Shown: positions 1 through 64,000 of the stretch, piece after piece
Layout: every line of letters starts with the position of its first letter
How positions within the stretch are numbered: the stretch's first letter is position 1
NCBI GenBank assembly: GCA_025927765.1
Contig: JAICKU010000004.1
Span: forward strand, 1-64,000
Source: Burkholderiales bacterium
GTDB taxonomy: Bacteria; Pseudomonadota; Gammaproteobacteria; Burkholderiales; Casimicrobiaceae
Length of the DNA stretch: 64,000 bases
Direction: 5' to 3'
Made by a program: the position numbers and the translations under genes
The notes under the pieces: model-generated
Told to the model about the DNA's origin: nothing
The model's database searches: none
What the model saw: the letters and a program-made list of their open reading frames with translations, nothing else

Positions 1-210
1 AGATAGACATGCGCCTGCGGCGGGCTGTGGCTGAACCGCACGCGGGATCAGCGCACGAACCGCAAGGGGCAGCGGTCCCGCAGCTGGCATCACCGCAGGA
101 GCCGCAAGGAGGCAGGCGTCCCGCGGTCGAGACGCCTGATCGTCAGTAGCGCACCGACCCTAGCCCTTGCTGCGCCAATCACTCAACGCCGGCGTTGCTG
201 GAACACCGGC

Positions 211-381
211 TCAGGGATGATCCGGTCGATCGGGGTGGTCAGGGTGCTCCGGACGGTCCGGATTCACTTTCTCGGAACCCGACTTGGCGTACGCGGGCGC
301 GACGGCCAAGGTCAAGATCGCGGGAGCCACGTAGACCGCCTTCTTGGCGAATTCCCGGCGCGGATTGACATCGTCGTTCAT
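211..381 (-). CDS. Small exported protein with Pro/Asp/His-rich tail
   Basis: 56-residue protein of unknown function. It starts with a short polar stretch containing two arginines (RREFAKKAVY), then a hydrophobic segment ending in APAYAK, which looks like a signal peptide or single membrane anchor. The rest is a repeating Pro-Asp-His/Arg tail (PDRPEHPDHPDRPDHP) that could bind metal. The start is fixed by a strong ribosome site (GAGGAGGTGAG) just upstream of ATG at 381. It lies upstream of no obvious partner; a lone receiver gene on the same strand begins about 0.5 kb away. The gene is probably real because of the ribosome site, but its role is unknown. Confidence 0.6.
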   Translation of the reverse strand: MNDDVNPRREFAKKAVYVAPAILTLAVAPAYAKSGSEKVNPDRPEHPDHPDRPDHP

Positions 382-470
382 CACCTTCTCACCTCCTCGC
401 GACGTGCTGTTCGCGCCGATTACGCTACACGCTTCGCAGAGCGAACGCTGTCGGACACACACCGACACGC

Positions 471-935
471 CTACCCATGGGTGTGGGCTGCCGGGATTGG
501 ACGAACATCGCGGCGGCGAGAAGATCCCGGCCGGTTGTTCCTTCGACGATCGCGTGCGCGAACGCGCAAGTCGGGCGCGCCTTTGCCTCCCTGGAGAGCC
601 AGCGCGAGCTCGAGGGGGCGCGCGGACTTGGACACGAACGAATCGAAGCCGGCAGCCGCAACCTCCTGCACGATCGCTTCGCGCGGGTACGCCGTGTGCG
701 CAACGAGGCGGATGCCGGCTCCCCACCGCTGGCGAATCCCGCGCGCCAACTGGAAACCATCGACGTCGGGCATGTTGATGTCGAGCAGCGCGATATCCGG
801 CGCGCGCACATCGATCGCCAGCAGTGCCTCGGGCCCGGAGTAGGCCACGCGAACGTCGTGGCCGAACAACGTCAGCAACTCGGCGAACGAGTCGGCTACA
901 TCGCGCATGTCGTCGACGACGAGAACCTGTGCCAT
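471..935 (-). CDS. Single-domain response regulator (receiver)
   Basis: CheY-like receiver protein without an output domain. The paired acidic residues VVDD lie near the N-terminus and the phospho-acceptor Asp sits in ALLDINMPDVDG. A conserved-type Lys follows later (FVSKSARP). The start is taken at MAQVLVVDD because receiver homology begins there, although the frame is open 18 codons further upstream. The last 35 or so residues are basic and low-complexity, and may be a non-conserved extension or the product of a late frameshift. No kinase is adjacent, so its partner cannot be named. Confidence 0.75.
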   Translation of the reverse strand: MAQVLVVDDMRDVADSFAELLTLFGHDVRVAYSGPEALLAIDVRAPDIALLDINMPDVDGFQLARGIRQRWGAGIRLVAHTAYPREAIVQEVAAAGFDSFVSKSARPLELALALQGGKGAPDLRVRARDRRRNNRPGSSRRRDVRPIPAAHTHG

Positions 936-1099
936 GGCGTTATCGGGCGATCGAACGATCGAGCCATGGTGCTCGGACGCGCAAATCAAGGCAACACCGA
1001 TGCCTCCGAGTCTTTCGTAGGATCGCGACTACAAGCGACCGACGGCGGTCCGGCGAGTGGCCGTCAGCGACGAAACGCAATGCCCGCCCTCCGAACGCC

Positions 1100-1134
1100 T
1101 TATCCACAAATTCCGTGGATAAGCCGTTGGATAA
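1100..1134. other. Cluster of DnaA-box-like 9-mers
   Basis: A perfect DnaA box TTATCCACA (1100-1108) is followed by an inverted near-match CGTGGATAA (1114-1122) and a weaker GTTGGATAA (1126-1134). The first two form an 8-bp inverted repeat with a 7-base loop and could also act as an RNA hairpin downstream of the nitrile hydratase alpha gene, though no T-run follows. No origin gene (dnaA, dnaN, parAB) is in view, so an origin is not claimed. Confidence 0.4.
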
Positions 1135-1209
1135 ACGCCTGCGTAGTCGTGGTGCCCCGAGTGACGGGACGCCGGCGCCTTACCCACGCTCGAATTTCGT
1201 CAGCACCGT

Positions 1210-1863
1210 TCATTTTTTCGGCGCTTGCGCGAGCGCGACGCCGATCATGCTGTCGCGCGTGACAAGATTCGCGAGCTCGTCTTCGCTCAGGCCTTCGGTG
1301 CCCTCGGGTCGCTTGGGCGCAACCATGTAACGCATGTCGGCGGTGCTGTCGTGCACGCGGATCCGTACCTCGTCGGGAATCAGGGTGCCGAACTCGGCGA
1401 GCACATTCCGCGGCTCGCGCACCACGCGCGAGCGATAGTTGCGGCTCTTGTACCAGTCGGGCGGCAGCCCGAGCAGCATGCGCGGATAGCACGAGCACAA
1501 CGTGCAGACGATGACGTTGTGCACGTCGTCGGTGTTCTCGACGACGATCAGCCTGAGCGGTCCGACGTCGAGGCCGAGCTCCTCGGCGGCCCTGCTGCCG
1601 TCGGCGAGCATGCGCGCCTTGTATTCGGGATCGAGCCACGCGCGCGCCACCATCGCGGCACCCCGCCCCGCGTTGCGCCCGTCCATGTCCTCGACCTCGC
1701 GGCGCACGTCCTCGGCCGTCACGATGCCCTTGTCGATCAGGAGCTCGCGCACCGCCGCCTCCATCGCACGATAGTAGGTCAGCGTGTCGTCCTGGTCGGG
1801 GCGCGGCGGCGAGCGATGGACGTGCGGATGATCGTGGTCGTGATGATCGTGCTCGTCGATCAT
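1210..1863 (-). CDS. Nitrile hydratase alpha-type / thiocyanate hydrolase gamma-type subunit
   Basis: Metal-bearing catalytic subunit of the nitrile hydratase superfamily, 217 residues. The metal-binding claw VCTLCSCYP is present; Thr after the first Cys is the pattern of cobalt-type enzymes (iron types have Ser). The usual LGLPPDWYKS follows. The N-terminus is very His/Asp-rich (MIDEHDHHDHDHPHVH), which may help load metal. Its ATG overlaps the stop of the next upstream gene by 4 bases. The beta subunit is encoded as two separate genes upstream, as in thiocyanate hydrolase (ScnBAC) and the toyocamycin nitrile hydratase. The substrate (nitrile or thiocyanate) cannot be decided from sequence alone. 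Confidence 0.88.
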   Translation of the reverse strand: MIDEHDHHDHDHPHVHRSPPRPDQDDTLTYYRAMEAAVRELLIDKGIVTAEDVRREVEDMDGRNAGRGAAMVARAWLDPEYKARMLADGSRAAEELGLDVGPLRLIVVENTDDVHNVIVCTLCSCYPRMLLGLPPDWYKSRNYRSRVVREPRNVLAEFGTLIPDEVRIRVHDSTADMRYMVAPKRPEGTEGLSEDELANLVTRDSMIGVALAQAPKK

Positions 1864-2156
1864 GGCGCGCTCTCGTCGGGTTCGAGCCAATGCTCGTAAA
1901 TTTCGATCTCGACCACGTCGTGGCCGACGCCGGCGTAATCGGGCCACACGTCGCATTGCAGGAAGCGCACGCGATACAGCGGCTGCGCCGGCTCGCCCGA
2001 TCGAGCGTACGCGAGCTCCTCGGGATTCGCGAACGCGCCGCACATGCGCTCGATCTCGCCGTGCTTACCGCGGATGTAGTACGGCGTTCGCACGTGACCG
2101 ATCGGGTACGCCTCGCGCACCACGACGCGGTCACCCGTGTGAAATCGCGGATCCAT
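1860..2156 (-). CDS. Nitrile hydratase beta C-terminal-type subunit (ScnA-like)
   Basis: 98-residue protein matching only the C-terminal, SH3-like half of nitrile hydratase beta. Its typical pattern is visible: F-x-GDRV near the start, TPYYIRGKHGEIER, then YRVRF and a C-terminal YEHWLEP. Full-length beta subunits are about 220 residues, so this is a free-standing half. It overlaps the preceding gene by 26 bases and the alpha gene by 4, so the three are surely co-translated. The half likely packs against the metal subunit. Confidence 0.85.
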   Translation of the reverse strand: MDPRFHTGDRVVVREAYPIGHVRTPYYIRGKHGEIERMCGAFANPEELAYARSGEPAQPLYRVRFLQCDVWPDYAGVGHDVVEIEIYEHWLEPDESAP

Positions 2157-2517
2157 GCGCTCCAGCCCCGTGCGCAGCGCGGGTGCGCACCACCTCCATC
2201 GTGCGCCCCAGCTCGTCCACGCTGATCACGCCGCGCTCGATCAGCGTCTGCGTGATCGCGTAGATCCAGCGTTCGTAGTACGTCATCCTGTCGTACGCGT
2301 CACGGCCGAGGCCCTCGATGTTGCGGCGAAGCTCGTCCACGGTCAGCAAGCCCCGGCGACTCAGCAGCATCATCAGCGCGTCGACGCGCTTTTCCCACAG
2401 CGCGTAATCGTGCTCGGCAGGGAGGACCGGGCCTGCGGGGAGTCCGCCCATGTCGTGATGCGCGCGTGGAGGCTGCTCGTTCTGCATGGGACGGGCGTCG
2501 TGGTCGGAAGCGCCCAT
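2131..2517 (-). CDS. Nitrile hydratase beta N-terminal-type subunit (ScnB-like)
   Basis: About 128 residues matching the N-terminal half of nitrile hydratase beta: HHDMGGLPAGPV, then helices ending YYERWIYAITQTL and LIERGVISVDEL. The start is placed at ATG 2517 (MGASDHD); ATG 2487 (MQNEQ) is also possible. This gene is first in the operon and ends inside the next one. The small cobalt-enzyme activator (14K/P15K) is related to the same half, so an activator role is an alternative. The order N-half, C-half, alpha is that of scnB-scnA-scnC and favours a structural subunit. Confidence 0.78.
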   Translation of the reverse strand: MGASDHDARPMQNEQPPRAHHDMGGLPAGPVLPAEHDYALWEKRVDALMMLLSRRGLLTVDELRRNIEGLGRDAYDRMTYYERWIYAITQTLIERGVISVDELGRTMEVVRTRAAHGAGAHGSAISHG

Positions 2518-2580
2518 GTTGCCGCGACCGCCGTCATGACGCAAGATCACGTCCACGTCTACCGACCTCGGAGCATGCGG

Positions 2581-3330
2581 ATGCTGCTGCAGAACAAGAT
2601 TGCCGTCGTCACGGGGGCCGCTTCGCCGCGCGGCATCGGCAAGGCGACGGCGCGCCTCTTCGCCGGGCATGGCGCGAAGGTGGCGATCCTCGATCTCGAT
2701 GCCGACGCGGCGGCTCGCGCCGCGCGGGATGTCGGTCCCGAGCACCTGGGCCTCGCCTGCGACGTGACGCGGAAGGCGGATTGCGAGCGCGCGGCGCAGG
2801 CGGTGATCGAACGGTTCGGTGCCATCGACGCGCTCGTGAACATCGCCGGCATCACGCAGCCGCTTCGGATCATGAACATCGAGCCGGAGCACTACGAGGC
2901 GGTGACCGACGTTTCGCTACGCGGCACGCTCTACATGAGCCAGGCGGTGATTCCCGGCATGCGCGCAAGAAGGTGCGGCTCGATCGTGTGCATGTCGTCG
3001 GTCTCCGCACAACGCGGCGGCGGCATCTTCGGCGGCCCGCATTACTCGGCAGCGAAGGCCGGTGTGCTCGGCCTCGCCAAGGCCATGGCGCGCGAGCTGG
3101 CGGCGGACAACATCCGCGTGAACGCGATCGCGCCGGGATTGATCGAGACGGACATCACGGCGGGAAGGCTCACGAACGAAATGCGTGCCGAAATCCTGAA
3201 AGGCATCCCGCTCAGTCGCCTGGGCGAAGCCACCGACGTGGCGAACGCATGTCTCTTCCTCGCGAGCGAGCTCGCGAGCTACGTGACCGGCGCAACGATC
3301 GACGTCAACGGCGGCATGCTCATCCATTGA
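2581..3330 (+). CDS. Short-chain dehydrogenase/reductase (FabG-like)
   Basis: Classical NAD(P)-dependent SDR of 249 residues. The nucleotide-binding turn TGAASPRGIG has two extra residues compared with the common TGxxxGIG. The catalytic Ser (CMSSVSA) and YSAAK (Tyr-x3-Lys) follow, and the C-terminus ends DVNGG, as in FabG-type enzymes. The start at ATG 2581 has a GGAG seven bases upstream; in-frame ATGs at 2575 and 2536 are alternatives. It is 13 bases ahead of a split transketolase, so it probably makes or uses a keto-sugar or polyol handled by that transketolase. The substrate is unknown. Confidence 0.85.
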   Translation: MLLQNKIAVVTGAASPRGIGKATARLFAGHGAKVAILDLDADAAARAARDVGPEHLGLACDVTRKADCERAAQAVIERFGAIDALVNIAGITQPLRIMNIEPEHYEAVTDVSLRGTLYMSQAVIPGMRARRCGSIVCMSSVSAQRGGGIFGGPHYSAAKAGVLGLAKAMARELAADNIRVNAIAPGLIETDITAGRLTNEMRAEILKGIPLSRLGEATDVANACLFLASELASYVTGATIDVNGGMLIH

Positions 3331-3343
3331 ACGAGGAAGTGTC

Positions 3344-4210
3344 GTGAACGATTTCGCGGCAACGGGGATCAGGCACGCGGACCTCGCCGGGCGCGCGTAT
3401 CGCATCCGGCGATACGCGCTGCGCATGGGCGAGGTGCAGGGCCAGGGCTACATCGGCCAGGCGTTGGGCATGGCGGACATCCTCGCCGTCGCCTATGGCC
3501 ATGCACTCGCCTACCGGCCGAACGAACCCGAATGGGAGGGGCGCGACCGGTTCCTGCTGTCACATGGTCATTACGCGATCGCGCTGTACGCCGCGCTGAT
3601 CGACGCCGGCATCATTCGCGAAAGCGAGCTCGACACCTACGGATGCGACGACAGCCGCCTGCCGATGTCCGGCATGGCAAGCTATACGCCGGGCATGGAG
3701 ATGTCCGGTGGTTCGCTTGGACAGGGCCTCGTGATCGCCGTCGGGATCGCGCTCGCGCTTCGCCGCAAGCGCAACGCCGCGTTCGTCTACAACTGCATGT
3801 CGGACGGTGAACTCGACGAGGGCTCGACCTGGGAAGCGGCGCTTGCGGCGAGCCATTTCGGCCTTGCCAACCTGATCACGCTCGTCGACATCAACCAGCA
3901 GCAGGCGGACGGCCCGTCGCATCGTGTGCTCGGCTTCGAGCCGCTCGCCGACAAGTGGCGCGCCTTCGGGTGGTACGTGCAGCGCGTCGACGGCCACGAT
4001 CTCGATGCGATCGTCGCCGCCTTCGATCGGGCGCGCGCGCACGGCGATGCGCAGCCACGCGTGATCCTGTTCGATACGAAAATGGGCAAGGGCGTGCCGT
4101 TCCTAGAGGAGCGCGAGAAGAACCACTTCCTGCAGGTCGACGCGTCCGAGTGGCAGAAGGCGATCGCGCTGCTCGATGCGGCACACGCGCAACGCGACGA
4201 AGTGGGATGA
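3344..4210 (+). CDS. Transketolase, N-terminal (TPP-binding) subunit
   Basis: Split transketolase N-half, 288 residues, carrying the thiamine-diphosphate site. The expected GDGE...EG...WEA motif appears as SDGELDEGSTWEA, so the first Gly is Ser. Upstream, LSHGHYAIALYA and GGSLGQG are typical of transketolase. It starts at GTG with GAGGAAG upstream and overlaps the C-terminal subunit gene by 4 bases. Such split pairs beside dehydrogenases often serve catabolism of unusual sugars (for example apulose-type pathways), not the core pentose phosphate pathway. This specific link is inference. Confidence 0.88.
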   Translation: MNDFAATGIRHADLAGRAYRIRRYALRMGEVQGQGYIGQALGMADILAVAYGHALAYRPNEPEWEGRDRFLLSHGHYAIALYAALIDAGIIRESELDTYGCDDSRLPMSGMASYTPGMEMSGGSLGQGLVIAVGIALALRRKRNAAFVYNCMSDGELDEGSTWEAALAASHFGLANLITLVDINQQQADGPSHRVLGFEPLADKWRAFGWYVQRVDGHDLDAIVAAFDRARAHGDAQPRVILFDTKMGKGVPFLEEREKNHFLQVDASEWQKAIALLDAAHAQRDEVG

Positions 4211-5208
4211 GCATGACGATTCCCGCGAAACCGCGGCTCACGACATCGGCGATGATCGCGTCGATTGCAGGCGTAGGCCAGCGCACGCGTGCCGCTCCGT
4301 TCGGGCATGCGCTCACCCGGCTCGCGGACGAGCGTTCCGACATCGTCGGAATGACCGCGGATCTCGCGAAATACACCGACCTCCACATCTTCGCGAAGGC
4401 GCATCCGGATCGGTACTTCCAGATGGGCATGGCCGAGCAACTGCTGATGGGCGCCGCGGGCGGCATGGCCAAGGAAGGCTTCGTACCGTTCGCCACCACC
4501 TATGCGGTGTTCGCTTCGCGCCGCGCCTACGACTTCATTCATCAGGTCATCGCCGAGGAGCGCCTGAACGTCAAGATCGTGTGCGCGCTGCCCGGACTTA
4601 CCACGGGCTATGGCCCGAGCCACCAGGCGACCGAGGACATCGCGATCTTTCGAGGCGTACCCAACCTCACGATCATCGATCCGTGCGACGCGCTCGAGAT
4701 CGAGCAGGCGGTGCCCGCGATCGCGGCGCACGACGGTCCCGTCTACATGCGACTGCTGCGAGGCCAGGTGCCGCTCGTGCTCGACTCATACGACTATCGC
4801 TTCGAGCTCGGCAAGGCGAAGCTCCTGCGCGACGGGCGCGACGCGCTGATCGTCGCCAGCGGCTTCATGACGATGCGCGCGCTGGAGACAGCCGACGCGC
4901 TGCGGCAGGACCGCATCGATGTCGGCGTGCTTCACGTCCCCACGATCAAGCCCCTCGATCACGAAGCGATCGTGAAGGCGGCGTCGCGCGCGGGCCGGCT
5001 ATTCATCGTCGCGGAGAACCACTCGACCGTTGGCGGGCTCGGCGAGGCGATCGCCGGCACACTGCTGCGGGCCGGCATCGCACCTTCGTTCCGGCAGATC
5101 GCACTGCCCGACGCGTTTCTGGATGCTGGCGCATTGCCCACCTTGCACGATCGCTACGGCGTGTCGGTGGCCGCGATGACGCGCTCGATCAGGCGCTGGC
5201 TCGCCTAG
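4207..5208 (+). CDS. Transketolase, C-terminal (pyrimidine-binding) subunit
   Basis: Partner of the preceding subunit, 333 residues. It holds the pyrimidine-binding domain (MTADLAKYTDLHIFAKAHPDR and MAEQLLMGAAGGMA, with the conserved Glu that activates TPP) and a transketolase C-terminal domain (ENHSTVGGLGEAIA). The start ATG 4207 lies in the upstream stop (ATGA). The two proteins should assemble as an alpha2beta2 enzyme moving two-carbon ketol units. The operon appears to end here. Confidence 0.88.
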   Translation: MSMTIPAKPRLTTSAMIASIAGVGQRTRAAPFGHALTRLADERSDIVGMTADLAKYTDLHIFAKAHPDRYFQMGMAEQLLMGAAGGMAKEGFVPFATTYAVFASRRAYDFIHQVIAEERLNVKIVCALPGLTTGYGPSHQATEDIAIFRGVPNLTIIDPCDALEIEQAVPAIAAHDGPVYMRLLRGQVPLVLDSYDYRFELGKAKLLRDGRDALIVASGFMTMRALETADALRQDRIDVGVLHVPTIKPLDHEAIVKAASRAGRLFIVAENHSTVGGLGEAIAGTLLRAGIAPSFRQIALPDAFLDAGALPTLHDRYGVSVAAMTRSIRRWLA

Positions 5209-5284
5209 CGGCTGGAATGAAACGCGCGGTTCCGACGACGGTCTCTTGGACTGCTAGTGATGTCGTTCGCTCATGGAGGAACGT

Positions 5285-5470
5285 ATGCCGTACGAATCGA
5301 TCGAGGATCTGCCGAAGTCGCAAACCGACCAGTACAACCACCATCAGAAGGAAGCGTTCCTGAAGGCGTTCAACAACGCCTACAAGGAATACAACGGCGA
5401 CGAACACCGGGCGTTCGCAGTGGCGCACGCGGCGGCGAAGCGCGCGGGGGAGCACGAGGGACCGGGTTGA
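5285..5470 (+). CDS. chaB: ChaB family protein
   Basis: 61-residue small acidic/basic protein with the ChaB pattern: MPYESIEDLP, LPKSQTDQYN, then a helix FLKAFNNAYKEY and AFAVAHAAAKRAG. ChaB was linked to the ChaA cation antiporter in E. coli, but its function is not settled, and no chaA is nearby. ATG 5285 is preceded by GGAGG at a good distance. A rho-independent terminator follows. Confidence 0.85.
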   Translation: MPYESIEDLPKSQTDQYNHHQKEAFLKAFNNAYKEYNGDEHRAFAVAHAAAKRAGEHEGPG

Positions 5471-5504
5471 GGGAGCGTCCTCGAGCACCGCATCCGCGAT
5501 GAAA

Positions 5505-5531
5505 AAACGGCGCCGGACTTCGGCGCCGTTT
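5505..5531. terminator. Bidirectional rho-independent terminator
   Basis: Perfect inverted repeat AAACGGCGCC / GGCGCCGTTT with a 7-base loop, flanked by an A-run on the left and Ts on the right. It lies between the 3' ends of chaB (plus) and the peptidoglycan-binding gene (minus), so it can end both transcripts. Confidence 0.85.
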
Positions 5532-5551
5532 CGGTGGCCGCGCGCGAGGAA

Positions 5552-6199
5552 TTACTTGTAGGCGCTGCCTTGGGTCGACGCGCCGTTGCTTTGCGATCCC
5601 TTCGGGCTCTGTTGCGATCCGCTCTGGCCCTGCTGCGAGCCTTCGGTGGCACCCATCGACGTCGAGCCGGCGCCCATCGCACCCCGCGACGCGTTGCCCT
5701 GCGACGACGGGCCTTGCGACGAGGAACCCTGCGATTGCGATCCGTTCTGTTCCACGCCGAGCGCCGACAGCGTCTGCTGGTCGAGGTTGCCCGACTGCGT
5801 CAAGCCCTTCGACTGCTGGAACTGGCGCAGCGCACCTTCCGTCTCCGGTCCCATCTGGCCGTCGATCGAGCCGACGTCGAACCCCTGCTGCTTCAGCGCC
5901 TGCTGCACCTGCCGCACGATTTGCGGGTCGTGCTCTTCGTTGGCCATGCCACCGCCTTGCGACGACGAGCCCGACGCGTTGCCCATTTGCGACGATCTCG
6001 AGCTGCCCGTTTGCGCGCTCGACGGACTCGTGGCCTGCGAACCCGTCCCAGTGCCCGCGTTCGACTGGCTTTGCTGGCTGGGCGAAGCATTGTTCGCCGC
6101 CTGTCCATGGGTGGTCGTACTCGTGTCGTTGCCCGCCGCCACCGCAACGCCCGCAAGCGAAAGGGCCGCCACTGCCGCTGCTATTTCGCGAAGTTTCAT
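5552..6199 (-). CDS. Exported peptidoglycan-binding-domain protein, Ser/Gln/Gly-rich
   Basis: 215-residue protein with a clean Sec signal peptide (MKLREIAAAVAALSLAGVAVAAG). A long Ser/Gln/Thr/Asn-rich linker follows, then one PG_binding_1-type domain in the middle (VRQVQQALKQQGFD, VGSIDGQMGPETEGALRQFQ), and another Ser/Gln/Gly-rich tail. No hydrolase domain is present, so it probably anchors to or modifies the cell wall passively. The low-complexity tail with repeated SQG units is prone to length change. Confidence 0.8.
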   Translation of the reverse strand: MKLREIAAAVAALSLAGVAVAAGNDTSTTTHGQAANNASPSQQSQSNAGTGTGSQATSPSSAQTGSSRSSQMGNASGSSSQGGGMANEEHDPQIVRQVQQALKQQGFDVGSIDGQMGPETEGALRQFQQSKGLTQSGNLDQQTLSALGVEQNGSQSQGSSSQGPSSQGNASRGAMGAGSTSMGATEGSQQGQSGSQQSPKGSQSNGASTQGSAYK

Positions 6200-6472
6200 T
6201 TGTACATCCTTTCCATCTCTAGTCGCGCACCGACGACATGCCGGATCGCTGAACATCGCAACGCGTGAAGCGCGCGTGCCGCTCATGACGCCTGCAAGCG
6301 ATATGCCCCGTTCGCGCTCACGACGCTTTCCCGCAAACGGCCATCACGAGCCGACTCGCACCGATGACCGCTTCGGCGATGCGCGACGAGGTGAAATCCT
6401 TACACGCAAGCGAAGCCGCGTGGGGTGCTTCGTCAGGCAGATTCGGACATTCGTCGTACGCGTTGCGCGGGG

Positions 6473-7612
6473 TCAGAAGCGGAACGTTGCGGCAAGGCCG
6501 GTCGACGACGGCATGTCGTCCTTCGGCACCACGACGACGTTGCCGCCGGTGCGCAACACCTGTTCGCCGAGATCGTCGAGCAGATCGTCCGTGTCGGGCC
6601 GATCGAGATCGCCGAACGTCACGCCGCCGGTGGAGACGTCGAGGTGCCCCGGGATCATTCGCTCCGCCTCGATCAACAGCGTCTCGATGCGGCTTTCCGC
6701 CGCCGCCATGCCGGCCTTCGCAATGTCGTCGGTCGCGAGGCCGTCGGGTTTCGCCGCCGCATAGGTGTTGCACAGCGCTGCGAGACGTGCGCGATAGCGC
6801 GGCCGCATCGCTTCCCACGCGCGTTCGCGCAGGCTTTCGTTCAGCATGTCGGGCGGATAGGTGTCGAGTGCCGCGTCCGCGAGCATGTGGTTGGCACTCA
6901 CGCTGCGGAAGCGATGGTGGTATTGCGGCAGCGCCGCCAGCAGCAGCGGCAATCCCGTGGGCCGCGTGTGGTGCGTAAGCACGGCGTCGTCGACGCGGCG
7001 AAAGAACGCGTCGGTGGCGTGATCGACGACGTCCTGCGTCGCATCGTCACCCTGGCGCGTGGTCGGCGCACCGAGGGTCGAACCGACGACGAGATCCTGG
7101 ATGTCGCGCTCGGCGGGCGGCTCGTTCGTGACCATGCGCGCGACACCCGGGAGGATGTCGATCGCGGCGATCGCGTCGCGGTTGCCCTCGTAGAGGCAGG
7201 CCTCGCGGCGATTGAGGCCCAGCACATGGAAGCGATCCGACGATTGCAGGATGCGCAACAGCGGCTTCGTGTGGAAGCTCCGCGCGACGATCGCACGCTC
7301 GGGCACGCTGCGCTGCAGCCGATAGATGCGAAACAGGTCGGGTGCGGCGAAGATCGCGAGGCCGGACTGTCCGTGGTTCCAGAACGCGCGATCGTCCTCG
7401 AGCGCGTGAAACGGCGCGAGCAACGCGTCGGTCTCGGTAGCCTTGTAGTCGCGGCGCAACGACTCGTCGAGCGCCTTCACCAGATTCTTGAACCGGATCG
7501 GATCCTGGCGCCGATCCGGTTGGCGAAAGTGCGTCGGCTCGTACAACGACAGGCACGGTGCGGGATGCTCGTCGAGCAGCACGCCGCGATATTCGCTCGT
7601 ACGTGGATTCAT
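6473..7612 (-). CDS. baeRF-type (bacterial eRF1-like) protein
   Basis: 379-residue protein resembling the bacterial archaeo-eukaryotic release factor (baeRF) families. The N-terminus CLSLYEPTHFRQPDRRQDP and the mid-region eRF1-like domains (AIFAAPDLFRIYRL, FHVLGLNRREACLYEG), ending with a domain containing TGGNVVVVP, fit that group. Members are proposed to act at ribosomes or in stress; none is well studied. The start is chosen at ATG 7612 behind GGGAGAGGG rather than the ATG six codons upstream. It is divergent from a PAS protein gene. Confidence 0.65.
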   Translation of the reverse strand: MNPRTSEYRGVLLDEHPAPCLSLYEPTHFRQPDRRQDPIRFKNLVKALDESLRRDYKATETDALLAPFHALEDDRAFWNHGQSGLAIFAAPDLFRIYRLQRSVPERAIVARSFHTKPLLRILQSSDRFHVLGLNRREACLYEGNRDAIAAIDILPGVARMVTNEPPAERDIQDLVVGSTLGAPTTRQGDDATQDVVDHATDAFFRRVDDAVLTHHTRPTGLPLLLAALPQYHHRFRSVSANHMLADAALDTYPPDMLNESLRERAWEAMRPRYRARLAALCNTYAAAKPDGLATDDIAKAGMAAAESRIETLLIEAERMIPGHLDVSTGGVTFGDLDRPDTDDLLDDLGEQVLRTGGNVVVVPKDDMPSSTGLAATFRF

Positions 7613-7748
7613 GTCGTGGCCCTCTCCCATCGAACGTCGTTTCGGTTCGACTGCGGGCGCCTGCGATCATTCATCGCGGGGGGCGAAGCGCGACGCGCGC
7701 TAGACTGGAGCCGTACGCCGCCTTTCGTTCCACAGGACGACAATCGAC

Positions 7749-8216
7749 ATGGACGCGTTCCCCGACCCTTCCACTCTTTGCCGCAAGGTCGTCGATGCGA
7801 CGTGCGACGCGATCATCGTCGCCGACCGCGAGGGCCGCATCCGCCTGTGGAATCGCGGCGCGACGCTCGTGTTCGGCTACGACGTCGCCGAAGTGATCGG
7901 CCAGAGCCTCGACATCATCATTCCCGAGCGCTTGCGGCGCGCGCATTGGGAGGGATTCGACCACAGCCTGGAAACGGGCACGACCAAGCACACCGATCGC
8001 GTGCTCACCACGCGCGCCGTGCACAAGGACGGCCGTGCGATCTACGTCGACCTCGCGTTCGGCCTCGTCAAGGATGACGCGGGGCGCGCCGTGGGCGCGT
8101 TCGCCACGGGACGCGACTGCACGCAGCGCTATCTCGCAGAGCGCGCGGCGAAAACGCGCCTGCACGAACTCGAAGCCGCCGCCGGCAAGGGCGACGATCC
8201 GGCGCCGAAGATGTAA
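7749..8216 (+). CDS. Single PAS-domain protein
   Basis: 155 residues, nearly all one PAS domain with its C-cap: CDAIIVADREGRIRLWN, ATLVFGYDVAEVIG, then GRAIYVDLAF and RDCTQRYLAERAA. There is no kinase, cyclase or DNA-binding output. It may be a free sensor subunit working through a partner. Ligand or cofactor cannot be inferred. It converges on the DksA-like gene. Confidence 0.8.
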   Translation: MDAFPDPSTLCRKVVDATCDAIIVADREGRIRLWNRGATLVFGYDVAEVIGQSLDIIIPERLRRAHWEGFDHSLETGTTKHTDRVLTTRAVHKDGRAIYVDLAFGLVKDDAGRAVGAFATGRDCTQRYLAERAAKTRLHELEAAAGKGDDPAPKM

Positions 8217-8288
8217 CGCTTCAGCCGGTCGACGAGGATGCGCGTGCAGGCGCTGACGCGCGAACCGGACATCACCGCAACCTCGCTG

Positions 8289-8684
8289 CTAGAGCGTGGG
8301 CGTGCTCTCGTGCGCGTACGTCTTTTCGACGCGCGACTGATCCTCGATGCAACGCTGCGCCGTGGGATACGCGAGCAGGCGCTCGTAGCCGATCTCCGTC
8401 CCGCAATCGACGCAATAGCCGTAGGTGCCATCGCGGATGCGTGCGCGCGCCGCGTCGATCGCGGCGATCTCCTCGGCGTGCCGATCGGTCATCGACAGGT
8501 TCATGTCGGCCTCGGCATCGGCCACGGACTGGTCGCCGCTGTCGCCCGGAAGTGCGCCCGTCAGCGTGCCGTACTCGCGGCTCTCGGTGTCGCCGAGCTC
8601 GTCCTGCACCTCGCCCATCAGTTCGCCACGACGCCGGTCGAGCCGCGCGGACACTTCGGCGAGTTCCTTGTCGGTTAGTGCCAT
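8289..8684 (-). CDS. DksA/TraR-family protein with incomplete zinc site
   Basis: 131-residue DksA/TraR-type regulator: an N-terminal coiled coil (LAEVSARLDRRRGELMGE), a central DRHAEEIAAIDAARARI helix, and a C-terminal zinc-finger region. The first Cys pair is intact (CVDCG) but the second reads CIED, so the fourth Cys is Asp. This resembles DksA variants with reduced zinc dependence. It would bind the RNA polymerase secondary channel. It is not the housekeeping DksA (about 150 residues). Confidence 0.85.
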   Translation of the reverse strand: MALTDKELAEVSARLDRRRGELMGEVQDELGDTESREYGTLTGALPGDSGDQSVADAEADMNLSMTDRHAEEIAAIDAARARIRDGTYGYCVDCGTEIGYERLLAYPTAQRCIEDQSRVEKTYAHESTPTL

Positions 8685-8732
8685 GCGGGCTTTGGCACCC
8701 GCGCGGTCGTTCCAGTTCCCGGGACCGCTGCC

Positions 8733-10310
8733 CTACCCCGGCATGCCGCTCATGACGTCGAGGCCGAGGTACTGCTGGCGGTAGGCTTCGAACGGCCGGT
8801 CGTCCTTCGCCTCGAGCTCCGCCTGCGCGGCGATCGACGCCTCGGCGGCGCGCGCGTAGCGTTGCGCGGCCGCTTCGTCGAACGGCAGCGCGCGCAGGGC
8901 ATCGCGGTGCGCGAGCGAATACGACAGCGCGAACGCGAGGTACGAGTCGTGGTGGCGCTCGTGCATTTCGCGCAGCACCCGCGCGGAAGGCGTTTGCGCG
9001 GGGTCGCGCAGGCGCGCCTCGGCGATCGCGAGCGCGCTGCGGTATTCGTTGCCGCCGGCGGTCGCATCGAGCGCATCGGCGATCGGCCCGCACGCGCCGA
9101 CCACGTCGAGGCCCCAGTCGGACAGCGCCACCTCGTCGCGGCCGCGCGTGAGCCGCAGGCCGGGCTCGCGGCCCCGCTCCGCCACCGTGAACTGGTTGCG
9201 CGCGATCGTCGCGATCTCGTCCGGCGTGTCGGGCGGGCTGTGCGCGAACACGCACGCGAGCAGGAACACGTCGAGCACGCGCATCGTGACCGCATCGACG
9301 CCGATCGGCGAGAACGGATCGAGGTCGAGGCTGCGCACTTCGAGGTACTCGACGCCGCGCTCGGTCAGCGCGTGCAGCGGCCGCTCGCCGCGCCGGATCC
9401 GACGCTTCGGGCGGATCGTTCCGTAGAACTCGTTCTCGATCTGCAGCAGGGTGGTTGCGAGTTGCCGGTACTCGCCGTCGCCACCGCGCACGCCCATCGC
9501 CTCGTAGGCGGGATACGGCTCGGAGAGTCCGCGATGCAGCGACGCCGCATAGTTGGGCAGGCTGTTGAAGCTGACGGCGATCGAGCGCTGCGCATCGCTC
9601 TGATAGCCGAGCGGGCCCATGCGCAGCGACGTCGCGTACGGCAGGTAGAGCGTGTTGTCGGACAGCGGCTGCAGCCGGTGCGCGCGGCCCTCCACGAAGG
9701 ATCGGCATACGGCGGGCGAGGCGCCGAAGAGGTAGAGCGGCAGCCACGAATGGCGGCGGAAATTGCGAATCGCCGCGAAGTAGCGTTCGGTGCGAAAGTC
9801 GCGGAGCTCGCGCGCGTCCGACGCACGCGCCTGCAACGCCGACATCGCGACGTCGGGCAGCGAGAAGTTGTAATGAACGCCCGAAATCGTCTGCATGCGC
9901 CGGCCGTAGCGGCGCGCGAGGCCCATTCGATACACGCTCTTCAACCTGCCGACGTTCGAGCGCCCGTACTGGCCGATGGGAATCGCGTCGTCGGCGGGCA
10001 GGCGGCACGGCATGCTGCTCGCCCACAGCGCGTCGTCGCCGATGTGGCGATAGACGAACTGGTGGATCTCGGTCAGTTCGCGCACGCACGACGCGACGTC
10101 GGGCTGGATGCCGGTGATGAGCTCGAGCTGCGACTCGCTGAAGTCGGTGGTGACGTGCGGATGCGTGAGCGCCGAGCCCAGCGCAGGCGGATGCGGCGTC
10201 GTGTCGAGCGAGCCGTCGGGACGGACCCGCAGGCTTTCCTTCTCGATGCCGCGCCGCGGGCGCGCAAGCGCCTCGCGCGGAGGCGTCAATCCTCGATCCC
10301 CGTGCAGCAC
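8733..10310 (-). CDS. gshA: Glutamate-cysteine ligase
   Basis: Makes gamma-glutamylcysteine from Glu, Cys and ATP, the first step of glutathione synthesis. It is the proteobacterial GshA type: RGIEKESLRV, HPPALGSALTHPHVTTDFSE, SMPCRLP, SGVHYNFS and SLDLDPFSPIG are all visible. I place the start at GTG 10310, giving 525 residues (E. coli 518), with GGGGAGG eight bases upstream. The frame is open a further 43 codons but that part is non-conserved. It is divergent from the lipid methyltransferase gene. Confidence 0.9.
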   Translation of the reverse strand: MLHGDRGLTPPREALARPRRGIEKESLRVRPDGSLDTTPHPPALGSALTHPHVTTDFSESQLELITGIQPDVASCVRELTEIHQFVYRHIGDDALWASSMPCRLPADDAIPIGQYGRSNVGRLKSVYRMGLARRYGRRMQTISGVHYNFSLPDVAMSALQARASDARELRDFRTERYFAAIRNFRRHSWLPLYLFGASPAVCRSFVEGRAHRLQPLSDNTLYLPYATSLRMGPLGYQSDAQRSIAVSFNSLPNYAASLHRGLSEPYPAYEAMGVRGGDGEYRQLATTLLQIENEFYGTIRPKRRIRRGERPLHALTERGVEYLEVRSLDLDPFSPIGVDAVTMRVLDVFLLACVFAHSPPDTPDEIATIARNQFTVAERGREPGLRLTRGRDEVALSDWGLDVVGACGPIADALDATAGGNEYRSALAIAEARLRDPAQTPSARVLREMHERHHDSYLAFALSYSLAHRDALRALPFDEAAAQRYARAAEASIAAQAELEAKDDRPFEAYRQQYLGLDVMSGMPG

Positions 10311-10462
10311 GACGTCATCCTCCCCTTGCGAGCCGAAGCGGCGCGAAGTCCGTGCCGTTCCGCCCGCATTATGCCAACCCCGGCCGGCATCAATTATCAT
10401 GACGCTGCCGAGGGATCCGGGCACGAACCTTTCCTTCAATCGCTCGTCAGCAACACAAGAAC

Positions 10463-11737
10463 ATGAACCCGTTGCCGACTCGACAGACAGGCCGCGCCGA
10501 CGTGGCCTCGCACCGCCCGTCGGGGTCGGTGCAGAAGTTGCTCGACGTGATGATGCAGGGGACCACCATTCCTTGCCGCATCGTCTTTTCCAACGGCACC
10601 GAATACCGCAACAGCGACGAGGCGCCGCGCTTCACGATCATCTTCAGGCGGAATCGCGGCGAACTGCGGCTGCTGCGCTACGGCCACGTGGGCCTCCTCG
10701 AGGCGTATTTCGACGGTGACGTCGACGTCGAGGGCGAGTTCGCGCTGGCCTTCCGTCTCGCGATGGATCGCCAGTTCAGCCAGAACCCGAATGGGCTCGT
10801 CCGCATGCGCAATCGCTGGCACGAGGCGCGGTATTCCAACGCGTCGGTCGCGCAGGCGAAGTCGAATGCACGCTTCCACTACGGGCTCGGCAAGGGGTTC
10901 TACGAACCGTGGCTCGACCGCGTCGGAATGATGTACACGTGCGCGTACTGGAAGGAAGGCACGCGCACGCTCGAGGAAGCGCAGCGCAACAAGATGGACC
11001 ACGTGTGCCGCAAGGTGCAGTTGCAGGCGGGCGAGTCGTTCGTCGACGTCGGCTGCGGCTGGGGCGGCCTCATGCTCCACGCGTGGGAGCGCTACGGCGC
11101 GATCGGCACCGGCATCAATACCGCGAGCGAGCAGGTCGCGGAGTTGCGCGAGGACCTCGAGCGCCGGGGCCTCGCCGACAAGCTCAAGGTGGTCGAGTGC
11201 GATTTCCGCGAGATCCCCGGGCAATACGACAAGCTGCTGTCGATCGGCACGCTCGAGCATGCAGGTCGCGACCAGTTGCCCGCCGTCGTCAAGGCGCATG
11301 CCGATGCGATGAAGCCGGGTGCGCTCGGCGTCATCCACTTCATCGGCCACGTCGGCTCGTTCGACACGGAGTTCTACATCCGCAAGTACATCTTCCCCGG
11401 CGGCTGGATCCCGAGCCTGCACGAGGCGATCGACGCGATGGACCAGTGCGGCCTCGAGGTGCTCGACATCGAGAACCTCCGCCGTCACTATGCGTTGACG
11501 CTCGACGAATGGGCGACGCGCTTCGACGAGAACTGGCAGAGCATCCAGGCGCTCGATCCTGCGCGCTTCGACGAGCGCACGCGGCGCATCTGGCGCACCT
11601 ACCTGTGGTCGTGCGCGGAAATGTTCCGCTCGCGCACGTCGCGCACGTTCCTTTTCCAGGTGACGGTCAGCAAGGGCAACGTCACGAACTATCCGATGAG
11701 CCGGTCGTTCCTGTATCGACAGGCGGCGGCCGCCTGA
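10463..11737 (+). CDS. cfa: Cyclopropane-fatty-acyl-phospholipid synthase-family methyltransferase
   Basis: 424-residue SAM-dependent enzyme that adds a methylene or methyl carbon across the double bond of phospholipid acyl chains. Motifs: FVDVGCGWGGLMLHA for SAM, GINTASEQV, LSIGTLEHAGRDQ, and FYIRKYIFPGGWIPS, typical of the CFA family. The N-terminal acyl-binding domain is present. An FAD oxidoreductase gene follows 41 bases later, an arrangement known for enzymes that make 10-methyl or other modified fatty acids. The product could therefore be methyl-branched rather than cyclopropane lipid. Confidence 0.85.
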   Translation: MNPLPTRQTGRADVASHRPSGSVQKLLDVMMQGTTIPCRIVFSNGTEYRNSDEAPRFTIIFRRNRGELRLLRYGHVGLLEAYFDGDVDVEGEFALAFRLAMDRQFSQNPNGLVRMRNRWHEARYSNASVAQAKSNARFHYGLGKGFYEPWLDRVGMMYTCAYWKEGTRTLEEAQRNKMDHVCRKVQLQAGESFVDVGCGWGGLMLHAWERYGAIGTGINTASEQVAELREDLERRGLADKLKVVECDFREIPGQYDKLLSIGTLEHAGRDQLPAVVKAHADAMKPGALGVIHFIGHVGSFDTEFYIRKYIFPGGWIPSLHEAIDAMDQCGLEVLDIENLRRHYALTLDEWATRFDENWQSIQALDPARFDERTRRIWRTYLWSCAEMFRSRTSRTFLFQVTVSKGNVTNYPMSRSFLYRQAAAA

Positions 11738-11778
11738 AGCGACGCGCGCATCGAACGCCAGATGCGCGCGGCCTCGCG

Positions 11779-13122
11779 TTGACGTCGTACGCGGACAAGG
11801 TCGCGCGGTTGCGCGAACGGCTCGCTGCCGCACCGGGCGGCCACGGCATCGGGCTCGCCAAGGCGACGTCGAACCTCTTTCGCGACCGCACGCGGCACAA
11901 GCCGCGCATCGACGTGAGCCATTTCGATGCGGTGGTCGGCGTCGACCGCCGCGCAGGGCTCGTCGAGGCCGAGGGCATGACCACGTTCGTCGACCTCGCG
12001 GATGCGACGCTGAGCGAAGGCGCGATGCCCGCGGTGGTGCCGCAGTTGAAGTCGATCACGCTCGGGGGCGCCGCGGCCGGCGTGGGCATCGAAGCCACGT
12101 CGTTTCGCCATGGACTCGTGCACGACACGCTCGTCGCAATGGACGTCCTCACGGGCGACGGAGCGATCGTCACCTGCACCGCCGAGAACGAACATCGCGA
12201 TCTCTTCCTCGGCTTTCCCAACTCGTACGGCACGCTCGGCTACGCGCTGAAGCTCACCGCGCGCATGCTCCCGGTCGAGCGCTACGTGCGCGTCGATCAC
12301 GCGCGGTTCGACGATGCGCCCGCGTACTTCGCCGCACTTGCGAACGCGTGTGCCGATCCCGGCGTCGACTTCGTCGACGGCGTCGCGTTCGCGCGCGGCG
12401 ACCTCGTGCTGTCGTGCGCGCGCTTCGTCGACGACGCGCCGTTCACGAGCGACTACACGTACGAGCGCATCTACTACCGGTCGTTGCGCGAACGCGCGCG
12501 CGACTACCTGACGACGCGCGATTACCTTTGGCGGTGGGACACCGACTGGTTCTGGTGCTCGAAGAACGTCGGCGCGCAGCAACCGCTGTTGCGGCGTTTG
12601 TACGGTCGCGGGCGCCTCAATTCCATTACCTACCAGAAGATCATGCGCTGGAATGCGCGGGTCGGCTTGACGCGTACGCTCAACGGCCTTCGTGGACGCA
12701 CGAGCGAGTCGGTGATCCAGGACGTCGACATCCCCATCGCCCGTGCGCCCGAATTCCTCGATTTCCTGTTTCGCCAGATCGGCGTGCTGCCGATCTGGAT
12801 CTGCCCGATCCATGCGCCGGATGCGGCGGCGCCGTCGACGCTCTACCCGCTGCCGCGCGGCACGCTGTCGATCAATTTCGGGTTCTGGGACGCCGTCACG
12901 TTCCGCGAGCCGCGACCGCCTGGCTTCCTCAACCGCATGATCGAGCGCGAGGTGCAGCGCGCGGGCGGCGTGAAATCGCTCTACTCCGACTCGTACTTCG
13001 ACCGCGACGAATTCTGGTCGATCTACGACGGCGCGACCTATCGCGCGCTGAAGGCGCGCTACGACCCGAACGGCGTGCTGGGCGACCTGTACGACAAGGT
13101 CGTCCGACCCCGAATCAGATGA
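11779..13122 (+). CDS. FAD-binding oxidoreductase (DHCR24/UfaA-like)
   Basis: 447 residues if started at TTG 11779; no ATG or GTG is available near the conserved start. FAD-binding type-4 features: TSNLFRDR, VEAEGMTTFVDLADATL, and the flavin-binding loop SITLGGAAAGVGIEA. The C-terminal half ends RYDPNGVLGDLYDKVV. It resembles delta-24-sterol-reductase/UfaA-like proteins that reduce C=C bonds, and pairs with the CFA-type methyltransferase just upstream. A role as reductase of a 10-methylene lipid intermediate is inference. Its 3' end overlaps hemN (opposite strand) by 8 bases. Confidence 0.8.
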   Translation: MTSYADKVARLRERLAAAPGGHGIGLAKATSNLFRDRTRHKPRIDVSHFDAVVGVDRRAGLVEAEGMTTFVDLADATLSEGAMPAVVPQLKSITLGGAAAGVGIEATSFRHGLVHDTLVAMDVLTGDGAIVTCTAENEHRDLFLGFPNSYGTLGYALKLTARMLPVERYVRVDHARFDDAPAYFAALANACADPGVDFVDGVAFARGDLVLSCARFVDDAPFTSDYTYERIYYRSLRERARDYLTTRDYLWRWDTDWFWCSKNVGAQQPLLRRLYGRGRLNSITYQKIMRWNARVGLTRTLNGLRGRTSESVIQDVDIPIARAPEFLDFLFRQIGVLPIWICPIHAPDAAAPSTLYPLPRGTLSINFGFWDAVTFREPRPPGFLNRMIEREVQRAGGVKSLYSDSYFDRDEFWSIYDGATYRALKARYDPNGVLGDLYDKVVRPRIR

Positions 13123-14509
13123 CGCGCGAATACGACGCGCGCTCGCGCGCCTCGCGCAGGTGCCGGTCGAACGCCATCGCGACCGTGCGCACGAGCATGC
13201 GGCCGCGCGGCGTCACTTCGATCGCCGACGGCGTCAGCGTGACGAGGCCGTCGGCGGCAAGCGGTGCCAGTGCGACGCGCTCGACAGCCAAATACTCCCG
13301 GGCGTCGATGCAGAACGTTTCGGCAAGCTCGGCGAAGTCGAGCCGGAACTCGCACATCAGCTTCTGGATCGCATGCCGGCGCAACACGTCGTCGTCGTCG
13401 AGCGCATAACCACGAAACACCGGCAGCCGTCCCTGGTCGAGCGCGCCGTAATACGCGTCGAGCGTCTTCTCGTTCTGCACGTAGTTGCGCCCGATCTTGC
13501 CGATCGCCGACATGCCGAAGGCGATCAGGTCGCAATCGGGCCGTGTCGAGTAGCCCTGGAAGTTCCGGTGCAGCTTGCCTTCGGCGAGTGCCAGCGCCAG
13601 CTCGTCGCCGGGCTTCGCGAAATGGTCCATGCCGATGTACACGTAGCCGGCACACGTCAGCTTGTCGATCGCCGTCGACAGGATCGCGAGCTTCGTCTCG
13701 GCCTGCGGCAGCGCCCCGGCATCGATCTGCCGCTGTGCCTTGAAGAGATGCGGCACGTGCGCGTAACCATAGAGCGCGATGCGGTCGGGCGCGATGCCGA
13801 TCACCTTGTCGAGCGTCGCAGCGAATCCTGTGACGGTCTGCAAGGGCAGCCCGTAGATCAGGTCGGTGTTGATCGACGCGAAGCCGTTCGCGCGTGCCGC
13901 TGTGACCACGCTTCGGGTTTCCTCCTCGCTCTGGATGCGATTGACGGCGCGCTGCACGGCGGGATCGAAATCCTGGATTCCGAACGACACGCGGTTGAAG
14001 CCGAGCTCGCGCAGGAACGCGATCGTCCCGGTGTCGACCTTGCGCGGGTCGATCTCGATCGACGCTTCGGTGTCGTCGGCGAACGGGAACGCGTCGCGCA
14101 GCATGCGCATCAGGTCGGCCATCTCGTCGTGCGCGAGGAACGTAGGCGTGCCGCCGCCCCAGTGCAGCTGCGACACGCGCCGCTCGCCTTCGAGCAGCGA
14201 CGACACGAGATCGATCTCGCGGCCGAGGTAGCGCACGTACTTCGCCGAGCGCCCGCGGTTCGCAGTGATCACCTTGTTGCAGGCGCAGTAGAAGCAGACG
14301 GTGTTGCAGAACGGCAGGTGCACGTAGAGCGACAGCGGCCGCACCTCGTCGACGCGCGCACCCAGCGCATCGACATAATTCGCGGCCGTAAAGCCCGCGT
14401 GAAAGCGATCGGCGGTCGGATACGACGTGTAGCGCGGGCCGAAGCCGTCGTACTTGCGGATCAGATTCGCGTCGAATTCGAAGCCGCGAACGGCGTGCGA
14501 TGGATTCAT
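13115..14509 (-). CDS. hemN: Oxygen-independent coproporphyrinogen III dehydrogenase
   Basis: Radical-SAM enzyme that decarboxylates coproporphyrinogen III to protoporphyrinogen IX without oxygen, needed for haem in anoxic cells. 464 residues. The cluster motif HLPFCNTVCFYCAC (CxxxCxxC plus the extra Cys), WGGGTPT, and a C-terminal HemN domain (YALDDDDVLRRHAIQKLMC) are present. It lies 6 bases behind fnr in the same direction, the usual Fnr-HemN pairing. Confidence 0.95.
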   Translation of the reverse strand: MNPSHAVRGFEFDANLIRKYDGFGPRYTSYPTADRFHAGFTAANYVDALGARVDEVRPLSLYVHLPFCNTVCFYCACNKVITANRGRSAKYVRYLGREIDLVSSLLEGERRVSQLHWGGGTPTFLAHDEMADLMRMLRDAFPFADDTEASIEIDPRKVDTGTIAFLRELGFNRVSFGIQDFDPAVQRAVNRIQSEEETRSVVTAARANGFASINTDLIYGLPLQTVTGFAATLDKVIGIAPDRIALYGYAHVPHLFKAQRQIDAGALPQAETKLAILSTAIDKLTCAGYVYIGMDHFAKPGDELALALAEGKLHRNFQGYSTRPDCDLIAFGMSAIGKIGRNYVQNEKTLDAYYGALDQGRLPVFRGYALDDDDVLRRHAIQKLMCEFRLDFAELAETFCIDAREYLAVERVALAPLAADGLVTLTPSAIEVTPRGRMLVRTVAMAFDRHLREARERASYSRVI

Positions 14510-14515
14510 GGCGCG

Positions 14516-15304
14516 TCAGCTCGCCGAGACGATCTGCGACAGCGCGAGGCGGTCGAGCAGCCGGATCACCCGGCCGTTGACGAGGATCAGGCCCTCGTCG
14601 GCGAAGCGCGAGAACAGCCGGCTCACCGTTTCGAGCTTGAGGCCGAGATGGCTGCCGATTTCCTCGCGCGTCATCCGCAGCACGAATTCGCTCGGCGAGT
14701 ATCCGCGCGCCTGGTAGCGATTCGACAAATCGAGCAGGAACGACGCAAGCCGCTGCTCGGCGCGCATCGAGCCTACCATGAGCGTCACCGTGCGCTCGCG
14801 CACGATCGCCGACGACAGCAACCGGTAGAGCCGGCGCTGGAACGACGCGTCCTCGTGCGCAAGCGTCTCGATGCGATCGAACGGCAGCGTGCACGCTTCC
14901 GTGTCCTCGAGCGCGACGGCGTTGCAGGCGTACACGTCGTTGCCGATGCCTTCGACGCCCACGATCTCGCCCTGCAGGTGGTAGCCCGACACCTGCTCGG
15001 CACCGTCGTCGGTGGCCGTCACCGTCTTGATCGAGCCCGTGCGAATCGCAAAGAGTCCGGTGAACTTCTCGCCGGAGCGGAACAGCACCTCGCCCTTGCG
15101 CAGCCGCACGCGCGTGGAGACGAGCGACGCGAAGAGCGCCTTCGTCTCGGGGTCGACGATGTCGACCGGCATGCAGATTCGCCGCAGGTTGCACGTGACG
15201 CACGACACGCGCTCGCGCCCGACCTCGTGCAGCAGCGGTCGGAGCGGCCGCACCTTGGCGGACCGGGCAGGCGCGGGAACACGAACGGCAGTGGCGACTT
15301 GCAT
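14516..15304 (-). CDS. fnr: Fnr/Anr oxygen-sensing transcription regulator
   Basis: 262-residue Crp/Fnr regulator. The N-terminal CVTCNLRRIC gives three cluster cysteines, and a fourth Cys lies in VYACNAVALED, so it should bind an oxygen-labile 4Fe-4S cluster. The C-terminal helix-turn-helix contains EEIGSHLGLKLETVSRLFSRF, whose E-x2-S-R is the FNR specificity pattern for TTGAT-N4-ATCAA sites. Such sites are seen upstream of ccoN and the hemerythrin gene in this window. The start is ATG 15304. Confidence 0.95.
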   Translation of the reverse strand: MQVATAVRVPAPARSAKVRPLRPLLHEVGRERVSCVTCNLRRICMPVDIVDPETKALFASLVSTRVRLRKGEVLFRSGEKFTGLFAIRTGSIKTVTATDDGAEQVSGYHLQGEIVGVEGIGNDVYACNAVALEDTEACTLPFDRIETLAHEDASFQRRLYRLLSSAIVRERTVTLMVGSMRAEQRLASFLLDLSNRYQARGYSPSEFVLRMTREEIGSHLGLKLETVSRLFSRFADEGLILVNGRVIRLLDRLALSQIVSAS

Positions 15305-15336
15305 CTTGATCCTTCTTTTTCGAGTGAGGAGGCGGG

Positions 15337-15714
15337 TTAGAGGGCGACGCGGTCGAGCTCGGCGATCGCGCCGCGGATGCACGAGAATTCGGTGCTCTTG
15401 TCGAAGAAGAACCGCGCGCCGGCGTCGAGGCACGCGCGCCGGTGCTGCGGCGTTGCGTGATTGGTGAGCATGATGAACGCGATCTCGGGCGACTTCGGAT
15501 GCACGGCGCGCAGCACGTCGACGCCGGTGCCGTCGACGAGCTGGTAGTCGAGCAACACGCAGTCGGGATGCGTGCGAAGGATGCCGTCGACTGCGCCGTC
15601 GGGCGTGCCGGCGCTGCCCACGATCTCGACGCCTTCGATGTCGCGCACGAGCTCGGCGAGGCGCTCGCGCATCGAGGGCACGTCGTCGACGATGAAGATG
15701 GTTCGCGCATTCAT
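15337..15714 (-). CDS. Single-domain response regulator
   Basis: 125-residue receiver domain: FIVDDVPSMRERL, phospho-acceptor Asp in CVLLDYQLVDGTG, Thr in IMLTNHA, and Lys in FFFDKSTEF. No output domain. It sits 32 bases upstream of fnr on the same strand, so it may be co-transcribed and linked to low-oxygen signalling. The start is ATG 15714; a start at 15723 is also open. Confidence 0.85.
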   Translation of the reverse strand: MNARTIFIVDDVPSMRERLAELVRDIEGVEIVGSAGTPDGAVDGILRTHPDCVLLDYQLVDGTGVDVLRAVHPKSPEIAFIMLTNHATPQHRRACLDAGARFFFDKSTEFSCIRGAIAELDRVAL

Positions 15715-15813
15715 GGAACGCATTATTGGCGTCCACGCGCTCGCACGACATCGGCGCCGGCTGAATGCGGCCGTGGGGGAAATCCGCTTTGCGCGGTCGG
15801 GCCTGCCTGAGCC

Positions 15814-15835
15814 GGGGTAGGGATCGCCCTACCCC
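15814..15835 (-). terminator. Hairpin downstream of NarL-type regulator
   Basis: GGGGTAGGG/CCCTACCCC stem of 9 bp with a 4-base loop, 19 bases after the stop of the regulator gene on the minus strand. No T-run follows, so it may be a weak or factor-dependent terminator, or an RNA-stabilising hairpin. Confidence 0.5.
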
Positions 15836-15854
15836 CGCGCCAACCCTGCTTCCG

Positions 15855-16490
15855 TTACTCGTCGATCAGGCGATGGCGCACCGCGTAGTGCACGAGGTCG
15901 GCGTTGTTGTCGACGCCGAGCTTCTCCATGAGCCGCGCCTTGTGCGTGCTGATCGTCTTCGCGGACAGATGCAGTCGCGACGCGATGTCGGTCACCGACT
16001 CGCCGTTGACGAGCATGCGGAACACCTCGAACTCGCGATCGGAGAGTGCCGCGTGCGCAGGCCCTTCGCTGCGCGGCATCGCGTCCTGCGCCAGACGCTC
16101 GGCGACTTCCGCGGTGATGTACGCGCCGCCGGCCGCCACCTTGCGGATCGCGGACACGAGCTGCGACGCCGCGCTCTCCTTCGTGAGGTAGCCCGACGCA
16201 CCGGCACGGATCGCCCGCACGGCGTACTGATGCTCCTCGTGCATGCTGAGCACGAGGACGCGCAGCTTCGGCTTCTCCGCCTTCACCTGCTTGATGAGGT
16301 CGACGCCGCTTTTTCCCGGCATCGACATGTCGAGGAGCAGCAGGTCGAAGTCGAGCGTGCGCACGCGGTCGAGCACCGCGAAGCCGTCGGCGGCTTCGCC
16401 GACGACGTCGAGGTCGCCTGCCGCCTGCAGCAGTTGCTTCAGTCCCTCGCGCAAGATCTGGTGATCGTCCGCGATCACGACGCGGATCAT
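15855..16490 (-). CDS. NarL/FixJ-family response regulator
   Basis: 211 residues: receiver (VVIADDHQILREGL, phospho-acceptor Asp54 in LLLLDMSMPGKSG, Lys104 in YLTKES) followed by a LuxR-type helix-turn-helix (LSDREFEVFRMLVNGESVTD, HLSAKTISTHKARLMEKL). Its ATG overlaps the stop of the upstream kinase gene by 4 bases, so the two form one two-component system. The location between fnr and the cbb3 oxidase genes suggests a redox or respiration role, but the signal is unknown. Confidence 0.92.
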   Translation of the reverse strand: MIRVVIADDHQILREGLKQLLQAAGDLDVVGEAADGFAVLDRVRTLDFDLLLLDMSMPGKSGVDLIKQVKAEKPKLRVLVLSMHEEHQYAVRAIRAGASGYLTKESAASQLVSAIRKVAAGGAYITAEVAERLAQDAMPRSEGPAHAALSDREFEVFRMLVNGESVTDIASRLHLSAKTISTHKARLMEKLGVDNNADLVHYAVRHRLIDE

Positions 16491-17758
16491 GCCGCCGCCA
16501 TCGCTTCGCGCGGCACGCGCACGACCACCTTCGTGCCCTTCCCCGGCGTGCTTGCGATCGTCGCCTCGCCGCCCATCAGCGACGCGCGCTCGCGCAACCC
16601 GAAGAGGCCGAACGAATTGGGCTTGCGCGGTGCGTCGGTGGGGAAGCCCACACCGTCGTCCTCGACGCGCACGACGAGCGCGTCGTCGTCCTGCTCGATC
16701 GCGATCGTCGCGTGCTGCGCGTTGGCGTGCTTCGCGATGTTCGTGAGCGACTCCTGCACGATGCGAAAGATCGCGGTGGCGTGTGCCTTCGGCAGCGCGA
16801 GGTCGCGCGCCGGGATGTCGAGCCGGCACGCGATGCCGGTGCGCTGCGAAAAATTCTCGATCAGCCATTCGAGCGACGGCACGAGGCCGAGGTCGTCGAG
16901 CATCAGCGGACGCAGGTCGGAGGCGATGCGCCGCGTCGCCGCGATCGTGCCCTTCAGAAGCCCCTCCATCCGGTCGAGACGCGCCTCGAACGACTCGTTG
17001 CCGTACGGCAGCTTCTCCTTGCACCACACGACGTCCATCTGCAGCATCGTCAGGAGCTGCCCGAGCTCGTCGTGCAGCTCGCGGGCGATGCGGCTCTTCT
17101 CCTGCTCGCGCGTCATGTGTGCGGCCGCGCCGAGCGCCTGCAGCTCGTCCTTCGACTTGCGCAGCGCCTCTTCCGCAGCGATGCGCGCCGTGATGTCCCG
17201 AAGGATCACCGTGTAGAAGCGGCGCCCGGACTCTTCGGTCTTGGAGATCGACGCGTCGATCGGGAACTCCTCGCCGTTGCGGCGCATGCCCGTGACGATG
17301 CGCAGCGACCCGCCCATCCGCCGCGACGTCGCGTTGGCGTCGCCGAACCGGGCGACGTGCTGCGCATGTGCGTGGCGATAGCGATCGGGGATGAACGCCC
17401 CGAGCGGCTGACCGATCGCTTCGTCGCGTGACCAGCCGAACATCTTCTCGGCGGCGTTGTTGAACATGACGACGCGCTGCGCGTCGTCGACCGTGATGAT
17501 CGCGTCCATGGCGGAATCGAGAATGCCGCGAAGGCGCGCCTCGCGATGCTCGAGCGCGTGGTCCGCGACCGCGCGACCGCGCGCTTCGCGGAACAGCCGG
17601 ACGAGCGCGATGGCGGAGCCGCACGCGCCGGCCGCCCAGCCGGCGATCAGCCACAGCCGCGGCCGCGGCGCCGCCGCCAAACCGACCGCGAGGCACAGGA
17701 ACGAGAGCGCGAGCAGCGTGACGACGGCGACGATCGCGCCGCGGTGCGCGGTAGGCAT
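16487..17758 (-). CDS. PAS-containing NarX-type sensor histidine kinase
   Basis: 423 residues. Two N-terminal membrane helices, then a PAS domain (AMDAIITVDDAQRVVMFNNAA, FGWSRDEAIGQPL) with PAC region, a HisKA_3 dimerisation domain with the phospho-His in RIARELHDELGQLL, and a HATPase_c domain (VRVEDDGVGF, GLFGLRERASLMGG). There is no large periplasmic sensor, so sensing is probably cytoplasmic through PAS (haem, flavin or redox). It is the cognate kinase of the following regulator. Confidence 0.92.
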   Translation of the reverse strand: MPTAHRGAIVAVVTLLALSFLCLAVGLAAAPRPRLWLIAGWAAGACGSAIALVRLFREARGRAVADHALEHREARLRGILDSAMDAIITVDDAQRVVMFNNAAEKMFGWSRDEAIGQPLGAFIPDRYRHAHAQHVARFGDANATSRRMGGSLRIVTGMRRNGEEFPIDASISKTEESGRRFYTVILRDITARIAAEEALRKSKDELQALGAAAHMTREQEKSRIARELHDELGQLLTMLQMDVVWCKEKLPYGNESFEARLDRMEGLLKGTIAATRRIASDLRPLMLDDLGLVPSLEWLIENFSQRTGIACRLDIPARDLALPKAHATAIFRIVQESLTNIAKHANAQHATIAIEQDDDALVVRVEDDGVGFPTDAPRKPNSFGLFGLRERASLMGGEATIASTPGKGTKVVVRVPREAMAAA

Positions 17759-17782
17759 CGCAAAATTATAGAGAAACCCGGT

Positions 17783-18523
17783 TCAGCGGAACGTCGCCTC
17801 GTCGATCGTGGCGTGAAAGAACTGCCCCTCGTCGAAGCCGGGGCTGCCCAAATGCCAGCCCACGCGCACGCGGGCAGGAATGGTGTAGCCGCCGAAGCGG
17901 GCCTGCTGCTCCACCTGCGCCCCGAAGTCGAACGACCCGAATGCGCCGTCGTCGGGGTTGCCCCAGCGCTTCAGCGACACCTGCTGGAGACAGCCACGAC
18001 TCAGCGACAGCGCAAGGTCCTGCACCTCGCCATCGGTGGGCAGTCGGGCGTGCACGACGCCGTTGTCGGCGCGCCACGTCACGCGCTCGTCGCAAAACAC
18101 CGACGGCAGCCAGATCGACTCGGCGGCGAAGCGTCCCGCGGCCGAGCGCGTCACGTCGGGGCCATCCGCCCGGACGACGGACACCACGCCGCCGAGCTTC
18201 CACTGCATCGCTCCGACGCCGTCCACGAAGCGGTCGAAGCCGCGCACGCCGAAAAGGCCCATGCGCACCTTCGCGCGCCAGATCATGCCGCGGCCCTGCA
18301 CGAGCACTTCCTCGGCCACGAACCGGCGCCACCGCTTCAACCGCAGCGAGCCGTGCATCCGCAAACGGACGGCGGACGCAAGCGGCGTTCCCGGTGCAAT
18401 GGCGCCGCGCAGATAGCCTTGCACGGGTGGCGGCAGGTGCGCGAACGCGGCCGGGTCGAACCGCTTGCTCGCGGCGGGGGCACTTTCGAAGAGAGCGTCG
18501 AGCTCGGAGGCGGGGCTGTTCAT
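17783..18523 (-). CDS. DUF6544/DUF6920-like protein
   Basis: 246-residue protein of unknown function. The opening FAHLPPPVQGYLRGAIAPG, followed by RMHGSLRLKRWRRFVAEE and GMIWRAKVRMG, is typical of a family of unstudied proteins annotated as DUF6544 or DUF6920; I cannot separate these by eye. No signal peptide or membrane helix is evident. The start is ATG 18523. It lies between the cbb3 accessory genes and the kinase on the same strand, with gaps, so operon membership is uncertain. Confidence 0.6.
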   Translation of the reverse strand: MNSPASELDALFESAPAASKRFDPAAFAHLPPPVQGYLRGAIAPGTPLASAVRLRMHGSLRLKRWRRFVAEEVLVQGRGMIWRAKVRMGLFGVRGFDRFVDGVGAMQWKLGGVVSVVRADGPDVTRSAAGRFAAESIWLPSVFCDERVTWRADNGVVHARLPTDGEVQDLALSLSRGCLQQVSLKRWGNPDDGAFGSFDFGAQVEQQARFGGYTIPARVRVGWHLGSPGFDEGQFFHATIDEATFR

Positions 18524-18635
18524 GCACGCGGAGGAACGCCGCGGCACGCACACCACGCGACCGCCGGCGCATGTGAGTCAGCGCCCGAAGCCGCGAGTTC
18601 GCGCCACGCGGCGGCGTCGCCTGGCCGCCGGGCAG

Positions 18636-19361
18636 CTACGGGACGATGCAGAATGGGACCGCCGCGAGCATCTCCGGGGTGGCGAACACCCGCCACAACC
18701 CGAACGCAGCGAAGGCCGCCAGCATCGCGGCGCCGGCGAAGCGGACAACGCCGGCAGGCGCGATCGACTGCAGGCGCGCGAGCGCAACGCCCCCGGCGAC
18801 GAGACTCGGCAGCGTGCCGATGCCGAAGGCCGCCATCACCAACGCCCCCTGCCACGCGCCGCCCGCGAACAACGCGAGCGGCAGCACGCTGTAGACGAGG
18901 CCGCACGGCATCAGGCCCCAGGCGAGGCCGACGGCGACGCGTCCGGGCCATCCGGGCAGGCGCAACAGCGGTTGCACGCTGCGCAGCAACGGCGCGAACG
19001 CGACGGCGCCGGCACGCTGCAACGCGCCGACCGCGCGCACGCGGATGACGAGGCTCGCGGCGAGCAGCAGCACCAGCACGTCGGCCACGACGTAGAGCGC
19101 GCGTTGCAGCCACGCGAGGTCGATCGCGCGTATCGTCGCGCTTCCTGCGAGGCCGAACGACGCGCCGAGCAGCGCATACGTCGTGATGCGTCCCGCGTGG
19201 TAGAGCATCTGACCGCCGGCGGCCGCGCGCACGCGGTGCGGAGCCTTGCGCAAGGCATCGCGAGCCGCCAGCGCGCCGACGAAGCTGCCGCACATCGTCA
19301 CGCAATGCACGCCACCGAGCGCGCCGACGAGCCAGGCGCTGACGAGCAACGTAACGGTCAC
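18636..19361 (-). CDS. TauE/SafE-like membrane protein of the cbb3 cluster
   Basis: 241-residue protein with about six membrane helices, of the sulfite exporter TauE/SafE-like (COG2836) type regularly found at the end of cco operons. Two conserved Cys-containing membrane motifs are visible: GGVHCVTMCGSFVG near the N-terminus and GLMPCGLVYSVLP in the second half. These are thought to handle copper or redox steps in cbb3 oxidase maturation; this role is from neighbourhood and family, not direct evidence. Confidence 0.82.
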   Translation of the reverse strand: MTVTLLVSAWLVGALGGVHCVTMCGSFVGALAARDALRKAPHRVRAAAGGQMLYHAGRITTYALLGASFGLAGSATIRAIDLAWLQRALYVVADVLVLLLAASLVIRVRAVGALQRAGAVAFAPLLRSVQPLLRLPGWPGRVAVGLAWGLMPCGLVYSVLPLALFAGGAWQGALVMAAFGIGTLPSLVAGGVALARLQSIAPAGVVRFAGAAMLAAFAAFGLWRVFATPEMLAAVPFCIVP

Positions 19362-19388
19362 GGCGGCGCTGCAAAGCCGGTCATGCCG

Positions 19389-19640
19389 TTACTCGAACGG
19401 CTGATCGTCGTCGTTCCCGGCTTGCAGGAACAGCGTCAGCGCCGACGACAGGATGCCGAGCAGCCAGAACGCGGCGAAGCCGAACGTATAGACGGCCTCG
19501 CGCGAAAGCCCGATGCGCATGTTGAAATCGAGCGGATCGAACATCGCGAAGAACGCGACCTCCGCGACCACGGCGGCGAGAAATCCGGGCCACAGCAGCG
19601 TCATCGCGCGTTTCGCCGAGCGGGAGACGAGGCGCTTCAT
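19389..19640 (-). CDS. Small two-helix membrane protein in cco cluster
   Basis: 83 residues with two hydrophobic stretches (WPGFLAAVVAEVAFFAMFDP and AVYTFGFAAFWLLGILSSAL) and an acidic tail. It resembles the short uncharacterised membrane proteins seen next to ccoH and the TauE/SafE-like gene in betaproteobacteria. Function unknown. A role in oxidase assembly is suggested only by position. Confidence 0.65.
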   Translation of the reverse strand: MKRLVSRSAKRAMTLLWPGFLAAVVAEVAFFAMFDPLDFNMRIGLSREAVYTFGFAAFWLLGILSSALTLFLQAGNDDDQPFE

Positions 19641-19667
19641 CGCAAAGCGCGAGGCATTCGCGCAAAC

Positions 19668-20153
19668 TCAACCCGATGGCAGCGCGGCGTGCACGCGCAC
19701 CGTCGCCGGCAGCGTTTCGACGAGCGTCACCGGCAGCGGCGTCCCGTCGGCCTCGATCGTCGCGGTCATGCGCCCCGGCGCGATCGGATCAACGGTGCCG
19801 GTCCATTCGCCGGGCGCGGTGCGGCGCAGCGCGACAGCCATCGGCGGCGCGTGCACGCCGACGGGCCGCAGCGACAGCGTCACGATCTTCGGTTCTTCGT
19901 CGAGACGCACGCGCACGGCGCCGTCGTGTGCGATGGTGAGCGTCGCTGCGACCTCGTGCAGCGTTTGCGGCGCGGCGGCGAGCCGGCGATTGATCGTGAG
20001 CCCGAGCTTGTAGTAGTCGGCGGCGACGAGGCCATCGTCGTGCGTCGCGGCGATTGCCATCGTGACGAACGACGCGACAACGACAATCGCCGGTCCGGCG
20101 GCCAACAGCCAGGGAAAGCGATCAGCGCGGGATGATGAACGTCGATGGCTCAT
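19668..20153 (-). CDS. ccoH: FixH/CcoH cbb3 oxidase assembly protein
   Basis: 161 residues: one N-terminal membrane helix (FPWLLAAGPAIVVVASFVTM) followed by the FixH signature (DDGLVAADYYKLGLTINRRL) and a periplasmic beta domain. FixH/CcoH is needed for stable assembly of cbb3 oxidase. The start ATG 20153 lies inside the end of ccoG (32-base overlap). Confidence 0.88.
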   Translation of the reverse strand: MSHRRSSSRADRFPWLLAAGPAIVVVASFVTMAIAATHDDGLVAADYYKLGLTINRRLAAAPQTLHEVAATLTIAHDGAVRVRLDEEPKIVTLSLRPVGVHAPPMAVALRRTAPGEWTGTVDPIAPGRMTATIEADGTPLPVTLVETLPATVRVHAALPSG

Positions 20154-21603
20154 GGCGGACCACGTGGGGATCGTCGACGGCGCGCACGGTGACCTCGACA
20201 CGATGCGTGCCGGGTCCGGGCGGCTCCACGCCGCTCGGCTCGAGCGGCGCGATGAGGCGCACCGCGATCAGGCGCGTGGACGCGGGATCGAGTTCGACCG
20301 GCTGCGACACACCGGCAACCGCCAGCCCCGGCAGGCCGGCAGCATCGAGCGTGTAGCGCCGCGGCGTCTCGTCGGTGTTCATGATCTGCACGCGGTAGAC
20401 GTTCTCGATCTGCCCGGGCACGGTCTCGCGCGCGAGCGCGCCGCGGTCGCGGATCACGTCGACGCGAAGGGGCACGCGCGTCGCGAGTGACCACGCGGCG
20501 ACCGCGACGATCGCGAGCAGCACCACCGAATAGACGATCGTGCGCGGGCGCAGCGCCCGGCGCCACTGGTCGACGCGCGACAGATGCCGGTCGAGCGCAT
20601 TCTGCGTCGTGTAGCGGATCAACCCGGGCGCGTAGCCCATCCGGTCCATCACCTGGTCGCACGCGTCGATGCACGCCGCGCAGCCGATGCACTCGTGCTG
20701 CAGGCCGTTGCGGATGTCGATGCCGGTCGGACACACCTGGACGCAGATGCCGCAGTCGACGCAGTCGCCGAGTCCCTTCTCCTTCGGATCGGCCGCCTTC
20801 GAGCGGCCGCCGCGTGGATCGCCACGCTCGCGGTCGTACGTGATCACGAGCGTGTCGCGGTCGAACATCACGCTCTGGAAGCGCGCGTACGGGCACATGT
20901 ACTTGCACACCTGCTCGCGGAGCCACCCCGCGTTGCCGTACGTCGCCGCCGAATAGAACAGGATCCAGAATGCCTCCCAGGGCCCGGGCGACAGCGCGAG
21001 CACGTTGGAGCCGAGGACGTGGATCGGCGTGAAATAGCCGACGAACGTGTACCCGGTCCACAGCGCCACCGCGAGCCACGCCGCGTGCTTCGCACTTCGG
21101 AGCGCGAACTTGCGCGGTGACATCGGCGCGCCGTCGAGGCGCAGGCGCGCGACCCGGTCGCCCTCGATCGTCCGCTCGATCCACATGAAGATCTCGGTGT
21201 AGACCGTCTGCGGACACGCGTAGCCGCACCACAACCGGCCTGCCACAGCCGTGAACAGGAACAGCGACAGCGCGCAGATGATCAAGAGCACCGCAAGGTA
21301 GATCACGTCCTGCGGCCAGAACACGCCGCCGAACAGGTAGAACTTGCGCGCTGCGAGGTCGAACAGCACCGCCTGCCGCCCGTTCCACGACAGCCACGGC
21401 AGGCCGTAGAAGACGATCTGCGTCGCGAACACCAGCACGACGCGCCACCGCGCATACCAGCCGTGCACCGCGCGCGGCTGGATCTTCTTGCGGATCTCGT
21501 AGAGCGCGACCTCGTCGGTCGTCGGCTGGATGGGGATCACGCGCCGCGGCGCCGGCCGCGGTGTTGCCGACGCATCGCGCTCGCGTTCGATCACCGGCGC
21601 CAT
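20122..21603 (-). CDS. ccoG: Cytochrome c oxidase accessory protein CcoG (RdxA)
   Basis: 493-residue membrane ferredoxin-like protein. Five or so membrane helices, two 4Fe-4S motifs (CVDCGICVQVCPTGI and CIGCAACIDAC), plus CGYACPQTVYTE and CKYMCPYARFQS, and a C-terminal periplasmic immunoglobulin-like domain. CcoG reduces copper for delivery to the CcoN active site. It is directly downstream of ccoP. Confidence 0.95.
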   Translation of the reverse strand: MAPVIERERDASATPRPAPRRVIPIQPTTDEVALYEIRKKIQPRAVHGWYARWRVVLVFATQIVFYGLPWLSWNGRQAVLFDLAARKFYLFGGVFWPQDVIYLAVLLIICALSLFLFTAVAGRLWCGYACPQTVYTEIFMWIERTIEGDRVARLRLDGAPMSPRKFALRSAKHAAWLAVALWTGYTFVGYFTPIHVLGSNVLALSPGPWEAFWILFYSAATYGNAGWLREQVCKYMCPYARFQSVMFDRDTLVITYDRERGDPRGGRSKAADPKEKGLGDCVDCGICVQVCPTGIDIRNGLQHECIGCAACIDACDQVMDRMGYAPGLIRYTTQNALDRHLSRVDQWRRALRPRTIVYSVVLLAIVAVAAWSLATRVPLRVDVIRDRGALARETVPGQIENVYRVQIMNTDETPRRYTLDAAGLPGLAVAGVSQPVELDPASTRLIAVRLIAPLEPSGVEPPGPGTHRVEVTVRAVDDPHVVRHEPSTFIIPR

Positions 21604-21606
21604 CGC

Positions 21607-22533
21607 TTACCTGACGTTCGACAGGCCCCAGACGTACGCCGTCAGGAGCTGGATCTTGCCCGCGTCGAGGCGGTCCTTGTGCGCGGGCATGCGCGTGACC
21701 GCCGACGCTTCGCCACGGCCGTTGCGGATCGTCTCGAGAATCGCCGCTTCGGTGCTGCCGTAGAGCCACACGCGATCGGTAAGGTTCGGCGCGCCGATGT
21801 CGCGGTTGCCCTTGGCGTCGACGCCGTGGCACGCGGCGCAGTTCTGCATGAACACCTTCTTGCCCGCATGCGCACGCACGTCGTCGGCGGGCAGGCCCGA
21901 GAGGCTGCGTACGTACGCCGCGACGTCGCGCACGCCTTCGTCGCCAAGCGCGGCGCCGAACGCGGGCATGATGCCGTTGCGCCCGTTGGCGATCGTCTCG
22001 CGGATGCGCTCGGGTTCGCCGCCGTAGAGCCAGTCGCTGTCGCGCAGGTTCGGGAAGCCCTTGCTGCCGCCGGCGTCGGAACCGTGGCATTGCGCGCAGT
22101 AGTTGAGGAACAGCCGCTCGCCCATCGCGCGCGCTTCCGCGTCGCGCGCGACGTCCTTCACGTCCATCGCGAGATAGCGTGCATAGCGCGGCGCGATCTT
22201 CGCGTCGAACGCATCGACTTCGCCCACGTACGCGTTGCCCGACGTCCAGCCGAGCAGGCCCGGGAGCTTCCCGAGCCCCGGGTACAGCACAAGGTAGCCG
22301 AGCGCGAACGCGATCGTCGCGTAGAAGAGCCACATCCACCAGCGCGGCAGCGGATGGTTGAGCTCGGCGAGGTCACCGTCCCATACGTGCCCGGTCGTCT
22401 CGACGCGCTCGCCCGCCTTGTGTGCGACGCGCATGCGCCCGAGCGAATAAAGCAGCGCCGCGCAGCCGGCGATCGACAGCAGCGTGACGATGGCGACATA
22501 GAACGCCCAGCCGTTGGACACGAAGTCGCTCAT
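21607..22533 (-). CDS. ccoP: cbb3 oxidase dihaem cytochrome c subunit CcoP
   Basis: 308 residues: N-terminal membrane anchors (two helices, with WWMWLFYATIAFALGYL), then two class-I cytochrome c domains with haem motifs CAQCH and CAACH and later Met ligands (IMPAFG, RMPAHKD). It passes electrons to CcoO/CcoN. ATG 22533 overlaps the ccoQ stop by 4 bases. Confidence 0.95.
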   Translation of the reverse strand: MSDFVSNGWAFYVAIVTLLSIAGCAALLYSLGRMRVAHKAGERVETTGHVWDGDLAELNHPLPRWWMWLFYATIAFALGYLVLYPGLGKLPGLLGWTSGNAYVGEVDAFDAKIAPRYARYLAMDVKDVARDAEARAMGERLFLNYCAQCHGSDAGGSKGFPNLRDSDWLYGGEPERIRETIANGRNGIMPAFGAALGDEGVRDVAAYVRSLSGLPADDVRAHAGKKVFMQNCAACHGVDAKGNRDIGAPNLTDRVWLYGSTEAAILETIRNGRGEASAVTRMPAHKDRLDAGKIQLLTAYVWGLSNVR

Positions 22534-22706
22534 TTCACGGCCCCGTCGTCCGACGTGCCGGGATCGTCCGGCAGCGCGAACGGCTCGTTCGCCGCGCGCG
22601 CGAAGGTTTCGCGACGCCGGCCGCTCCACGCCCAGGCGACGATGCCGATGAACAGGACGAACGACAGCGTGGTGATCACGCTCGAGAACAACGCGTACGT
22701 TTCCAT
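22530..22706 (-). CDS. ccoQ: cbb3 oxidase subunit CcoQ
   Basis: 58-residue single-helix protein (METYALFSSVITTLSFVLF, then WAWSGRRRETF), the usual size and layout of CcoQ, which stabilises the oxidase. It starts 2 bases after the ccoO stop. Confidence 0.9.
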   Translation of the reverse strand: METYALFSSVITTLSFVLFIGIVAWAWSGRRRETFARAANEPFALPDDPGTSDDGAVK

Positions 22707-22708
22707 GG

Positions 22709-23323
22709 CTATTTCACGTTCCGAAGTGCCAGGCCGAGATGCTGCAGGTACGCGATGACCGCGTCCTCCTCGGTCTTGCCCTTCAATTGCTCCGGGGCTT
22801 TCGCGATGTCGTTGTCGGTGTAGGGAACGCCGACGCGTCGCAGAGCACGCATGTTCGATTGGACGTCCTTCTGGTCGAGCGGCGTCTTCGCAAGCCACGG
22901 ATAGCCGGGCATGTTCGACTCGGGCACCACGTCGCGCGGGTTGTTGAGATGCACGCGATGCCAGTCGTCCGAGTAGCGGCCGCCGACGCGCGCGAGGTCG
23001 GGACCCGTGCGCTTGCTGCCCCAGAGGAACGGGTGGTCGTACACCGATTCGCCGGCGACCGAATAGTGGCCGTAGCGCTCCGTCTCCGCGCGGAACGGCC
23101 GGATCATCTGCGAGTGGCAGTTGTTGCAGCCCTCGCGCACGTAGACGTCGCGGCCGACGAGCTCGAGCGCGGGGTACGGCTCGATGCCGGCGACGGGCTC
23201 GGTCGTCGATTTCTGGAAGTACAGCGGAACGATCTCGACGAGGCCACCGACGGCGACGACCAGCACCGTCAGCACGACGAGCCAGCCGACGTTCTTCTCG
23301 ATCAGTTCGTGACTGAATTTCAT
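22709..23323 (-). CDS. ccoO: cbb3 oxidase monohaem cytochrome c subunit CcoO
   Basis: 204 residues: an N-terminal membrane helix ([17 protein letters not shown]), VEIVPLYF, then haem motif [12 protein letters not shown] and [13 protein letters not shown], all standard for CcoO/FixO. It lies just downstream of ccoN in the same operon. Confidence 0.96.
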
Positions 23324-23333
23324 TTGCAGGTTC

Positions 23334-24803
23334 TCAGGCGGCCGCAGGTGCGGGACCCGCGAGCGACGGAATGCGCGCCTCGACCGGCTTGCCGAGCGAC
23401 ACCGTGCGAAACACGTTCCACGCCATCACCAGCATGCCGGCGAGGAACAGCACGCCACCGGTGAGGCGGATCGCGTAGAACGGATACGTCGCCTTGACGC
23501 TCTCGACGAACGCGTACGTGAGCGTGCCGTCGGGATTGGTCGCGCGCCACATCAGGCCCTGCATCACGCCGGCAATCCACATCGACGCGATGTAGAGCAC
23601 GACGCCGATCGTCGCGATCCAGAAGTGGAGCGTGATGAGGCGCGTCGACCACATTTCCGCGCGGCCGAAGAGCCGCGGGATCACGTAGTACATGCTGCCG
23701 ATGGTGATGAACGCCACCCAGCCGAGCGCGCCCGAATGCACGTGGCCGATCGTCCAGTCGGTGTAGTGCGACAGCGCGTTGACCGTCTTGATCGACATCA
23801 TCGGCCCTTCGAAGGTCGACATGCCGTAGAACGACAGCGAGACGATCAGGAACTTGAGGATCGGGTCGTCGCGCAACTTGTGCCACGCGCCCGACATCGT
23901 CATCATCCCGTTGATCATGCCGCCCCACGATGGGGCGAGCAGGATCAGCGAGAACAGCATGCCGATCGACTGCGTCCAGTCGGGCAGCGCCGTGTAATGC
24001 AGGTGGTGCGGGCCTGCCCACATGTACGTGAAGATCAGCGCCCAGAAGTGCACGATCGACAGGCGGTACGAGTACACGGGCCGCCCCGCCTGCTTCGGCA
24101 CGAAGTAGTACATCATCCCGAGGAAGCCCGCGGTGAGGAAGAAGCCGACCGCGTTGTGGCCGTACCACCACTGCACCATCGCGTCCTGCACGCCCGCGTA
24201 CGCCGAGTACGACTTCATCGGCCAGAACGACACCGGGACTTCCGCGCTGTTGACGATGTGCAGGAGCGCGATCGTCAGGATGAACGCGCCGTAGAACCAG
24301 TTGGCGACGTAGATGTGCGGCGTGCGGCGCTTCGCGATCGTCCCGAAGAACACGATCGCGTACGCCACCCACACGATCGCGATCAGGATGTCGATCGGCC
24401 ACTCGAGCTCGGCGTATTCCTTGCTGCTCGTGTAGCCGAGCGGCAGCGTGATCACCGCGAGCACGATCACCGCGGTCCAGCCCCAGAACGTTAAGCCCGC
24501 GAGCGGGCCGCCGAAGAGGCGCGCCTGGCACGTGCGCTGCACGACGTAATACGACGTGCCGATGAGGCCGCAACCGCCGAACGCGAAGATGACCGCGTTG
24601 GTGTGCAGCGGACGCAGGCGACCGTACGACAGCCACGGAATGCCGTACGTGAGGTCGGGCCACAGCAGCTGCGCCGCGATCACGACGCCGACGGACATGC
24701 CCGCCACGCCCCAGACGATCGTCATGATCGCGAACTGGCGTACGACCTTGTAGTTGAACGTGGCGGTGTCGGCCGGAACGACGGCCGCGGCGGGTCCTGT
24801 CAT
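23334..24803 (-). CDS. ccoN: cbb3 cytochrome c oxidase catalytic subunit CcoN
   Basis: 489-residue haem-copper oxidase subunit I of the cbb3 type, about 12 membrane helices. Visible: [15 protein letters not shown] (low-spin haem His), [19 protein letters not shown] (Cu ligand His), and [16 protein letters not shown]. High-affinity terminal oxidase for low oxygen. A good FNR-type box lies about 60 bases upstream, so expression should rise as oxygen falls. Confidence 0.97.
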
Positions 24804-24863
24804 GGTGTCGCGTGCTCGCTCGAAGGGGCGAAGCGATGGTAGCGGCGAGCGGCGTTGCAGGAG

Positions 24864-24877
24864 TTGACGCAGGTCAA
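24864..24877 (-). promoter_or_regulatory. FNR/ANR box upstream of ccoN
   Basis: Perfectly symmetric TTGAC-N4-GTCAA, one base per arm from the consensus TTGAT-N4-ATCAA. Its near edge is 61 bases from the ccoN start and it overlaps the last codons of ccoS. Placement fits activation by the Fnr encoded at 14.5-15.3 kb. Confidence 0.75.
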
Positions 24878-25023
24878 TGCACGCGGTCGTCGTCGTCGAG
24901 AATTCGGTGTGCCGGCCCTTCGAGATCGTCGAATTGCCCCGACGCGCTCGCCCACCAGAAGCAGGCGCCGATGACGATCGCGAGCGCGACCGACAGCGGA
25001 ATCAGCATGTAGAGGATTTCCAT
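24874..25023 (-). CDS. ccoS: cbb3 oxidase assembly protein CcoS
   Basis: 49-residue single-helix protein: [39 protein letters not shown], the standard CcoS sequence. It helps insert cofactors into cbb3 oxidase. Its ATG shares one base with the ccoI stop. Confidence 0.93.
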
Positions 25024-27464
25024 CAACGCGCATCGATGCGTGCGAGTCGCGCGGCGTTGAGCACGACGGCGAGCGACGATGCCGACATGCCGGCCGCGGC
25101 GACGAGCGGCGAGACGAAGCCGAACGCCGCGAGCGGGATCGCGATGGCGTTGTAGACGAGCGCCCAGCCCAAGTTCTCGCGCACGACGCGGAACGTGCGC
25201 CGCGCGGTGGCGAGCGCCTGCGCGATGCGCATCGCATCGCCACCCGGGATGACGATGTCGGCCGTCCATTGCGCGAGCGTCGCCGCGTCCCCGAACGCGA
25301 TCGAAACGTCGGCGCGGGCGAGGCCCGGTGCGTCGTTGACGCCGTCACCCACCATCGCCACGACGTCGCCGTGCGCCTGCAGCGCCGCGATGGCCGCCTG
25401 CTTGTCGGCAGGCGATGCGCCGCCGCACACGTCGGCGATGCCGACCTGCGACGCAACGTGCGCGGCGCTTGCCGGGTCGTCGCCGGACAGGATCGACACG
25501 CCGAGGCCGCGGCGCTTCAGTGCGGCGACGAGTGCGGCGGCATCGGACCGGATCCCGTCGCCGAAGCCGAGCGTCGCGACGATGCGCTGCGCGTCGCCGA
25601 GCGCGACGACCGTTTCACCCCCGGAAACCGGCTCGGGCGCGTCGGCAGCCGATGCCGCGAATGCGCGAACCCATGCGGGCTTGCCCAGGCGGTAGCGCGT
25701 GCCCTCGACCGTGCCTTCGACACCGCAGCCGGGCGTCGCCGCCACGTCATGTGCGGCGAGCGGCGTCGTTGCGTGATGCCGGGCGAGCGCGCGCGCGATC
25801 GGATGCGTCGAGCCCCGCTCGAGCGCACTCGCGATCGCAAGACAGCGCGCTTCGTCGGTCTGGTCGACGTCGATTCCGAGCAGGCGTGGTTCGCCGAGCG
25901 TCAGCGTGCCGGTCTTGTCGAACACGACGTGCGTCACGCGCGACAGCACTTCGAGCGCATCGGGACGCACGCAGAGCACGCGCATTCGCGCGAGCGCGCC
26001 GGCGGCGGACGCGAGCGCCGCCGGCGTGGCGAGCGACAGCGCGCATGGGCACGACACGACGAGCACGGCGATCGCCACAGGCAACGCACGCGATGGATCG
26101 ATGAACGACCACGCGAGCGCCGCGGCGGCGGCGACGACGAGCAGCGCCGCGACGAAGCGCGCGGCGACGCGATCGGCGAGGCGCGCAACCTGCGGACGCT
26201 CGGCCGACGCGCGCTCGGCCAGTCGTGCAACGCCGCGCAACGTCGTCGCCTCCCCTGCCGCCCTCACGCGGATCAGAAGGGGGCTTTCGCCGTTGATCGA
26301 GCCGGCGAGCACGCGATCGCCGGCCTGCTTCCGCCGCGGCGCGCTTTCGCCGGTCAGGATCGCTTCTTCGACACTCGACCGGCCCTCGACGACTTCGCCG
26401 TCGGCGGGGATCGTTGCGCCGGTCGCGACGCGAACGACATCACCGCGCGCGAGGCTTCGCGCAGGAATCGCTTCGACGGCGCTCGTCCGCGGATAGTCGA
26501 CCAGCCGCTCGGCGACGATTGGCGCATCGCGCGCGGTGGCCTCGAGCGCGTCACCCGCCTGCTCGCGCACGCGCAGTTCGAGCCAGCGCGCGCACAGCAC
26601 GAGCGCGACGAACATCGTGACCGAGTCGAAATAGACGTCGCCTTCGCCACGAAGCGTGGCCCGGGTGCTGGCGACGAAGCCGGCGCCGACGCCGAGCGCA
26701 ATGGGCACGTCCATCCCGAGCGTGCACCGGCGCAGCGTGCGCCACGCGCCTGCGAAGAACGGCGCGGCCGAATAGACCACGACCGGCAGCGTGAGCACGA
26801 AGCTCGCCCAGTTCATCAGCACACGATATTGGGCGTCGACGCCGTCGGCCGACAGGTACGCCGGCACCGCGAACATCATCACCTGCATCATGCCGAGCAG
26901 CGCGATCGCGGCGCGCCGCAACAGCGCGCGACTCTCGGCGCGCGCCATCGCTTCGCGACGCGCGGGATCGTACGGATGGGCGTGATAGCCGATCGCGGCG
27001 AACGCGCGCAGGATCCCTGCGACGTCGGTCGCGCGCGGATCGAAGCGCACGCGCGCGCGGCGCGTCGCGAGGTTCACCGCAACGTCGGCGATCCCGCGCT
27101 GGCGACCGAGCCAGGTTTCGATCAGCCACACGCAGGCGCCGCACCGCAGGCCTTCGATGAGGAGTGCGGTTTCGTGCGCATCGTTTGCCACCACGTCGAC
27201 GACCGGGTCGGCCGCTTCGGCCTCGAACGATGCGTCACGCTCCGCAACGACCGCAGAATCGGCCGGTGAGTCGGCGTCGCGGCGCTGGTAGAACGCGAGC
27301 AGGCCCGCCGCGCGAATCGTCTGCGCGACCGCGAGGCAACCCGCGCAGCAGAAGTCCGCGTCGGCGCCGTCGATGACGGCATGCCACGACGAACCGGGCG
27401 GATTGTCGCTGCCGCAATGGAAGCAGCGCGAGGCGGCGGGGACGGCGAGGGTCGGGCCTTGCAA
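25023..27464 (-). CDS. ccoI: cbb3-type copper-exporting P1B ATPase CcoI/FixI
   Basis: 813 residues. N-terminal cysteine-rich region (CFHCG, FCCAGC), one heavy-metal-associated domain (GLRCGACVWLIE), eight membrane helices with the copper site SCPCALS, phosphorylation motif DKTGTLT, THPIARAL, and GDGVNDAPGLA. Pumps copper across the membrane for oxidase assembly. Probably co-transcribed with ccoS; transcription could continue to ccoN, which also has its own FNR box. Confidence 0.95.
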   Translation of the reverse strand: MQGPTLAVPAASRCFHCGSDNPPGSSWHAVIDGADADFCCAGCLAVAQTIRAAGLLAFYQRRDADSPADSAVVAERDASFEAEAADPVVDVVANDAHETALLIEGLRCGACVWLIETWLGRQRGIADVAVNLATRRARVRFDPRATDVAGILRAFAAIGYHAHPYDPARREAMARAESRALLRRAAIALLGMMQVMMFAVPAYLSADGVDAQYRVLMNWASFVLTLPVVVYSAAPFFAGAWRTLRRCTLGMDVPIALGVGAGFVASTRATLRGEGDVYFDSVTMFVALVLCARWLELRVREQAGDALEATARDAPIVAERLVDYPRTSAVEAIPARSLARGDVVRVATGATIPADGEVVEGRSSVEEAILTGESAPRRKQAGDRVLAGSINGESPLLIRVRAAGEATTLRGVARLAERASAERPQVARLADRVAARFVAALLVVAAAAALAWSFIDPSRALPVAIAVLVVSCPCALSLATPAALASAAGALARMRVLCVRPDALEVLSRVTHVVFDKTGTLTLGEPRLLGIDVDQTDEARCLAIASALERGSTHPIARALARHHATTPLAAHDVAATPGCGVEGTVEGTRYRLGKPAWVRAFAASAADAPEPVSGGETVVALGDAQRIVATLGFGDGIRSDAAALVAALKRRGLGVSILSGDDPASAAHVASQVGIADVCGGASPADKQAAIAALQAHGDVVAMVGDGVNDAPGLARADVSIAFGDAATLAQWTADIVIPGGDAMRIAQALATARRTFRVVRENLGWALVYNAIAIPLAAFGFVSPLVAAAGMSASSLAVVLNAARLARIDAR

Positions 27465-27536
27465 GGCGTGGGGCGAGCGCGCGCTCGCAGGCGACGATGC
27501 GACGCATCATTGTGGGCAGAGCGAGGTCGGCCGTTC

Positions 27537-27550
27537 TTGATCTGCGACAA
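27537..27550 (+). promoter_or_regulatory. Weak FNR-like site upstream of universal stress gene
   Basis: TTGAT-CTGC-GACAA: left half perfect, right half two mismatches from ATCAA. It is 53 bases upstream of the universal stress protein start and inside the divergent ccoI/usp region. Fnr control of such genes is known in other bacteria; here the call is tentative. Confidence 0.4.
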
Positions 27551-27602
27551 TGCGACGTCGCTTTGGCCCACGCCAGAACGCCCGCTCCCGAAGGAGGTCT
27601 CG

Positions 27603-28031
27603 TTGAAAGTCCTGCTACCCGTCGACGGTTCGGAAAGTGCCGTGCGGGCGACGCGAAAGCTCGTCGACACGCTCGGCTGGTATCGCGAAACGCCCGCGAT
27701 CGAGCTCTGCACCGTCCATCTTCCGATTCCACGCGTGCCCAACATGGGCGCGTTCGTAAGCCACGAGATGGTGCAGAAGTACTACGCCGACGAGAGCGAC
27801 GCGATGCTGGCGCCGAGCCGTCGCGTGCTCGACGACGCGGGCGTCGCCTACGAGGCGGTCCGACTCGTGGGGCCGATCGCCGAGACCATCGTCGAGCACG
27901 CGACGAAGGTCGGTGCCGACATGATCTTCATGGGCACCCGCGGGATGACCGCACTCGCGAACGTCGCGCTCGGGTCGGTGACGACGCGCGTGCTGCACCT
28001 CGCGCACGTGCCCGTCCTGCTCGTTCATTGA
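27603..28031 (+). CDS. Universal stress protein (UspA family)
   Basis: 142 residues with start TTG 27603, set by AAGGAGG five bases upstream; no ATG fits. KVLLPVDGSESA opens the fold, and the nucleotide-binding signature GTRGMTALANVALGSVTTRV ends it. Probably ATP-binding. Position next to the cbb3 cluster and a possible FNR site suggests induction at low oxygen. Confidence 0.88.
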   Translation: MKVLLPVDGSESAVRATRKLVDTLGWYRETPAIELCTVHLPIPRVPNMGAFVSHEMVQKYYADESDAMLAPSRRVLDDAGVAYEAVRLVGPIAETIVEHATKVGADMIFMGTRGMTALANVALGSVTTRVLHLAHVPVLLVH

Positions 28032-28127
28032 CGCGCGGGCGAAGGGCAAACAGTCGCCGCTCGCCCATTGCAGGCGAGTCAAACGGCCGCGCGCCGGGAC
28101 GACGTGCGGCCGTGAAGCCGAAGGCGG

Positions 28128-28154
28128 CAAAAGTAGGGTCGGACCCTACTTTTG
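28128..28154. repeat. GTAGGGTC-N-GACCCTAC palindrome, copy 1
   Basis: Perfect 13-bp arms CAAAAGTAGGGTC / GACCCTACTTTTG around one G. It lies between the converging usp and CHRD genes and could act as a terminator. The core AGTAGGGTC-N-GACCCTACT recurs at 43406, so this is a dispersed element. Confidence 0.75.
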
Positions 28155-28158
28155 ACTG

Positions 28159-28593
28159 TTACGGCTTGAGCTGCGCGCGCACCTCGCCGCCCGGATGCGC
28201 GGCGCTGTGGATGTTGACGTACAGGTCGCCCGCCTTGAACGCCTTCATCTGATCCGGCGTCAGCTTCGCACCGGCCGGCGCCGAGAACTTGTCGCCGTCC
28301 TTGGTGAACGGCACGATCACCTTGCCGTTCGCGCCGGTTTTACCTTCGTGGATGTGCGCCGCCGTGGGCGTGAAGCCCTGCGCGGTGACGCTGCCGCTCA
28401 CACTGCCGTCGTCGTTGATGGTGATGGTGCCGCTGCCGGACGAACTGGCCTGCACCGGCGGCACCTCCTGTGCCGGCGTCAGTTCGACCTTCATCGTGTC
28501 GGCCACGGCCGCGCCGGCGGCCAGCGCGAGCGCCACTGCGAACGACGCGGCAACCGCCGCCCGAACCCCCTTGGAACCTGCAATCGCGTTCAT
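28159..28593 (-). CDS. Exported CHRD-domain protein
   Basis: 144 residues with a Sec signal peptide (AVAASFAVALALAAGAAVA) and a single CHRD domain: VELTPAQEVPPV, SGSGTITIND, AAHIHEGKTGANG and a C-terminal YVNIHSAAHPGGEVRAQL. CHRD domains are named after chordin; bacterial members are secreted proteins of unknown function. The start is ATG 28593. Confidence 0.87.
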   Translation of the reverse strand: MNAIAGSKGVRAAVAASFAVALALAAGAAVADTMKVELTPAQEVPPVQASSSGSGTITINDDGSVSGSVTAQGFTPTAAHIHEGKTGANGKVIVPFTKDGDKFSAPAGAKLTPDQMKAFKAGDLYVNIHSAAHPGGEVRAQLKP

Positions 28594-28756
28594 TTTCGAT
28601 CCTTTGCTTGGTTGTATTGCCCGGCCAAGTCGCGAAGCCGCCGGGGGGACCGCAAACCCGACCACGGCAAACAACGTCGGCGGCGCGCTTATTCCTTCGG
28701 TGATCGGGAACGCCGCGAGTTCCGGACGCTCCCGCGACGATTACAATCGCCGAGGC

Positions 28757-28843
28757 GCCCGGGTGGTGAAACAGGTAGACACAAGGGACTTAAAATCCCT
28801 CGGCTGCGAGGCCGTACCGGTTCGAGTCCGGTCCCGGGCACCA
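28757..28843 (+). tRNA. tRNA-Leu (anticodon UAA)
   Basis: 87 bases including encoded CCA. Acceptor stem GCCCGGG/CCCGGGC is perfect. The anticodon stem GGGA/TCCC closes the loop CTTAAAA, giving anticodon UAA. A long variable arm (class II tRNA) and a GGTTCGAGTCC T-arm follow. It reads UUA codons. Confidence 0.95.
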
Positions 28844-28905
28844 CTGCCAAATGTGCGAGAGCGGCCCCGGGGCGACGAGCGCGTGCCGCCGTGCGGGCGA
28901 GGCCC

Positions 28906-30450
28906 TCAACCGCAGGCCGGCGTCGTCAGCACCCGGTGCAATTCCCCTACGCTCGCCGGCTTGACGAGATGGTGGGCAAATCCCACCTCGCGCGACCGCA
29001 TGCGGTCCTCGACTTTGCCGTAGCCGGTGAGCGCGACGAGCACGACGTCCCGCAAGTGGGGGCGATTGCGAATCTCGCGCGCGAGCCCGTAGCCGTCCAT
29101 GCCGGGCAAACCGATATCGAGCACCGCCAGTTCGGGTTTGCATTCCTCGATCAGGCGGAGGGCCGAAGGTGCGTCGTATGCGGTCGCGACCTCGTGACCT
29201 GCGGAGCGCAGAAGCATCGCCAGGCTTTCCACCGCGTCCACGTTGTCGTCGACGAGCAGAACGCGCCGCGCAATCCTCGCCGTGGCCGGCGCCTCCGTTT
29301 CGCGGTTGCCGTCGTGCTCGCCCACCCGGCTCACCGGGAGGTAGAACAAGAAACAACTTCCGCAGCCGCGACCTGCGCTTCGCGCGCGCACCCGGCCGCC
29401 GTGCATCTCGACGATGCTGCGCACGAGCGTCAGCCCGATGCCGAGGCCGCCCTGGCGATGGTCGAGCGAGTCGTCGGCTTGCGTGAATAGGTCGAACACC
29501 GACGGCAGCATGTGCGGCGCGATGCCCACCCCGTCGTCGCTCACGCGAACGAAGACGCTTGCCCCGAACTGCCGCGCCGAGAGGCGCACGTGCCCGCCCT
29601 CGGGCGTGTATTTCGCAGCGTTGTTGAGCAAATTGCCAACCACCTGGGTCATCCGGGCAGCATCGGCGTCGACGATCAGCGGCTGGGACGGCTGCCGCAG
29701 CGTGAGCCGCTGCCGCTTCCGCTGCAGCAACGGCCCCGCAGTCTCGACCGCCTGCGTGATCGACGTGCGGAGGTCGAAGGCCGTGCGCCGCAACTGCACC
29801 TTGCCTTGCGTGATGCGGGAGACGTCGAGCAGGTCGTCGACGAGACGCGACAGAAGCGCGACCTGGCGGCCGACGATGTCTGCCGCGCGCGACAGGACCT
29901 GATCGTGTCGCCCGGCATGGCGGAAGATTTCGCTTGCATTGCGGATCGGCGCGAGCGGATTGCGCAATTCGTGCGCGAGCATGGCGAGGAAGACATCCTT
30001 GCGCCGGTCGGTTTCGTGCAGTTGCGCGAGCAGGCGGCGCAGCTCGTACTGTCGCGCACGCTCGCGCAGCGCAGTGCGGGCTGCGGTGGCGAACGTGCCG
30101 ATGCGCACCGGCCGCTCGAGCAGGATGACGTTGCCGAGCGTCTCCATCACGTGAATTGCCGCCGCCGAGTCGGGCCCGCCGCGTGTGACGGCGATGATCG
30201 GAAGATCGGACCATTGCGGCTGATCGCGGAGGTACGCCGCGAGCCGCGCGGCGCGCCCTCCGGCAAGCGTTTCCTCCGTGATGACGAGCGCCCCCGCGCC
30301 GTTCGAGATCTCCTTGCACACGCCCTCGACGTCGCCGCACGCGTAGGTGGAAATGCCGGCCTTGCCCAGGATGCGGCTCGTGTTGAGGGCGTCGCGAAGC
30401 GTGGGAGCGAGGACCAGGACGCGGCGCTCCACGTCCGCTTCGGCACTCAT
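28906..30450 (-). CDS. Hybrid histidine kinase with pseudo-receiver N-terminus
   Basis: 514 residues. Residues 1-125 look like a receiver that has lost its phospho-acceptor Asp (ALVITEETLAGG where LLLD is expected). A HisKA domain follows (AMLAHELRNPLAPIRNA), then a HATPase_c domain (VSDDGVGIAPHM, GGLGIGLTLVRSIVEMHGG) and an intact C-terminal receiver (LAVLDIGLPGMDGYGLA). No membrane segments, so cytoplasmic. Its ATG overlaps the stop of the KaiC-like gene by 4 bases, so the two probably work together. Confidence 0.9.
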   Translation of the reverse strand: MSAEADVERRVLVLAPTLRDALNTSRILGKAGISTYACGDVEGVCKEISNGAGALVITEETLAGGRAARLAAYLRDQPQWSDLPIIAVTRGGPDSAAAIHVMETLGNVILLERPVRIGTFATAARTALRERARQYELRRLLAQLHETDRRKDVFLAMLAHELRNPLAPIRNASEIFRHAGRHDQVLSRAADIVGRQVALLSRLVDDLLDVSRITQGKVQLRRTAFDLRTSITQAVETAGPLLQRKRQRLTLRQPSQPLIVDADAARMTQVVGNLLNNAAKYTPEGGHVRLSARQFGASVFVRVSDDGVGIAPHMLPSVFDLFTQADDSLDHRQGGLGIGLTLVRSIVEMHGGRVRARSAGRGCGSCFLFYLPVSRVGEHDGNRETEAPATARIARRVLLVDDNVDAVESLAMLLRSAGHEVATAYDAPSALRLIEECKPELAVLDIGLPGMDGYGLAREIRNRPHLRDVVLVALTGYGKVEDRMRSREVGFAHHLVKPASVGELHRVLTTPACG

Positions 30451-31946
30451 CGCATCTCATTCGGCGCGAGCAGCGGCAGCTCTTCGCCGGTATAGGTCGG
30501 CACGCCGGTGAGCACGCCGCGGAATTGCGTGAGCGGCTCGCCGATCCGGATGCCTTCGGGGCTGAACCGGAATTCCCGGATGGTGCGCTCGTGCCGTCCG
30601 CCGCGGCGCTTCAGCACCGAGATCGCCTGGCGGACCTCGCCGAACGCCTCGAAGTAGCGAAGCAGGATCACCGAATCGGCGAGATAGCTTGCATCGACCG
30701 GCGAGGCCATCTGGCCGATCATGCCGCTTTGCGCCATGACGAGAAGGCTCGTGACGCCGCGCTGGCCGAGATAGGAGAGGAGTTCGTGCAGTTGCAGCGT
30801 GAGAAAGCGCTCGTCGGGGATGGCGTTCAGGTAGCCGTTCAGGCTGTCGATGACGACGAGGCGCGCCTGCTGCTGCTCGACCTCGTCGCGTACGAGCTGG
30901 ACGAGTTCGCCGACCGACAGCTCACCCGGGTCGACCTGGCGCAATCCGATCCGACCCTCGTCGACCAGATCGTCGATCGCCATCCCGAGTCCACGGGCGC
31001 GCTCACGCAGCGTGCGATCGCTCTCGTCGAACAGGAACATCGACGCGCGTTCGCCGTGACGGGCGAGCTGCAAGGCGTAGTGGATCGCGAACGTCGATTT
31101 CCCCGCGCCGGCCGGCCCGACGATCAGCGCGCTGGTGCCTCGGTCGAGACCACCGCCCATCAGCGCGTCGAGCTCGGGCAACCCGCTCGTCACGACGCTC
31201 GGCACATAGCGCACCGAATGCTCGGCGGCAACGAGGCGCGGGAAGACGCGAAGTCCGCCGCTGACGATCAGGAAGTCGTGGTACCCGGGCCGGAAGGCGC
31301 GTCCGCGCATCTTCATCACCTGCAGCCGCCGCTGCATCACGCCGTAATCGGGCGTGCGAAGCTCCAGGCAGATGACGCCGTGCACGATGCTTTGGACCTG
31401 GATGTCGTGCTCGTTCGCGGAGCGGTCGTCGAGCAGCAGGACCGTGCAGCGGCGCCCGACGAAGAACTGCTTGAGCGCGAGGATCTGGCGCCGATAACGC
31501 AACGGGTTCTGCGCGAGCAGCCGAAGCTCCGACAGCGAGTCGATGACGATCCGCGAAGGTCGAAGCTCCTCGACGTCGCGCAGGACGCGGTCCGTCACCT
31601 CCGACAGCTCCACCTCGGACGGGTAGAACATCGTGTTCTCCGCGTCGGAGGACAGGCTCGCCTCGGCAGTCGCGAGCTCGGTGAGGTGGATGCCCGCAAG
31701 GTCCCAGCCGTGCGAATGCGCCACGGCGCGCAGTTCGTTGCTCGTTTCCGAGAGCGTGACGTACAGCCCGGATTCGCCGCGCGCGCGGCCGTCGAGCAGG
31801 AATTGCAGCGCAAGCGTGGTCTTGCCGGCACCCGGGTCACCTTCGATGAGATAGACCCGGTCGGCGGGAAGACCGCCGAGCAGCACGTTGTCGAGGCCGG
31901 GGATGCCGAGCGTAACCAGGCCGGGCGAAGCGGATCGTTCGCTCAT
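30447..31946 (-). CDS. KaiC-like double-domain ATPase
   Basis: 499 residues with two tandem RecA/KaiC domains, each with Walker A (GDPGAGKTT near residue 40, GPAGAGKST near residue 280) and Walker B (RIVIDSLSE, LVVIDSLNGY). By eye, the clock phosphosite Ser-Thr of cyanobacterial KaiC aligns with Ser-Tyr in VDASYLAD. No kaiA or kaiB is present. Such proteins in non-cyanobacteria are linked to stress or signalling. Co-translated with the hybrid kinase. Confidence 0.9.
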   Translation of the reverse strand: MSERSASPGLVTLGIPGLDNVLLGGLPADRVYLIEGDPGAGKTTLALQFLLDGRARGESGLYVTLSETSNELRAVAHSHGWDLAGIHLTELATAEASLSSDAENTMFYPSEVELSEVTDRVLRDVEELRPSRIVIDSLSELRLLAQNPLRYRRQILALKQFFVGRRCTVLLLDDRSANEHDIQVQSIVHGVICLELRTPDYGVMQRRLQVMKMRGRAFRPGYHDFLIVSGGLRVFPRLVAAEHSVRYVPSVVTSGLPELDALMGGGLDRGTSALIVGPAGAGKSTFAIHYALQLARHGERASMFLFDESDRTLRERARGLGMAIDDLVDEGRIGLRQVDPGELSVGELVQLVRDEVEQQQARLVVIDSLNGYLNAIPDERFLTLQLHELLSYLGQRGVTSLLVMAQSGMIGQMASPVDASYLADSVILLRYFEAFGEVRQAISVLKRRGGRHERTIREFRFSPEGIRIGEPLTQFRGVLTGVPTYTGEELPLLAPNEMR

Positions 31947-32139
31947 GTGGATTCGGGGCGCCGAGGACGCAGCGATTCTCGCAACCGGGACCGCCCGGCG
32001 GCATCAGCGCTCCACCGAAGTTGACGTAGGAAGAGCGCGGTTCCGGCAGCAGAAGCGGGGGGAGCGGCATCATGCCGCCCCCCGAAACGCGAGGTCGCGC
32101 CATTCGTTGCCGGACGAAGACGCCCGGCAACAACGCAGT

Positions 32140-32526
32140 CTAGTCGACGCGGACCTCGATCTTTCGCGGCGTGAACTCGGCGCGCTTGGGGATGTGTACC
32201 GTGAGCACCCCGTCCTTGAGCGTCGCCTCGATCCGGTCGGTATCGAGTTCGCCGCTCAGGTTGAAGCTGCGCCGGTACCGCGTCGCGCGCACGTCGGCGT
32301 ACACCGCCTCGATGCCCTGGGGCATGTCGATGACGATGTCCCCTTCGAGCAACAGGCCGTTGCGGTCCGCCTGCACGTTGAGCCGATCCTTCGACACACC
32401 CGGCATTTCGGCCTGCACCGTAATGCCGTCACCGGTTTCGAAAATGTCGACGAGGGGCGCCAATGCGGCCGCCTCGCCCGCGTTCACCGCAGCCGTGGTG
32501 GGTTCGCGCTTTGCGACTTCTGCCAT
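32140..32526 (-). CDS. Hsp20/alpha-crystallin family small heat-shock protein
   Basis: 128 residues with one alpha-crystallin domain: PLVDIFETGDGITVQAEMPG at the start, RRSFNLSGELDTDRIEATLKD, and GVLTVHIPKR near the end. ATP-independent holdase for unfolded proteins. The start is ATG 32526 behind GGAGG. It follows a second, diverged Hsp20 gene by 20 bases, so both likely share the upstream promoter. Confidence 0.92.
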   Translation of the reverse strand: MAEVAKREPTTAAVNAGEAAALAPLVDIFETGDGITVQAEMPGVSKDRLNVQADRNGLLLEGDIVIDMPQGIEAVYADVRATRYRRSFNLSGELDTDRIEATLKDGVLTVHIPKRAEFTPRKIEVRVD

Positions 32527-32546
32527 GTTCGCCTCCGTTCGTGAAT

Positions 32547-32993
32547 TCATTGCACCGAAATTTGCCGCGGGCGCGCCGCTTCACGGCGCTGCACCGTCAC
32601 GTGCAGTACGCCGTCGCGGTATTTGGCCGCGACCTTGTCGACGTCCACGTCGTCGGGCAACGTGATCACGCGGCGGAACTCACCTTCGAACCGCTCCTTC
32701 CTGTAGTAATCAGCCGTGTCGTCGCTCGCGATGCCGCGGCGGCCGGACAGGACCAGCAGGTTTTGCTGGACGGTCACGTCGATGCTCTTCGGGTCGAGTC
32801 CTGCCGCGAACACGTACACGTCGACGCGGTCGGCGGTGAAACCCACATTGACCGGCGGGAAGGCACCGCGCCCTGGCGAGCGGATGCCCGTCGAGGGTGC
32901 CCAGCGCTCCAGGATCTGGTCGAGCTCGCTCTCGAGCTGCCGGAGTCCGTTCACTGCACCGCCGTCGAAACTACCGTAGAAACTGCCGTACAT
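32547..32993 (-). CDS. Hsp20 family small heat-shock protein
   Basis: 148 residues: Hsp20 domain with FPPVNVGFTADRVDVYVFAA, FEGEFRRVITLPDDVD and YRDGVLHVTVQRRE. It differs clearly from its neighbour, which suggests mixed oligomers or separate clients. First gene of a two-gene operon behind a probable sigma-32 promoter; GGAGG precedes the start. Confidence 0.92.
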   Translation of the reverse strand: MYGSFYGSFDGGAVNGLRQLESELDQILERWAPSTGIRSPGRGAFPPVNVGFTADRVDVYVFAAGLDPKSIDVTVQQNLLVLSGRRGIASDDTADYYRKERFEGEFRRVITLPDDVDVDKVAAKYRDGVLHVTVQRREAARPRQISVQ

Positions 32994-33348
32994 GCGACAC
33001 CTCCTTCAGCGGGTTGGGTGACCGAGAAGTAGGTTTGGTGTCGGAAATTTCAAGTCCCCGTTGCGCGGCGAGGCGTCGCCCCTCGAGCCCGGCGCAGCAG
33101 CGGCGCGACCGTCAGGACCCGTTCGCCGACGTCGAACGACCTGGCGAGGTGGGTCCGGCAGTCGACGAGCCGATCACCGTGAGCGCCTGTTGCCCCTGGT
33201 GGTCGCGCTTGTCCTACACCCGCTTCGGACGAGCGCCGCTACTTTGTCGCTGCTGTCCGCGCCACCATGACAACGGCAAGGAGCAACGGAGTTCGACGAG
33301 TGGATCGAGATCCGGGGACGATGTTGCGGGAAATTGCGGTGCTGGCGT
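32994..33348. other. Intergenic stretch upstream of the hsp20 pair
   Basis: About 355 bases without a convincing gene. The first 60 hold the ribosome site and a heat-shock-type promoter for the hsp20 operon. I see nothing recognisable in the remainder, where open frames are short and lack family features. Confidence 0.6.
33026..33054 (-). promoter_or_regulatory. Probable sigma-32 (RpoH) promoter for hsp20 operon
   Basis: Reading on the minus strand: a perfect heat-shock -35 CTTGAAA (33054-33048), 14-base spacer, then CCTACTTC (33033-33026), a partial match to the -10 CCCCATNT. It ends 32 bases before the hsp20 start codon. The -35 match and gene type support it; the -10 is imperfect. Confidence 0.6.
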
Positions 33349-33675
33349 TCAGCTCGCCGCGCGTCCGCGAAACAGCGCCGCGAAACCGCACGCGGCGGCA
33401 TAGGCGAACGCCGTCCAGTACCAGTGGGCGAGGAACATCGAGCCCAGCGCCGCCAGATCGAACGTCATGGCCGCCGTCGGCGGAATTTCCATCGGTGCCG
33501 TGGCACGCCATCGCGAGCCGGCGGGGACCGTCCAGAAATTGACCGCGAGCGGCCACCAGACGAGCGCCGCGATCACGTACTGCATGAAGTCCAGGCCGCC
33601 CACGATCGCGACGTAGAGCGCGACGGCGAGCGCACCCTTGCGTACGATCCACTGCGTCGTACGATCCATCCACAT
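33349..33675 (-). CDS. Hypothetical membrane protein, three to four helices
   Basis: 108 residues with hydrophobic stretches GALAVALYVAIVGGLDFM, YVIAALVWWPLAVNFW and HWYWTAFAYAAACGFAALF. I do not recognise a family. ATG 33675 or, with better spacing to GGGAG, ATG 33669 could be the start. It stands alone between the phasin-like and hsp20 genes. Confidence 0.55.
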   Translation of the reverse strand: MWMDRTTQWIVRKGALAVALYVAIVGGLDFMQYVIAALVWWPLAVNFWTVPAGSRWRATAPMEIPPTAAMTFDLAALGSMFLAHWYWTAFAYAAACGFAALFRGRAAS

Positions 33676-33772
33676 ATCTCCCTCGAAACCGCGCCCGCCT
33701 CCCAAGCGGGCACGTGCCGCAATCGTACTCCTGCGCTTCGTTAGTCGCCCGTACGATTTGTAACGATCGAAT

Positions 33773-34573
33773 TCAGCGTCCGGACGGGTCGCGGCCCGAT
33801 CCGCGCGCGCCGTGGCCCATCATCGCCCGCTGCATCGCCTCGAACGTCGACGTTCCCGACGACAGCACGCCCTGCATCGCCGAGATCACCTTCTGCATCT
33901 CGCCGAGATCGGGGAACATGCCCATCGCCGCGCGCGTCTCGCGCATGCCCGGCACGCCTTGCATCTGCTCCTGCATCAGCGTGAAGAGCCGCTTCTGGAT
34001 CTCGACGATCAGCTCGAACATCTCGCCCCAGTAGCGCATCGAGCGCTCCACCGCCTCCTGCGTCGCGCCCTGCTGCGCCGCCATCAGCGACTGCGGGTCG
34101 CGCGCGCGTGCCGCGGTCCGCACCTGCCGCTGCTGGAAGTCGCGCGCCGCCTCCTCGCCTTCGAACTGCTTGCGGCGCAGTTGCGACGTGCCTTCGATGG
34201 CCGCGTTGATCACTTCGAGCGCGAGCTCGGCGTTCGCCTTGTACATCTCGACGGCACGCTCGGGCGTGAGCATCTTCGCCAGCGCCGCGGGATCGGGGGC
34301 GGCGAAGCTGCCAGCCCTCGCGCCGGACACGCCGGCGCGCGCTTTCCCGGATGTCGCGCCTTCGCCCGCCGCCCCTTGCGCCTCGGGACGCGTCGACTCG
34401 TCGCGATGGCGTTCGTCGCTGAGCGGCGCCGAAGCGTCGTGCGACGCGTCCGGGGCGCCCTTCGTCTCGTCGCCGTTGTTGCCGTTGTCGCTCGCGGCGG
34501 CATCCGACCGCCGCTGCGCACGGTTCTTCCGCGCCGGTTCCTGACGCGATGACGCCGCCGCTTTCCTGGCCAT
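33773..34573 (-). CDS. Phasin-family protein with disordered N-terminus
   Basis: 266 residues. The first 110 are disordered and rich in Ala, Ser, Asp and Arg. The rest is helical and phasin-like: MYKANAELALEVINAAIEG, LRRKQFEGEEAARDFQQRQV, and MRYWGEMFELIVEIQKR. Phasins coat polyhydroxyalkanoate granules; the basic, lysine/alanine-rich N-terminus could bind DNA, as in PhaM-like proteins. No pha genes are adjacent. The start is ATG 34573. Confidence 0.7.
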   Translation of the reverse strand: MARKAAASSRQEPARKNRAQRRSDAAASDNGNNGDETKGAPDASHDASAPLSDERHRDESTRPEAQGAAGEGATSGKARAGVSGARAGSFAAPDPAALAKMLTPERAVEMYKANAELALEVINAAIEGTSQLRRKQFEGEEAARDFQQRQVRTAARARDPQSLMAAQQGATQEAVERSMRYWGEMFELIVEIQKRLFTLMQEQMQGVPGMRETRAAMGMFPDLGEMQKVISAMQGVLSSGTSTFEAMQRAMMGHGARGSGRDPSGR

Positions 34574-34679
34574 GGCCAACCCTTTCCCGTGGACGACAAC
34601 TCGCATCAAACGCCCACCGCCGGCGTCCGTCAATACCGCGGTGTTTCCCCGGAAGGCGGCGTGCCCCGGAGCGGCGCGC

Positions 34680-36902
34680 CTAGAGCAGCTTGTCGAGCGT
34701 GATCGGCAGGTCACGCAGGCGGCGGCCGGTCGCGTGATGGATCGCGTTCGCCAACGCGGCCGGCACGCCCGTGATGCCGATTTCTCCGATGCCGCGAATG
34801 CCCAGCGGATTGAACGCGTAATCGGGATGGTCGACGAACAGGACGTCGATCGACTGGATGTCCGCGTTCACGGGCACGTGATACTCGGCGAGGTTCGCGT
34901 TCGCAATGCGGCCGCTGCGAAGCTCGAGCAGCGTCTCCTCGAGCAGCGCGAAGCCCACGCCCCAGACGATGCCGCCCTGCATCTGGCTGCGGGCGGTCTT
35001 GAGGTTCAGCGGACGGCCGATGTCGTACGCGGCGACCACGCGCGGCACGCGGATCACGCCGAGCTCGGGGTCGACGCGCACCTCGGCGAACACCGCGCCG
35101 AACGAATGGAGCGCGTAACGTTCCTTCGCATCGCCAGGCTTCGCCTCGGCGCTCGCCTCGAGCGGCTGACGATGGCGAGCAGCAAAGGCCGCCAGCGTTT
35201 CGCGACGTGACGGATTGTCGCGCACGATCATCCACCCATCGTCGATGGTCACCGCGGACGATGGGCTTCCATGCACCGGCGACGTCGCGTCGGCCACGGC
35301 GAGCGACACGAGGCGCTCGCGCAATTGCCGGCAAGCGGCCTGAACGGCCGGACCGACGCTCGCCGCGCTCATCGAGCCGCCAGACACCGGCGCCGGCGGC
35401 AGGCGCGTGTCGCCGAGTTCGAAGTGCACGTGCGCCGGCGGTACGCCGAGCGTCTCCGCCGCGACCTGCGTCATCACCGTGTACGTGCCGGTGCCTATGT
35501 CCTGCGAGCCCGATTGCACGACGAACGTGCCATCCGGCTGCAGTACGGCACGCGCGCTTGCGGCCATCCGATGCGCCGGATACGACGCGGTCGCCATGCC
35601 GTAGCCGACCAGCGTGTTGCCGTCGCGCATCGAGCGTGGCGCCCCCGTGCGCCGTGACCATCCGAAGCGCTCGGCCGCCTGCGCGTAGCACTCGCGCAGA
35701 TGCTTGCTCGAAAACGACTTGCCGGTCGCCGGCTCGCGTTCCGCGTAGTTCCTGAGGCGCAGCGCTACGGGATCGACGTGTAACGACACCGCGAGCTCGT
35801 CCATCGCGACCTCGAGCGCGAAATTGCCGCTCGCCTCGCCGGGCGCGCGCTGGAACGTCGGCGTGCCGATGTTGAGCTTGACCAGCCGGTGGCTCGTCGC
35901 GCCGTTCGGGCACGCGTACATCATGCGCGACACGACCGCCGACGGCTCGGTCCAGTCCTCGATCTGCGACGTTTGCGCGACGAGCTCGTGGCGAATCGAC
36001 GTGAGCGTGCCGTCGCGCCGCGCACCGAGTGCCACACGCTGGCGCGTATGCGGCCGGCCTCCCACGGGGCCGAACATCTGCGTGCGATCGACGACGAGCT
36101 TGACCGGACGCCCCACCTGGCGCGCAGCCATCGCGGCGAGCACCACGTGCGACCACGTCGAGCCCTTGCAACCAAAGCCGCCGCCGACGAACGGCGACAC
36201 GACGCGCACGTCGTCGGCCGCCATGCCGAGCGTCTTCGCGAGCGCGTCGCGCACCCCCGACACGTATTGCGTCGCGTCGTACACGGTGAGCTTGCCGTTC
36301 TGCCAGTCGGCGACCGTCGCGTGCGGCTCGAGCGGATTGTGCGTCTGCATCGGTGTCGTGTAGATCGCATCGACACGCACCTCCGCCACGCGCTCGCCCG
36401 CGGCCACGTCGCCCCATCGCTTGTCCGGCGGCGCGTGATTCACGTCCTTCGGCGTGTGCGCATGCGCGCGCTCGCGTTGAAAATCGAGCGCCGGCGACGC
36501 GCGCTCGTACTGCGCATGCACGAGCGCCGCCGCGGCCACTGCGTGCTCGAACGAATCGGCGACGACCACGGCAATGGGCTGCCGGTTGTAATGCACGTCG
36601 TCGTCCTGCAGCAGCGACAGCACGCGTCCGGCCGGTGGATCGAACGCGGCGTCGCCGTGCTTCGGCAGCGACGGCGCGTTGCGATGCGACAGCACGAGCA
36701 GCACGCCGGGCGACGCTTCGGGGGCTGCGGTGTCGAGAGCGACGATGCGACCTGCCGGAATCGTCGACAGCACCATCACCGCGTGGCACAGCCCCGCCGG
36801 GCGGAATTCGGCCGCGTAGCGTGCACCGCCGGTGGTCTTGAGCGGTCCATCGGTGCGATCGAGCGGTTGCCCGATCACGTGGCTCGTCGCGGTCTGCGTC
36901 AT
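34680..36902 (-). CDS. Xanthine dehydrogenase-family molybdopterin subunit (PaoC-like)
   Basis: 740 residues, the Moco-binding large subunit of an aldehyde/xanthine-type oxidoreductase. Ald_Xan domain at the N-terminus (GQPLDRTDGPLKTTGGARYA), then Moco motifs VSPFVGGGFGCKG, FQRAPGEASGNFALE, DIGTGTYTVMTQVAAE and, near the end, GIRGIGEIGITGVPAALANA with the catalytic Glu. Overlaps the FAD subunit gene by 4 bases. With the Tat-exported 2Fe-2S subunit it should form a periplasmic aldehyde oxidoreductase like PaoABC. Confidence 0.9.
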   Translation of the reverse strand: MTQTATSHVIGQPLDRTDGPLKTTGGARYAAEFRPAGLCHAVMVLSTIPAGRIVALDTAAPEASPGVLLVLSHRNAPSLPKHGDAAFDPPAGRVLSLLQDDDVHYNRQPIAVVVADSFEHAVAAAALVHAQYERASPALDFQRERAHAHTPKDVNHAPPDKRWGDVAAGERVAEVRVDAIYTTPMQTHNPLEPHATVADWQNGKLTVYDATQYVSGVRDALAKTLGMAADDVRVVSPFVGGGFGCKGSTWSHVVLAAMAARQVGRPVKLVVDRTQMFGPVGGRPHTRQRVALGARRDGTLTSIRHELVAQTSQIEDWTEPSAVVSRMMYACPNGATSHRLVKLNIGTPTFQRAPGEASGNFALEVAMDELAVSLHVDPVALRLRNYAEREPATGKSFSSKHLRECYAQAAERFGWSRRTGAPRSMRDGNTLVGYGMATASYPAHRMAASARAVLQPDGTFVVQSGSQDIGTGTYTVMTQVAAETLGVPPAHVHFELGDTRLPPAPVSGGSMSAASVGPAVQAACRQLRERLVSLAVADATSPVHGSPSSAVTIDDGWMIVRDNPSRRETLAAFAARHRQPLEASAEAKPGDAKERYALHSFGAVFAEVRVDPELGVIRVPRVVAAYDIGRPLNLKTARSQMQGGIVWGVGFALLEETLLELRSGRIANANLAEYHVPVNADIQSIDVLFVDHPDYAFNPLGIRGIGEIGITGVPAALANAIHHATGRRLRDLPITLDKLL

Positions 36903-37882
36903 GTCCGTGCTCCCTCGCGAATCGCGCGTACCACCGCACGCTGCGCGAGCGTCACCTTGAACGCGTTGTCGTGGTACGGCCGCGCGCCGTGCGTCGCTGC
37001 CGCACCCGCCGCGGACAGCGTAGCGTCGTCGAGCGCGTGTCCCACGAGTGCGTGCTCGGCATCGCGTGCGCGCCAGGGCTTGTGCGCCACGCCGCCCAGC
37101 ACGATGCGCGCGTCGCGGACGCGATCGCCGTCGAGGTCGAGTGCGGCGGCGACCGACACCAGCGCGAACGCGTAGCTTGCGCGGTCGCGCACCTTGAGAT
37201 AGCGCGAATGCTCCGCGAACGGTGACGGCGGCAGCGTGACCGCGGTGACGAGTTCGTCGTGGCGCAGTTCGGTGTCGCGCTGCGGCGTCGTGCCCGGCAG
37301 CCGATGGAAGTCGTGCATCGCGATGCGACGCGCGCCGCCCCGGCTTTGGGTCTCGACCACGGCATCGAGCGCCGCGAGCGCCACGCACATGTCCGACGGA
37401 TGGACCGCGATGCATCGATTGCTCGCGCCCAGGATCGCGTGGATGCGATTCGGCCCCTCGAGCGCCGTACAGCCGGAGCCGGGCTTGCGCTTGTTGCAGG
37501 CGTCGAAGCCGACGTCGACGAAATAGTGGCAGCGCGTGCGCTGCAGCAGGTTGCCGCCGACGGTCGCCATGTTGCGAAGCTGCGGCGACGCGCCGGAGAC
37601 GAGCGCCTGCGCGAGCAGCGGATAGCGCTCGCGGATGCGCCGGTCGTTTGCGAGATCGCTGTTCGGCACGAGCGCACCGATGCGCAGGCCGCCGTCGGGC
37701 AACGGCTCGATGCCGGCGAGCGGCAGATGCGTGATGTCGACGAGGCGCGCCGGCTGCTCGACGTCCCCTTTCATCAGATCGAGCAGGTTGGTGCCGCCGG
37801 CGAGGCAACGCGTGTTGCCTTCGGCCAGTGCCGTCAACGCATCGTCGATGCGCTCGGCGCGAACGTAGTCGAATGCGCGCAC
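36899..37882 (-). CDS. Xanthine dehydrogenase-family FAD subunit (PaoB-like)
   Basis: 327 residues from GTG 37882 (VRAFDYVRAERIDDAL), one base after the preceding stop; the frame is open 17 codons further but that part is not conserved. FAD-binding motifs CLAGGTNLLDLMK and NMATVGGNLLQRTRC are present. Like PaoB, it has a Cys-rich insert (CHYFVDVGFDACNKRKPGSGC) that should hold an extra 4Fe-4S cluster. Confidence 0.9.
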   Translation of the reverse strand: MRAFDYVRAERIDDALTALAEGNTRCLAGGTNLLDLMKGDVEQPARLVDITHLPLAGIEPLPDGGLRIGALVPNSDLANDRRIRERYPLLAQALVSGASPQLRNMATVGGNLLQRTRCHYFVDVGFDACNKRKPGSGCTALEGPNRIHAILGASNRCIAVHPSDMCVALAALDAVVETQSRGGARRIAMHDFHRLPGTTPQRDTELRHDELVTAVTLPPSPFAEHSRYLKVRDRASYAFALVSVAAALDLDGDRVRDARIVLGGVAHKPWRARDAEHALVGHALDDATLSAAGAAATHGARPYHDNAFKVTLAQRAVVRAIREGART

Positions 37883-37883
37883 G

Positions 37884-38549
37884 TCATGTGCTCCGGGTCG
37901 CGGCGTCGCGCACGGCGGCGACGATCCCGACATACGCGCCGCACCGGCACAGGTTGCCGCTCATGCGCTCGCGGATCTCCGCGTCGGTCAACGCGATCGG
38001 TCCGCGCTGGCGCACGTCCTGCGTCGCCGCGCTGATGGTGTCGCTGCGCGCTTCCTGCAGCATCGCCACTGCCGAGCAGATCTGGCCGGGCGTGCAATAG
38101 CCGCACTGGAAGCCATCGCGCTCGACGAACGCCGCCTGCACCGCGTGCAATGCGCCGTGGGGCGCGAGCCCTTCGACCGTGCGAATGCGATCGCCCTGAT
38201 GTGCGATGGCGAGGGCCAGGCATGCATTGATGCGCCGATCGTTCACCAGCACGGTGCACGCACCGCACTGGCCGCGGTCGCAGCCTTTTTTCGTGCCGGT
38301 CAAGCCGATGTATTCGCGCAGCGCGTCGAGCAGCGTGACGCGCGGCTCGAGCGACAGCATGTAGTCGCGGCCGTTGACCTGCAACCGGACCGGCGCGAGC
38401 GCGCCGCGTTCGACGTGCGCGCTTGCGACGAGAGGCGCATCCTCCGCCGCGAACAACGACGGTGTGTGCGCGACGACGCCGAGACTGGCGGTGCCGAGGA
38501 GAAAGCGTCTGCGAGCGTGACCCTCGGCCGTCAGCCGGTTCGCATCCAT
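37884..38549 (-). CDS. Xanthine dehydrogenase-family 2Fe-2S subunit, Tat-exported (PaoA-like)
   Basis: 221 residues starting ATG 38549. A twin-arginine leader (ARRRFLLGTASLGVV) precedes two 2Fe-2S clusters: CDRGQCGACTVLV with a later Cys, and CGYCTPGQ plus NLCRCGAY. Transfers electrons from the Moco subunit. A TTG at 38555 is possible but lies in a hairpin. First gene of the three-subunit operon. Confidence 0.9.
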   Translation of the reverse strand: MDANRLTAEGHARRRFLLGTASLGVVAHTPSLFAAEDAPLVASAHVERGALAPVRLQVNGRDYMLSLEPRVTLLDALREYIGLTGTKKGCDRGQCGACTVLVNDRRINACLALAIAHQGDRIRTVEGLAPHGALHAVQAAFVERDGFQCGYCTPGQICSAVAMLQEARSDTISAATQDVRQRGPIALTDAEIRERMSGNLCRCGAYVGIVAAVRDAATRST

Positions 38550-38552
38550 TCG

Positions 38553-38588
38553 CAAGAGACCCGCGACGCTTGCCGCGGGTTCCTCTTG
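38553..38588 (-). terminator. Hairpin between copper-oxidase operon and aldehyde oxidoreductase operon
   Basis: Arms CAAGAGACCCGCG and CGCGGGT-(TC)-CTCTTG pair over 13 bp with a 2-base bulge and an 8-base loop. It lies downstream of the 38610 gene on the same strand and directly before the PaoA-like start. No T-run follows; it may be a terminator or a processing site. Confidence 0.5.
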
Positions 38589-38609
38589 CTGGAGGCAACG
38601 ACAATCGCG

Positions 38610-39014
38610 CTACTTCGGCTCGACGAGCACGCCGTCGCGCGCGACGCGGATCAGCGTGAGTTGCGTTTGGGGATCGCGTAATGCCGTGCGTACGGCGGCG
38701 ACCGTCGCTTGCGGATTCTGCGATGCAGCGACCGCGAACGACAGCGCCGCCGGCGACGCCGACGTGCGCACGCTCGCCGCTTCGACGCCGCGCAGCTTGC
38801 GCGCGACCTGCGCGAGCCGCCCGGCCGCCAACTCGGCACGCGGCCCTTCGACGCCGACGAACAGCACCTGCTGATGGCGACGCATCGCCTGCGCGATCAC
38901 CGCGTGGTCGTACGTCGCGGCGACCTTGTCCTCCACACATGCACCGCATGCGCTCGCCGCGTCGGCGGCAACGAGCGCAGCGACGAGGGCTACGAACGTC
39001 CACGTGCACTTCAT
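38610..39014 (-). CDS. Exported protein of unknown function coupled to the copper oxidase
   Basis: 134 residues: signal peptide MKCTWTFVALVAALVAADAA followed at once by ACGACVEDK, a CxxC that could bind copper or a haem-free thiol pair. The remainder (QVLFVGVEGP..., LRGVEAASVRTS, a final beta strand LTLIRVARDGV) has the alternation of a heavy-metal-associated ferredoxin-like fold, but without that fold's usual metal loop. I do not recognise a named family. Its ATG overlaps the stop of the nitrite-reductase-like gene, so it is likely a maturation partner or electron/copper carrier. Confidence 0.65.
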   Translation of the reverse strand: MKCTWTFVALVAALVAADAASACGACVEDKVAATYDHAVIAQAMRRHQQVLFVGVEGPRAELAAGRLAQVARKLRGVEAASVRTSASPAALSFAVAASQNPQATVAAVRTALRDPQTQLTLIRVARDGVLVEPK

Positions 39015-40756
39015 CACTTGCCCTTCCCCTTCGTCCTCTCGTTGGCTTCGTTCGGGTGCCGCATCTGCATCGACTGCGCTTCCGGAGGACCCGACGGACG
39101 CACCAGCCCCTGCTGCCCCGACAGCGTCTGTCCCGGCGGCTTCGTCGTCCCCGGCCCGGCCGGCGCCGGCTGCTGCTCGTTGGCCGGCCGCAGGTGCTCG
39201 TCGGACCACTTGAAGTACGCGATGAATTCCTTGATGTCCTTGTTGGTGAGGTTCTGGTTGGGCATCGGCACCTTGTACTTCTCGAGCAGCTTCTTCGCGT
39301 CGGGGTCGGTCTTCAGCATGTCCTCGGGCGACTTCAGCCAGCGCGTGAGCCACGCGTCGCTCTGCCGCTTGGTGACGTTGTAGAGATCGGGCCCGAGCTT
39401 GTCGCCGCCGCCGATCGAATGGCAGGCGAGGCACTTCGACTCGAACGCGAGCTTGCCGTTGACCGCCACCGGATCGGTCGGTGCGCCGGTCGCGGGGATG
39501 TTGTGGTGCTCGCCTTCGAGGCCCGGTTGCGCGGGCCCGGCGACGAGCAGGCCGACCGCGCCCTGCGATGCGTTCGCGAAATGGTGATCGACCATCGTGT
39601 ACGTGCCCGCCTCGGGCACGATGAACTCGACGATCGCGCTGTTGCTCGACCCGAGCAGCACCGTCTGCGAGCCGCGCAGCTGGTTGTCGGGGTTGCCTTC
39701 GAGCCACACGCGATCGAAGATCGTGCCCACCACGTGGAAACTCGACGTGTTCGATGGTCCGATGTTCAGCAGGAAGAGCCGCACGCGCTCGCCGGGCTTC
39801 GCTTCGAACGGATGGTCGACGAGGCCGTTGTAGCGCCCGTTGAAGACGGTAAAGGTCGGCGCCTTCGTACGCACGCGCTCGGTGTCGAGCACGTACAGCG
39901 GCACGCCATCGAGCTTGCGATGCCGCGGATCGAGGCGCGTGTAGAACTCGCTTTGCACGACCGCGAACTCGTGGTCGACCTTCGTCGGATAACCGTTTGC
40001 GGGCTCGACGATCACCATGCCGTACATGCCCGACGCGATGTGCTCGAGCACCATCGGCGTGCCGCAGTGATACATGTAAACGCCCGGATAGTTGGCGGTG
40101 AACTCGAAGTCGATCGTCTGTCCCGGCGCGATCGAGCGGTACTTGTCGGTGGGCGACACCATCGCCGCATGGAAATCCATCGAGTGCATCATCGGCGGCG
40201 AGATCTCGAGGCCCGGCGCATGCTCGTCGCTGCGGTTGGTCATCGAGAACTTGATGCGATCGCCGACGCGGGCGCGAATGATGGGGCCCGGTACCTGGTC
40301 GCCGAACGTCCACGCGGTGAATTTGACGCCGGGCGCGAGATCGATCACCTTGTGCGTGGTGTCGAGGTGCACCTCCTTGACAGGATCGGGCACGAGCGGC
40401 TTCACCACACCGTCCGTGCTGAGCGAGCTGCCGCTTGCGAACGGACCGGTGTGGCGCTCGTTCGACAGTTTCGCAGGACCCGGCTTGAAATCCATCTTCG
40501 AAATGTCGTACTGGTCGTCGTGCACTTCGTGCGGTGCCGCGGGTTGCGCCGCCGGCACCTTTTCGGCCGCGGCGGGTGTCGCCGAACTCGAGGACGACAC
40601 GGGCGAAGCCGAGGCCACCGGACTCGACCGCGCCGCCGCCGGGCCGACGGGTGCCGGCGCGGGTGGTCGCCGCTCGCATCCGGCACCCACGACAATGCCG
40701 AACGTCACTGCAGCGACGCCGGCAACACGAAGGCATGCATTCCAGTCAGCGGTCAT
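39014..40756 (-). CDS. Copper nitrite reductase-like multicopper oxidase fused to cytochrome c
   Basis: 580 residues. Lipoprotein-type leader (FGIVVGAGC), a Pro/Ala/Ser-rich linker to about residue 95, two cupredoxin domains, then a class-I cytochrome c (CLACHS near residue 442). Copper ligands by eye: MHSMDFHAA (type 1 and 2 His), YHCGTPMVLEHIASGM (type 2 His, type 1 Cys, His, Met), SSFHVVG and VDHHF (type 2 site). This is the NirK fold with the fused haem seen in Ralstonia-type NirK. The GTP between Cys and Met differs from classical NirK, so nitrite is the likely but unproven substrate. Confidence 0.8.
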   Translation of the reverse strand: MTADWNACLRVAGVAAVTFGIVVGAGCERRPPAPAPVGPAAARSSPVASASPVSSSSSATPAAAEKVPAAQPAAPHEVHDDQYDISKMDFKPGPAKLSNERHTGPFASGSSLSTDGVVKPLVPDPVKEVHLDTTHKVIDLAPGVKFTAWTFGDQVPGPIIRARVGDRIKFSMTNRSDEHAPGLEISPPMMHSMDFHAAMVSPTDKYRSIAPGQTIDFEFTANYPGVYMYHCGTPMVLEHIASGMYGMVIVEPANGYPTKVDHEFAVVQSEFYTRLDPRHRKLDGVPLYVLDTERVRTKAPTFTVFNGRYNGLVDHPFEAKPGERVRLFLLNIGPSNTSSFHVVGTIFDRVWLEGNPDNQLRGSQTVLLGSSNSAIVEFIVPEAGTYTMVDHHFANASQGAVGLLVAGPAQPGLEGEHHNIPATGAPTDPVAVNGKLAFESKCLACHSIGGGDKLGPDLYNVTKRQSDAWLTRWLKSPEDMLKTDPDAKKLLEKYKVPMPNQNLTNKDIKEFIAYFKWSDEHLRPANEQQPAPAGPGTTKPPGQTLSGQQGLVRPSGPPEAQSMQMRHPNEANERTKGKGK

Positions 40757-40867
40757 CTCGTCTCCGTTTCCCTCGTTGATCGGTGCGCGGGCAAGTCTAT
40801 GTTGATTCCGCGGTCGGGCAAAGTACGCCACGCAAGAAGAGACTGGCAGCATCCGGCTCGGCCTGCG

Positions 40868-40881
40868 TTGATCGTCGTCAA
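40868..40881. promoter_or_regulatory. FNR/ANR box between copper oxidase and hemerythrin genes
   Basis: TTGAT-CGTC-GTCAA, one mismatch from the symmetric consensus. It lies 57 bases before the hemerythrin ATG and 111 bases before the nitrite-reductase-like ATG, so it could serve either or both divergent genes. Confidence 0.7.
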
Positions 40882-40938
40882 CGACGCCTTTTTCCCGCAC
40901 TGCCAACATCTGCGGCCACTCCGATCTGTAACACACCC

Positions 40939-41517
40939 ATGAAAGCGATCGACATCCTGCGCGACGAGCATCGCTCGCTCGCCGCCGTGCTTCACGGCAT
41001 GCGCCATCTCGTGCGCGAGATCGACGCAGGACGCATGGCGCCCGATTTCCGGCTCTTCGACGCGATGCTCTATTACATCGACGCGTTTCCCGAGCGCTTC
41101 CATCACCCGCGCGAGGACGAGTACCTGTTCCGTCGCGTGCTCGCACGCGCGCCGGCGGCCGCACCGATCGTCGCGCATCTCGAAGACGAACACCGCGAAG
41201 GTGCTTTGCGCATTCGCGCGCTTGCGCAAAGCCTCGAGCGTTATCGCGCGGGGGGTGCGCGCGAATTCGCGGCGTTCCGCGATGCCGTCGACGATTACGC
41301 GGGGTTCCACTGGAAGCACATGCGCGCCGAGGAGGACGAACTGCTGCCGCTCGCGCGGGCGCATCTCACGCAAGACGACTGGCGTGCGGTCGATGCCGGC
41401 TTCGCCGGCGCGCCCGACCCGTTGCACGGCGCCGGCGTCGCGGAGTACGACGCGCTCTTTCGCCGCATCGTCACGCTCGCGCCACCGCCGATCGGCGTCG
41501 GGCCGCCGGCGGGTTGA
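40939..41517 (+). CDS. Hemerythrin-domain protein
   Basis: 192 residues. Iron ligands of the hemerythrin four-helix bundle are visible: ILRDEHRSL, RFHHPREDEYLF, LEDEHREG, and HWKHMRAEEDELLPLA. Binds a di-iron site that senses or stores oxygen or nitric oxide, related to YtfE/DNRE-type repair proteins. Placement opposite a nitrite-reductase-like gene, behind an FNR box, fits nitric oxide or oxygen handling. The start is ATG 40939. Confidence 0.88.
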   Translation: MKAIDILRDEHRSLAAVLHGMRHLVREIDAGRMAPDFRLFDAMLYYIDAFPERFHHPREDEYLFRRVLARAPAAAPIVAHLEDEHREGALRIRALAQSLERYRAGGAREFAAFRDAVDDYAGFHWKHMRAEEDELLPLARAHLTQDDWRAVDAGFAGAPDPLHGAGVAEYDALFRRIVTLAPPPIGVGPPAG

Positions 41518-41546
41518 CGCGCCTCCACGATCGTTGCTACCATCGC

Positions 41547-41566
41547 TACCGTATATCCGTACGGTA
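41547..41566. promoter_or_regulatory. Putative LexA operator at lexA
   Basis: Palindrome TACCGTA-TATCCG-TACGGTA ending 3 bases before the lexA ATG. A TATATC inside it could be a -10 element, implying a very short or absent leader. The same palindrome occurs at dnaE2. It does not match the E. coli box (CTGT-N8-ACAG). Confidence 0.75.
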
Positions 41567-41569
41567 TAA

Positions 41570-42226
41570 ATGCCCCGCCCCGCCGCCCCTGCCGAACCGC
41601 GTGCGCTGACCGCGCGCCAGCAGCAGATCCTCGACTGGATCCGCGCGCACATGGAAGCCAGCGGCATGCCGCCCACGCGCGCCGAAATCGCCGCGGGCCT
41701 CGGGTTCTCGACGCCGAGTTCTGCCGAAGATCACCTGCAGGCGCTCGCGCGCAAGGGCGCGATCGAGCTATTGCCCGGCGCCTCGCGCGGACTGCGTCTC
41801 AAGGATGCCGCAGCGTGGCCGGCGCAGGCCACGCTGCCGCTGATCGGGCGTGTCGCCGCAGGGCAGCCCATCCTCGCCGTCGAGAACATCGAGGCGCGGC
41901 ATCGCGTCGACCCCGCACTCTTCTCGCCGCGCGCCGATTACCTTTTGCGTGTGCGCGGCGAAAGCATGCGCGATGCCGGCATTCTCGACGGCGATCTCCT
42001 CGCCGTGCATCGTACGCAGGAAGCGCGCAACGGCCAGATCGTCGTCGCGCGCATCACGAGCGCGAGTGGCGACGATGTCACGGTGAAGCGCCTGCGGCGG
42101 CGCGGCCACGACGTGCTGCTGCTCCCGGCCAACGGCGCGTTCGAGCCCATCGTCGTCGATCCGCGGCACACGCCGTTCGCGATCGAGGGCGTGGCCGTCG
42201 GCCTCGTTCGCAGCGGCGGCTGGTAA
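41570..42226 (+). CDS. lexA: LexA repressor, lexA2-like
   Basis: 218 residues: winged-helix domain ([20 protein letters not shown]) and S24 latent protease with the Ala-Gly cleavage site (GRVAAGQP), catalytic Ser in [10 protein letters not shown] and Lys in VTVKRLRR. The recognition helix reads [14 protein letters not shown] against FRSPNAAEEHLKAL in E. coli, so operator contacts differ. RecA-driven self-cleavage should derepress its regulon. ATG lies next to the putative operator; there is no ribosome site, suggesting a leaderless mRNA. Confidence 0.93.
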
Positions 42227-42288
42227 CGCCGCATCTTCCGGTGCCCGGTCGGGCATCGTCCCTGTCCCGTCGATTACAGGAGGTTACG

Positions 42289-42747
42289 ATGGTTGCTCCC
42301 ATTCCCGCCGGCTATCGCAGCATCACGCCGTACCTCATGGTGCGCGGTGCCGATCGCGCGATCGCGTTCTACAGCGAAGCGTTCGGCGCGCAGGAGGTCA
42401 TGCGCTTCCCGATCCCCGGCGGCAAGATCGGCCATGCCGAAATCAAGATCGGCGATTCGTACGTGATGCTCGCCGACGAAACGAACGAATCTCCGGGCCC
42501 ACAGAGCCTCGGTGGCGTGGGTGTGAGCCTCATGCTCTACGTCGACGACGTCGACGCCACGTTCGCGCGGGCACTCGCGGCCGGGGCGGCCGAACGTCGC
42601 GCCCTCGCCGACCAGTTCTACGGCGATCGCAACGGCACGCTCGTCGATCCGTTCGGCCATGTATGGACGGTCGGCACGCATCGCGAAGACGTCTCGACGG
42701 AGGAAATGCAGCGGCGCATCGCGGCGCTCGACCCTCACGCCGGCTGA
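42289..42747 (+). CDS. VOC-superfamily (PhnB/glyoxalase-like) protein
   Basis: 152 residues: two VOC half-domains, opening ITPYLMVRGADRAIAFYSEA and ending DPFGHVWTVGTH. The PhnB-like group includes metal-dependent and metal-free members with no single function. AGGAGG precedes ATG 42289. Third-party position between lexA and imuA is unusual; it may be an SOS passenger or have its own role in detoxification together with the following GST. Confidence 0.88.
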   Translation: MVAPIPAGYRSITPYLMVRGADRAIAFYSEAFGAQEVMRFPIPGGKIGHAEIKIGDSYVMLADETNESPGPQSLGGVGVSLMLYVDDVDATFARALAAGAAERRALADQFYGDRNGTLVDPFGHVWTVGTHREDVSTEEMQRRIAALDPHAG

Positions 42748-42771
42748 TTGGCGTCACGAAAGGAGTAACGC

Positions 42772-43410
42772 ATGTACACGCTCTACGGCAAGCAGGGTGC
42801 GGGCTCGGCAGCGGTCGAGGCGGCGCTGACGCTCGCGCACGCGCCGTTTCACTTCATCGAAACGGCGTCGTGGGCGCAGAACGACGCGTATTCCGATCTC
42901 CTCGCGGTGAATCCGCTCGGGCAGATCCCCACGCTCGTGCTCGACGACGGCAGCGCGATGTCCGAAAGCGCCGCCATCCTGATGCACCTCGCCGACGCGC
43001 ATCCCGACGCAAAGCTGCTGCCGGCGAAAGCGTCGGCGCGCGCGCAGGCGCTGCGCGGCCTCGTGTTCATCGCGGCCAATTGCTACGCGGCGATCAGCAT
43101 CATCGATTTTCCCGAGCGCTGGTGCGAGAACGCCGAAGGCGACGAAGCGGTGCAGGAGCGCATCCGCAACGGCACGCGCGCGCGGCTGCATCGGCACTGG
43201 AACATGTTCGCCGACGTCTTTCCCGCCCGCCCCTGGCTCTCGGGCGAGCAGATCGGCGCGCTCGATCTCCTCGCCACCGTCGTGTCGAAATGGTCGGGTA
43301 CGCGGCCGCATCTCGAGCGCGAGCGGCCGGCGTTGTACGAAACGCTGCTGCGCGTCGAGGCGCATCCTGGCGTGGCGCCGGTGTTCGCGCGCAACTGGCC
43401 GCAAGAGTAG
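42772..43410 (+). CDS. Glutathione S-transferase family protein
   Basis: 212 residues: thioredoxin-fold N-terminal domain with the Ser/Gln glutathione site (NPLGQIPTLVLDDG, MSESAAILMHLAD) and a helical C-terminal domain (RPWLSGEQIGALDLLATV). Probably conjugates electrophiles or acts as a peroxidase. It follows the VOC gene by 24 bases. Its stop codon lies inside a GTAGGGTC palindrome. Confidence 0.9.
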   Translation: MYTLYGKQGAGSAAVEAALTLAHAPFHFIETASWAQNDAYSDLLAVNPLGQIPTLVLDDGSAMSESAAILMHLADAHPDAKLLPAKASARAQALRGLVFIAANCYAAISIIDFPERWCENAEGDEAVQERIRNGTRARLHRHWNMFADVFPARPWLSGEQIGALDLLATVVSKWSGTRPHLERERPALYETLLRVEAHPGVAPVFARNWPQE

Positions 43411-43424
43411 GGTCTGACCCTACT
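43406..43424. repeat. GTAGGGTC-N-GACCCTAC palindrome, copy 2
   Basis: AGTAGGGTC-T-GACCCTACT, same core as at 28128. It overlaps the GST stop codon, so the repeat has become part of the gene's end. It may weaken read-through from the GST gene into imuA. Confidence 0.75.
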
Positions 43425-43508
43425 TTCGTCCCGGTTGACAGCCACGCCGCATCGGTGCTCTTCGTCGCCCACACGTCCGCGGCGATTGGCATCTGCGCCT
43501 TGCCGTTC

Positions 43509-44234
43509 GTGAATCCCGCGCTTGCGCAACTGCTCTCGCACCCGGCGATCTGGCGCGGCAACGACTGCGCGCCGGAGCCTTCGAGCATCGCCACGGGATT
43601 TGCCGAGCTCGACCGTGCGCTCCCCGGCGGCGGCTGGCCACGGGGCGCGCTGACCGAGGTCGCACTCGAGCGCGAAGGCATCGGCGAATTGCGCCTCACG
43701 TTGCCGGCGCTCGCGCGGCTGCAGGCGGAAGGACGCAGCGTCGTGTTCGTGTCGCCGCCGTATCGCCCGTACGCGCCTGCGCTCGCCGCCGCGGGGCTCG
43801 ACCTGTCACGCCTTGTCGTCGTACGGAGCGTCACGGGTTCCGATGCGCTGTGGGCGTACGAGCAGGCGCTGCGCGCGCCCGAATGCGGCGCGGCGTTCGC
43901 ATGGACGGCCACGCACGACGAGCGCGTGTTGCGCCGGCTGCAGGTGGCCGCGCGCGACGGGCGCACGTGGGCCGTGCTGTGGCGGCGTCCCGAGCAGCGC
44001 GCCGGCGCGCAGGCAGCCCCGCTGCGGCTCGCGCTCGCGCCGTCGGCAGGCAGGCTCGCCGTGCGCGTCGTGAAGCGGCGCGGCGTCGAGCTCGCGCGTC
44101 CGATCGTGCTCGATCTCGCGCACGCGCCCGGCGCGCCGCTCTATCCGCTGCCCGAGGGCCGGCTGACGATGAAGCGCACGTCCCCGGCGATGCCTACGTC
44201 GCGACGCGGCCTTGCGCACCGCAAGGCATCGTGA
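43509..44234 (+). CDS. imuA: ImuA, RecA-like accessory factor of DnaE2 mutasome
   Basis: About 241 residues if started at GTG 43509 (MNPALAQLLSHPAIWRG); GTG 43455 and TTG 43500 are also in frame and no ATG is nearby. ImuA is RecA/SulA-like: ATGFAELDRALPGGGWPRGA gives a P-loop-like region without a Walker lysine, then LTEVALEREGIGELRL. Works with ImuB and DnaE2 in translesion synthesis. The stop directly abuts imuB ATG. Confidence 0.82.
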   Translation: MNPALAQLLSHPAIWRGNDCAPEPSSIATGFAELDRALPGGGWPRGALTEVALEREGIGELRLTLPALARLQAEGRSVVFVSPPYRPYAPALAAAGLDLSRLVVVRSVTGSDALWAYEQALRAPECGAAFAWTATHDERVLRRLQVAARDGRTWAVLWRRPEQRAGAQAAPLRLALAPSAGRLAVRVVKRRGVELARPIVLDLAHAPGAPLYPLPEGRLTMKRTSPAMPTSRRGLAHRKAS

Positions 44235-45704
44235 ATGCGCTACGCGTGCCTGCTGCTGCGCTCGCTCGCGCTCGACGTCTTCACGCGGGCATGCGCACCC
44301 GATGACGCGCGGCCGTTCGTCGTGTCGAGCGGCGGCCATTACCCGCGCGTCGTCGCGGCGAACGGCGTCGCACGCGTTGCCGGCATTCGCCGCGGCCAGC
44401 TGATCTCGGCCGCGCTCGCGCTCGCGCCCCACGTCACGCTGCGCGACCGCGACCTCGGCGCCGAGGAAGCAGCGCTCGGCGACGTCGCCGCGCGGCTGCT
44501 CGCGTTCACGCCCAATGCGAGCCTCGTCCCGCCCGACGCCGTCGTCGCGGAAGTCGCGCGCAGCGCCCGCCTTTTCGGTGGCGTGCCGAAGCTCGCCGAG
44601 CAACTCGGTGCGCAGGCACGATCGCTCGGCTACGACGTCGTCACCGCCGTCGCGCCTACGCCAACCGCAGCGCTCCTGCTCGCGCGCGCCGGCCGCGAGG
44701 GCTGCTTCGTCGACGCCGACACGCTCGCCTCGGCGCTCGCGCCATTGCCCCTGGCGTCGCTCGATCTCGACGCCGATGCCATTGCCACGCTCGCCGCCGC
44801 CGGCGTGGCGACGCTCGGCGAAGCGGCGCGGCTGCCGCGCGCCGGGCTCGCCCGACGTTTCGGCGCCCACGTCGTCGACACGCTCGATCGCGCGCTCGGG
44901 CGCATCGCCGATCCCCGCGTGCCGTATCGCCCGCCGCCGCGCTTCGAGCGCAAGCTCGCGCTGCCGGCGCCCGTGGAAAGCGTCGACGCGCTCCGTTTCG
45001 CCGTGCGTCGTGTGGTCGACGATCTCGCGAGCTGGCTCCTCGCGCGGGGCCTCGGCGTGCTGCGCGTCACGCTTTCGCTCGTGCACGAACGCTACCTGCG
45101 CGAGCGCGGCGTCGCGCCCACCGTCGCGAGCTTCGCGCTCGCGGCGCCCGCCCGCGAGGCGGCGCATCTCGACACGGTGCTGCGCGAACGTCTCGCGCGC
45201 ATCGTGCTGCCGGCCCCCGTCGAATCCATCGTGCTCGCGAGCGACGACACGACGCCGCTCGCCTCGCGCAACCTCGGCCTGCTGCCCGGCGACGACGCCG
45301 CCAGCGCCACGGTGCCGCTCGTCGAGCGGCTGCGCTCGCGTCTTGGCGACGAGGCGGTGATCACCCTCGGCACGCACGACGAGCATCGGCCCGAACTCGC
45401 GGGCATCGAGATCGCGCCCCGACCGGGGATGCAGGCAGCGGCATGTGATGCAAGCGGCATGCGGCCACCGCGTCCGCTGTGGCTGCTCGACGAGCCGCGC
45501 GCGCTCGGCGACGCGTTCGCCGCCAAGCCCTGGGTGCTGCGTGACGGCCCCGAGCGGATCGAGTCAGGCTGGTGGGATGGGCGCGATTGCCGCCGCGACT
45601 ATTTCGTCGCCGAAAGCGCGCACGGCAAGATCGTGTGGATCTATCGCGATCATCGCTACGGCACCGACGACGGCGAGTGGTTCATGCACGGTCTTTTCGC
45701 GTAG
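44235..45704 (+). CDS. imuB: ImuB, catalytically dead Y-family polymerase
   Basis: 489 residues. Palm, finger and little-finger layout of Y-family polymerases, but the metal-binding carboxylates are missing: the N-terminus reads ACLLLRSLALDVF and the second site AEVARSARLFGG lacks the SxDE motif. The C-terminal part (HGKIVWIYRDHRYG, WFMHGLFA) is typical of ImuB. It acts as the hub that bridges the beta clamp, ImuA and DnaE2. Confidence 0.92.
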   Translation: MRYACLLLRSLALDVFTRACAPDDARPFVVSSGGHYPRVVAANGVARVAGIRRGQLISAALALAPHVTLRDRDLGAEEAALGDVAARLLAFTPNASLVPPDAVVAEVARSARLFGGVPKLAEQLGAQARSLGYDVVTAVAPTPTAALLLARAGREGCFVDADTLASALAPLPLASLDLDADAIATLAAAGVATLGEAARLPRAGLARRFGAHVVDTLDRALGRIADPRVPYRPPPRFERKLALPAPVESVDALRFAVRRVVDDLASWLLARGLGVLRVTLSLVHERYLRERGVAPTVASFALAAPAREAAHLDTVLRERLARIVLPAPVESIVLASDDTTPLASRNLGLLPGDDAASATVPLVERLRSRLGDEAVITLGTHDEHRPELAGIEIAPRPGMQAAACDASGMRPPRPLWLLDEPRALGDAFAAKPWVLRDGPERIESGWWDGRDCRRDYFVAESAHGKIVWIYRDHRYGTDDGEWFMHGLFA

Positions 45705-45711
45705 GCCGCGT

Positions 45712-46674
45712 TCACCCCAGCAGCGATGCCGCGCCGCGCAGTTGCGCTTCCGCTTCCGCACCGATTCGCGTCACCAGCTCGCCCGCAGGCTCGACGCTCG
45801 CAATCAAGTCGACGCCCTCGCCCGCCCAGACGAGCGCCGTGTCGAAATCGTCGCGCTCGACCGCCTCGCGATACGCAGCGCTTTCGCGCTCGCGCGTCGC
45901 GACGAGCGTCTCCTCGCGGCCGTCGAAGCGCGTCATGAACGCGTTGCGCAGCGCACGTCCCGTGTACGGCCCGGGCCACGCATAGCCACGCACGATGTCG
46001 AATACGCGCGTGCGTGCCGTTTCGTCGCCGTGCGCGTCGACGAGGCGCCGCTTCGACGCGTCGCGGCCGAGCGCCTCGGTGCTCGCGCAAAAGCGCGTGC
46101 CCATCAGCGCACCCTGTGCGCCCAGCATCAACGCAGCCGCCACGCCGCGGCCGTCGACGATGCCGCCCGCTGCAATGACGGGGATCGGCGCGACGAGGTC
46201 GACGATCGCAGGCACCAGCGGGAGGGTGCCGCGTTGACCACCGTGTCCGCCGCCTTCGGTCCCCTGCGCGACGATGAAGTCGGCACCGGCTTCCATCGCG
46301 AGCGCCGCCTCGCTTCGTCCCTGCACCTGGCAGATCAGTACGCAACCCGCAGCCTTGATCGTCGACGCATGCGGTCTTGGATCGCCGAACGACAGCATTA
46401 CCGCGTGCGGCCGATGCTCGAGTGCGAATTCGAGGATGCCGGGGCCGATCGACCACGTGATGAAGCCGACGCCCCACGCCTGCGACGTGTTCGCCGCGAC
46501 GAGCGGGAGCTCGCGTGCAAGCCACGCGCGATCGCCGTAACCCCCGCCGACCAGGCCGAGCCCGCCCGCATTCGATACCGCAGCGGCGAGCCGGCCACCC
46601 GACGCCCCGCCCATCGGGGCGAGAACGATCGGGTGCGTGAGTGCAAACACTTTCGTGAGTGACGTGACGATCAT
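45712..46674 (-). CDS. Nitronate monooxygenase (2-nitropropane dioxygenase family)
   Basis: 320-residue FMN TIM-barrel enzyme: THPIVLAPMGGASGGRLAAA, QGTEGGGHGG, PVIAAGGIVDGRGVAAALMLGAQG, and GTRF are all typical. Oxidises nitronates (such as propionate-3-nitronate) with oxygen. Converges on imuB and is divergent from a hydrolase gene. Confidence 0.9.
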   Translation of the reverse strand: MIVTSLTKVFALTHPIVLAPMGGASGGRLAAAVSNAGGLGLVGGGYGDRAWLARELPLVAANTSQAWGVGFITWSIGPGILEFALEHRPHAVMLSFGDPRPHASTIKAAGCVLICQVQGRSEAALAMEAGADFIVAQGTEGGGHGGQRGTLPLVPAIVDLVAPIPVIAAGGIVDGRGVAAALMLGAQGALMGTRFCASTEALGRDASKRRLVDAHGDETARTRVFDIVRGYAWPGPYTGRALRNAFMTRFDGREETLVATRERESAAYREAVERDDFDTALVWAGEGVDLIASVEPAGELVTRIGAEAEAQLRGAASLLG

Positions 46675-46796
46675 CGCGGGCTCCCGGCGTATGTCGGCCG
46701 ATGGTGGACCGCGTCGCGCACGATGTCAAAGCGATGGCGGGAATTGCAGCCTCGGCGCGATGTCGAAGGGGATCGGCTTCGCAAGCGAGGCGTGCA

Positions 46797-47477
46797 ATGA
46801 ACCAGACACTGGCCAGTCACGTCGAGCGCGACGTGCGCATTGCAACCGGAGACGGCGCGCTCGCGGGCGACCTCGTCGTGCCCGCCGGCGCGAAGGCGCT
46901 CGTGCTGTTCGCGCACGGCAGCGGCAGCAGCCGCCACAGTCCGCGCAACGTGTGGGTGGCCGAGCGGCTGCATAGCGCCGCGATCGCCACGCTGCTCTTC
47001 GACCTCCTGACGCCGAACGAGGAGCAACGCGACATCGTCACGCGCGAGCACCGCTTCGACATTCCGCTGCTTGGCCGGCGCCTCGTCGACACGATCGACT
47101 GGGCGGCGACGCAGGACGACCTGTTCCCGCTGCCGCTCGGGCTCTTCGGTGCGAGCACGGGCAGCGCGGCCGCGCTGGTTGCCGCGGCGATGCGCACGGA
47201 TCGCGTGAGTGCCGTCGTCTCACGGGGGGGCCGGCCCGATCTCGCCGACGACGCATTGCCGCGCGTCGTCGCCCCGACGCTCATGATCGTCGGCGGCCGC
47301 GATGACCTCGTACTCGAGCTCAATCGGCGCGCGCTCGCGATGATGCGCTGCGACAAGCGCCTCGAAGTAGTGCCCGGTGCGACGCACCTCTTCGAGGAGC
47401 CCGGGGCGCTCGAGCGCGTGGCCGAGCTCGCGTCGGACTGGTTCGTCGAATACCTGATCGTCGAGAAGGCGAGCTGA
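46797..47477 (+). CDS. Dienelactone hydrolase-family alpha/beta hydrolase
   Basis: 226 residues: ALVLFAHGSGSSRHSPRN, nucleophile Ser in GLFGASTGSA, Asp in GGRDDLV and His in PGATHLFEEPG complete the triad. Belongs to the group regularly found beside or fused to phosphoribosyltransferases in stress-related islands. The next gene, 3 bases away, is such a phosphoribosyltransferase. Natural substrate unknown. The start is ATG 46797. Confidence 0.87.
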   Translation: MNQTLASHVERDVRIATGDGALAGDLVVPAGAKALVLFAHGSGSSRHSPRNVWVAERLHSAAIATLLFDLLTPNEEQRDIVTREHRFDIPLLGRRLVDTIDWAATQDDLFPLPLGLFGASTGSAAALVAAAMRTDRVSAVVSRGGRPDLADDALPRVVAPTLMIVGGRDDLVLELNRRALAMMRCDKRLEVVPGATHLFEEPGALERVAELASDWFVEYLIVEKAS

Positions 47478-47480
47478 GCG

Positions 47481-48140
47481 ATGCGCTTTGCCGATCGCAG
47501 GCAAGCCGGGAACGTGCTTGCGCACGCGCTCGCGCGCTATCGGGACGACCCCGACGTGATCGTGCTCGCGCTGCCGCGCGGTGGCGTGCCGGTGGCCTAC
47601 GAAGTCGCGCGCTTCCTCAATGCCCCGCTCGACGTGTTCATCGTGCGCAAGCTCGGCATGCCGGGGCACGAGGAGTTCGCGATGGGCGCGATCGCGACCG
47701 GCGGCGTGATGGTGATGAATCCCGATCTTGCGAACCTGCAACTCCCGCCGACGATGCTCGACGACGTGGTCGCGCGCGAACGCGCCGAGCTCGAGCGGCG
47801 CGAGCGCCTCTTCCGCGGCGAGCGAGCGCCTCTGTCGCTCGCCGGACGCATCGTGATCCTCGTCGACGACGGGCTCGCGACGGGCTCGACGATGCTGGCC
47901 GCGGCCACCGCGGTCAAGCAGCAGCATCCGAAGAAAGTCGTCGTCGCAGTCCCGGTCGCAGCGGAGCAGACGTGCGAGTCGCTGCGCAGCGTCGTCGACG
48001 AAGTCGAATGCGCATTGACGCCGGAGCCGTTTCGCGCGGTGGGCCTGTGGTACGACAACTTCGAGCAGACGGCCGACGCGGAGGTGCACGCGCTGCTCGG
48101 CGCGGCGCGCGCCGAGCAGGAAGCGCACCGCGCCGCGTAA
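47481..48140 (+). CDS. Phosphoribosyltransferase-family protein
   Basis: 219 residues: PRPP-binding loop VILVDDGLATGSTM, an opening FADRRQAGNVLAHAL, and LALPRGGVPVAYEVA. Type-I PRTase fold; enzymes of this subgroup often lack a defined nucleobase. Co-transcribed with the upstream hydrolase. Confidence 0.87.
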   Translation: MRFADRRQAGNVLAHALARYRDDPDVIVLALPRGGVPVAYEVARFLNAPLDVFIVRKLGMPGHEEFAMGAIATGGVMVMNPDLANLQLPPTMLDDVVARERAELERRERLFRGERAPLSLAGRIVILVDDGLATGSTMLAAATAVKQQHPKKVVVAVPVAAEQTCESLRSVVDEVECALTPEPFRAVGLWYDNFEQTADAEVHALLGAARAEQEAHRAA

Positions 48141-48143
48141 GGG

Positions 48144-48347
48144 TCACTGACAGTCGACGTCGATCCTGTAGGTGAACGGGCTCTTGTTCTTCATCGCCTG
48201 CGTGATGCGAACGGCGAGCGTCTGCGCGCCCTGCTTCTTCTGCAGCACGCCGTTGACGTACACGCTACCCACGGTGCATCCGAGTTGATTCGCGACCGAG
48301 ATGAAATGCGTGCCGATCTCGGGCGCCTCGACGTGCGCCTCGTGCAT
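48144..48347 (-). CDS. Short hypothetical protein
   Basis: 67 residues (MHEAHVEAPEIGTHFISVAN... FTYRIDVDCQ). No family recognised. The C-terminal Cys and the beta-like sequence look plausible for a secreted or truncated protein, but no signal peptide is seen. It lies 64 bases downstream of the molybdoprotein gene and may be the remnant of a larger one. Confidence 0.35.
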   Translation of the reverse strand: MHEAHVEAPEIGTHFISVANQLGCTVGSVYVNGVLQKKQGAQTLAVRITQAMKNKSPFTYRIDVDCQ

Positions 48348-48411
48348 GACGACGATCTTCCGCGCGTAGAGGCAAGCTCGGCGCGCTCGCGCGCCGTACC
48401 ACGGCGTTACG

Positions 48412-49254
48412 TCAGATCCCCGCGTACCACTGGTAGCCCTGGTCCTCCCAGTAGCCGCCCTGCCCGCCGCGGATGTTCACGAAGCTCTCGACGAGCTCGA
48501 GGCGCATCACGTACTTCGCGTGCTTGTAGCCCAGCTGCCGCTCGACGCGCAGCCGGATCGGCGCACCATTCTTGATCGGCAGCGGCGCACCGTTCAGCGC
48601 ATACGCGAGGATCGTCTGGACGTGATACGCGTCGTCCATGCCAATGCTTTCGTAGTACGGCGCCGTGCGGCCCTCCTCCATCGGATCGGCGCAATGGAAC
48701 ACGACGAAACGCGCGCTGCGCGCGGGCTGCACGACGTCGAGCAACGCGGAAAGCCTCGCGCCCTGCCATTGCCCGATCGCACTCCAGCCTTCCACGCAAT
48801 CGTGACGCGTGATCTGTGTGCGGCTCGGCATCGACTGCAGTTCCGCAAGCGTGAAGCGCGCGGGCTTGGCAACGAGGCCCGTGACCTCGAGCGCGTAATC
48901 GCGAAAGCCGTTGGCGGCGAGCGCCGCGTACCGGGGATTGTCGGGGACCGCGGTCCCGTTGCTGCGAAAGTTCGGCGTGATGTCGGCAGGCGGGAATTCC
49001 TGCGCCATCGCCTCGTGGCCGGTGACCGCACGCGCGAGACGGCCATTCAGCGTTTCGGCGCTGCCAAGCATCTTCGGGAACCAGTTGGTTTGCGACAGGC
49101 GATCGCACCCGCCCACGCTCAAGGCGGCGATCGATGCCGCCACGCGTCCGAGAAAGCGGCGGCGCGCCGCCGGTGGCGCAGCGCCACCCCAAGCCACTGA
49201 CGCGCCCCCTCGTGGGGCAGCGAGCGTGGGGGCGCTTTCATCGTCAGCGTTCAT
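48412..49254 (-). CDS. Sulfite oxidase-family molybdopterin oxidoreductase (YedY-like)
   Basis: 280 residues. Twin-arginine-type leader (ARRRFLGRVAASIAALSVGG) is preceded by about 30 extra residues. The Moco domain has the Cys ligand in RHDCVEGWSAIGQWQG, HCADPMEE, and YKHAKYVMRLEL, as in MsrP/YedY and related enzymes. Redox partner is the cytochrome b encoded just upstream (11-base overlap). The first residues (ESAPTLAAPRGGASVAWGGA) are encoded by a dispersed repeat. Confidence 0.87.
   Translation of the reverse strand: MNADDESAPTLAAPRGGASVAWGGAAPPAARRRFLGRVAASIAALSVGGCDRLSQTNWFPKMLGSAETLNGRLARAVTGHEAMAQEFPPADITPNFRSNGTAVPDNPRYAALAANGFRDYALEVTGLVAKPARFTLAELQSMPSRTQITRHDCVEGWSAIGQWQGARLSALLDVVQPARSARFVVFHCADPMEEGRTAPYYESIGMDDAYHVQTILAYALNGAPLPIKNGAPIRLRVERQLGYKHAKYVMRLELVESFVNIRGGQGGYWEDQGYQWYAGI
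49180..49238. repeat. GC-rich dispersed repeat at the molybdoprotein start
   Basis: GCGCCACCCCAAG ... CGCGCCCCCTCGTGGGGCAG, CGAGCGTGGGGGCGC: a GC-rich imperfect palindrome of a kind common between genes in Burkholderiales. A related copy lies at 55100. Here it supplies the N-terminal codons of the molybdoprotein. Confidence 0.6.
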
Positions 49255-50113
49255 GGCCCCTCTCCTGCGGCACGCGGTACCAGCCGGTGATCATCGCGCG
49301 CAGATGATTCCACGGACCGTTCACGAGCAGTTCGAACACGTGGATCAGCACGAACGCGACGAGCAGCCACGCGACGATGAAATGGATCGAGCGCACGCTC
49401 TGGCGGCCGCCGAACCAGTCGACCCAGCCGCCGAACAGCGTGTCGAGGCGCGGCGACATGCCGAGGCCCATCAGCACGATCAGCGGCAGCAGCACGAACA
49501 CGACGACGAGATACGCGATCTTCTGCAGCACGTTGTAGCGCGTGGCCGCTTCACCCGTCGCATGCCGAAGGCGAAGGTGATCGACGATCGACCGGCCGAT
49601 GCCCGCGACATCGCTGCGGGTCGGCAGCAGGTCGCGCGTCAAATGCCGGCTCGCGAACGTGTAGACGACGAAGGCGAGGCCGTTCAGCACGAGAACCCAC
49701 GCGAAGAAGAAATGCCACGACCGCGCCAGCGCGAGCCACAGGTGACTCGGCACGGTGAGCCACGACGGAAACGCCTGTGCGTACATGCGCCCGTCGTCGG
49801 TCGAAAGCCCGAGCACGCCGCTGGTCGTGAACTCGTGGCCGAACACGCGCGTATAGCCGATCGGATTGCCGTTCGCGTCGTCGCGTGCGCCGATCTCGAG
49901 CCACGGGCCGCGCGCGGTGTACGACGAATCGCCCCAGTACAGCGCGGGATGCGCGTTGAAGATCGCGAGGCCGCTCATCAGCATGAGCGCGAGCGCAACG
50001 ACGTTGATCCAGTGCATCACGCGTACGGCGAGCGTGTGCCGGCGCACGCGCGTGCGCGTGTCGCGGACGACACCGGAAATCGCCGGGATCGCGGGATGGG
50101 CCGAATCGTTCAT
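49244..50113 (-). CDS. Cytochrome b (b561/NarI-like) partner of molybdoprotein
   Basis: 289 residues with four main membrane helices and paired His residues (HTLAVRVMHWINVVA, SWHFFFAWVLVLNG, IHFIVAWLLVAFVLIHVFE) typical of a di-haem cytochrome b561-like domain. Would pass quinol electrons to or from the periplasmic molybdoprotein. It replaces MsrQ, so the pair is not a standard MsrPQ system. Confidence 0.88.
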   Translation of the reverse strand: MNDSAHPAIPAISGVVRDTRTRVRRHTLAVRVMHWINVVALALMLMSGLAIFNAHPALYWGDSSYTARGPWLEIGARDDANGNPIGYTRVFGHEFTTSGVLGLSTDDGRMYAQAFPSWLTVPSHLWLALARSWHFFFAWVLVLNGLAFVVYTFASRHLTRDLLPTRSDVAGIGRSIVDHLRLRHATGEAATRYNVLQKIAYLVVVFVLLPLIVLMGLGMSPRLDTLFGGWVDWFGGRQSVRSIHFIVAWLLVAFVLIHVFELLVNGPWNHLRAMITGWYRVPQERGHER

Positions 50114-50198
50114 CGTCGAGCCAAGCTTACGCCATATCGAGAGGTCAACAGCGGCCGCGGGCGAATCCTTCCGCCGATGAGCGACGGTCTGCGTGCGA

Positions 50199-51383
50199 CT
50201 ACGCCGCGTCGAGCGACGGCACGTGGCGCACGTAACGCGCGAGCGCGACGGCCGCGACGACCGTGAACCCGGCGCCGGCGAAGAACGTCGCCGCAGGGCC
50301 GATCACCTGCCACAGGAAACCCGCGAGCGCGCTCGCCACGAGCAGTGCGAGGCCGCTCGCGAGGTTGAACACGCCGAAGGCCGTGCCGCGCAGATCCGGC
50401 GGTGCGGTCGCGGCGACGAGCGCGGCGAGCAGTCCCTGCGTGAGCGCCATGTGCAGCCCCCACAGCGACGCGCCGGCGATCGCGCCGGGCGCGCCCGCGG
50501 CGAGCGCCAGCACGACGTCGCTCGCGACGAGTGCTGCGAGGCCGGCGAAGAGCAGTGCGTTGGCATGACCGCGGTCGGCGAGGCGCCCGACCGGATAGGA
50601 CAGTGCCGCGTACACGAGCGACATCGCCACCATCACCCACGGCGCGCCGGTGATGCCCATGCCCACGTCCTGCGCCCGCAGCACGAGGAACGCTTCCGAG
50701 AATCGCGCGAGCGTCAGCACCGCGGCGATCGCGGTGACGACGTAGAAGCGCGTATCGAGACGTCGCGCATCCTTCCACGACACGCGCTTCGCACCCTGGC
50801 GCCGTGCGCGTCCTTCGGGCTCGCGCACGCCGAACACCAGCAGCAGCACGCACAGCAGCGCCGGCGCCACCGCGACCCAGAACGCCGATCGGAAGTGGCC
50901 GGAGAAAGCTGCGATCAGCACGACGGCGAGGAGCGGGCCCGCGATCGCGCCGACGCTGTCCAGCGCCTGGCGCAAGCCGAACGCGGCGCCACGGACGTCA
51001 GGCGGGGTGATGTCGGCGACGAGCGCGTCGCGCGGCGCACCGCGAATCCCCTTGCCGACGCGGTCGACGAAGCGGCCCGCGACGACGACGTCGAGCGAGG
51101 TCGCAAGCGGGAACGCGAACTTCGACAGCGCACCGAGGCCGTAGCCGGCCACGACCAGCCACTTGCGATGGCGAAAGACGTCGGACGCGTAACCCGAGAA
51201 CACCTTGACGATCAGCGCGATCGCCTCGGCGATGCCTTCGATGATGCCGACGACCAGCACCGAAGCGCCGAGCGTGTCGACCATGAAAAGCGGCAGGAGC
51301 GCATGGATCAGCTCGCTCGACGTGTCCATCAGCAGGCTGACGAAGCCGAGGATCCATACGCTGCGCGGAATGCGGGAAGCCAA
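50199..51383 (-). CDS. Major facilitator superfamily transporter
   Basis: 394 residues from TTG 51383; GTG 51455 is also in frame, but the extra residues are encoded by a dispersed repeat. Twelve predicted membrane helices, with FVDRVGKGIRGAPRDALVAD (the MFS A-loop-like motif after helix 2-4) and RQALDSVGAIAGPLLAVVL. Resembles DHA-type or YbfB-like exporters. Substrate unknown. Confidence 0.82.
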   Translation of the reverse strand: MASRIPRSVWILGFVSLLMDTSSELIHALLPLFMVDTLGASVLVVGIIEGIAEAIALIVKVFSGYASDVFRHRKWLVVAGYGLGALSKFAFPLATSLDVVVAGRFVDRVGKGIRGAPRDALVADITPPDVRGAAFGLRQALDSVGAIAGPLLAVVLIAAFSGHFRSAFWVAVAPALLCVLLLVFGVREPEGRARRQGAKRVSWKDARRLDTRFYVVTAIAAVLTLARFSEAFLVLRAQDVGMGITGAPWVMVAMSLVYAALSYPVGRLADRGHANALLFAGLAALVASDVVLALAAGAPGAIAGASLWGLHMALTQGLLAALVAATAPPDLRGTAFGVFNLASGLALLVASALAGFLWQVIGPAATFFAGAGFTVVAAVALARYVRHVPSLDAA

Positions 51384-51404
51384 GGCTCCGGGACAGGCAA
51401 TATG

Positions 51405-51485
51405 GGATCGGGGATAGGGACGGGAATGCGCGCGCTCGATCCAGAACGCTCGCACTATCCCCTATCCCTTATCCGATATCCCGGC
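51405..51485. repeat. GGGATAGGG-type imperfect inverted repeat
   Basis: GGGGATAGGG (51410-51419) and CTATCCCCTATCCC (51455-51468) form an imperfect inverted repeat between the acid phosphatase and MFS genes. Similar A/T-poor repeats are common between genes in related bacteria. Confidence 0.45.
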
Positions 51486-51488
51486 CTC

Positions 51489-53018
51489 TCAGAACTCGAA
51501 CGCCTGCGTCAGATCCCCCGCCCCCTGGCGCACGCCGGGCAGCGGCGTCAACGCGAAGCGCCGCGTGATGAATTTGAGGATCGACGTCGTGTCGTATTGC
51601 GTGTGATCGACGTGGTGCTTCTTCGCGAACGGCGAGATCACCATCGCGGGAATGCGCGTGCCGGGCCCCCAGCGATCGCCCTTCGGCGGCGCGACGTGAT
51701 CCCAGAACCCGCCGTTCTCGTCGTACGTGACGATGATCGCGGCCGTGGGCCACAACGGGCTCGCCTTGATTCGCGCGACGATGTCGGCGATGTGCTCGTC
51801 GCCCGACAGCACGTCGGCGTATCCCGGATGCTCGTTCAGCGACCCCTGCGGCTTGTAGAACACCACCTGCGGAAGCTCGCCCTTCGCGATGCCCGCGAGC
51901 AGATCCTTCTCGTCCTTCAGATGCGCTTCGCGTGCCGCGGTGCCCGGCGCATAGTTCGCGAAGTAGTTGAACGGCTGGTGGTGCGTGATGAAGTTCTTGC
52001 CACCGGGCTCGCGATAGTTGATCACCACGCGCTTCGCTTCCGGCGGCTGCATGCCGTCTTTCACCGCGTCGTCCCACGCGCCCGAATACCAGGTCCACGT
52101 GATGCCCTTCGCCGACAGGGTGTCGCCGATCGTCGTCTGCGTCTGCGGCGGCAGCGTGTATTTCGCCGGATCGGTCAGGCGCGGATCGGCGCCTTTCGCG
52201 GGCGGCACGATCGACGGCTGATACGGCGGTTGCGTCGTGTTCACCGAATAGCCGTCCGGCGTGACGGGGCCCGCGAGGAACTGCGGGGGCCCGTCGAGCA
52301 CCGACGGCGGTGACGAGGGCTTGCGTGCGAGCCAGCCCCGATCGTCGACCTGCGCGCGCTGGTTCGCGGGCGCATTGCGGTCGATTGGCGTGCACGCACA
52401 GATCAGCCAGACGTGATTCAGGTACGACCCGCCGAACGCGCCCATGAAGAAGTTGTCGGCGAGCGTGTATTCCTGCGCCCACTTCCACATCGGCAGCTGC
52501 GAGCCGTCGTAATAGCCCATCACGAGCGCGCCGGCGTCGCTCGCCTCGGCGAAGCGGTCGTTGCGTCCGCCGTCGATCTGCTCCTGGTTACGATAGAACG
52601 CGTGGATCAGGTCGCGCGTCTTGACGGAGAGCGGCAGGTTGACCGGCGGCGCGTCGATGCGAAACGGCCGGTTCGGCAGGTCCTTCGGAAACGCCGGATC
52701 GGCGTTCGCGGTGTTGCCCTTCCACACCGGCGGCAGGTGCGGCAGCGGCTTGCCGTCGTGATCGACCTGCGTGTACTGCGCCGGCGTCGCGTTCGCGATG
52801 CCGTTGGCGCCCGGGAAGAGACCGTACAGGTTGTCGAAGCTGCGGTTTTCCGCGTAGATCACGATCACGTGCTCGATCCGGTCGAGCCCCGCGCGCTGTT
52901 GTGGCGGTGTCGCGCACCCGGCCAGCAGCGCGATCGCCACCGCCGGCAGCGCGCGCTTCATCCATCCGGTCATGCGCGCCTCGCGGCGCGCGTGCATCTT
53001 GTCATTGATTGCGTCCAT
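51489..53018 (-). CDS. Acid phosphatase/phospholipase C-like phosphoesterase (AcpA type)
   Basis: 509 residues, start ATG 53018 behind AGGGAGGAACG. Lipobox VAIALLAGC follows a Met-rich leader. HVIVIYAENRSFDNLYGLFPG opens the catalytic domain; HVWLICACTPID, ITYDENGGFWDHV-like YDENGGFWDHVAPP and the C-terminal STILKFITRRF-like DTTSILKFITRRF are typical. Hydrolyses phosphate esters or phospholipids in the periplasm. Confidence 0.88.
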   Translation of the reverse strand: MDAINDKMHARREARMTGWMKRALPAVAIALLAGCATPPQQRAGLDRIEHVIVIYAENRSFDNLYGLFPGANGIANATPAQYTQVDHDGKPLPHLPPVWKGNTANADPAFPKDLPNRPFRIDAPPVNLPLSVKTRDLIHAFYRNQEQIDGGRNDRFAEASDAGALVMGYYDGSQLPMWKWAQEYTLADNFFMGAFGGSYLNHVWLICACTPIDRNAPANQRAQVDDRGWLARKPSSPPSVLDGPPQFLAGPVTPDGYSVNTTQPPYQPSIVPPAKGADPRLTDPAKYTLPPQTQTTIGDTLSAKGITWTWYSGAWDDAVKDGMQPPEAKRVVINYREPGGKNFITHHQPFNYFANYAPGTAAREAHLKDEKDLLAGIAKGELPQVVFYKPQGSLNEHPGYADVLSGDEHIADIVARIKASPLWPTAAIIVTYDENGGFWDHVAPPKGDRWGPGTRIPAMVISPFAKKHHVDHTQYDTTSILKFITRRFALTPLPGVRQGAGDLTQAFEF

Positions 53019-53069
53019 CGTTCCTCCCTGTCGTCGACATTGCATCGTTGTTGATTTTCATCTGCCGGC

Positions 53070-54767
53070 TTACGCGTTCTTCGTGCCGAGCCGCACCCGC
53101 GCGTGCACCACCCCTGCACGTTCGTGGCGCGCGGTGATCTCGGCGCTGTCGCCGGCATCCGCGCGCACCACCCATTCGAGTTTCATGCGGTCGTCGGTAG
53201 CGTTGTAATCGGGCCAGAACGACACGCCGCTGTGCTTGTACGCCTTGCCTTCGAGCTGCCCGACGTCGTCCTTCTGCTTGCCCGCGACGAGCTTCCCGCC
53301 GGGCGGCACGTCGATTTCCGCGACGATGCCGCGCACCGTCTTGCGCGCAAGCGCGCGCTTCGACACGTACGTCGGCAGCCAGCCGGTGTTCTGCACGACC
53401 AGCGTGATCTTCCACGTGCCGTCGCCGACGGCGTCGGCCTTCGCGTCGACGATCTCGAGCTTCGGCGAGCACAGCGCCTGCCACAGCAGCCAGCGCGGGA
53501 ACTTCGCGATCTCGCGCGCGAGCAGCGGCAGCGGCGGGTTGCCGAACGCGTGGAAGCGATCCCAGCCGCCGATCTCGACCTTGCCGAGTTGCGGGTGATC
53601 GAACGCCCGCCACGGACGATGCGCAGCGCCGTTCAGCGTTTCCTCGCTCCAGCGATAGAGCTTGAGATCGTCGTCGATCGGATGGTCGCGGAACCAGTCG
53701 ATGAACTTGTAGTCGGTGATGCCCGCCTCGCGCATCGGCGACCAGATCTCGACCACCCACGAGAAGATGCCGAGGTGCTCGTAGATCCAGTCGAACGTGC
53801 CGCCGATCACCGACTTCGGGTGATAGCGGAACTCGTGGAACACCGAGATCGCCGGATAGCCGGTGAGCTCGGTGCCCTTCTTTCCCGCACGCTGGTAGAA
53901 CCACAGGTCCTCGGCGTCCATCTCGTCGTCGGGCTGATGCTCGAACGGACGCAACAGCACGCCGCTCCACGTATGGAACGTCGTGCCGCCGGTGATGTTC
54001 GGGTGCGTGACGACGAAGTCGACGACGGCGCGGATCTCGGGTTCCGACGTCGGATACGGTCCCGCACCCTGCTGCTCGAACTCCTGCCGCCAGCTCGCGG
54101 GAAAGTTGCGGTTGAGGTCGAGCGTCTGCTTCGGCCGCTTGATCTTGAGCGTGTAGCCGTCGTAGTCGTCGTAGCGCCCCTCCGGCAGGATCCGGTAGTA
54201 CGTGCCGCCGACTTCGGTCGGCTCCCGGCGCACCATCAGGTGTGGCGCGTCGGGGTGTGCCTTCCACAGGCCGTTCGGATCCTCGATGCGCATCTGCAGG
54301 ATGCGTCCGTCGCCGTCGATGTCCTCGACGACGAGGCCTTCCGGCGGCTCCTCGTCGTAGGGATACGGGCGCGTGCTCGAGCGCACCCATCGGGGATGGT
54401 CGGCGAGCGCCCATTCCGCGCCGTCGGGATTGATGCGCGGGCACACGTAGAACGCGCGCGTGTCGAGCGCGCGCGTCACCTCGTCGTCGCGACCGTACTG
54501 CGTGAGCAGCGTCTCGAGGAAATGGAGCGCGGCGGCCGACGCGGCGACTTCGGTCGAATGGATGTTGCCGTCGACCCAGAACGCCGGCTTGTCGGCCGCG
54601 GGCCCGGTCGCGGCATTGGTCACCGTCAGCACCCAGATATCGCGCCCTTCGTGGCTCCTGCCGATCGATTCGAGCACGACGAGATGCGGGTGCTCGCGCG
54701 CGAGCGCGTGGACGAGTTCGGTGAGCTCGGCGTAGCGGACGAAGCGGTCGAAGGGGATCGCGGGCAT
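53070..54767 (-). CDS. M14-family zinc carboxypeptidase
   Basis: 565 residues, start ATG 54767. Zinc ligands: HSTE in WVDGNIHSTEVAASA and a later His in TFHTWSGVLLRP; substrate pocket around RINPDGAEWAL and TLDLNRNFPASWR. The C-terminal 150 residues form a beta-rich domain. No signal peptide, so it may be cytoplasmic or exported by another route. Removes C-terminal residues from peptides, or acts on peptidoglycan stems. Confidence 0.9.
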   Translation of the reverse strand: MPAIPFDRFVRYAELTELVHALAREHPHLVVLESIGRSHEGRDIWVLTVTNAATGPAADKPAFWVDGNIHSTEVAASAAALHFLETLLTQYGRDDEVTRALDTRAFYVCPRINPDGAEWALADHPRWVRSSTRPYPYDEEPPEGLVVEDIDGDGRILQMRIEDPNGLWKAHPDAPHLMVRREPTEVGGTYYRILPEGRYDDYDGYTLKIKRPKQTLDLNRNFPASWRQEFEQQGAGPYPTSEPEIRAVVDFVVTHPNITGGTTFHTWSGVLLRPFEHQPDDEMDAEDLWFYQRAGKKGTELTGYPAISVFHEFRYHPKSVIGGTFDWIYEHLGIFSWVVEIWSPMREAGITDYKFIDWFRDHPIDDDLKLYRWSEETLNGAAHRPWRAFDHPQLGKVEIGGWDRFHAFGNPPLPLLAREIAKFPRWLLWQALCSPKLEIVDAKADAVGDGTWKITLVVQNTGWLPTYVSKRALARKTVRGIVAEIDVPPGGKLVAGKQKDDVGQLEGKAYKHSGVSFWPDYNATDDRMKLEWVVRADAGDSAEITARHERAGVVHARVRLGTKNA

Positions 54768-54888
54768 GGATCGGCGTGGAGGCGTTGACGGGGAACGCGT
54801 CGCGCCGGCGCGAGGGCTTCGCAGGACGCGAGCGGTGGCAGCGCCGCATCTTACGTCATGCGTCATGGGGCTGGCCTTCGCGCCCCGT

Positions 54889-54910
54889 ATACCGTATATT
54901 CGTACGGTAT
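54889..54910. promoter_or_regulatory. Putative LexA operator overlapping dnaE2 start
   Basis: ATACCGTA-TATTCG-TACGGTAT, a perfect 8-bp-arm palindrome. Its last two bases are the first two of the dnaE2 ATG (54909). An internal TATATT could be the -10 with transcription starting at or next to ATG, so the message would be leaderless. Confidence 0.75.
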
Positions 54911-57900
54911 GGCATCGTCCGATCTGTTGCCGGCGTATGCCGAGCTGCACTGCCTGTCGAATTTCTCGTTCCTGCGTGGCGCGTCGCACCCGGAGGAGCT
55001 CGTCGAGCGCGCGAAGGCGCAGGGCTACGCGGCGCTCGCGCTCACCGACGAATGCACGCTCGCCGGCGTGGTGCGCGCGCATCTCGCGGCCAAGGAAGTC
55101 CAAGCCGCAGGGCCGCCCCAAGGCTTGGACCGCCCCCTGAGCGGCAGCGCAGCAGCGAAGCCGCAAGCGTGCGGGGATGCCACGGGCTTGCCGCTCGTCG
55201 TCGGCAGCGAGTTCACGCTCGCCGATCGCACGAAGCTCGTGCTGCTCGCCACCGACCGGTCGAGCTACGGCGATCTGTCGCAGCTCATCACACGCGGGCG
55301 CCGGCAGGCGAAGAAAGGTTCGTATAGGCTGACGCGCGACGACGTCGCGCAATGCGCGTCGCGCTGCCTCGCGCTGTGGCTGCCGGCGTTCGATCTGCGC
55401 GCGGCGGAGGTCGCCGAACCGTTGCTCGCGGCCGCCGCATGGCTGCGCGACGTGTTTGCCGATCGCGCCTGGATCGGCGTCGAATTGCTCGCGCAGGCCG
55501 GCGACGAAGCACGGCTCGCGCAATGCCAGGCGCTGTCGCAGCGCACGGCGCTCCCGCTCGTCGCGGCCGGCGACGTGCACATGCACGTGCGCGCGCGCCG
55601 CGCGCTGCAGGACACGCTCACCGCCATCCGCCTGCGCACGCCGCTCGCCGCATGCGGGCAGGCACTGCATCCGAACGGCGAACGACATCTGCGTTCACGC
55701 GCGCGGCTGGCGAGCGTGTATCCGCCCGAGCTCCTCGCCGAAACCGTGCGCATCGCCGAACGCTGCCGCTTCTCGCTCGACGAGCTGCGCTACGAATATC
55801 CGGACGAGATCGTCCCGCCGGGCGAAACGCCCGCGTCGTGGCTGCGCAAGCTGGTCGAGCGCGGCCTCTCGGAGAGGTATGGACATCGGGGTCAGGGACA
55901 TCGGGGTCAGAGCGGTAAGTATTCGAGCGAGGCGGGACATCGGGGTCAGGAGGCGGGACATCGGGGTCAGGAGGCGGGACATCGGGGTCAGGAGGCGGGA
56001 CATCGGGGTCAGGAGGCGGGACATCGGGGTCAGAGCGGTAAGTATTCGAGCGAAGCGTGCTCGAACACTTACCGCTCTGACCCCGATGTCCCGCCTCCCG
56101 ATGTCCCGCCTCCCGATGTCCCGCCTCCCGATGTCCTGCTTCCCGATGTCCTGCTTCGCGGCGACAGCGCATTTCGCTGCACGAGCGTCCCCGCGAACGT
56201 GCGCGCGCTGATCGAGCACGAGCTCGCGCTGATCGCCGGGCTGCGCTACGAGCCGTACTTCCTCACCGTGCACGACATCGTCGCGTTCGCACGCGCGCAG
56301 AAGATCCTCTGCCAGGGGCGCGGGTCGGCGGCGAATTCGGCCGTGTGCTATGCGTTGCACATCACCGAGGTCGATCCTTCGCGCAGCGAAATGCTGTTCG
56401 AGCGCTTCATCAGCAAGGAGCGCAACGAGCCGCCGGACATCGACGTCGATTTCGAGCATCAGCGGCGCGAGGAAGTGATGCAGTACGTGTACGGCAAGTA
56501 CGGGCGCCATCGTGCAGCGCTCGCTGCAACGCTCATCACGTACCGGCCGAAGAGCGCCGTGCGCGACGTCGGCCGCGCGTTCGGCCTGGATCTCGCGCAA
56601 CTCGATCGCCTCGCCGGCGTGTTCGCATGGTGGGACGGCCGCGCGATTCCGCCCGAGCGCGTCCGCGAAGCGGGCTTCGATCCCGCGCATCCGAAAGTGC
56701 GACGCATCATCACGATGGCGGGACAGTTGCTCGGCTTTCCGCGGCACCTGTCGCAGCACGTCGGCGGCTTCGTCATCGCGCGCGATTCGCTCGAGCGCAT
56801 GGTGCCGGTGCAGAACGCGGCGATGGCCGATCGCACGGTGATCGAATGGGACAAGGACGATCTCGACGCGATGGGCCTTCTGAAGGTCGACTGCTTGGCG
56901 CTCGGCATGCTCTCGGCGATCCGGCGCGCGCTCGACCTCGTTTCGGCCTATCGCGGCACGAAGCTCGCGATGCAGGACATTCCGCCGGAAGATCCTGCCG
57001 TATACCGGATGATCCAGGACGCCGACACGATCGGCGTGTTCCAGATCGAGTCGCGCGCGCAGCAGTCGATGCTGCCGCGATTGAAGCCTGCCACGTTCTA
57101 CGACCTCGTGATCGAGGTCGCCATCGTACGTCCCGGGCCCATCCAGGGCGGCATGGTGCATCCGTACCTCAAGCGCCGGCAGAAACTCGAACCCGTCACC
57201 TACCCGAGCGACGCCGTGAAGGCGGTGCTCGAGCGCACGCTCGGCGTGCCGATCTTCCAGGAGCAGGTGATGCAGCTCGCGATCGTCGCGGCGGGGTTCA
57301 CGCCCGGCGAGGCGGATCGGCTGCGCCGCTCGATGGCGGCGTGGAAGCGCAAGGGCGGCCTGCAGCATTTCGAGCAGCGCCTCGTCGAAGGGATGGGCGC
57401 GCGCGGCTACAGCGAATCGTTCGCGCGGCAGATCTTCGAGCAGATCCTGGGCTTCGGCGAATACGGCTTTCCCGAGTCGCATTCGGCGTCGTTCGCGCTG
57501 CTCGTCTACGTATCGTCGTGGCTTAAGGCTTACGAGCCCGCGGCGTTCTGCGCGGCACTGCTCAACTCGCAACCGATGGGCTTCTACGCGCCGGCGCAGC
57601 TCGTCGCCGATGCGAAGCGGCATGGCGTGGACGTGCGGCCGCCCGACGTCACTGTGAGCGAGTGGGACTGCACGCTCGAAAACGCGGGTCAGAGATGCAT
57701 TTCCGGGAACAGCGTCGGCAATGCGAATGCCGAACGCGGGAAATGCATCTCTGACCCGCATTTTCCCGTCCTGCGCCTCGGTTTGCGCCTCGTCCGCGGG
57801 CTCACCGAAGCCGGTGCGCAGCGCATTGTCGTCGCACGTCACGAGCGCGCGTTCATCGACATCGCCGATCTCGCGCATCGCGCGAAGCTCGACGCGCGCG

Positions 57901-58469
57901 ACCTCGGCGCGCTCGCCGACGGTGATGCGCTCGCGTCGCTTGCCGGGCATCGCCACGACGCCGTATGGAGCGTCGCCGGCGTCGAGCGGCTGCCCGCCCT
58001 TCTCGCCGGCAGCGCACGCGACGAAGTACGTCCGCAGCTGCGTGCGCCTACTGAAGGCCAGGACATTGTCGCCGACTACCGCCGCCTCGGCCTCACGCTG
58101 CGCCGCCACCCGCTCGCGCTGCTGCGGCCGCAATTGCAGAAGCGACGCCTCGCGACCGCCGACGACATCCGCGCCGCACCGCATGGCCGCATCGTGCGCA
58201 CCGCCGGCATCGTGATCGGGCGGCAGCGGCCGGACACCGCGAGCGGCGTGGTGTTCGTGACGCTCGAGGACGAGACCGGAGCGACGAACGTGATCGTGTG
58301 GCGCGATCTCGGCGATCGTCAGCGGCGCGAGCTGCTGGGCGCGCGTCTTCTCGCCGTGTACGGCCGCGTCGAGCGCGAAGGGAGTGTCGTGCACATCCTC
58401 GCCGGGCGCCTCGTCGACCTGACGCCGATGCTCGGTGCGCTCCCCACGCGCTCGCGGGATTTCCACTGA
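54909..58469 (+). CDS. dnaE2: Error-prone DNA polymerase DnaE2
   Basis: 1186 residues; relatives have about 1020-1080. Alpha-subunit polymerase of translesion synthesis. PHP domain (YAELHCLSNFSFLRGASHPEE), palm with catalytic Asp triad (FISKERNEPPDIDVDFEHQR), finger (IFQEQVMQLAIVAAGFTPGE), HhH and OB domains. Three in-frame insertions of dispersed repeats (residues about 64-92, 324-416, 924-952) account for the extra length. All catalytic motifs outside these are intact, so it is likely active. Driven by a LexA-type operator at its start codon. Confidence 0.93.
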   Translation: MASSDLLPAYAELHCLSNFSFLRGASHPEELVERAKAQGYAALALTDECTLAGVVRAHLAAKEVQAAGPPQGLDRPLSGSAAAKPQACGDATGLPLVVGSEFTLADRTKLVLLATDRSSYGDLSQLITRGRRQAKKGSYRLTRDDVAQCASRCLALWLPAFDLRAAEVAEPLLAAAAWLRDVFADRAWIGVELLAQAGDEARLAQCQALSQRTALPLVAAGDVHMHVRARRALQDTLTAIRLRTPLAACGQALHPNGERHLRSRARLASVYPPELLAETVRIAERCRFSLDELRYEYPDEIVPPGETPASWLRKLVERGLSERYGHRGQGHRGQSGKYSSEAGHRGQEAGHRGQEAGHRGQEAGHRGQEAGHRGQSGKYSSEACSNTYRSDPDVPPPDVPPPDVPPPDVLLPDVLLRGDSAFRCTSVPANVRALIEHELALIAGLRYEPYFLTVHDIVAFARAQKILCQGRGSAANSAVCYALHITEVDPSRSEMLFERFISKERNEPPDIDVDFEHQRREEVMQYVYGKYGRHRAALAATLITYRPKSAVRDVGRAFGLDLAQLDRLAGVFAWWDGRAIPPERVREAGFDPAHPKVRRIITMAGQLLGFPRHLSQHVGGFVIARDSLERMVPVQNAAMADRTVIEWDKDDLDAMGLLKVDCLALGMLSAIRRALDLVSAYRGTKLAMQDIPPEDPAVYRMIQDADTIGVFQIESRAQQSMLPRLKPATFYDLVIEVAIVRPGPIQGGMVHPYLKRRQKLEPVTYPSDAVKAVLERTLGVPIFQEQVMQLAIVAAGFTPGEADRLRRSMAAWKRKGGLQHFEQRLVEGMGARGYSESFARQIFEQILGFGEYGFPESHSASFALLVYVSSWLKAYEPAAFCAALLNSQPMGFYAPAQLVADAKRHGVDVRPPDVTVSEWDCTLENAGQRCISGNSVGNANAERGKCISDPHFPVLRLGLRLVRGLTEAGAQRIVVARHERAFIDIADLAHRAKLDARDLGALADGDALASLAGHRHDAVWSVAGVERLPALLAGSARDEVRPQLRAPTEGQDIVADYRRLGLTLRRHPLALLRPQLQKRRLATADDIRAAPHGRIVRTAGIVIGRQRPDTASGVVFVTLEDETGATNVIVWRDLGDRQRRELLGARLLAVYGRVEREGSVVHILAGRLVDLTPMLGALPTRSRDFH
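55100..55185. repeat. GC-rich dispersed repeat inside dnaE2 (PHP domain)
   Basis: CCGCAGGGCCGCCCCAAGGC, then CGCCCCCTGAGCGGCAGCGC and AAGCGTGCGGGG: same family as the repeat at 49180. Translated in frame as about 28 residues (QAAGPPQGLDRPLSGSAAAK...) between AAKEV and GLPLVVGSEF, which are adjacent in related proteins. Confidence 0.7.
55880..56157. repeat. Nested inverted and tandem repeat inside dnaE2
   Basis: Left side: five 21-base units (GAGGCGGGACATCGGGGTCA plus G) at 55929-56033. Centre: 39-bp arms 56013-56051 and 56059-56097 with one mismatch and a 7-base loop. Right side: five 15-base units (CCGATGTCCCGCCTC, last two with T changes) at 56083-56157. All units are multiples of three and no stop occurs, giving EAGHRGQ and PPDVP protein repeats. 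Confidence 0.9.
57678..57765. repeat. REP-like palindrome inside dnaE2
   Basis: Perfect 21-bp arms GCGGGTCAGAGATGCATTTC(C) at 57684-57704 and 57739-57759, extended by GAAAA/TTTTC. A second small hairpin CGGCA...TGCCG is nested inside. Encodes about 27 residues (ENAGQRCISGNSVGNANAER...) between conserved WDCTLE and LRLGLRLVRGL. Confidence 0.85.
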
Positions 58470-58627
58470 GCGCGTGCCCCTCACCCCAACCCTCCTCGCG
58501 CGTCCCTGGCCCCTCGGTTGAACGCATCGGCCAGCCATCCGGTCTGAACGGACATGGCGCCGTGACGCGCCGCGAACGGCAACGCCCGCGGTGCAAGCGG
58601 CGCCTTTCCAACGCGGAGGGAAGCGCA

Positions 58628-60064
58628 TTGAAGCCCGAATTCGATCTCGCCGTCATCGGCGCCGGCGCCGGCGGCCTCGCCGCCGCGGCCGGCGGCGCCA
58701 ACCTCGGCGCGAAGGTCGCGCTGATCGAGAGGAATCGCCTCGGCGGCCAGTGCCTGTGGCACGGCTGCGTCCCCTCGAAGACGCTGCGCAAGTCCGCACT
58801 CGTCGCGCATACGATGCGCCACGCCGATCGCTTCGCGCTCACGCCGGCCGATCCGAAGCCGGACCTCGCCCGGGTGATGGAACGCGTCGCGTCGGTCGTT
58901 GCGAGCATCGCGCTCGAGGACAGCCCCGAGCACTTCCGCACGCTCGGCGTCGACGTCATCCACGGCAGCGGCCGCTTTCTCTCACCCACCGAGTTCGACG
59001 TGAACGGCCGCACGATCACCGCGCGGCACTTCGTGCTCGCCACCGGGTCGCGTCCCGCGATTCCGCCGATCGCGGGGCTCAGCCACGTGCCGTATCTCAC
59101 GAACCAGACGGTGTTCGACCTGCGCGAGCCCGTACCGCGCCTCATCATCATCGGCGCGGGACCGGTCGGATGCGAGATGGCGCAGGCGTTCCGGCGCTTG
59201 GGCAGTGACGTACTGGTGGTCGACATGGCGAACAGGATCCTGCCGCGCGAAGACGCCGACGTCGCCGCCGTGGTGCAGCGCCAGCTCGAAGCCGAAGGCG
59301 TGCGCTATCGCCTCGGCATCACCGTCGGCGGCGTCACGCCGGGTGATCCGCACGCAGGACGCGTGCGCATGACCTTGCGCACCGCCAACGGTGCCGTCGA
59401 GCAGCTTGCGGCGACGCACCTGATGCTCGCCGCCGGCCGCATCCCGAACGTCGAAGGACTCGGTCTCGACGCCGCGGGCGTGCACGTCGACAACGGGAAC
59501 GTCATCGTCGACGACGTGCTCACGACCACCAATCCACGCATCCACGTCATCGGCGACGTCGCCGGCAAGTTCCCGTTCACGCACATGGCCGAGCACCAGG
59601 CCGGCGTCGTGCTGTCGCAGACGATTCTCGGCAAGAGCTGGACGAAGCCCTCGCTTGTCGTGCCGTGGTGCACGTACACCGATCCCGAGCTCGCGCGCGT
59701 GGGTCTCTCCGAAACCGACGCGCGGCGCCACGGCCTCGAGCATTGCGTCTACCGCTACCCGTTCCTCGACGTCGATCGCGCGCGCGCCGAGGGCGAGACG
59801 GAAGGTTTCGCCAAGCTCGTGAGCGACAAGCGCGGCCACCTGCTCGGTGCCGCGATCGTCGGCGCGGATGCGGGCGAGCTCATCGCCGAATGCGTGCTCG
59901 CGATCGACAAGGGATTGAAGGTCGACGACATCTCGTCGGCGATCCACGCGTACCCGACGCGCTCGCAGGTCGCGCGGCGCGCGGCCGACGAGCGTCGCAA
60001 CGAAGCGATGCGCTCGCCGCACCGCCGCGGACGGCGCCTGTTCGGGTTGCGGCGCGCCGCCTGA
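58628..60064 (+). CDS. Mercuric reductase-like FAD disulfide oxidoreductase
   Basis: 478 residues from TTG 58628, with GGAGGG seven bases before. FAD site LAVIGAGAGGLAAA, redox pair in GGQCLWHGCVPSK, NAD site IIIGAGPVGCEMAQAF, and HVIGDVAGKFPFTH. The C-terminal dimer domain ends AYPTRSQVARRAADE. This group (near dihydrolipoamide dehydrogenase) is often next to TVP38 proteins, as here. Substrate unknown; no merT/P/A genes present. Confidence 0.88.
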   Translation: MKPEFDLAVIGAGAGGLAAAAGGANLGAKVALIERNRLGGQCLWHGCVPSKTLRKSALVAHTMRHADRFALTPADPKPDLARVMERVASVVASIALEDSPEHFRTLGVDVIHGSGRFLSPTEFDVNGRTITARHFVLATGSRPAIPPIAGLSHVPYLTNQTVFDLREPVPRLIIIGAGPVGCEMAQAFRRLGSDVLVVDMANRILPREDADVAAVVQRQLEAEGVRYRLGITVGGVTPGDPHAGRVRMTLRTANGAVEQLAATHLMLAAGRIPNVEGLGLDAAGVHVDNGNVIVDDVLTTTNPRIHVIGDVAGKFPFTHMAEHQAGVVLSQTILGKSWTKPSLVVPWCTYTDPELARVGLSETDARRHGLEHCVYRYPFLDVDRARAEGETEGFAKLVSDKRGHLLGAAIVGADAGELIAECVLAIDKGLKVDDISSAIHAYPTRSQVARRAADERRNEAMRSPHRRGRRLFGLRRAA

Positions 60065-60780
60065 TCGCCGGGACGCGACTCGCGCGCGCGGTCTTCGCCG
60101 CGCTGATCGTCGCTGCGCTCGTCGCGTTCTTCGCCTTCGATGTCGAGCGGCACTTCACGTTCGAAGCGCTCGACGCGCATCGCGACGCGGTCGTCGGCTT
60201 CGCGCACGCCCATTTCGCCGCCGCCGTCGCGATCGCGTTCGGCCTCTACGCGGCGGGTGTCGCGCTGTGCCTGCCGGGCGGACTCGTATTCGCGTTCGCG
60301 TGCGGCGTCGTGTTCGGCCGCGTCGCCGGGACGCTGATTGGCGTCACCGGCGAAACGGCCGGCGCGAGCGTCACGTTCGTCGTCGCCCGATTCCTGTTCG
60401 CCGATGCCGTGCGCCGCCGCTTCGCTGCGCCCACCGCGCGCATCGACGACGCCATCATGCGCAACGGCTTCTGGTGGCTCGTGTTCTTCCGTGCCGCGCC
60501 GATCCTTCCGTACGCGATCGTCAACGTCGCGCCGGCGCTCACTCCCGTGCGCCTGCCGACGTTCGCACTCGCGACGCTGGTCGCGGCCGTGCCGGCAACG
60601 TTCGTCTACGCCAATCTCGGCGCGACACTCGGCGGCATCGAGTCATTCGGCGAAGCCTCGACGCTTCGCACGATCGGCGCGCTCGCGCTCGTGGCACTGC
60701 TTGCGCTGCTGCCGATCGCCGTACGCCGCGCGCGCGGACGCCGTGTCAGTTCGCCAGACGGAAGTCGGCGCCGAAGGTGA
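60061..60780 (+). CDS. TVP38/TMEM64-family membrane protein, start unclear
   Basis: About 239 residues. Core SNARE-associated/TVP38 pattern: LCLPGGLVFAFACGVVFG, GVTGETAGASVTFVVARFL, FWWLVFFRAAPILPYAIVN. No ATG, GTG or TTG lies in this frame between the upstream stop and residue 130. CTG at 60061 overlaps the stop TGA of the flavoprotein (CTGA) and is the only sensible start; a -1 ribosomal frameshift fusing the two proteins is the alternative. May handle membrane lipids or act with the flavoprotein. Confidence 0.8.
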   Translation: MIAGTRLARAVFAALIVAALVAFFAFDVERHFTFEALDAHRDAVVGFAHAHFAAAVAIAFGLYAAGVALCLPGGLVFAFACGVVFGRVAGTLIGVTGETAGASVTFVVARFLFADAVRRRFAAPTARIDDAIMRNGFWWLVFFRAAPILPYAIVNVAPALTPVRLPTFALATLVAAVPATFVYANLGATLGGIESFGEASTLRTIGALALVALLALLPIAVRRARGRRVSSPDGSRRRR

Positions 60781-63685
60781 TGCTTTCCTGCATCGTGCAG
60801 TACGCGTCGAAGGACGCACCTCCGGCCACGCTGAATCGTGCCATCACCTCCGCGTAGTCGCCGGCCGGCGCGTTCGCGGACGCGAACACGTCGAGGTAGC
60901 GAACGACGCCGTGCGGCGCGAGCGTCCCGCTGAGCGGCGCGCCGATCGGCACGTTGTCCTTCGACAGGAGCTGGAGCGTGTACGCCACGCTCGCGTCGAG
61001 CGCGCCGATGAAGCAGTTCGATTGATAGCTCGGGGGCGCGCCGGTGCGTCGCAGCCCCGCGACGAAGCGCGTCGTGCCGTCGAACGACGCGACGGGAAAA
61101 CCTTCGACGCTGAAGCCCACGCCCGCCGGCGTTTGCGTGCGCGAATACACGTTGAACGGACGCGTGCGCGGAACCGAGGCGTCCTCGAGCACGAGCGTGC
61201 CGAAATGCGGCGTACCGTCGAGCCCGCATTGCGGCACGAGCGACAGAAGACGCGTTGCGTTCGCGGGAATCGCGAGTTGCGCGCACGCATGCACGCCCGG
61301 CTTCGACGACGTGCCGGCTTCGTCGAGCGTAACGTTGACCGTGAGCGCGCCCGCGCCCGGGTTTCGCACATAGAGCTCGCTCGCGAACGAGCCCGTGCTC
61401 GCCACCAGGGGCACCACGATGGTCGGCGCAGCACCGTCGTCGGGCTTCGCGTTGCGGAAGTCGGCGCTGAACGTGACGCTCTCCTGCACGGTGCAGAAGC
61501 CGACGAGCGGCGCGCCGCCCGGGCTCGTCTGCGTGAACTTCGCGCGCACTTCCGAGTACTCGCCGGCCGGTGCCGCAGCGGCCTGGAACACGTCGAGGTA
61601 TCGCACCATCTCGTACGGCGACAGCGAACCGAAGATCGGCGCACCGAGCGCCGCGCCGTCGCCGGTCGTGAGGTCGATGCGATAGCCAAGCGACGAACCC
61701 AGCGCTGCCGCATAGCAATTGGATTGGAACTTCGCGCCGGCCGACGTGCGCCGCAAGCCGTCGACGAACGCGGGCCCCGGACCCCATTGACTCATCGGCC
61801 GGCCGTCGACCGTGAAGCCCACGCCGGCCGGCGTTTGCGTCCGCGCGAACGCGGTGAACGCCTTGGTGCCCGTCGTCTCCTGCAGCGCGAGCATGCCGAA
61901 GTGCGATCCGGCGCCGAGCGCACACACGCTGCCGAGCGACAGCAGCCGCGCCGAGTTCGCGGGGACGGTGAACACGCTGCACGCATGCGCGCCCGGTGCC
62001 GCCGCGCCGTCGGCCTCGTAGAACGTCACGTTCAGCGCGATCGCCGTCGCGTTGCCGTTGTGGACGTAGGTTTCGGCGGTGAACGATCCGGTCTGCGCGA
62101 CCACCGGCACCAGGATCGCGCCGGCCGCCGCGGGCATCGGCTTTTCGCCATAGCCGGACAGGCTGGCCTGAAAATCCCCTGCCGACGAGGTGTGCACGGT
62201 GAGCGTGCCCTGGCGCGAGCCGGCTTGCGTCGGCTTGAACGTCACGCTGACGGTGCAGCTGCCGAACACCGCCACGCTGCTCGCGCAGTTGTCCGTCGAC
62301 GTGAAGTCGCCGGAGGCGACGATACTCGTGATTCCCACGGGGGCATTCCCCGGATTGTCGAGCGTGATCGACTTCGCTTTCGAAGTGGCGCCGGTTTGCG
62401 CGTCGCCGAAGTCGAGCGACGTCGGTGAGAGCGTGAGCGTCCCCGCGCCGCCGCCGCACGAATTGCCGCCGTCGCCGTACAGCCAGCGCACCGCGTCGAG
62501 ATCGTCGGTGCCGAGTGCCGTCAGGCCCGTCGACACCGCCGTCATGACCGCGGCACTTTCGTCGCCGACGCAGAGGTCGTGCGGCGAAATCATTCCCTGA
62601 TCCGAATGATCGAGCCCGAGCGTGTGCCCGAGCTCGTGCTCGAGCACCGATTGGGTGGCTGCGGACGAGAGCATGTTCGCCTTGCAGTACGGGCGAAGCC
62701 ACACGGTGCCGCCGAGGATCGTGTTGTAGGTTTCGCCGCGCCACGAGTGTGTGCCGCCGCCGTTGGGTCCGCCGCAGCCGACGACGCCTGCACCGTCCAG
62801 GCACGAGCTCCAGCCACACGGCGAGTTCGGTGCCGCGAGGTGCATCGGATTCGCGCTTGCGTCCGTCGTGAGCGTGTACGTGATCTGCGAGTTCGGATCG
62901 TTCGTCCACGCGGCCACGGCTTTCGTCGCCTCCGCGGTGCCGCCACCCGTGATGTTGACCGTGCCGTCCGTCACCCACGCCGCCACGGCACCGTTGTTCC
63001 AGCGCCAGGGACCGCCGAGCAGCGCCCACTTGAGCTCGGACTTCGCCGCGATGGACGCATCGCGAACCGGCGCAAGCGTTCCGGCGGGCGCGGCATTCGG
63101 AAAGCTCCGCGCGAACGGCCGCCGCAGGAATTTCTTGAAGGCCGCGAGTTCGCGCGGCGGCCCGAAGTCCACGCCAGCCGCGGCCCCGAGTGCTTTCGGG
63201 ACCACGTGATATTCGCGGGCCCGCGGCGCATCGCTGCCGGCGAGCGCGGGCACGGCGAACAGCCGGCCCGCGCCGTCGCGTGCGACTTCGAACTTGCCGA
63301 GCAGCATCTCGGCCGTCTGGTAATCGCCCTCGGGCCGCGCGATGGCGAACACCAGCACCTCGGCGCCCGGCGTGTAGCGCGGACTGCCCGGCAGGTCGAA
63401 CGCGCGGCCGTCGGGCAGCCTGCCGCCGAGCTGGTGCAGCACGAGCTCGCCGCCAACGCGTCCCTTGATCACGTCGAGGGGGCGAATGACGATGACGTTC
63501 TCGGGACGGCCCTCCGCATCGGGCGCGACGCGCGTCGACAGTACGATGCCCTGCACGATCGCGTCCGCGCGCGCTCGAAGCGCGGCGTCGGAGATAGGCA
63601 GGAACGCGACCGCCCACGCGGCCGTCGCGCCGAGCGATGCGGCGACGACGGCGAGCCACGCCAGGACGTTGCGACGCGCGATCAC
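60746..63685 (-). CDS. Secreted matrixin-like metalloprotease with anchor and duplicated C-terminal domains
   Basis: 979 residues from GTG 63685. Signal peptide (NVLAWLAVVAASLGATAAWA). Zinc motif HELGHTLGLDH near residue 349, with a later Met. A choice-of-anchor D type domain (LSPTSLDFGDAQTGA) follows near residue 420. The last 450 residues are two copies of a domain of about 220 residues (each with ARTQTPAGVGF or SRTQTPAGVGF and FC/YCT-QES). Secreted, presumably acting on proteins outside the cell. Overlaps fumarylacetoacetase gene by 4 bases. Confidence 0.85.
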   Translation of the reverse strand: MIARRNVLAWLAVVAASLGATAAWAVAFLPISDAALRARADAIVQGIVLSTRVAPDAEGRPENVIVIRPLDVIKGRVGGELVLHQLGGRLPDGRAFDLPGSPRYTPGAEVLVFAIARPEGDYQTAEMLLGKFEVARDGAGRLFAVPALAGSDAPRAREYHVVPKALGAAAGVDFGPPRELAAFKKFLRRPFARSFPNAAPAGTLAPVRDASIAAKSELKWALLGGPWRWNNGAVAAWVTDGTVNITGGGTAEATKAVAAWTNDPNSQITYTLTTDASANPMHLAAPNSPCGWSSCLDGAGVVGCGGPNGGGTHSWRGETYNTILGGTVWLRPYCKANMLSSAATQSVLEHELGHTLGLDHSDQGMISPHDLCVGDESAAVMTAVSTGLTALGTDDLDAVRWLYGDGGNSCGGGAGTLTLSPTSLDFGDAQTGATSKAKSITLDNPGNAPVGITSIVASGDFTSTDNCASSVAVFGSCTVSVTFKPTQAGSRQGTLTVHTSSAGDFQASLSGYGEKPMPAAAGAILVPVVAQTGSFTAETYVHNGNATAIALNVTFYEADGAAAPGAHACSVFTVPANSARLLSLGSVCALGAGSHFGMLALQETTGTKAFTAFARTQTPAGVGFTVDGRPMSQWGPGPAFVDGLRRTSAGAKFQSNCYAAALGSSLGYRIDLTTGDGAALGAPIFGSLSPYEMVRYLDVFQAAAAPAGEYSEVRAKFTQTSPGGAPLVGFCTVQESVTFSADFRNAKPDDGAAPTIVVPLVASTGSFASELYVRNPGAGALTVNVTLDEAGTSSKPGVHACAQLAIPANATRLLSLVPQCGLDGTPHFGTLVLEDASVPRTRPFNVYSRTQTPAGVGFSVEGFPVASFDGTTRFVAGLRRTGAPPSYQSNCFIGALDASVAYTLQLLSKDNVPIGAPLSGTLAPHGVVRYLDVFASANAPAGDYAEVMARFSVAGGASFDAYCTMQESITFGADFRLAN

Positions 63686-64000
63686 GCGTGCGAACGCGCC
63701 GCGACGATCTTCCCGCGCACCTCGCCGAACCCGACGCGGTAGTCCTTCGCCTGCGCCCATCCGGTGAGGATCAGCTCGTCGTCGTCTTCCAGGAAACTGC
63801 GTTCGACGCCGCCGATCGCCAGCGGGGTGCGGCCGTTCTTCGTGATCTCGAGCAGCGACCCGCAACTGTCGGGCGTCGGTCCGCTGATCGTGCCCGACGC
63901 CATCAGGTCACCGACGCGCGTATTGCATCCCGACGCCGTGTGATGCGCGAGCTGTTGCGCGATCGACCAGTACAGGTGGCGGAAATTCGTGCGTGCGATC
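63682..64000 (-). CDS. fahA: Fumarylacetoacetase, C-terminal part (runs off window)
   Basis: Only the last 106 or so codons are in view. FRHLYWSIAQQLAHHTASGC, RVGDLMASGTISGP, and ITKNGRTPLAIGG are characteristic of FahA, which splits fumarylacetoacetate to fumarate and acetoacetate, the last step of tyrosine/homogentisate breakdown. Its stop overlaps the GTG of the metalloprotease gene (GTGA). Confidence 0.92.
   Translation of the reverse strand, partial: IARTNFRHLYWSIAQQLAHHTASGCNTRVGDLMASGTISGPTPDSCGSLLEITKNGRTPLAIGGVERSFLEDDDELILTGWAQAKDYRVGFGEVRGKIVAARSHA

Follow-up and report, generated by a model that had tools for sequence, protein, structure and literature searches.

The window, that is, the whole stretch of 64,000 nucleotides that was analysed, carries a dnaE2 gene with three repeat blocks inside it and, about 9-12 kb upstream, imuA and imuB (Table 1). 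The dnaE2 open reading frame spans positions 54858-58469, with a likely start at 54909, directly 3' of an operator. Judged from its sequence, the product is the error-prone polymerase DnaE2/ImuC, with a predicted role in damage-induced mutagenesis. It matches the NCBIfam model NF004225/PRK05672 (error-prone DNA polymerase) with 1494.3 bits against a cut-off of 939, and its fold resembles that of PolIII alpha (2hpi, 3e0d). The replicative DnaE1 is also encoded in the genome (G000:C63:226899-230348, above cut-off), dnaE2 being the second copy. No stop codon occurs inside dnaE2. An Rfam scan of the window returned only a tRNA at the gathering threshold. Three hairpins of the whole window exceed the threshold of our scan, two of them being those of blocks 2 and 3.

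Table 1. Features of the dnaE2 and lexA-imuA-imuB loci (positions in the window; a point marks features given without strand).
Feature	Position	Strand	Remarks
Second operator copy	41548..41565	.	ahead of lexA-imuA-imuB
lexA-type repressor, 218 aa	41570..42226	+	TIGR00498, 226 bits, cut-off 111
imuA, ORF of 523 aa	42663..44234	+	NF033429, 207.6 bits, cut-off 150; ImuA match at residues 296-474
imuB (Y-family-like)	44235..45704	+	PF00817 over cut-off, G000:C99:44310-44681
Operator ACCGTATATTCGTACGGT	54891..54908	.	abuts dnaE2 start codon
dnaE2 (imuC), error-prone C-family DNA polymerase	54909..58469	+	1186 aa, three in-frame repeat insertions
Block 1, GC-rich non-palindromic dispersed repeat	55100..55185	+	within PHP match, residues ~64-93
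Block 2, REP array of RAYT-2 family (GACATCGGGGTCAGAGCGGTAAGT) with tandem units	55880..56157	+	residues ~324-417
21-nt tandem units of block 2 (GAGGCGGGACATCGGGGTCAG)	55929..56033	+	
Near-perfect hairpin of block 2	56012..56098	.	40-nt arms, one mismatch, loop 7
15-nt tandem units of block 2 (CCCGATGTCCCGCCT)	56082..56160	+	last copies diverged
Block 3, REP dimer of RAYT-1 family (GCGGGTCAGAGATGCATTTC)	57678..57765	.	residues ~924-952

Exact matches to the operator pattern ACCGTATA-N5-ACGG are found only twice in the genome, before dnaE2 and before lexA-imuA-imuB, and an exact or near version of it stands upstream of dnaE2 at the same-genus loci. As in a LexA2 regulon, the LexA-type repressor has the same predicted operator before its own gene and before dnaE2, and dnaE2 is probably repressed by this protein.

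A preliminary description of this DNA had placed three unrelated repeats within dnaE2, all in frame, each GC-rich or palindromic. The three blocks were found at these places and none of them breaks the frame; their limits are right to a base or two, although not exact, since their summed length (86+278+88 nt) cannot be divided by 3. A search of the genome showed all three to be dispersed repeats with other copies elsewhere in it. "Unrelated" is too strong a word, because blocks 2 and 3 have the core GGGTCAGAG in common: these are two families of one kind, and block 1 is a different, non-palindromic repeat. Block 1, translated as ..PPQG..PLSGSAAAKPQACG.., occurs at 8 other places in the genome (E≤0.001), and in 5 of these 8 copies its reading frame continues unchanged into a region that looks coding. 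It is GC-rich, as described, but forms no strong hairpin (RNA fold z -0.9). No transposase was found for it, and all 9 places where it occurs are outside the RAYT contig (C111). With neither a strong palindrome nor a RAYT neighbour, block 1 is not classed as a REP.

Block 2 lies between the PHP and polymerase domains and contains tandem series in which a 42-nt reference is matched seven times, mostly at a spacing of 21 nt, and a 34-nt reference five times, at a spacing of 15 nt. The near-perfect hairpin of about 39 bp that had been noticed beside tandem repeats in one insertion is that of block 2; another scan gives it 43-nt arms at 95%, and the RNA fold of 56009-56101 is predicted at -86.2 kcal/mol (z -15.5). 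The repeats of block 2 have other copies at about 15 places in the genome. Block 3, located between the fingers and the HhH region, forms a hairpin with 27-nt arms at 96% (RNA fold z -9.5). In 4.0 Mb, its motif has 38+38 matches vs. 0 for a reversed-pattern control, and its family occupies, by our own count, 41 places besides dnaE2, 35 of which were examined.

The genome has two RAYT (Y1) transposase genes, each single-copy and with PF01797 over cut-off. RAYT-1 is flanked by block-3 repeats and RAYT-2 by block-2 repeats. Blocks 2 and 3 are thus REPs, short imperfect palindromes present in many copies, mostly extragenic, with an adjoining Y1 gene, and they have most likely been moved in trans by the two RAYT transposases. 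The location of other copies was judged with a codon score that is positive for all three blocks and requires 90 nt on either side; 8 of 99 other copies are too close to a contig end, and the counts are over the remaining 91. An earlier score, GC at codon positions, was dropped, having missed block 3, the positive control. Copies inside a reading frame amount to 0/33 and 1/11 testable for the REPs of blocks 2 and 3, the single case being a two-gene fusion, and to 0/8 and 2/39 in the two other sets. Among relatives, the dimers examined were 13/14 in G016 (the remaining one being in dnaE2), 8/8 in G015, 14/15 in G008, and 5/11 in G004; two relatives' REPs lie within other genes, purH and a sortase-target gene.

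Compared with relatives, the blocks appear as insertions that these lack, and not as conserved DnaE2 residues: three genomes (G003, G007, G008) have short loops at all three block sites and G010 at two of them. In the AlphaFold model, the blocks are low-confidence loops (pLDDT <50 at residues 73-91, 329-413, and 929-948) and the rest of the polymerase is confident; this low confidence is partly expected because the inserts have no homologues in the alignment. The suggestion that the repeats are read through as neutral linkers is supported by the length variability of these DnaE2 loops, the low model confidence, and the intact core, and the inserts would be translated and harmless. An assembly or binning error, for which the preliminary description had allowed, would have misplaced repeats into dnaE2. 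The window's genome is in 148 contigs, most relatives are fragmented, and REPs are the type of repeat that breaks assemblies. However, the inserts are contig-internal and keep the frame, and such an error is extremely improbable because hairpins recur in dnaE2 of 13 separate assemblies, in repeat versions peculiar to each genome; two of these assemblies (G015, G016) have about 10 and 30 contigs.

Indeed, of 18 genomes of the genus, 13 have strong hairpins in dnaE2, 22 in total; the loops concerned are the same four, and the repeats in them mostly differ. These 18 exclude 4 of the 22 same-genus genomes (G001, G012, G018, G020), with dnaE2 pieces <700 aa, and include some partial genes (G004, G005, G013, G014). 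The count comes from an alignment-free scan, which fails to detect block 1 as well as two other inserts, one in G005 and the CCCTCTCCCC-type one in G002; an alignment-based count of inserts, with control genes read in the matched frame, misses sites where half of the genomes have residues, block 3 included. By comparison, only 1 of 50 copies of four control genes has a hairpin (DnaE1 1/8, UvrA 0/18, Mfd 0/10, ImuB 0/14 genomes), and this one, in the DnaE1 gene of G002, has a GC-rich arm of 17 nt. Full-match spans within the genus are uniform for DnaE1 (3414-3468 nt, 17 genomes), Mfd (2775-2802 nt, 14 genomes), and UvrA (2760-2799 nt, 16 genomes). imuB has 16 inserts of at least 8 aa, none with a hairpin (dnaE2 15/26 vs. 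imuB 0/16, p 0.0001). Of the 18 genomes, those with GGGTCAGA-type dimers among the matches listed have a dnaE2 hairpin in 11/11 cases, those without in 2/7 (Fisher p 0.0025). Two genomes (G010, G011) have inserts without hairpin at the same dnaE2 loops, which look like decayed older insertions. Outside the genus, dnaE2 hairpins are found in 3/21 relatives and 4/80 named genomes; one of these four (L193) is GC-rich and its hairpin perhaps arose by chance. These figures argue against any special role for dnaE2, as do the two REPs in purH and a sortase-target gene and the strict dimer count given below.

This recurrence could reflect a bias of insertion, RAYT-driven events favouring dnaE2 DNA because of a short target motif or of single-stranded stretches, after which in-frame copies in loops survive. 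With the same scan, dnaE2 has 0.369 hairpins per kb, 13 times the value of 0.027 for the 50 loci fetched for the control genes (7 hairpins in 255 kb). Moreover, the sister genomes G002 and G016 have seven dnaE2 inserts, none of which is common to both, and insertion must therefore be frequent. On the other hand, at least six kinds of repeat are distinguished by eye in dnaE2 loops, including block 1 and some without the GGGTCAGA core (putative dispersed repeats not of GGGTCAGA type are seen in G002, G004, G005, G006, G017, and G019), which is unlike the target choice of one transposase. In addition, a strict dimer pattern places, among the matches listed, only 1 of 48 dimers of G004, G008, G015, and G016 in dnaE2 (G016:C8:95177), a figure so low because in the remaining dnaE2 copies the loops are longer or the arms altered. 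Taken together, a bias of insertion is rather improbable.

Weak selection, under which a decaying dnaE2 gathers junk, had also been proposed. At a strict cut-off, dnaE2 is not matched in 17 of 61 genomes, many of these being fragmented drafts. However, when the same pairs of genomes are compared, the dnaE2 core and the replicative DnaE1 have similar dN values (core/DnaE1: 0.145/0.139, 0.168/0.190, 0.171/0.170; one pair reversed, 0.258/0.213). Relative to the core, UvrA is slower and Mfd similar; ImuB has about twice its dN, yet 0 hairpins in 14 genomes. The dN/dS of 0.18-0.25 for the six closest pairs, the lack of internal stops, and the operator retained upstream of dnaE2 also speak against decay, which is not supported and is highly unlikely.

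Conversely, selection could favour hairpins or linkers in dnaE2, for example because they put a brake on how much of the mutagenic polymerase is made or how active it is. Two inserts of the window are predicted to form very stable RNA hairpins, recurrence in 13/18 genomes goes with a conserved core, and the dose of dnaE2 can vary apart from that of imuAB because dnaE2 has its own operator. Altered activity of REP-tagged repair proteins has also been speculated on (Di Nocera et al., 2013; PMC3733652, available text). Nevertheless, reading frame, position, repeat kind, and hairpin strength are all variable, 5/18 genomes are hairpin-free, block 1 has no strong hairpin, hairpin-less inserts occupy the same loops, and there is no clear density excess over intergenic DNA; a benefit is quite improbable. 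The broader proposal that REPs actively target the dnaE2 loops of this genus, or are selected for there, linking REP/RAYT with LexA-controlled mutagenesis, is in our opinion unlikely. If true, the hairpins could, for example, be a removable brake on polymerase dose or, alternatively, REP movement could take place at the gaps on which the mutagenic polymerase complex acts.

We consider it probable that the three repeats were kept in dnaE2 by tolerance plus timing, as one case of a recurrent pattern. Three mobile repeats would have inserted singly into loops of a working dnaE2 and been retained because they were in frame and without stop codons. Blocks 2 and 3 would most likely have been mobilised in trans by the two single-copy RAYTs, and block 1 would be a different repeat, elsewhere often continuous in frame with genes. 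The ribosome would read the inserts as disordered linkers at length-variable sites of DnaE2, located inside the PHP domain, between the PHP domain and the polymerase core, and between the fingers and the HhH region. Since the LexA-type repressor would shut dnaE2 except after damage, a fresh in-frame insertion would cost little, and rare use would keep the core conserved. The dnaE2 genes of the genus would in this way repeatedly collect different palindromic repeats at the same loops, which would take them about as freely as intergenic DNA does.

Tolerance is the likeliest cause because the hairpin density of dnaE2 is roughly that expected of intergenic DNA. Of the 7 hairpins of the control loci, 6 fall outside the control genes themselves, in a total of about 112 kb (0.054 per kb); on the assumption that 10-15% of these 112 kb is intergenic, dnaE2 is about as dense. 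The claim of a REP density in dnaE2 above that of intergenic DNA was abandoned, the two being about equal on this assumption, and a little weight was therefore shifted from targeting and benefit to tolerance. As regards the earlier idea that repeats are tolerated in damage-induced genes, the LexA-type operator, with its only other copy at lexA-imuA-imuB, argues for it. However, tolerance alone would predict that imuB, behind that other copy, should fill too, yet imuB is hairpin-free. Damage control alone is thus not the reason, since imuB is also under that operator and not hit; our account of why repeats collect in dnaE2 rather than imuB is put forward tentatively.

Intragenic GTAG/CGTC REPs have been described in DnaE2, UvrA, and RecB (Di Nocera et al., 2013; PMC3733652). 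In the available text of that study, flexible linkers or loops are proposed as harmless sites and some of the genes are the only REP-tagged ones of their species; a single same-site case, recB of two Xanthomonas, is given, the sites being otherwise different. The repeats described here are likewise palindromic and within a repair/replication gene, DnaE2 being named in that text. Unlike those cases, the same dnaE2 loops are hit in 13/18 related genomes by several repeat kinds, and control genes and a rate comparison are added to what that text reports. A limited literature search, mostly without full texts, found no other paper naming REPs in DnaE2. Thus, REPs in DnaE2 and repair genes were already known in 2013, and what looks new is that repeats of several kinds recur at the same loops. 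An earlier remark, that REPs are oddly frequent in repair genes, becomes testable in one gene with few fixed loops, repeats of several kinds, a conserved core, and control genes that are spared, of which imuB shares the operator; the pattern prompts the question why dnaE2 keeps collecting repeats. Should the insertions be neutral, dnaE2 would offer a natural map of the sites at which a C-family polymerase tolerates lengthening; if not, mobile repeats may tune the mutation rate. The genus also offers a reading of RAYT target choice from sister genomes.

Three other systems can be compared, each as presented in the accessible part of its source. As in REPIN/RAYT systems (PMC3116915), inverted REP pairs are found, mostly intergenic, with one REP family per single-copy RAYT; in contrast with these primarily extragenic elements, blocks 2 and 3 are inside coding sequence. 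Rickettsia palindromic elements (RPE; PMC10969869) are also palindromic mobile repeats in frame within protein genes, a likeness by description and an analogy only; RPE occur in many unrelated genes and encode a conserved peptide, whereas here the recurrent insertions concern a single gene and the reading frame differs between REPs. Finally, as in the LexA2-controlled imuA-imuB-imuC cassette (PMC3901139), lexA, imuA, imuB, and imuC are under one type of operator. Here, unlike in that cassette, about 9 kb separate imuB from imuC (dnaE2), which has an operator copy to itself; an arrangement in separate imu loci has already been described for other bacteria.

Inspection of the sequence confirmed the three in-frame repeat blocks that the preliminary description had placed in the dnaE2/imuC gene, at unchanged positions (see the table). 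All three were also right to be called dispersed repeats, since a search of the window's own genome, G000, showed that every block recurs elsewhere. Block 1 is found at 8 other places and the block-2 family, centred on CGGGGTCAGAGCGGTAAGT, at about 15. Block 3 is a hairpin, GAAATGCGGGTCAGAGATGCATTTC, whose motif matches 38 times per strand in 4.0 Mb of G000; the reversed-pattern control gave 0 matches in the same 4.0 Mb. In an alignment, all three sites are short loops in the relatives G003, G007 and G008, not stretches of the same residues as conserved sequence, and in G010 the sites of blocks 1 and 2 are short loops too. Blocks 1-3 are insertions.

Positions of the features discussed
Feature	Position	Remark
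Operator copy 1	window 41548-41565	precedes a lexA-type gene, then imuA and imuB
imuA frame	window 42663-44234	523 aa, ImuA match confined to residues 296-474; the N-terminal part is long or the true start lies further downstream
dnaE2/imuC frame	window 54858-58469	start codon probably at 54909
Operator copy 2	window 54891-54908	immediately before dnaE2
Block 1	window 55100-55185
Block 2	window 55880-56157
Block 3	window 57678-57765
Region of uvrA and the first RAYT gene (L354, L001)	G000:C111:6941-10353	RAYT gene immediately downstream of uvrA
metX-metW	L033:906-2810; G000:C20, around 47109-47191	read together as a single frame of 635 aa that spans a REP of the block-2 family

In a profile search, the window DnaE2 scores 1494 bits against the NCBIfam error-prone polymerase model, with PHP, polymerase, finger, HhH and OB domain matches in this order; a separate replicative DnaE1 is present at another place in G000. 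An AlphaFold2 model built from a 75-sequence alignment (mean pLDDT 83.8, pTM 0.84) has PolIII alpha subunits as its fold matches. pLDDT is below 50 at residues 1-3, 73-91 (block 1), 329-413 (block 2), 742-748 and 929-948 (block 3). Low values in the inserts are in part what one expects where a segment has no homologues. The DnaE2 of the related genome G009 (L307) carries at core position 726, just before the SH of the PESH motif, a 424-aa insert that begins with C, ends with HN and looks like an intein.

Two matches to Y1 transposases associated with REP repeats (RAYT) lie above the Pfam cut-off in G000, both on contig C111, about 14 kb apart. The first gene is bracketed by copies of the block-3 repeat and the second by copies of the block-2 repeat, the same arrangement as in the REPIN/RAYT systems of PMC3116915; we infer that RAYT moves both repeats. 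Block 1 is a repeat unlike the two others: an RNA fold test gave no significant hairpin, and none of its places in G000 is on C111. Five of the 8 other copies continue, in the GSAAAKP-like frame that dnaE2 also uses, into a downstream coding-like region, and one further copy does so in a different frame. The repeats at L118, L119, L121, L122 and L123 seem to supply an N-terminal peptide to such a region.

A dnaE2 frame of 700 aa or more is present in 18 of the 22 same-genus genomes. Scanned by an alignment-free method, these genes (59.7 kb) revealed 22 strong hairpins in 13 of them, vs. a single one in the 50 control genes (143 kb; DnaE1 1/8, UvrA 0/18, Mfd 0/10, ImuB 0/14), with a Fisher p of 3.5e-9 in a test that treats related genomes as independent. 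Block 1 and one insert each in G002 and G005, all three missed by the scan, bring the total to 25, counted per genome; some may be inherited, and these need not all be independent events. The hairpins cluster at about four core positions, near 139, 294, 554 and 798, and block 1 lies near 66. At least six repeat kinds were distinguished by eye, and the tree neighbours G002 (four inserts) and G016 (three) have none in common. At position 294, the inserts of G005 and G017 look similar enough for inheritance, as perhaps do those of G002 and G004 at position 554. Outside the genus, the same scan found hairpins in dnaE2 of 3/21 relatives and 4/80 named genomes. Several repeats there occupy the block-3 loop (L128, L135, L165 and L171; CCCTCTCCCC type, GCCAAG type, TTCGACAGGCTCAG type and a GGGGTCAGAG hairpin).

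The REP load of a genome predicts a hairpin in dnaE2: within the same-genus set, 11/11 genomes with GGGTCAGA-type dimers have one (of another kind in G005), vs. 2/7 without such dimers, where the repeats are other ones (p 0.0025, 18 genomes). Outside dnaE2, repeat copies are mostly not within genes. By a test that is positive for all three dnaE2 blocks and blind to frames below 100 aa, reading frames contain 0/33 testable copies of the block-3 family, 1/11 of block 2 (metX-metW, apparently an in-frame gene fusion), 0/8 of block 1 and 2/39 testable REP dimers of four relatives (L268, G016 purH; L292, G008 VIT/VWA sortase target). The same scan of the 50 control-gene loci (255 kb) gave 7 hairpins, or 0.027 per kb vs. 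0.369 in dnaE2. Six of the seven lie outside the control genes themselves, in about 112 kb; under the assumption that intergenic DNA makes up 10-15% of that length, repeats settle in the dnaE2 loops roughly as readily as in intergenic DNA.

Weak selection on dnaE2, one reason offered initially for the pattern, is contradicted by core-codon dN, which is close for dnaE2/DnaE1 in identical genome pairs (G000 with G017, 0.145/0.139; G016, 0.168/0.190; G008, 0.171/0.170; G010, 0.169/0.194; G002, 0.178/0.205; one pair goes the opposite way, G006, 0.258/0.213). Among the G000 pairs listed, dN is 0.36-0.46 for ImuB, 0.08-0.12 for UvrA and 0.15-0.19 for Mfd.

The pattern most likely arises through tolerance of in-frame repeats in a mostly silent dnaE2. 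REPs would spread in the genome, the majority of copies landing in genes would be lost, and in-frame copies at the length-variable loops of dnaE2 would survive, we propose, because this gene would usually be silent. The operator ACCGTATA-N5-ACGG occurs exactly twice in G000, the copies about 13 kb apart connecting lexA-imuA-imuB with dnaE2, and an exact or near version precedes dnaE2 in 16 same-genus loci, all that could be anchored. Despite standing behind the other copy and having variable linkers with 16 inserts of at least 8 aa, imuB has no hairpin among these inserts. This unhit gene therefore leaves some room for a bias that targets the repeats to dnaE2, which is unlikely, and for a benefit of the inserts to dnaE2, which is also unlikely.

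Pseudomonas putida has a known LexA2-controlled cassette, and cases in which imuC stands apart, with a box of its own, have been described as well (PMC3901139). Di Nocera and colleagues described REPs within genes, many of replication and repair and DnaE2 included, and speculated on mutator effects (PMC3733652); among the papers that our literature search listed, we found no other report of REPs in DnaE2. What the present analysis adds is the recurrence at fixed dnaE2 loops, together with control genes, a comparison of rates and the link through the operator. In the accessible portion of PMC3733652, same-site insertion is described for recB only, whereas here fixed dnaE2 loops were hit repeatedly.
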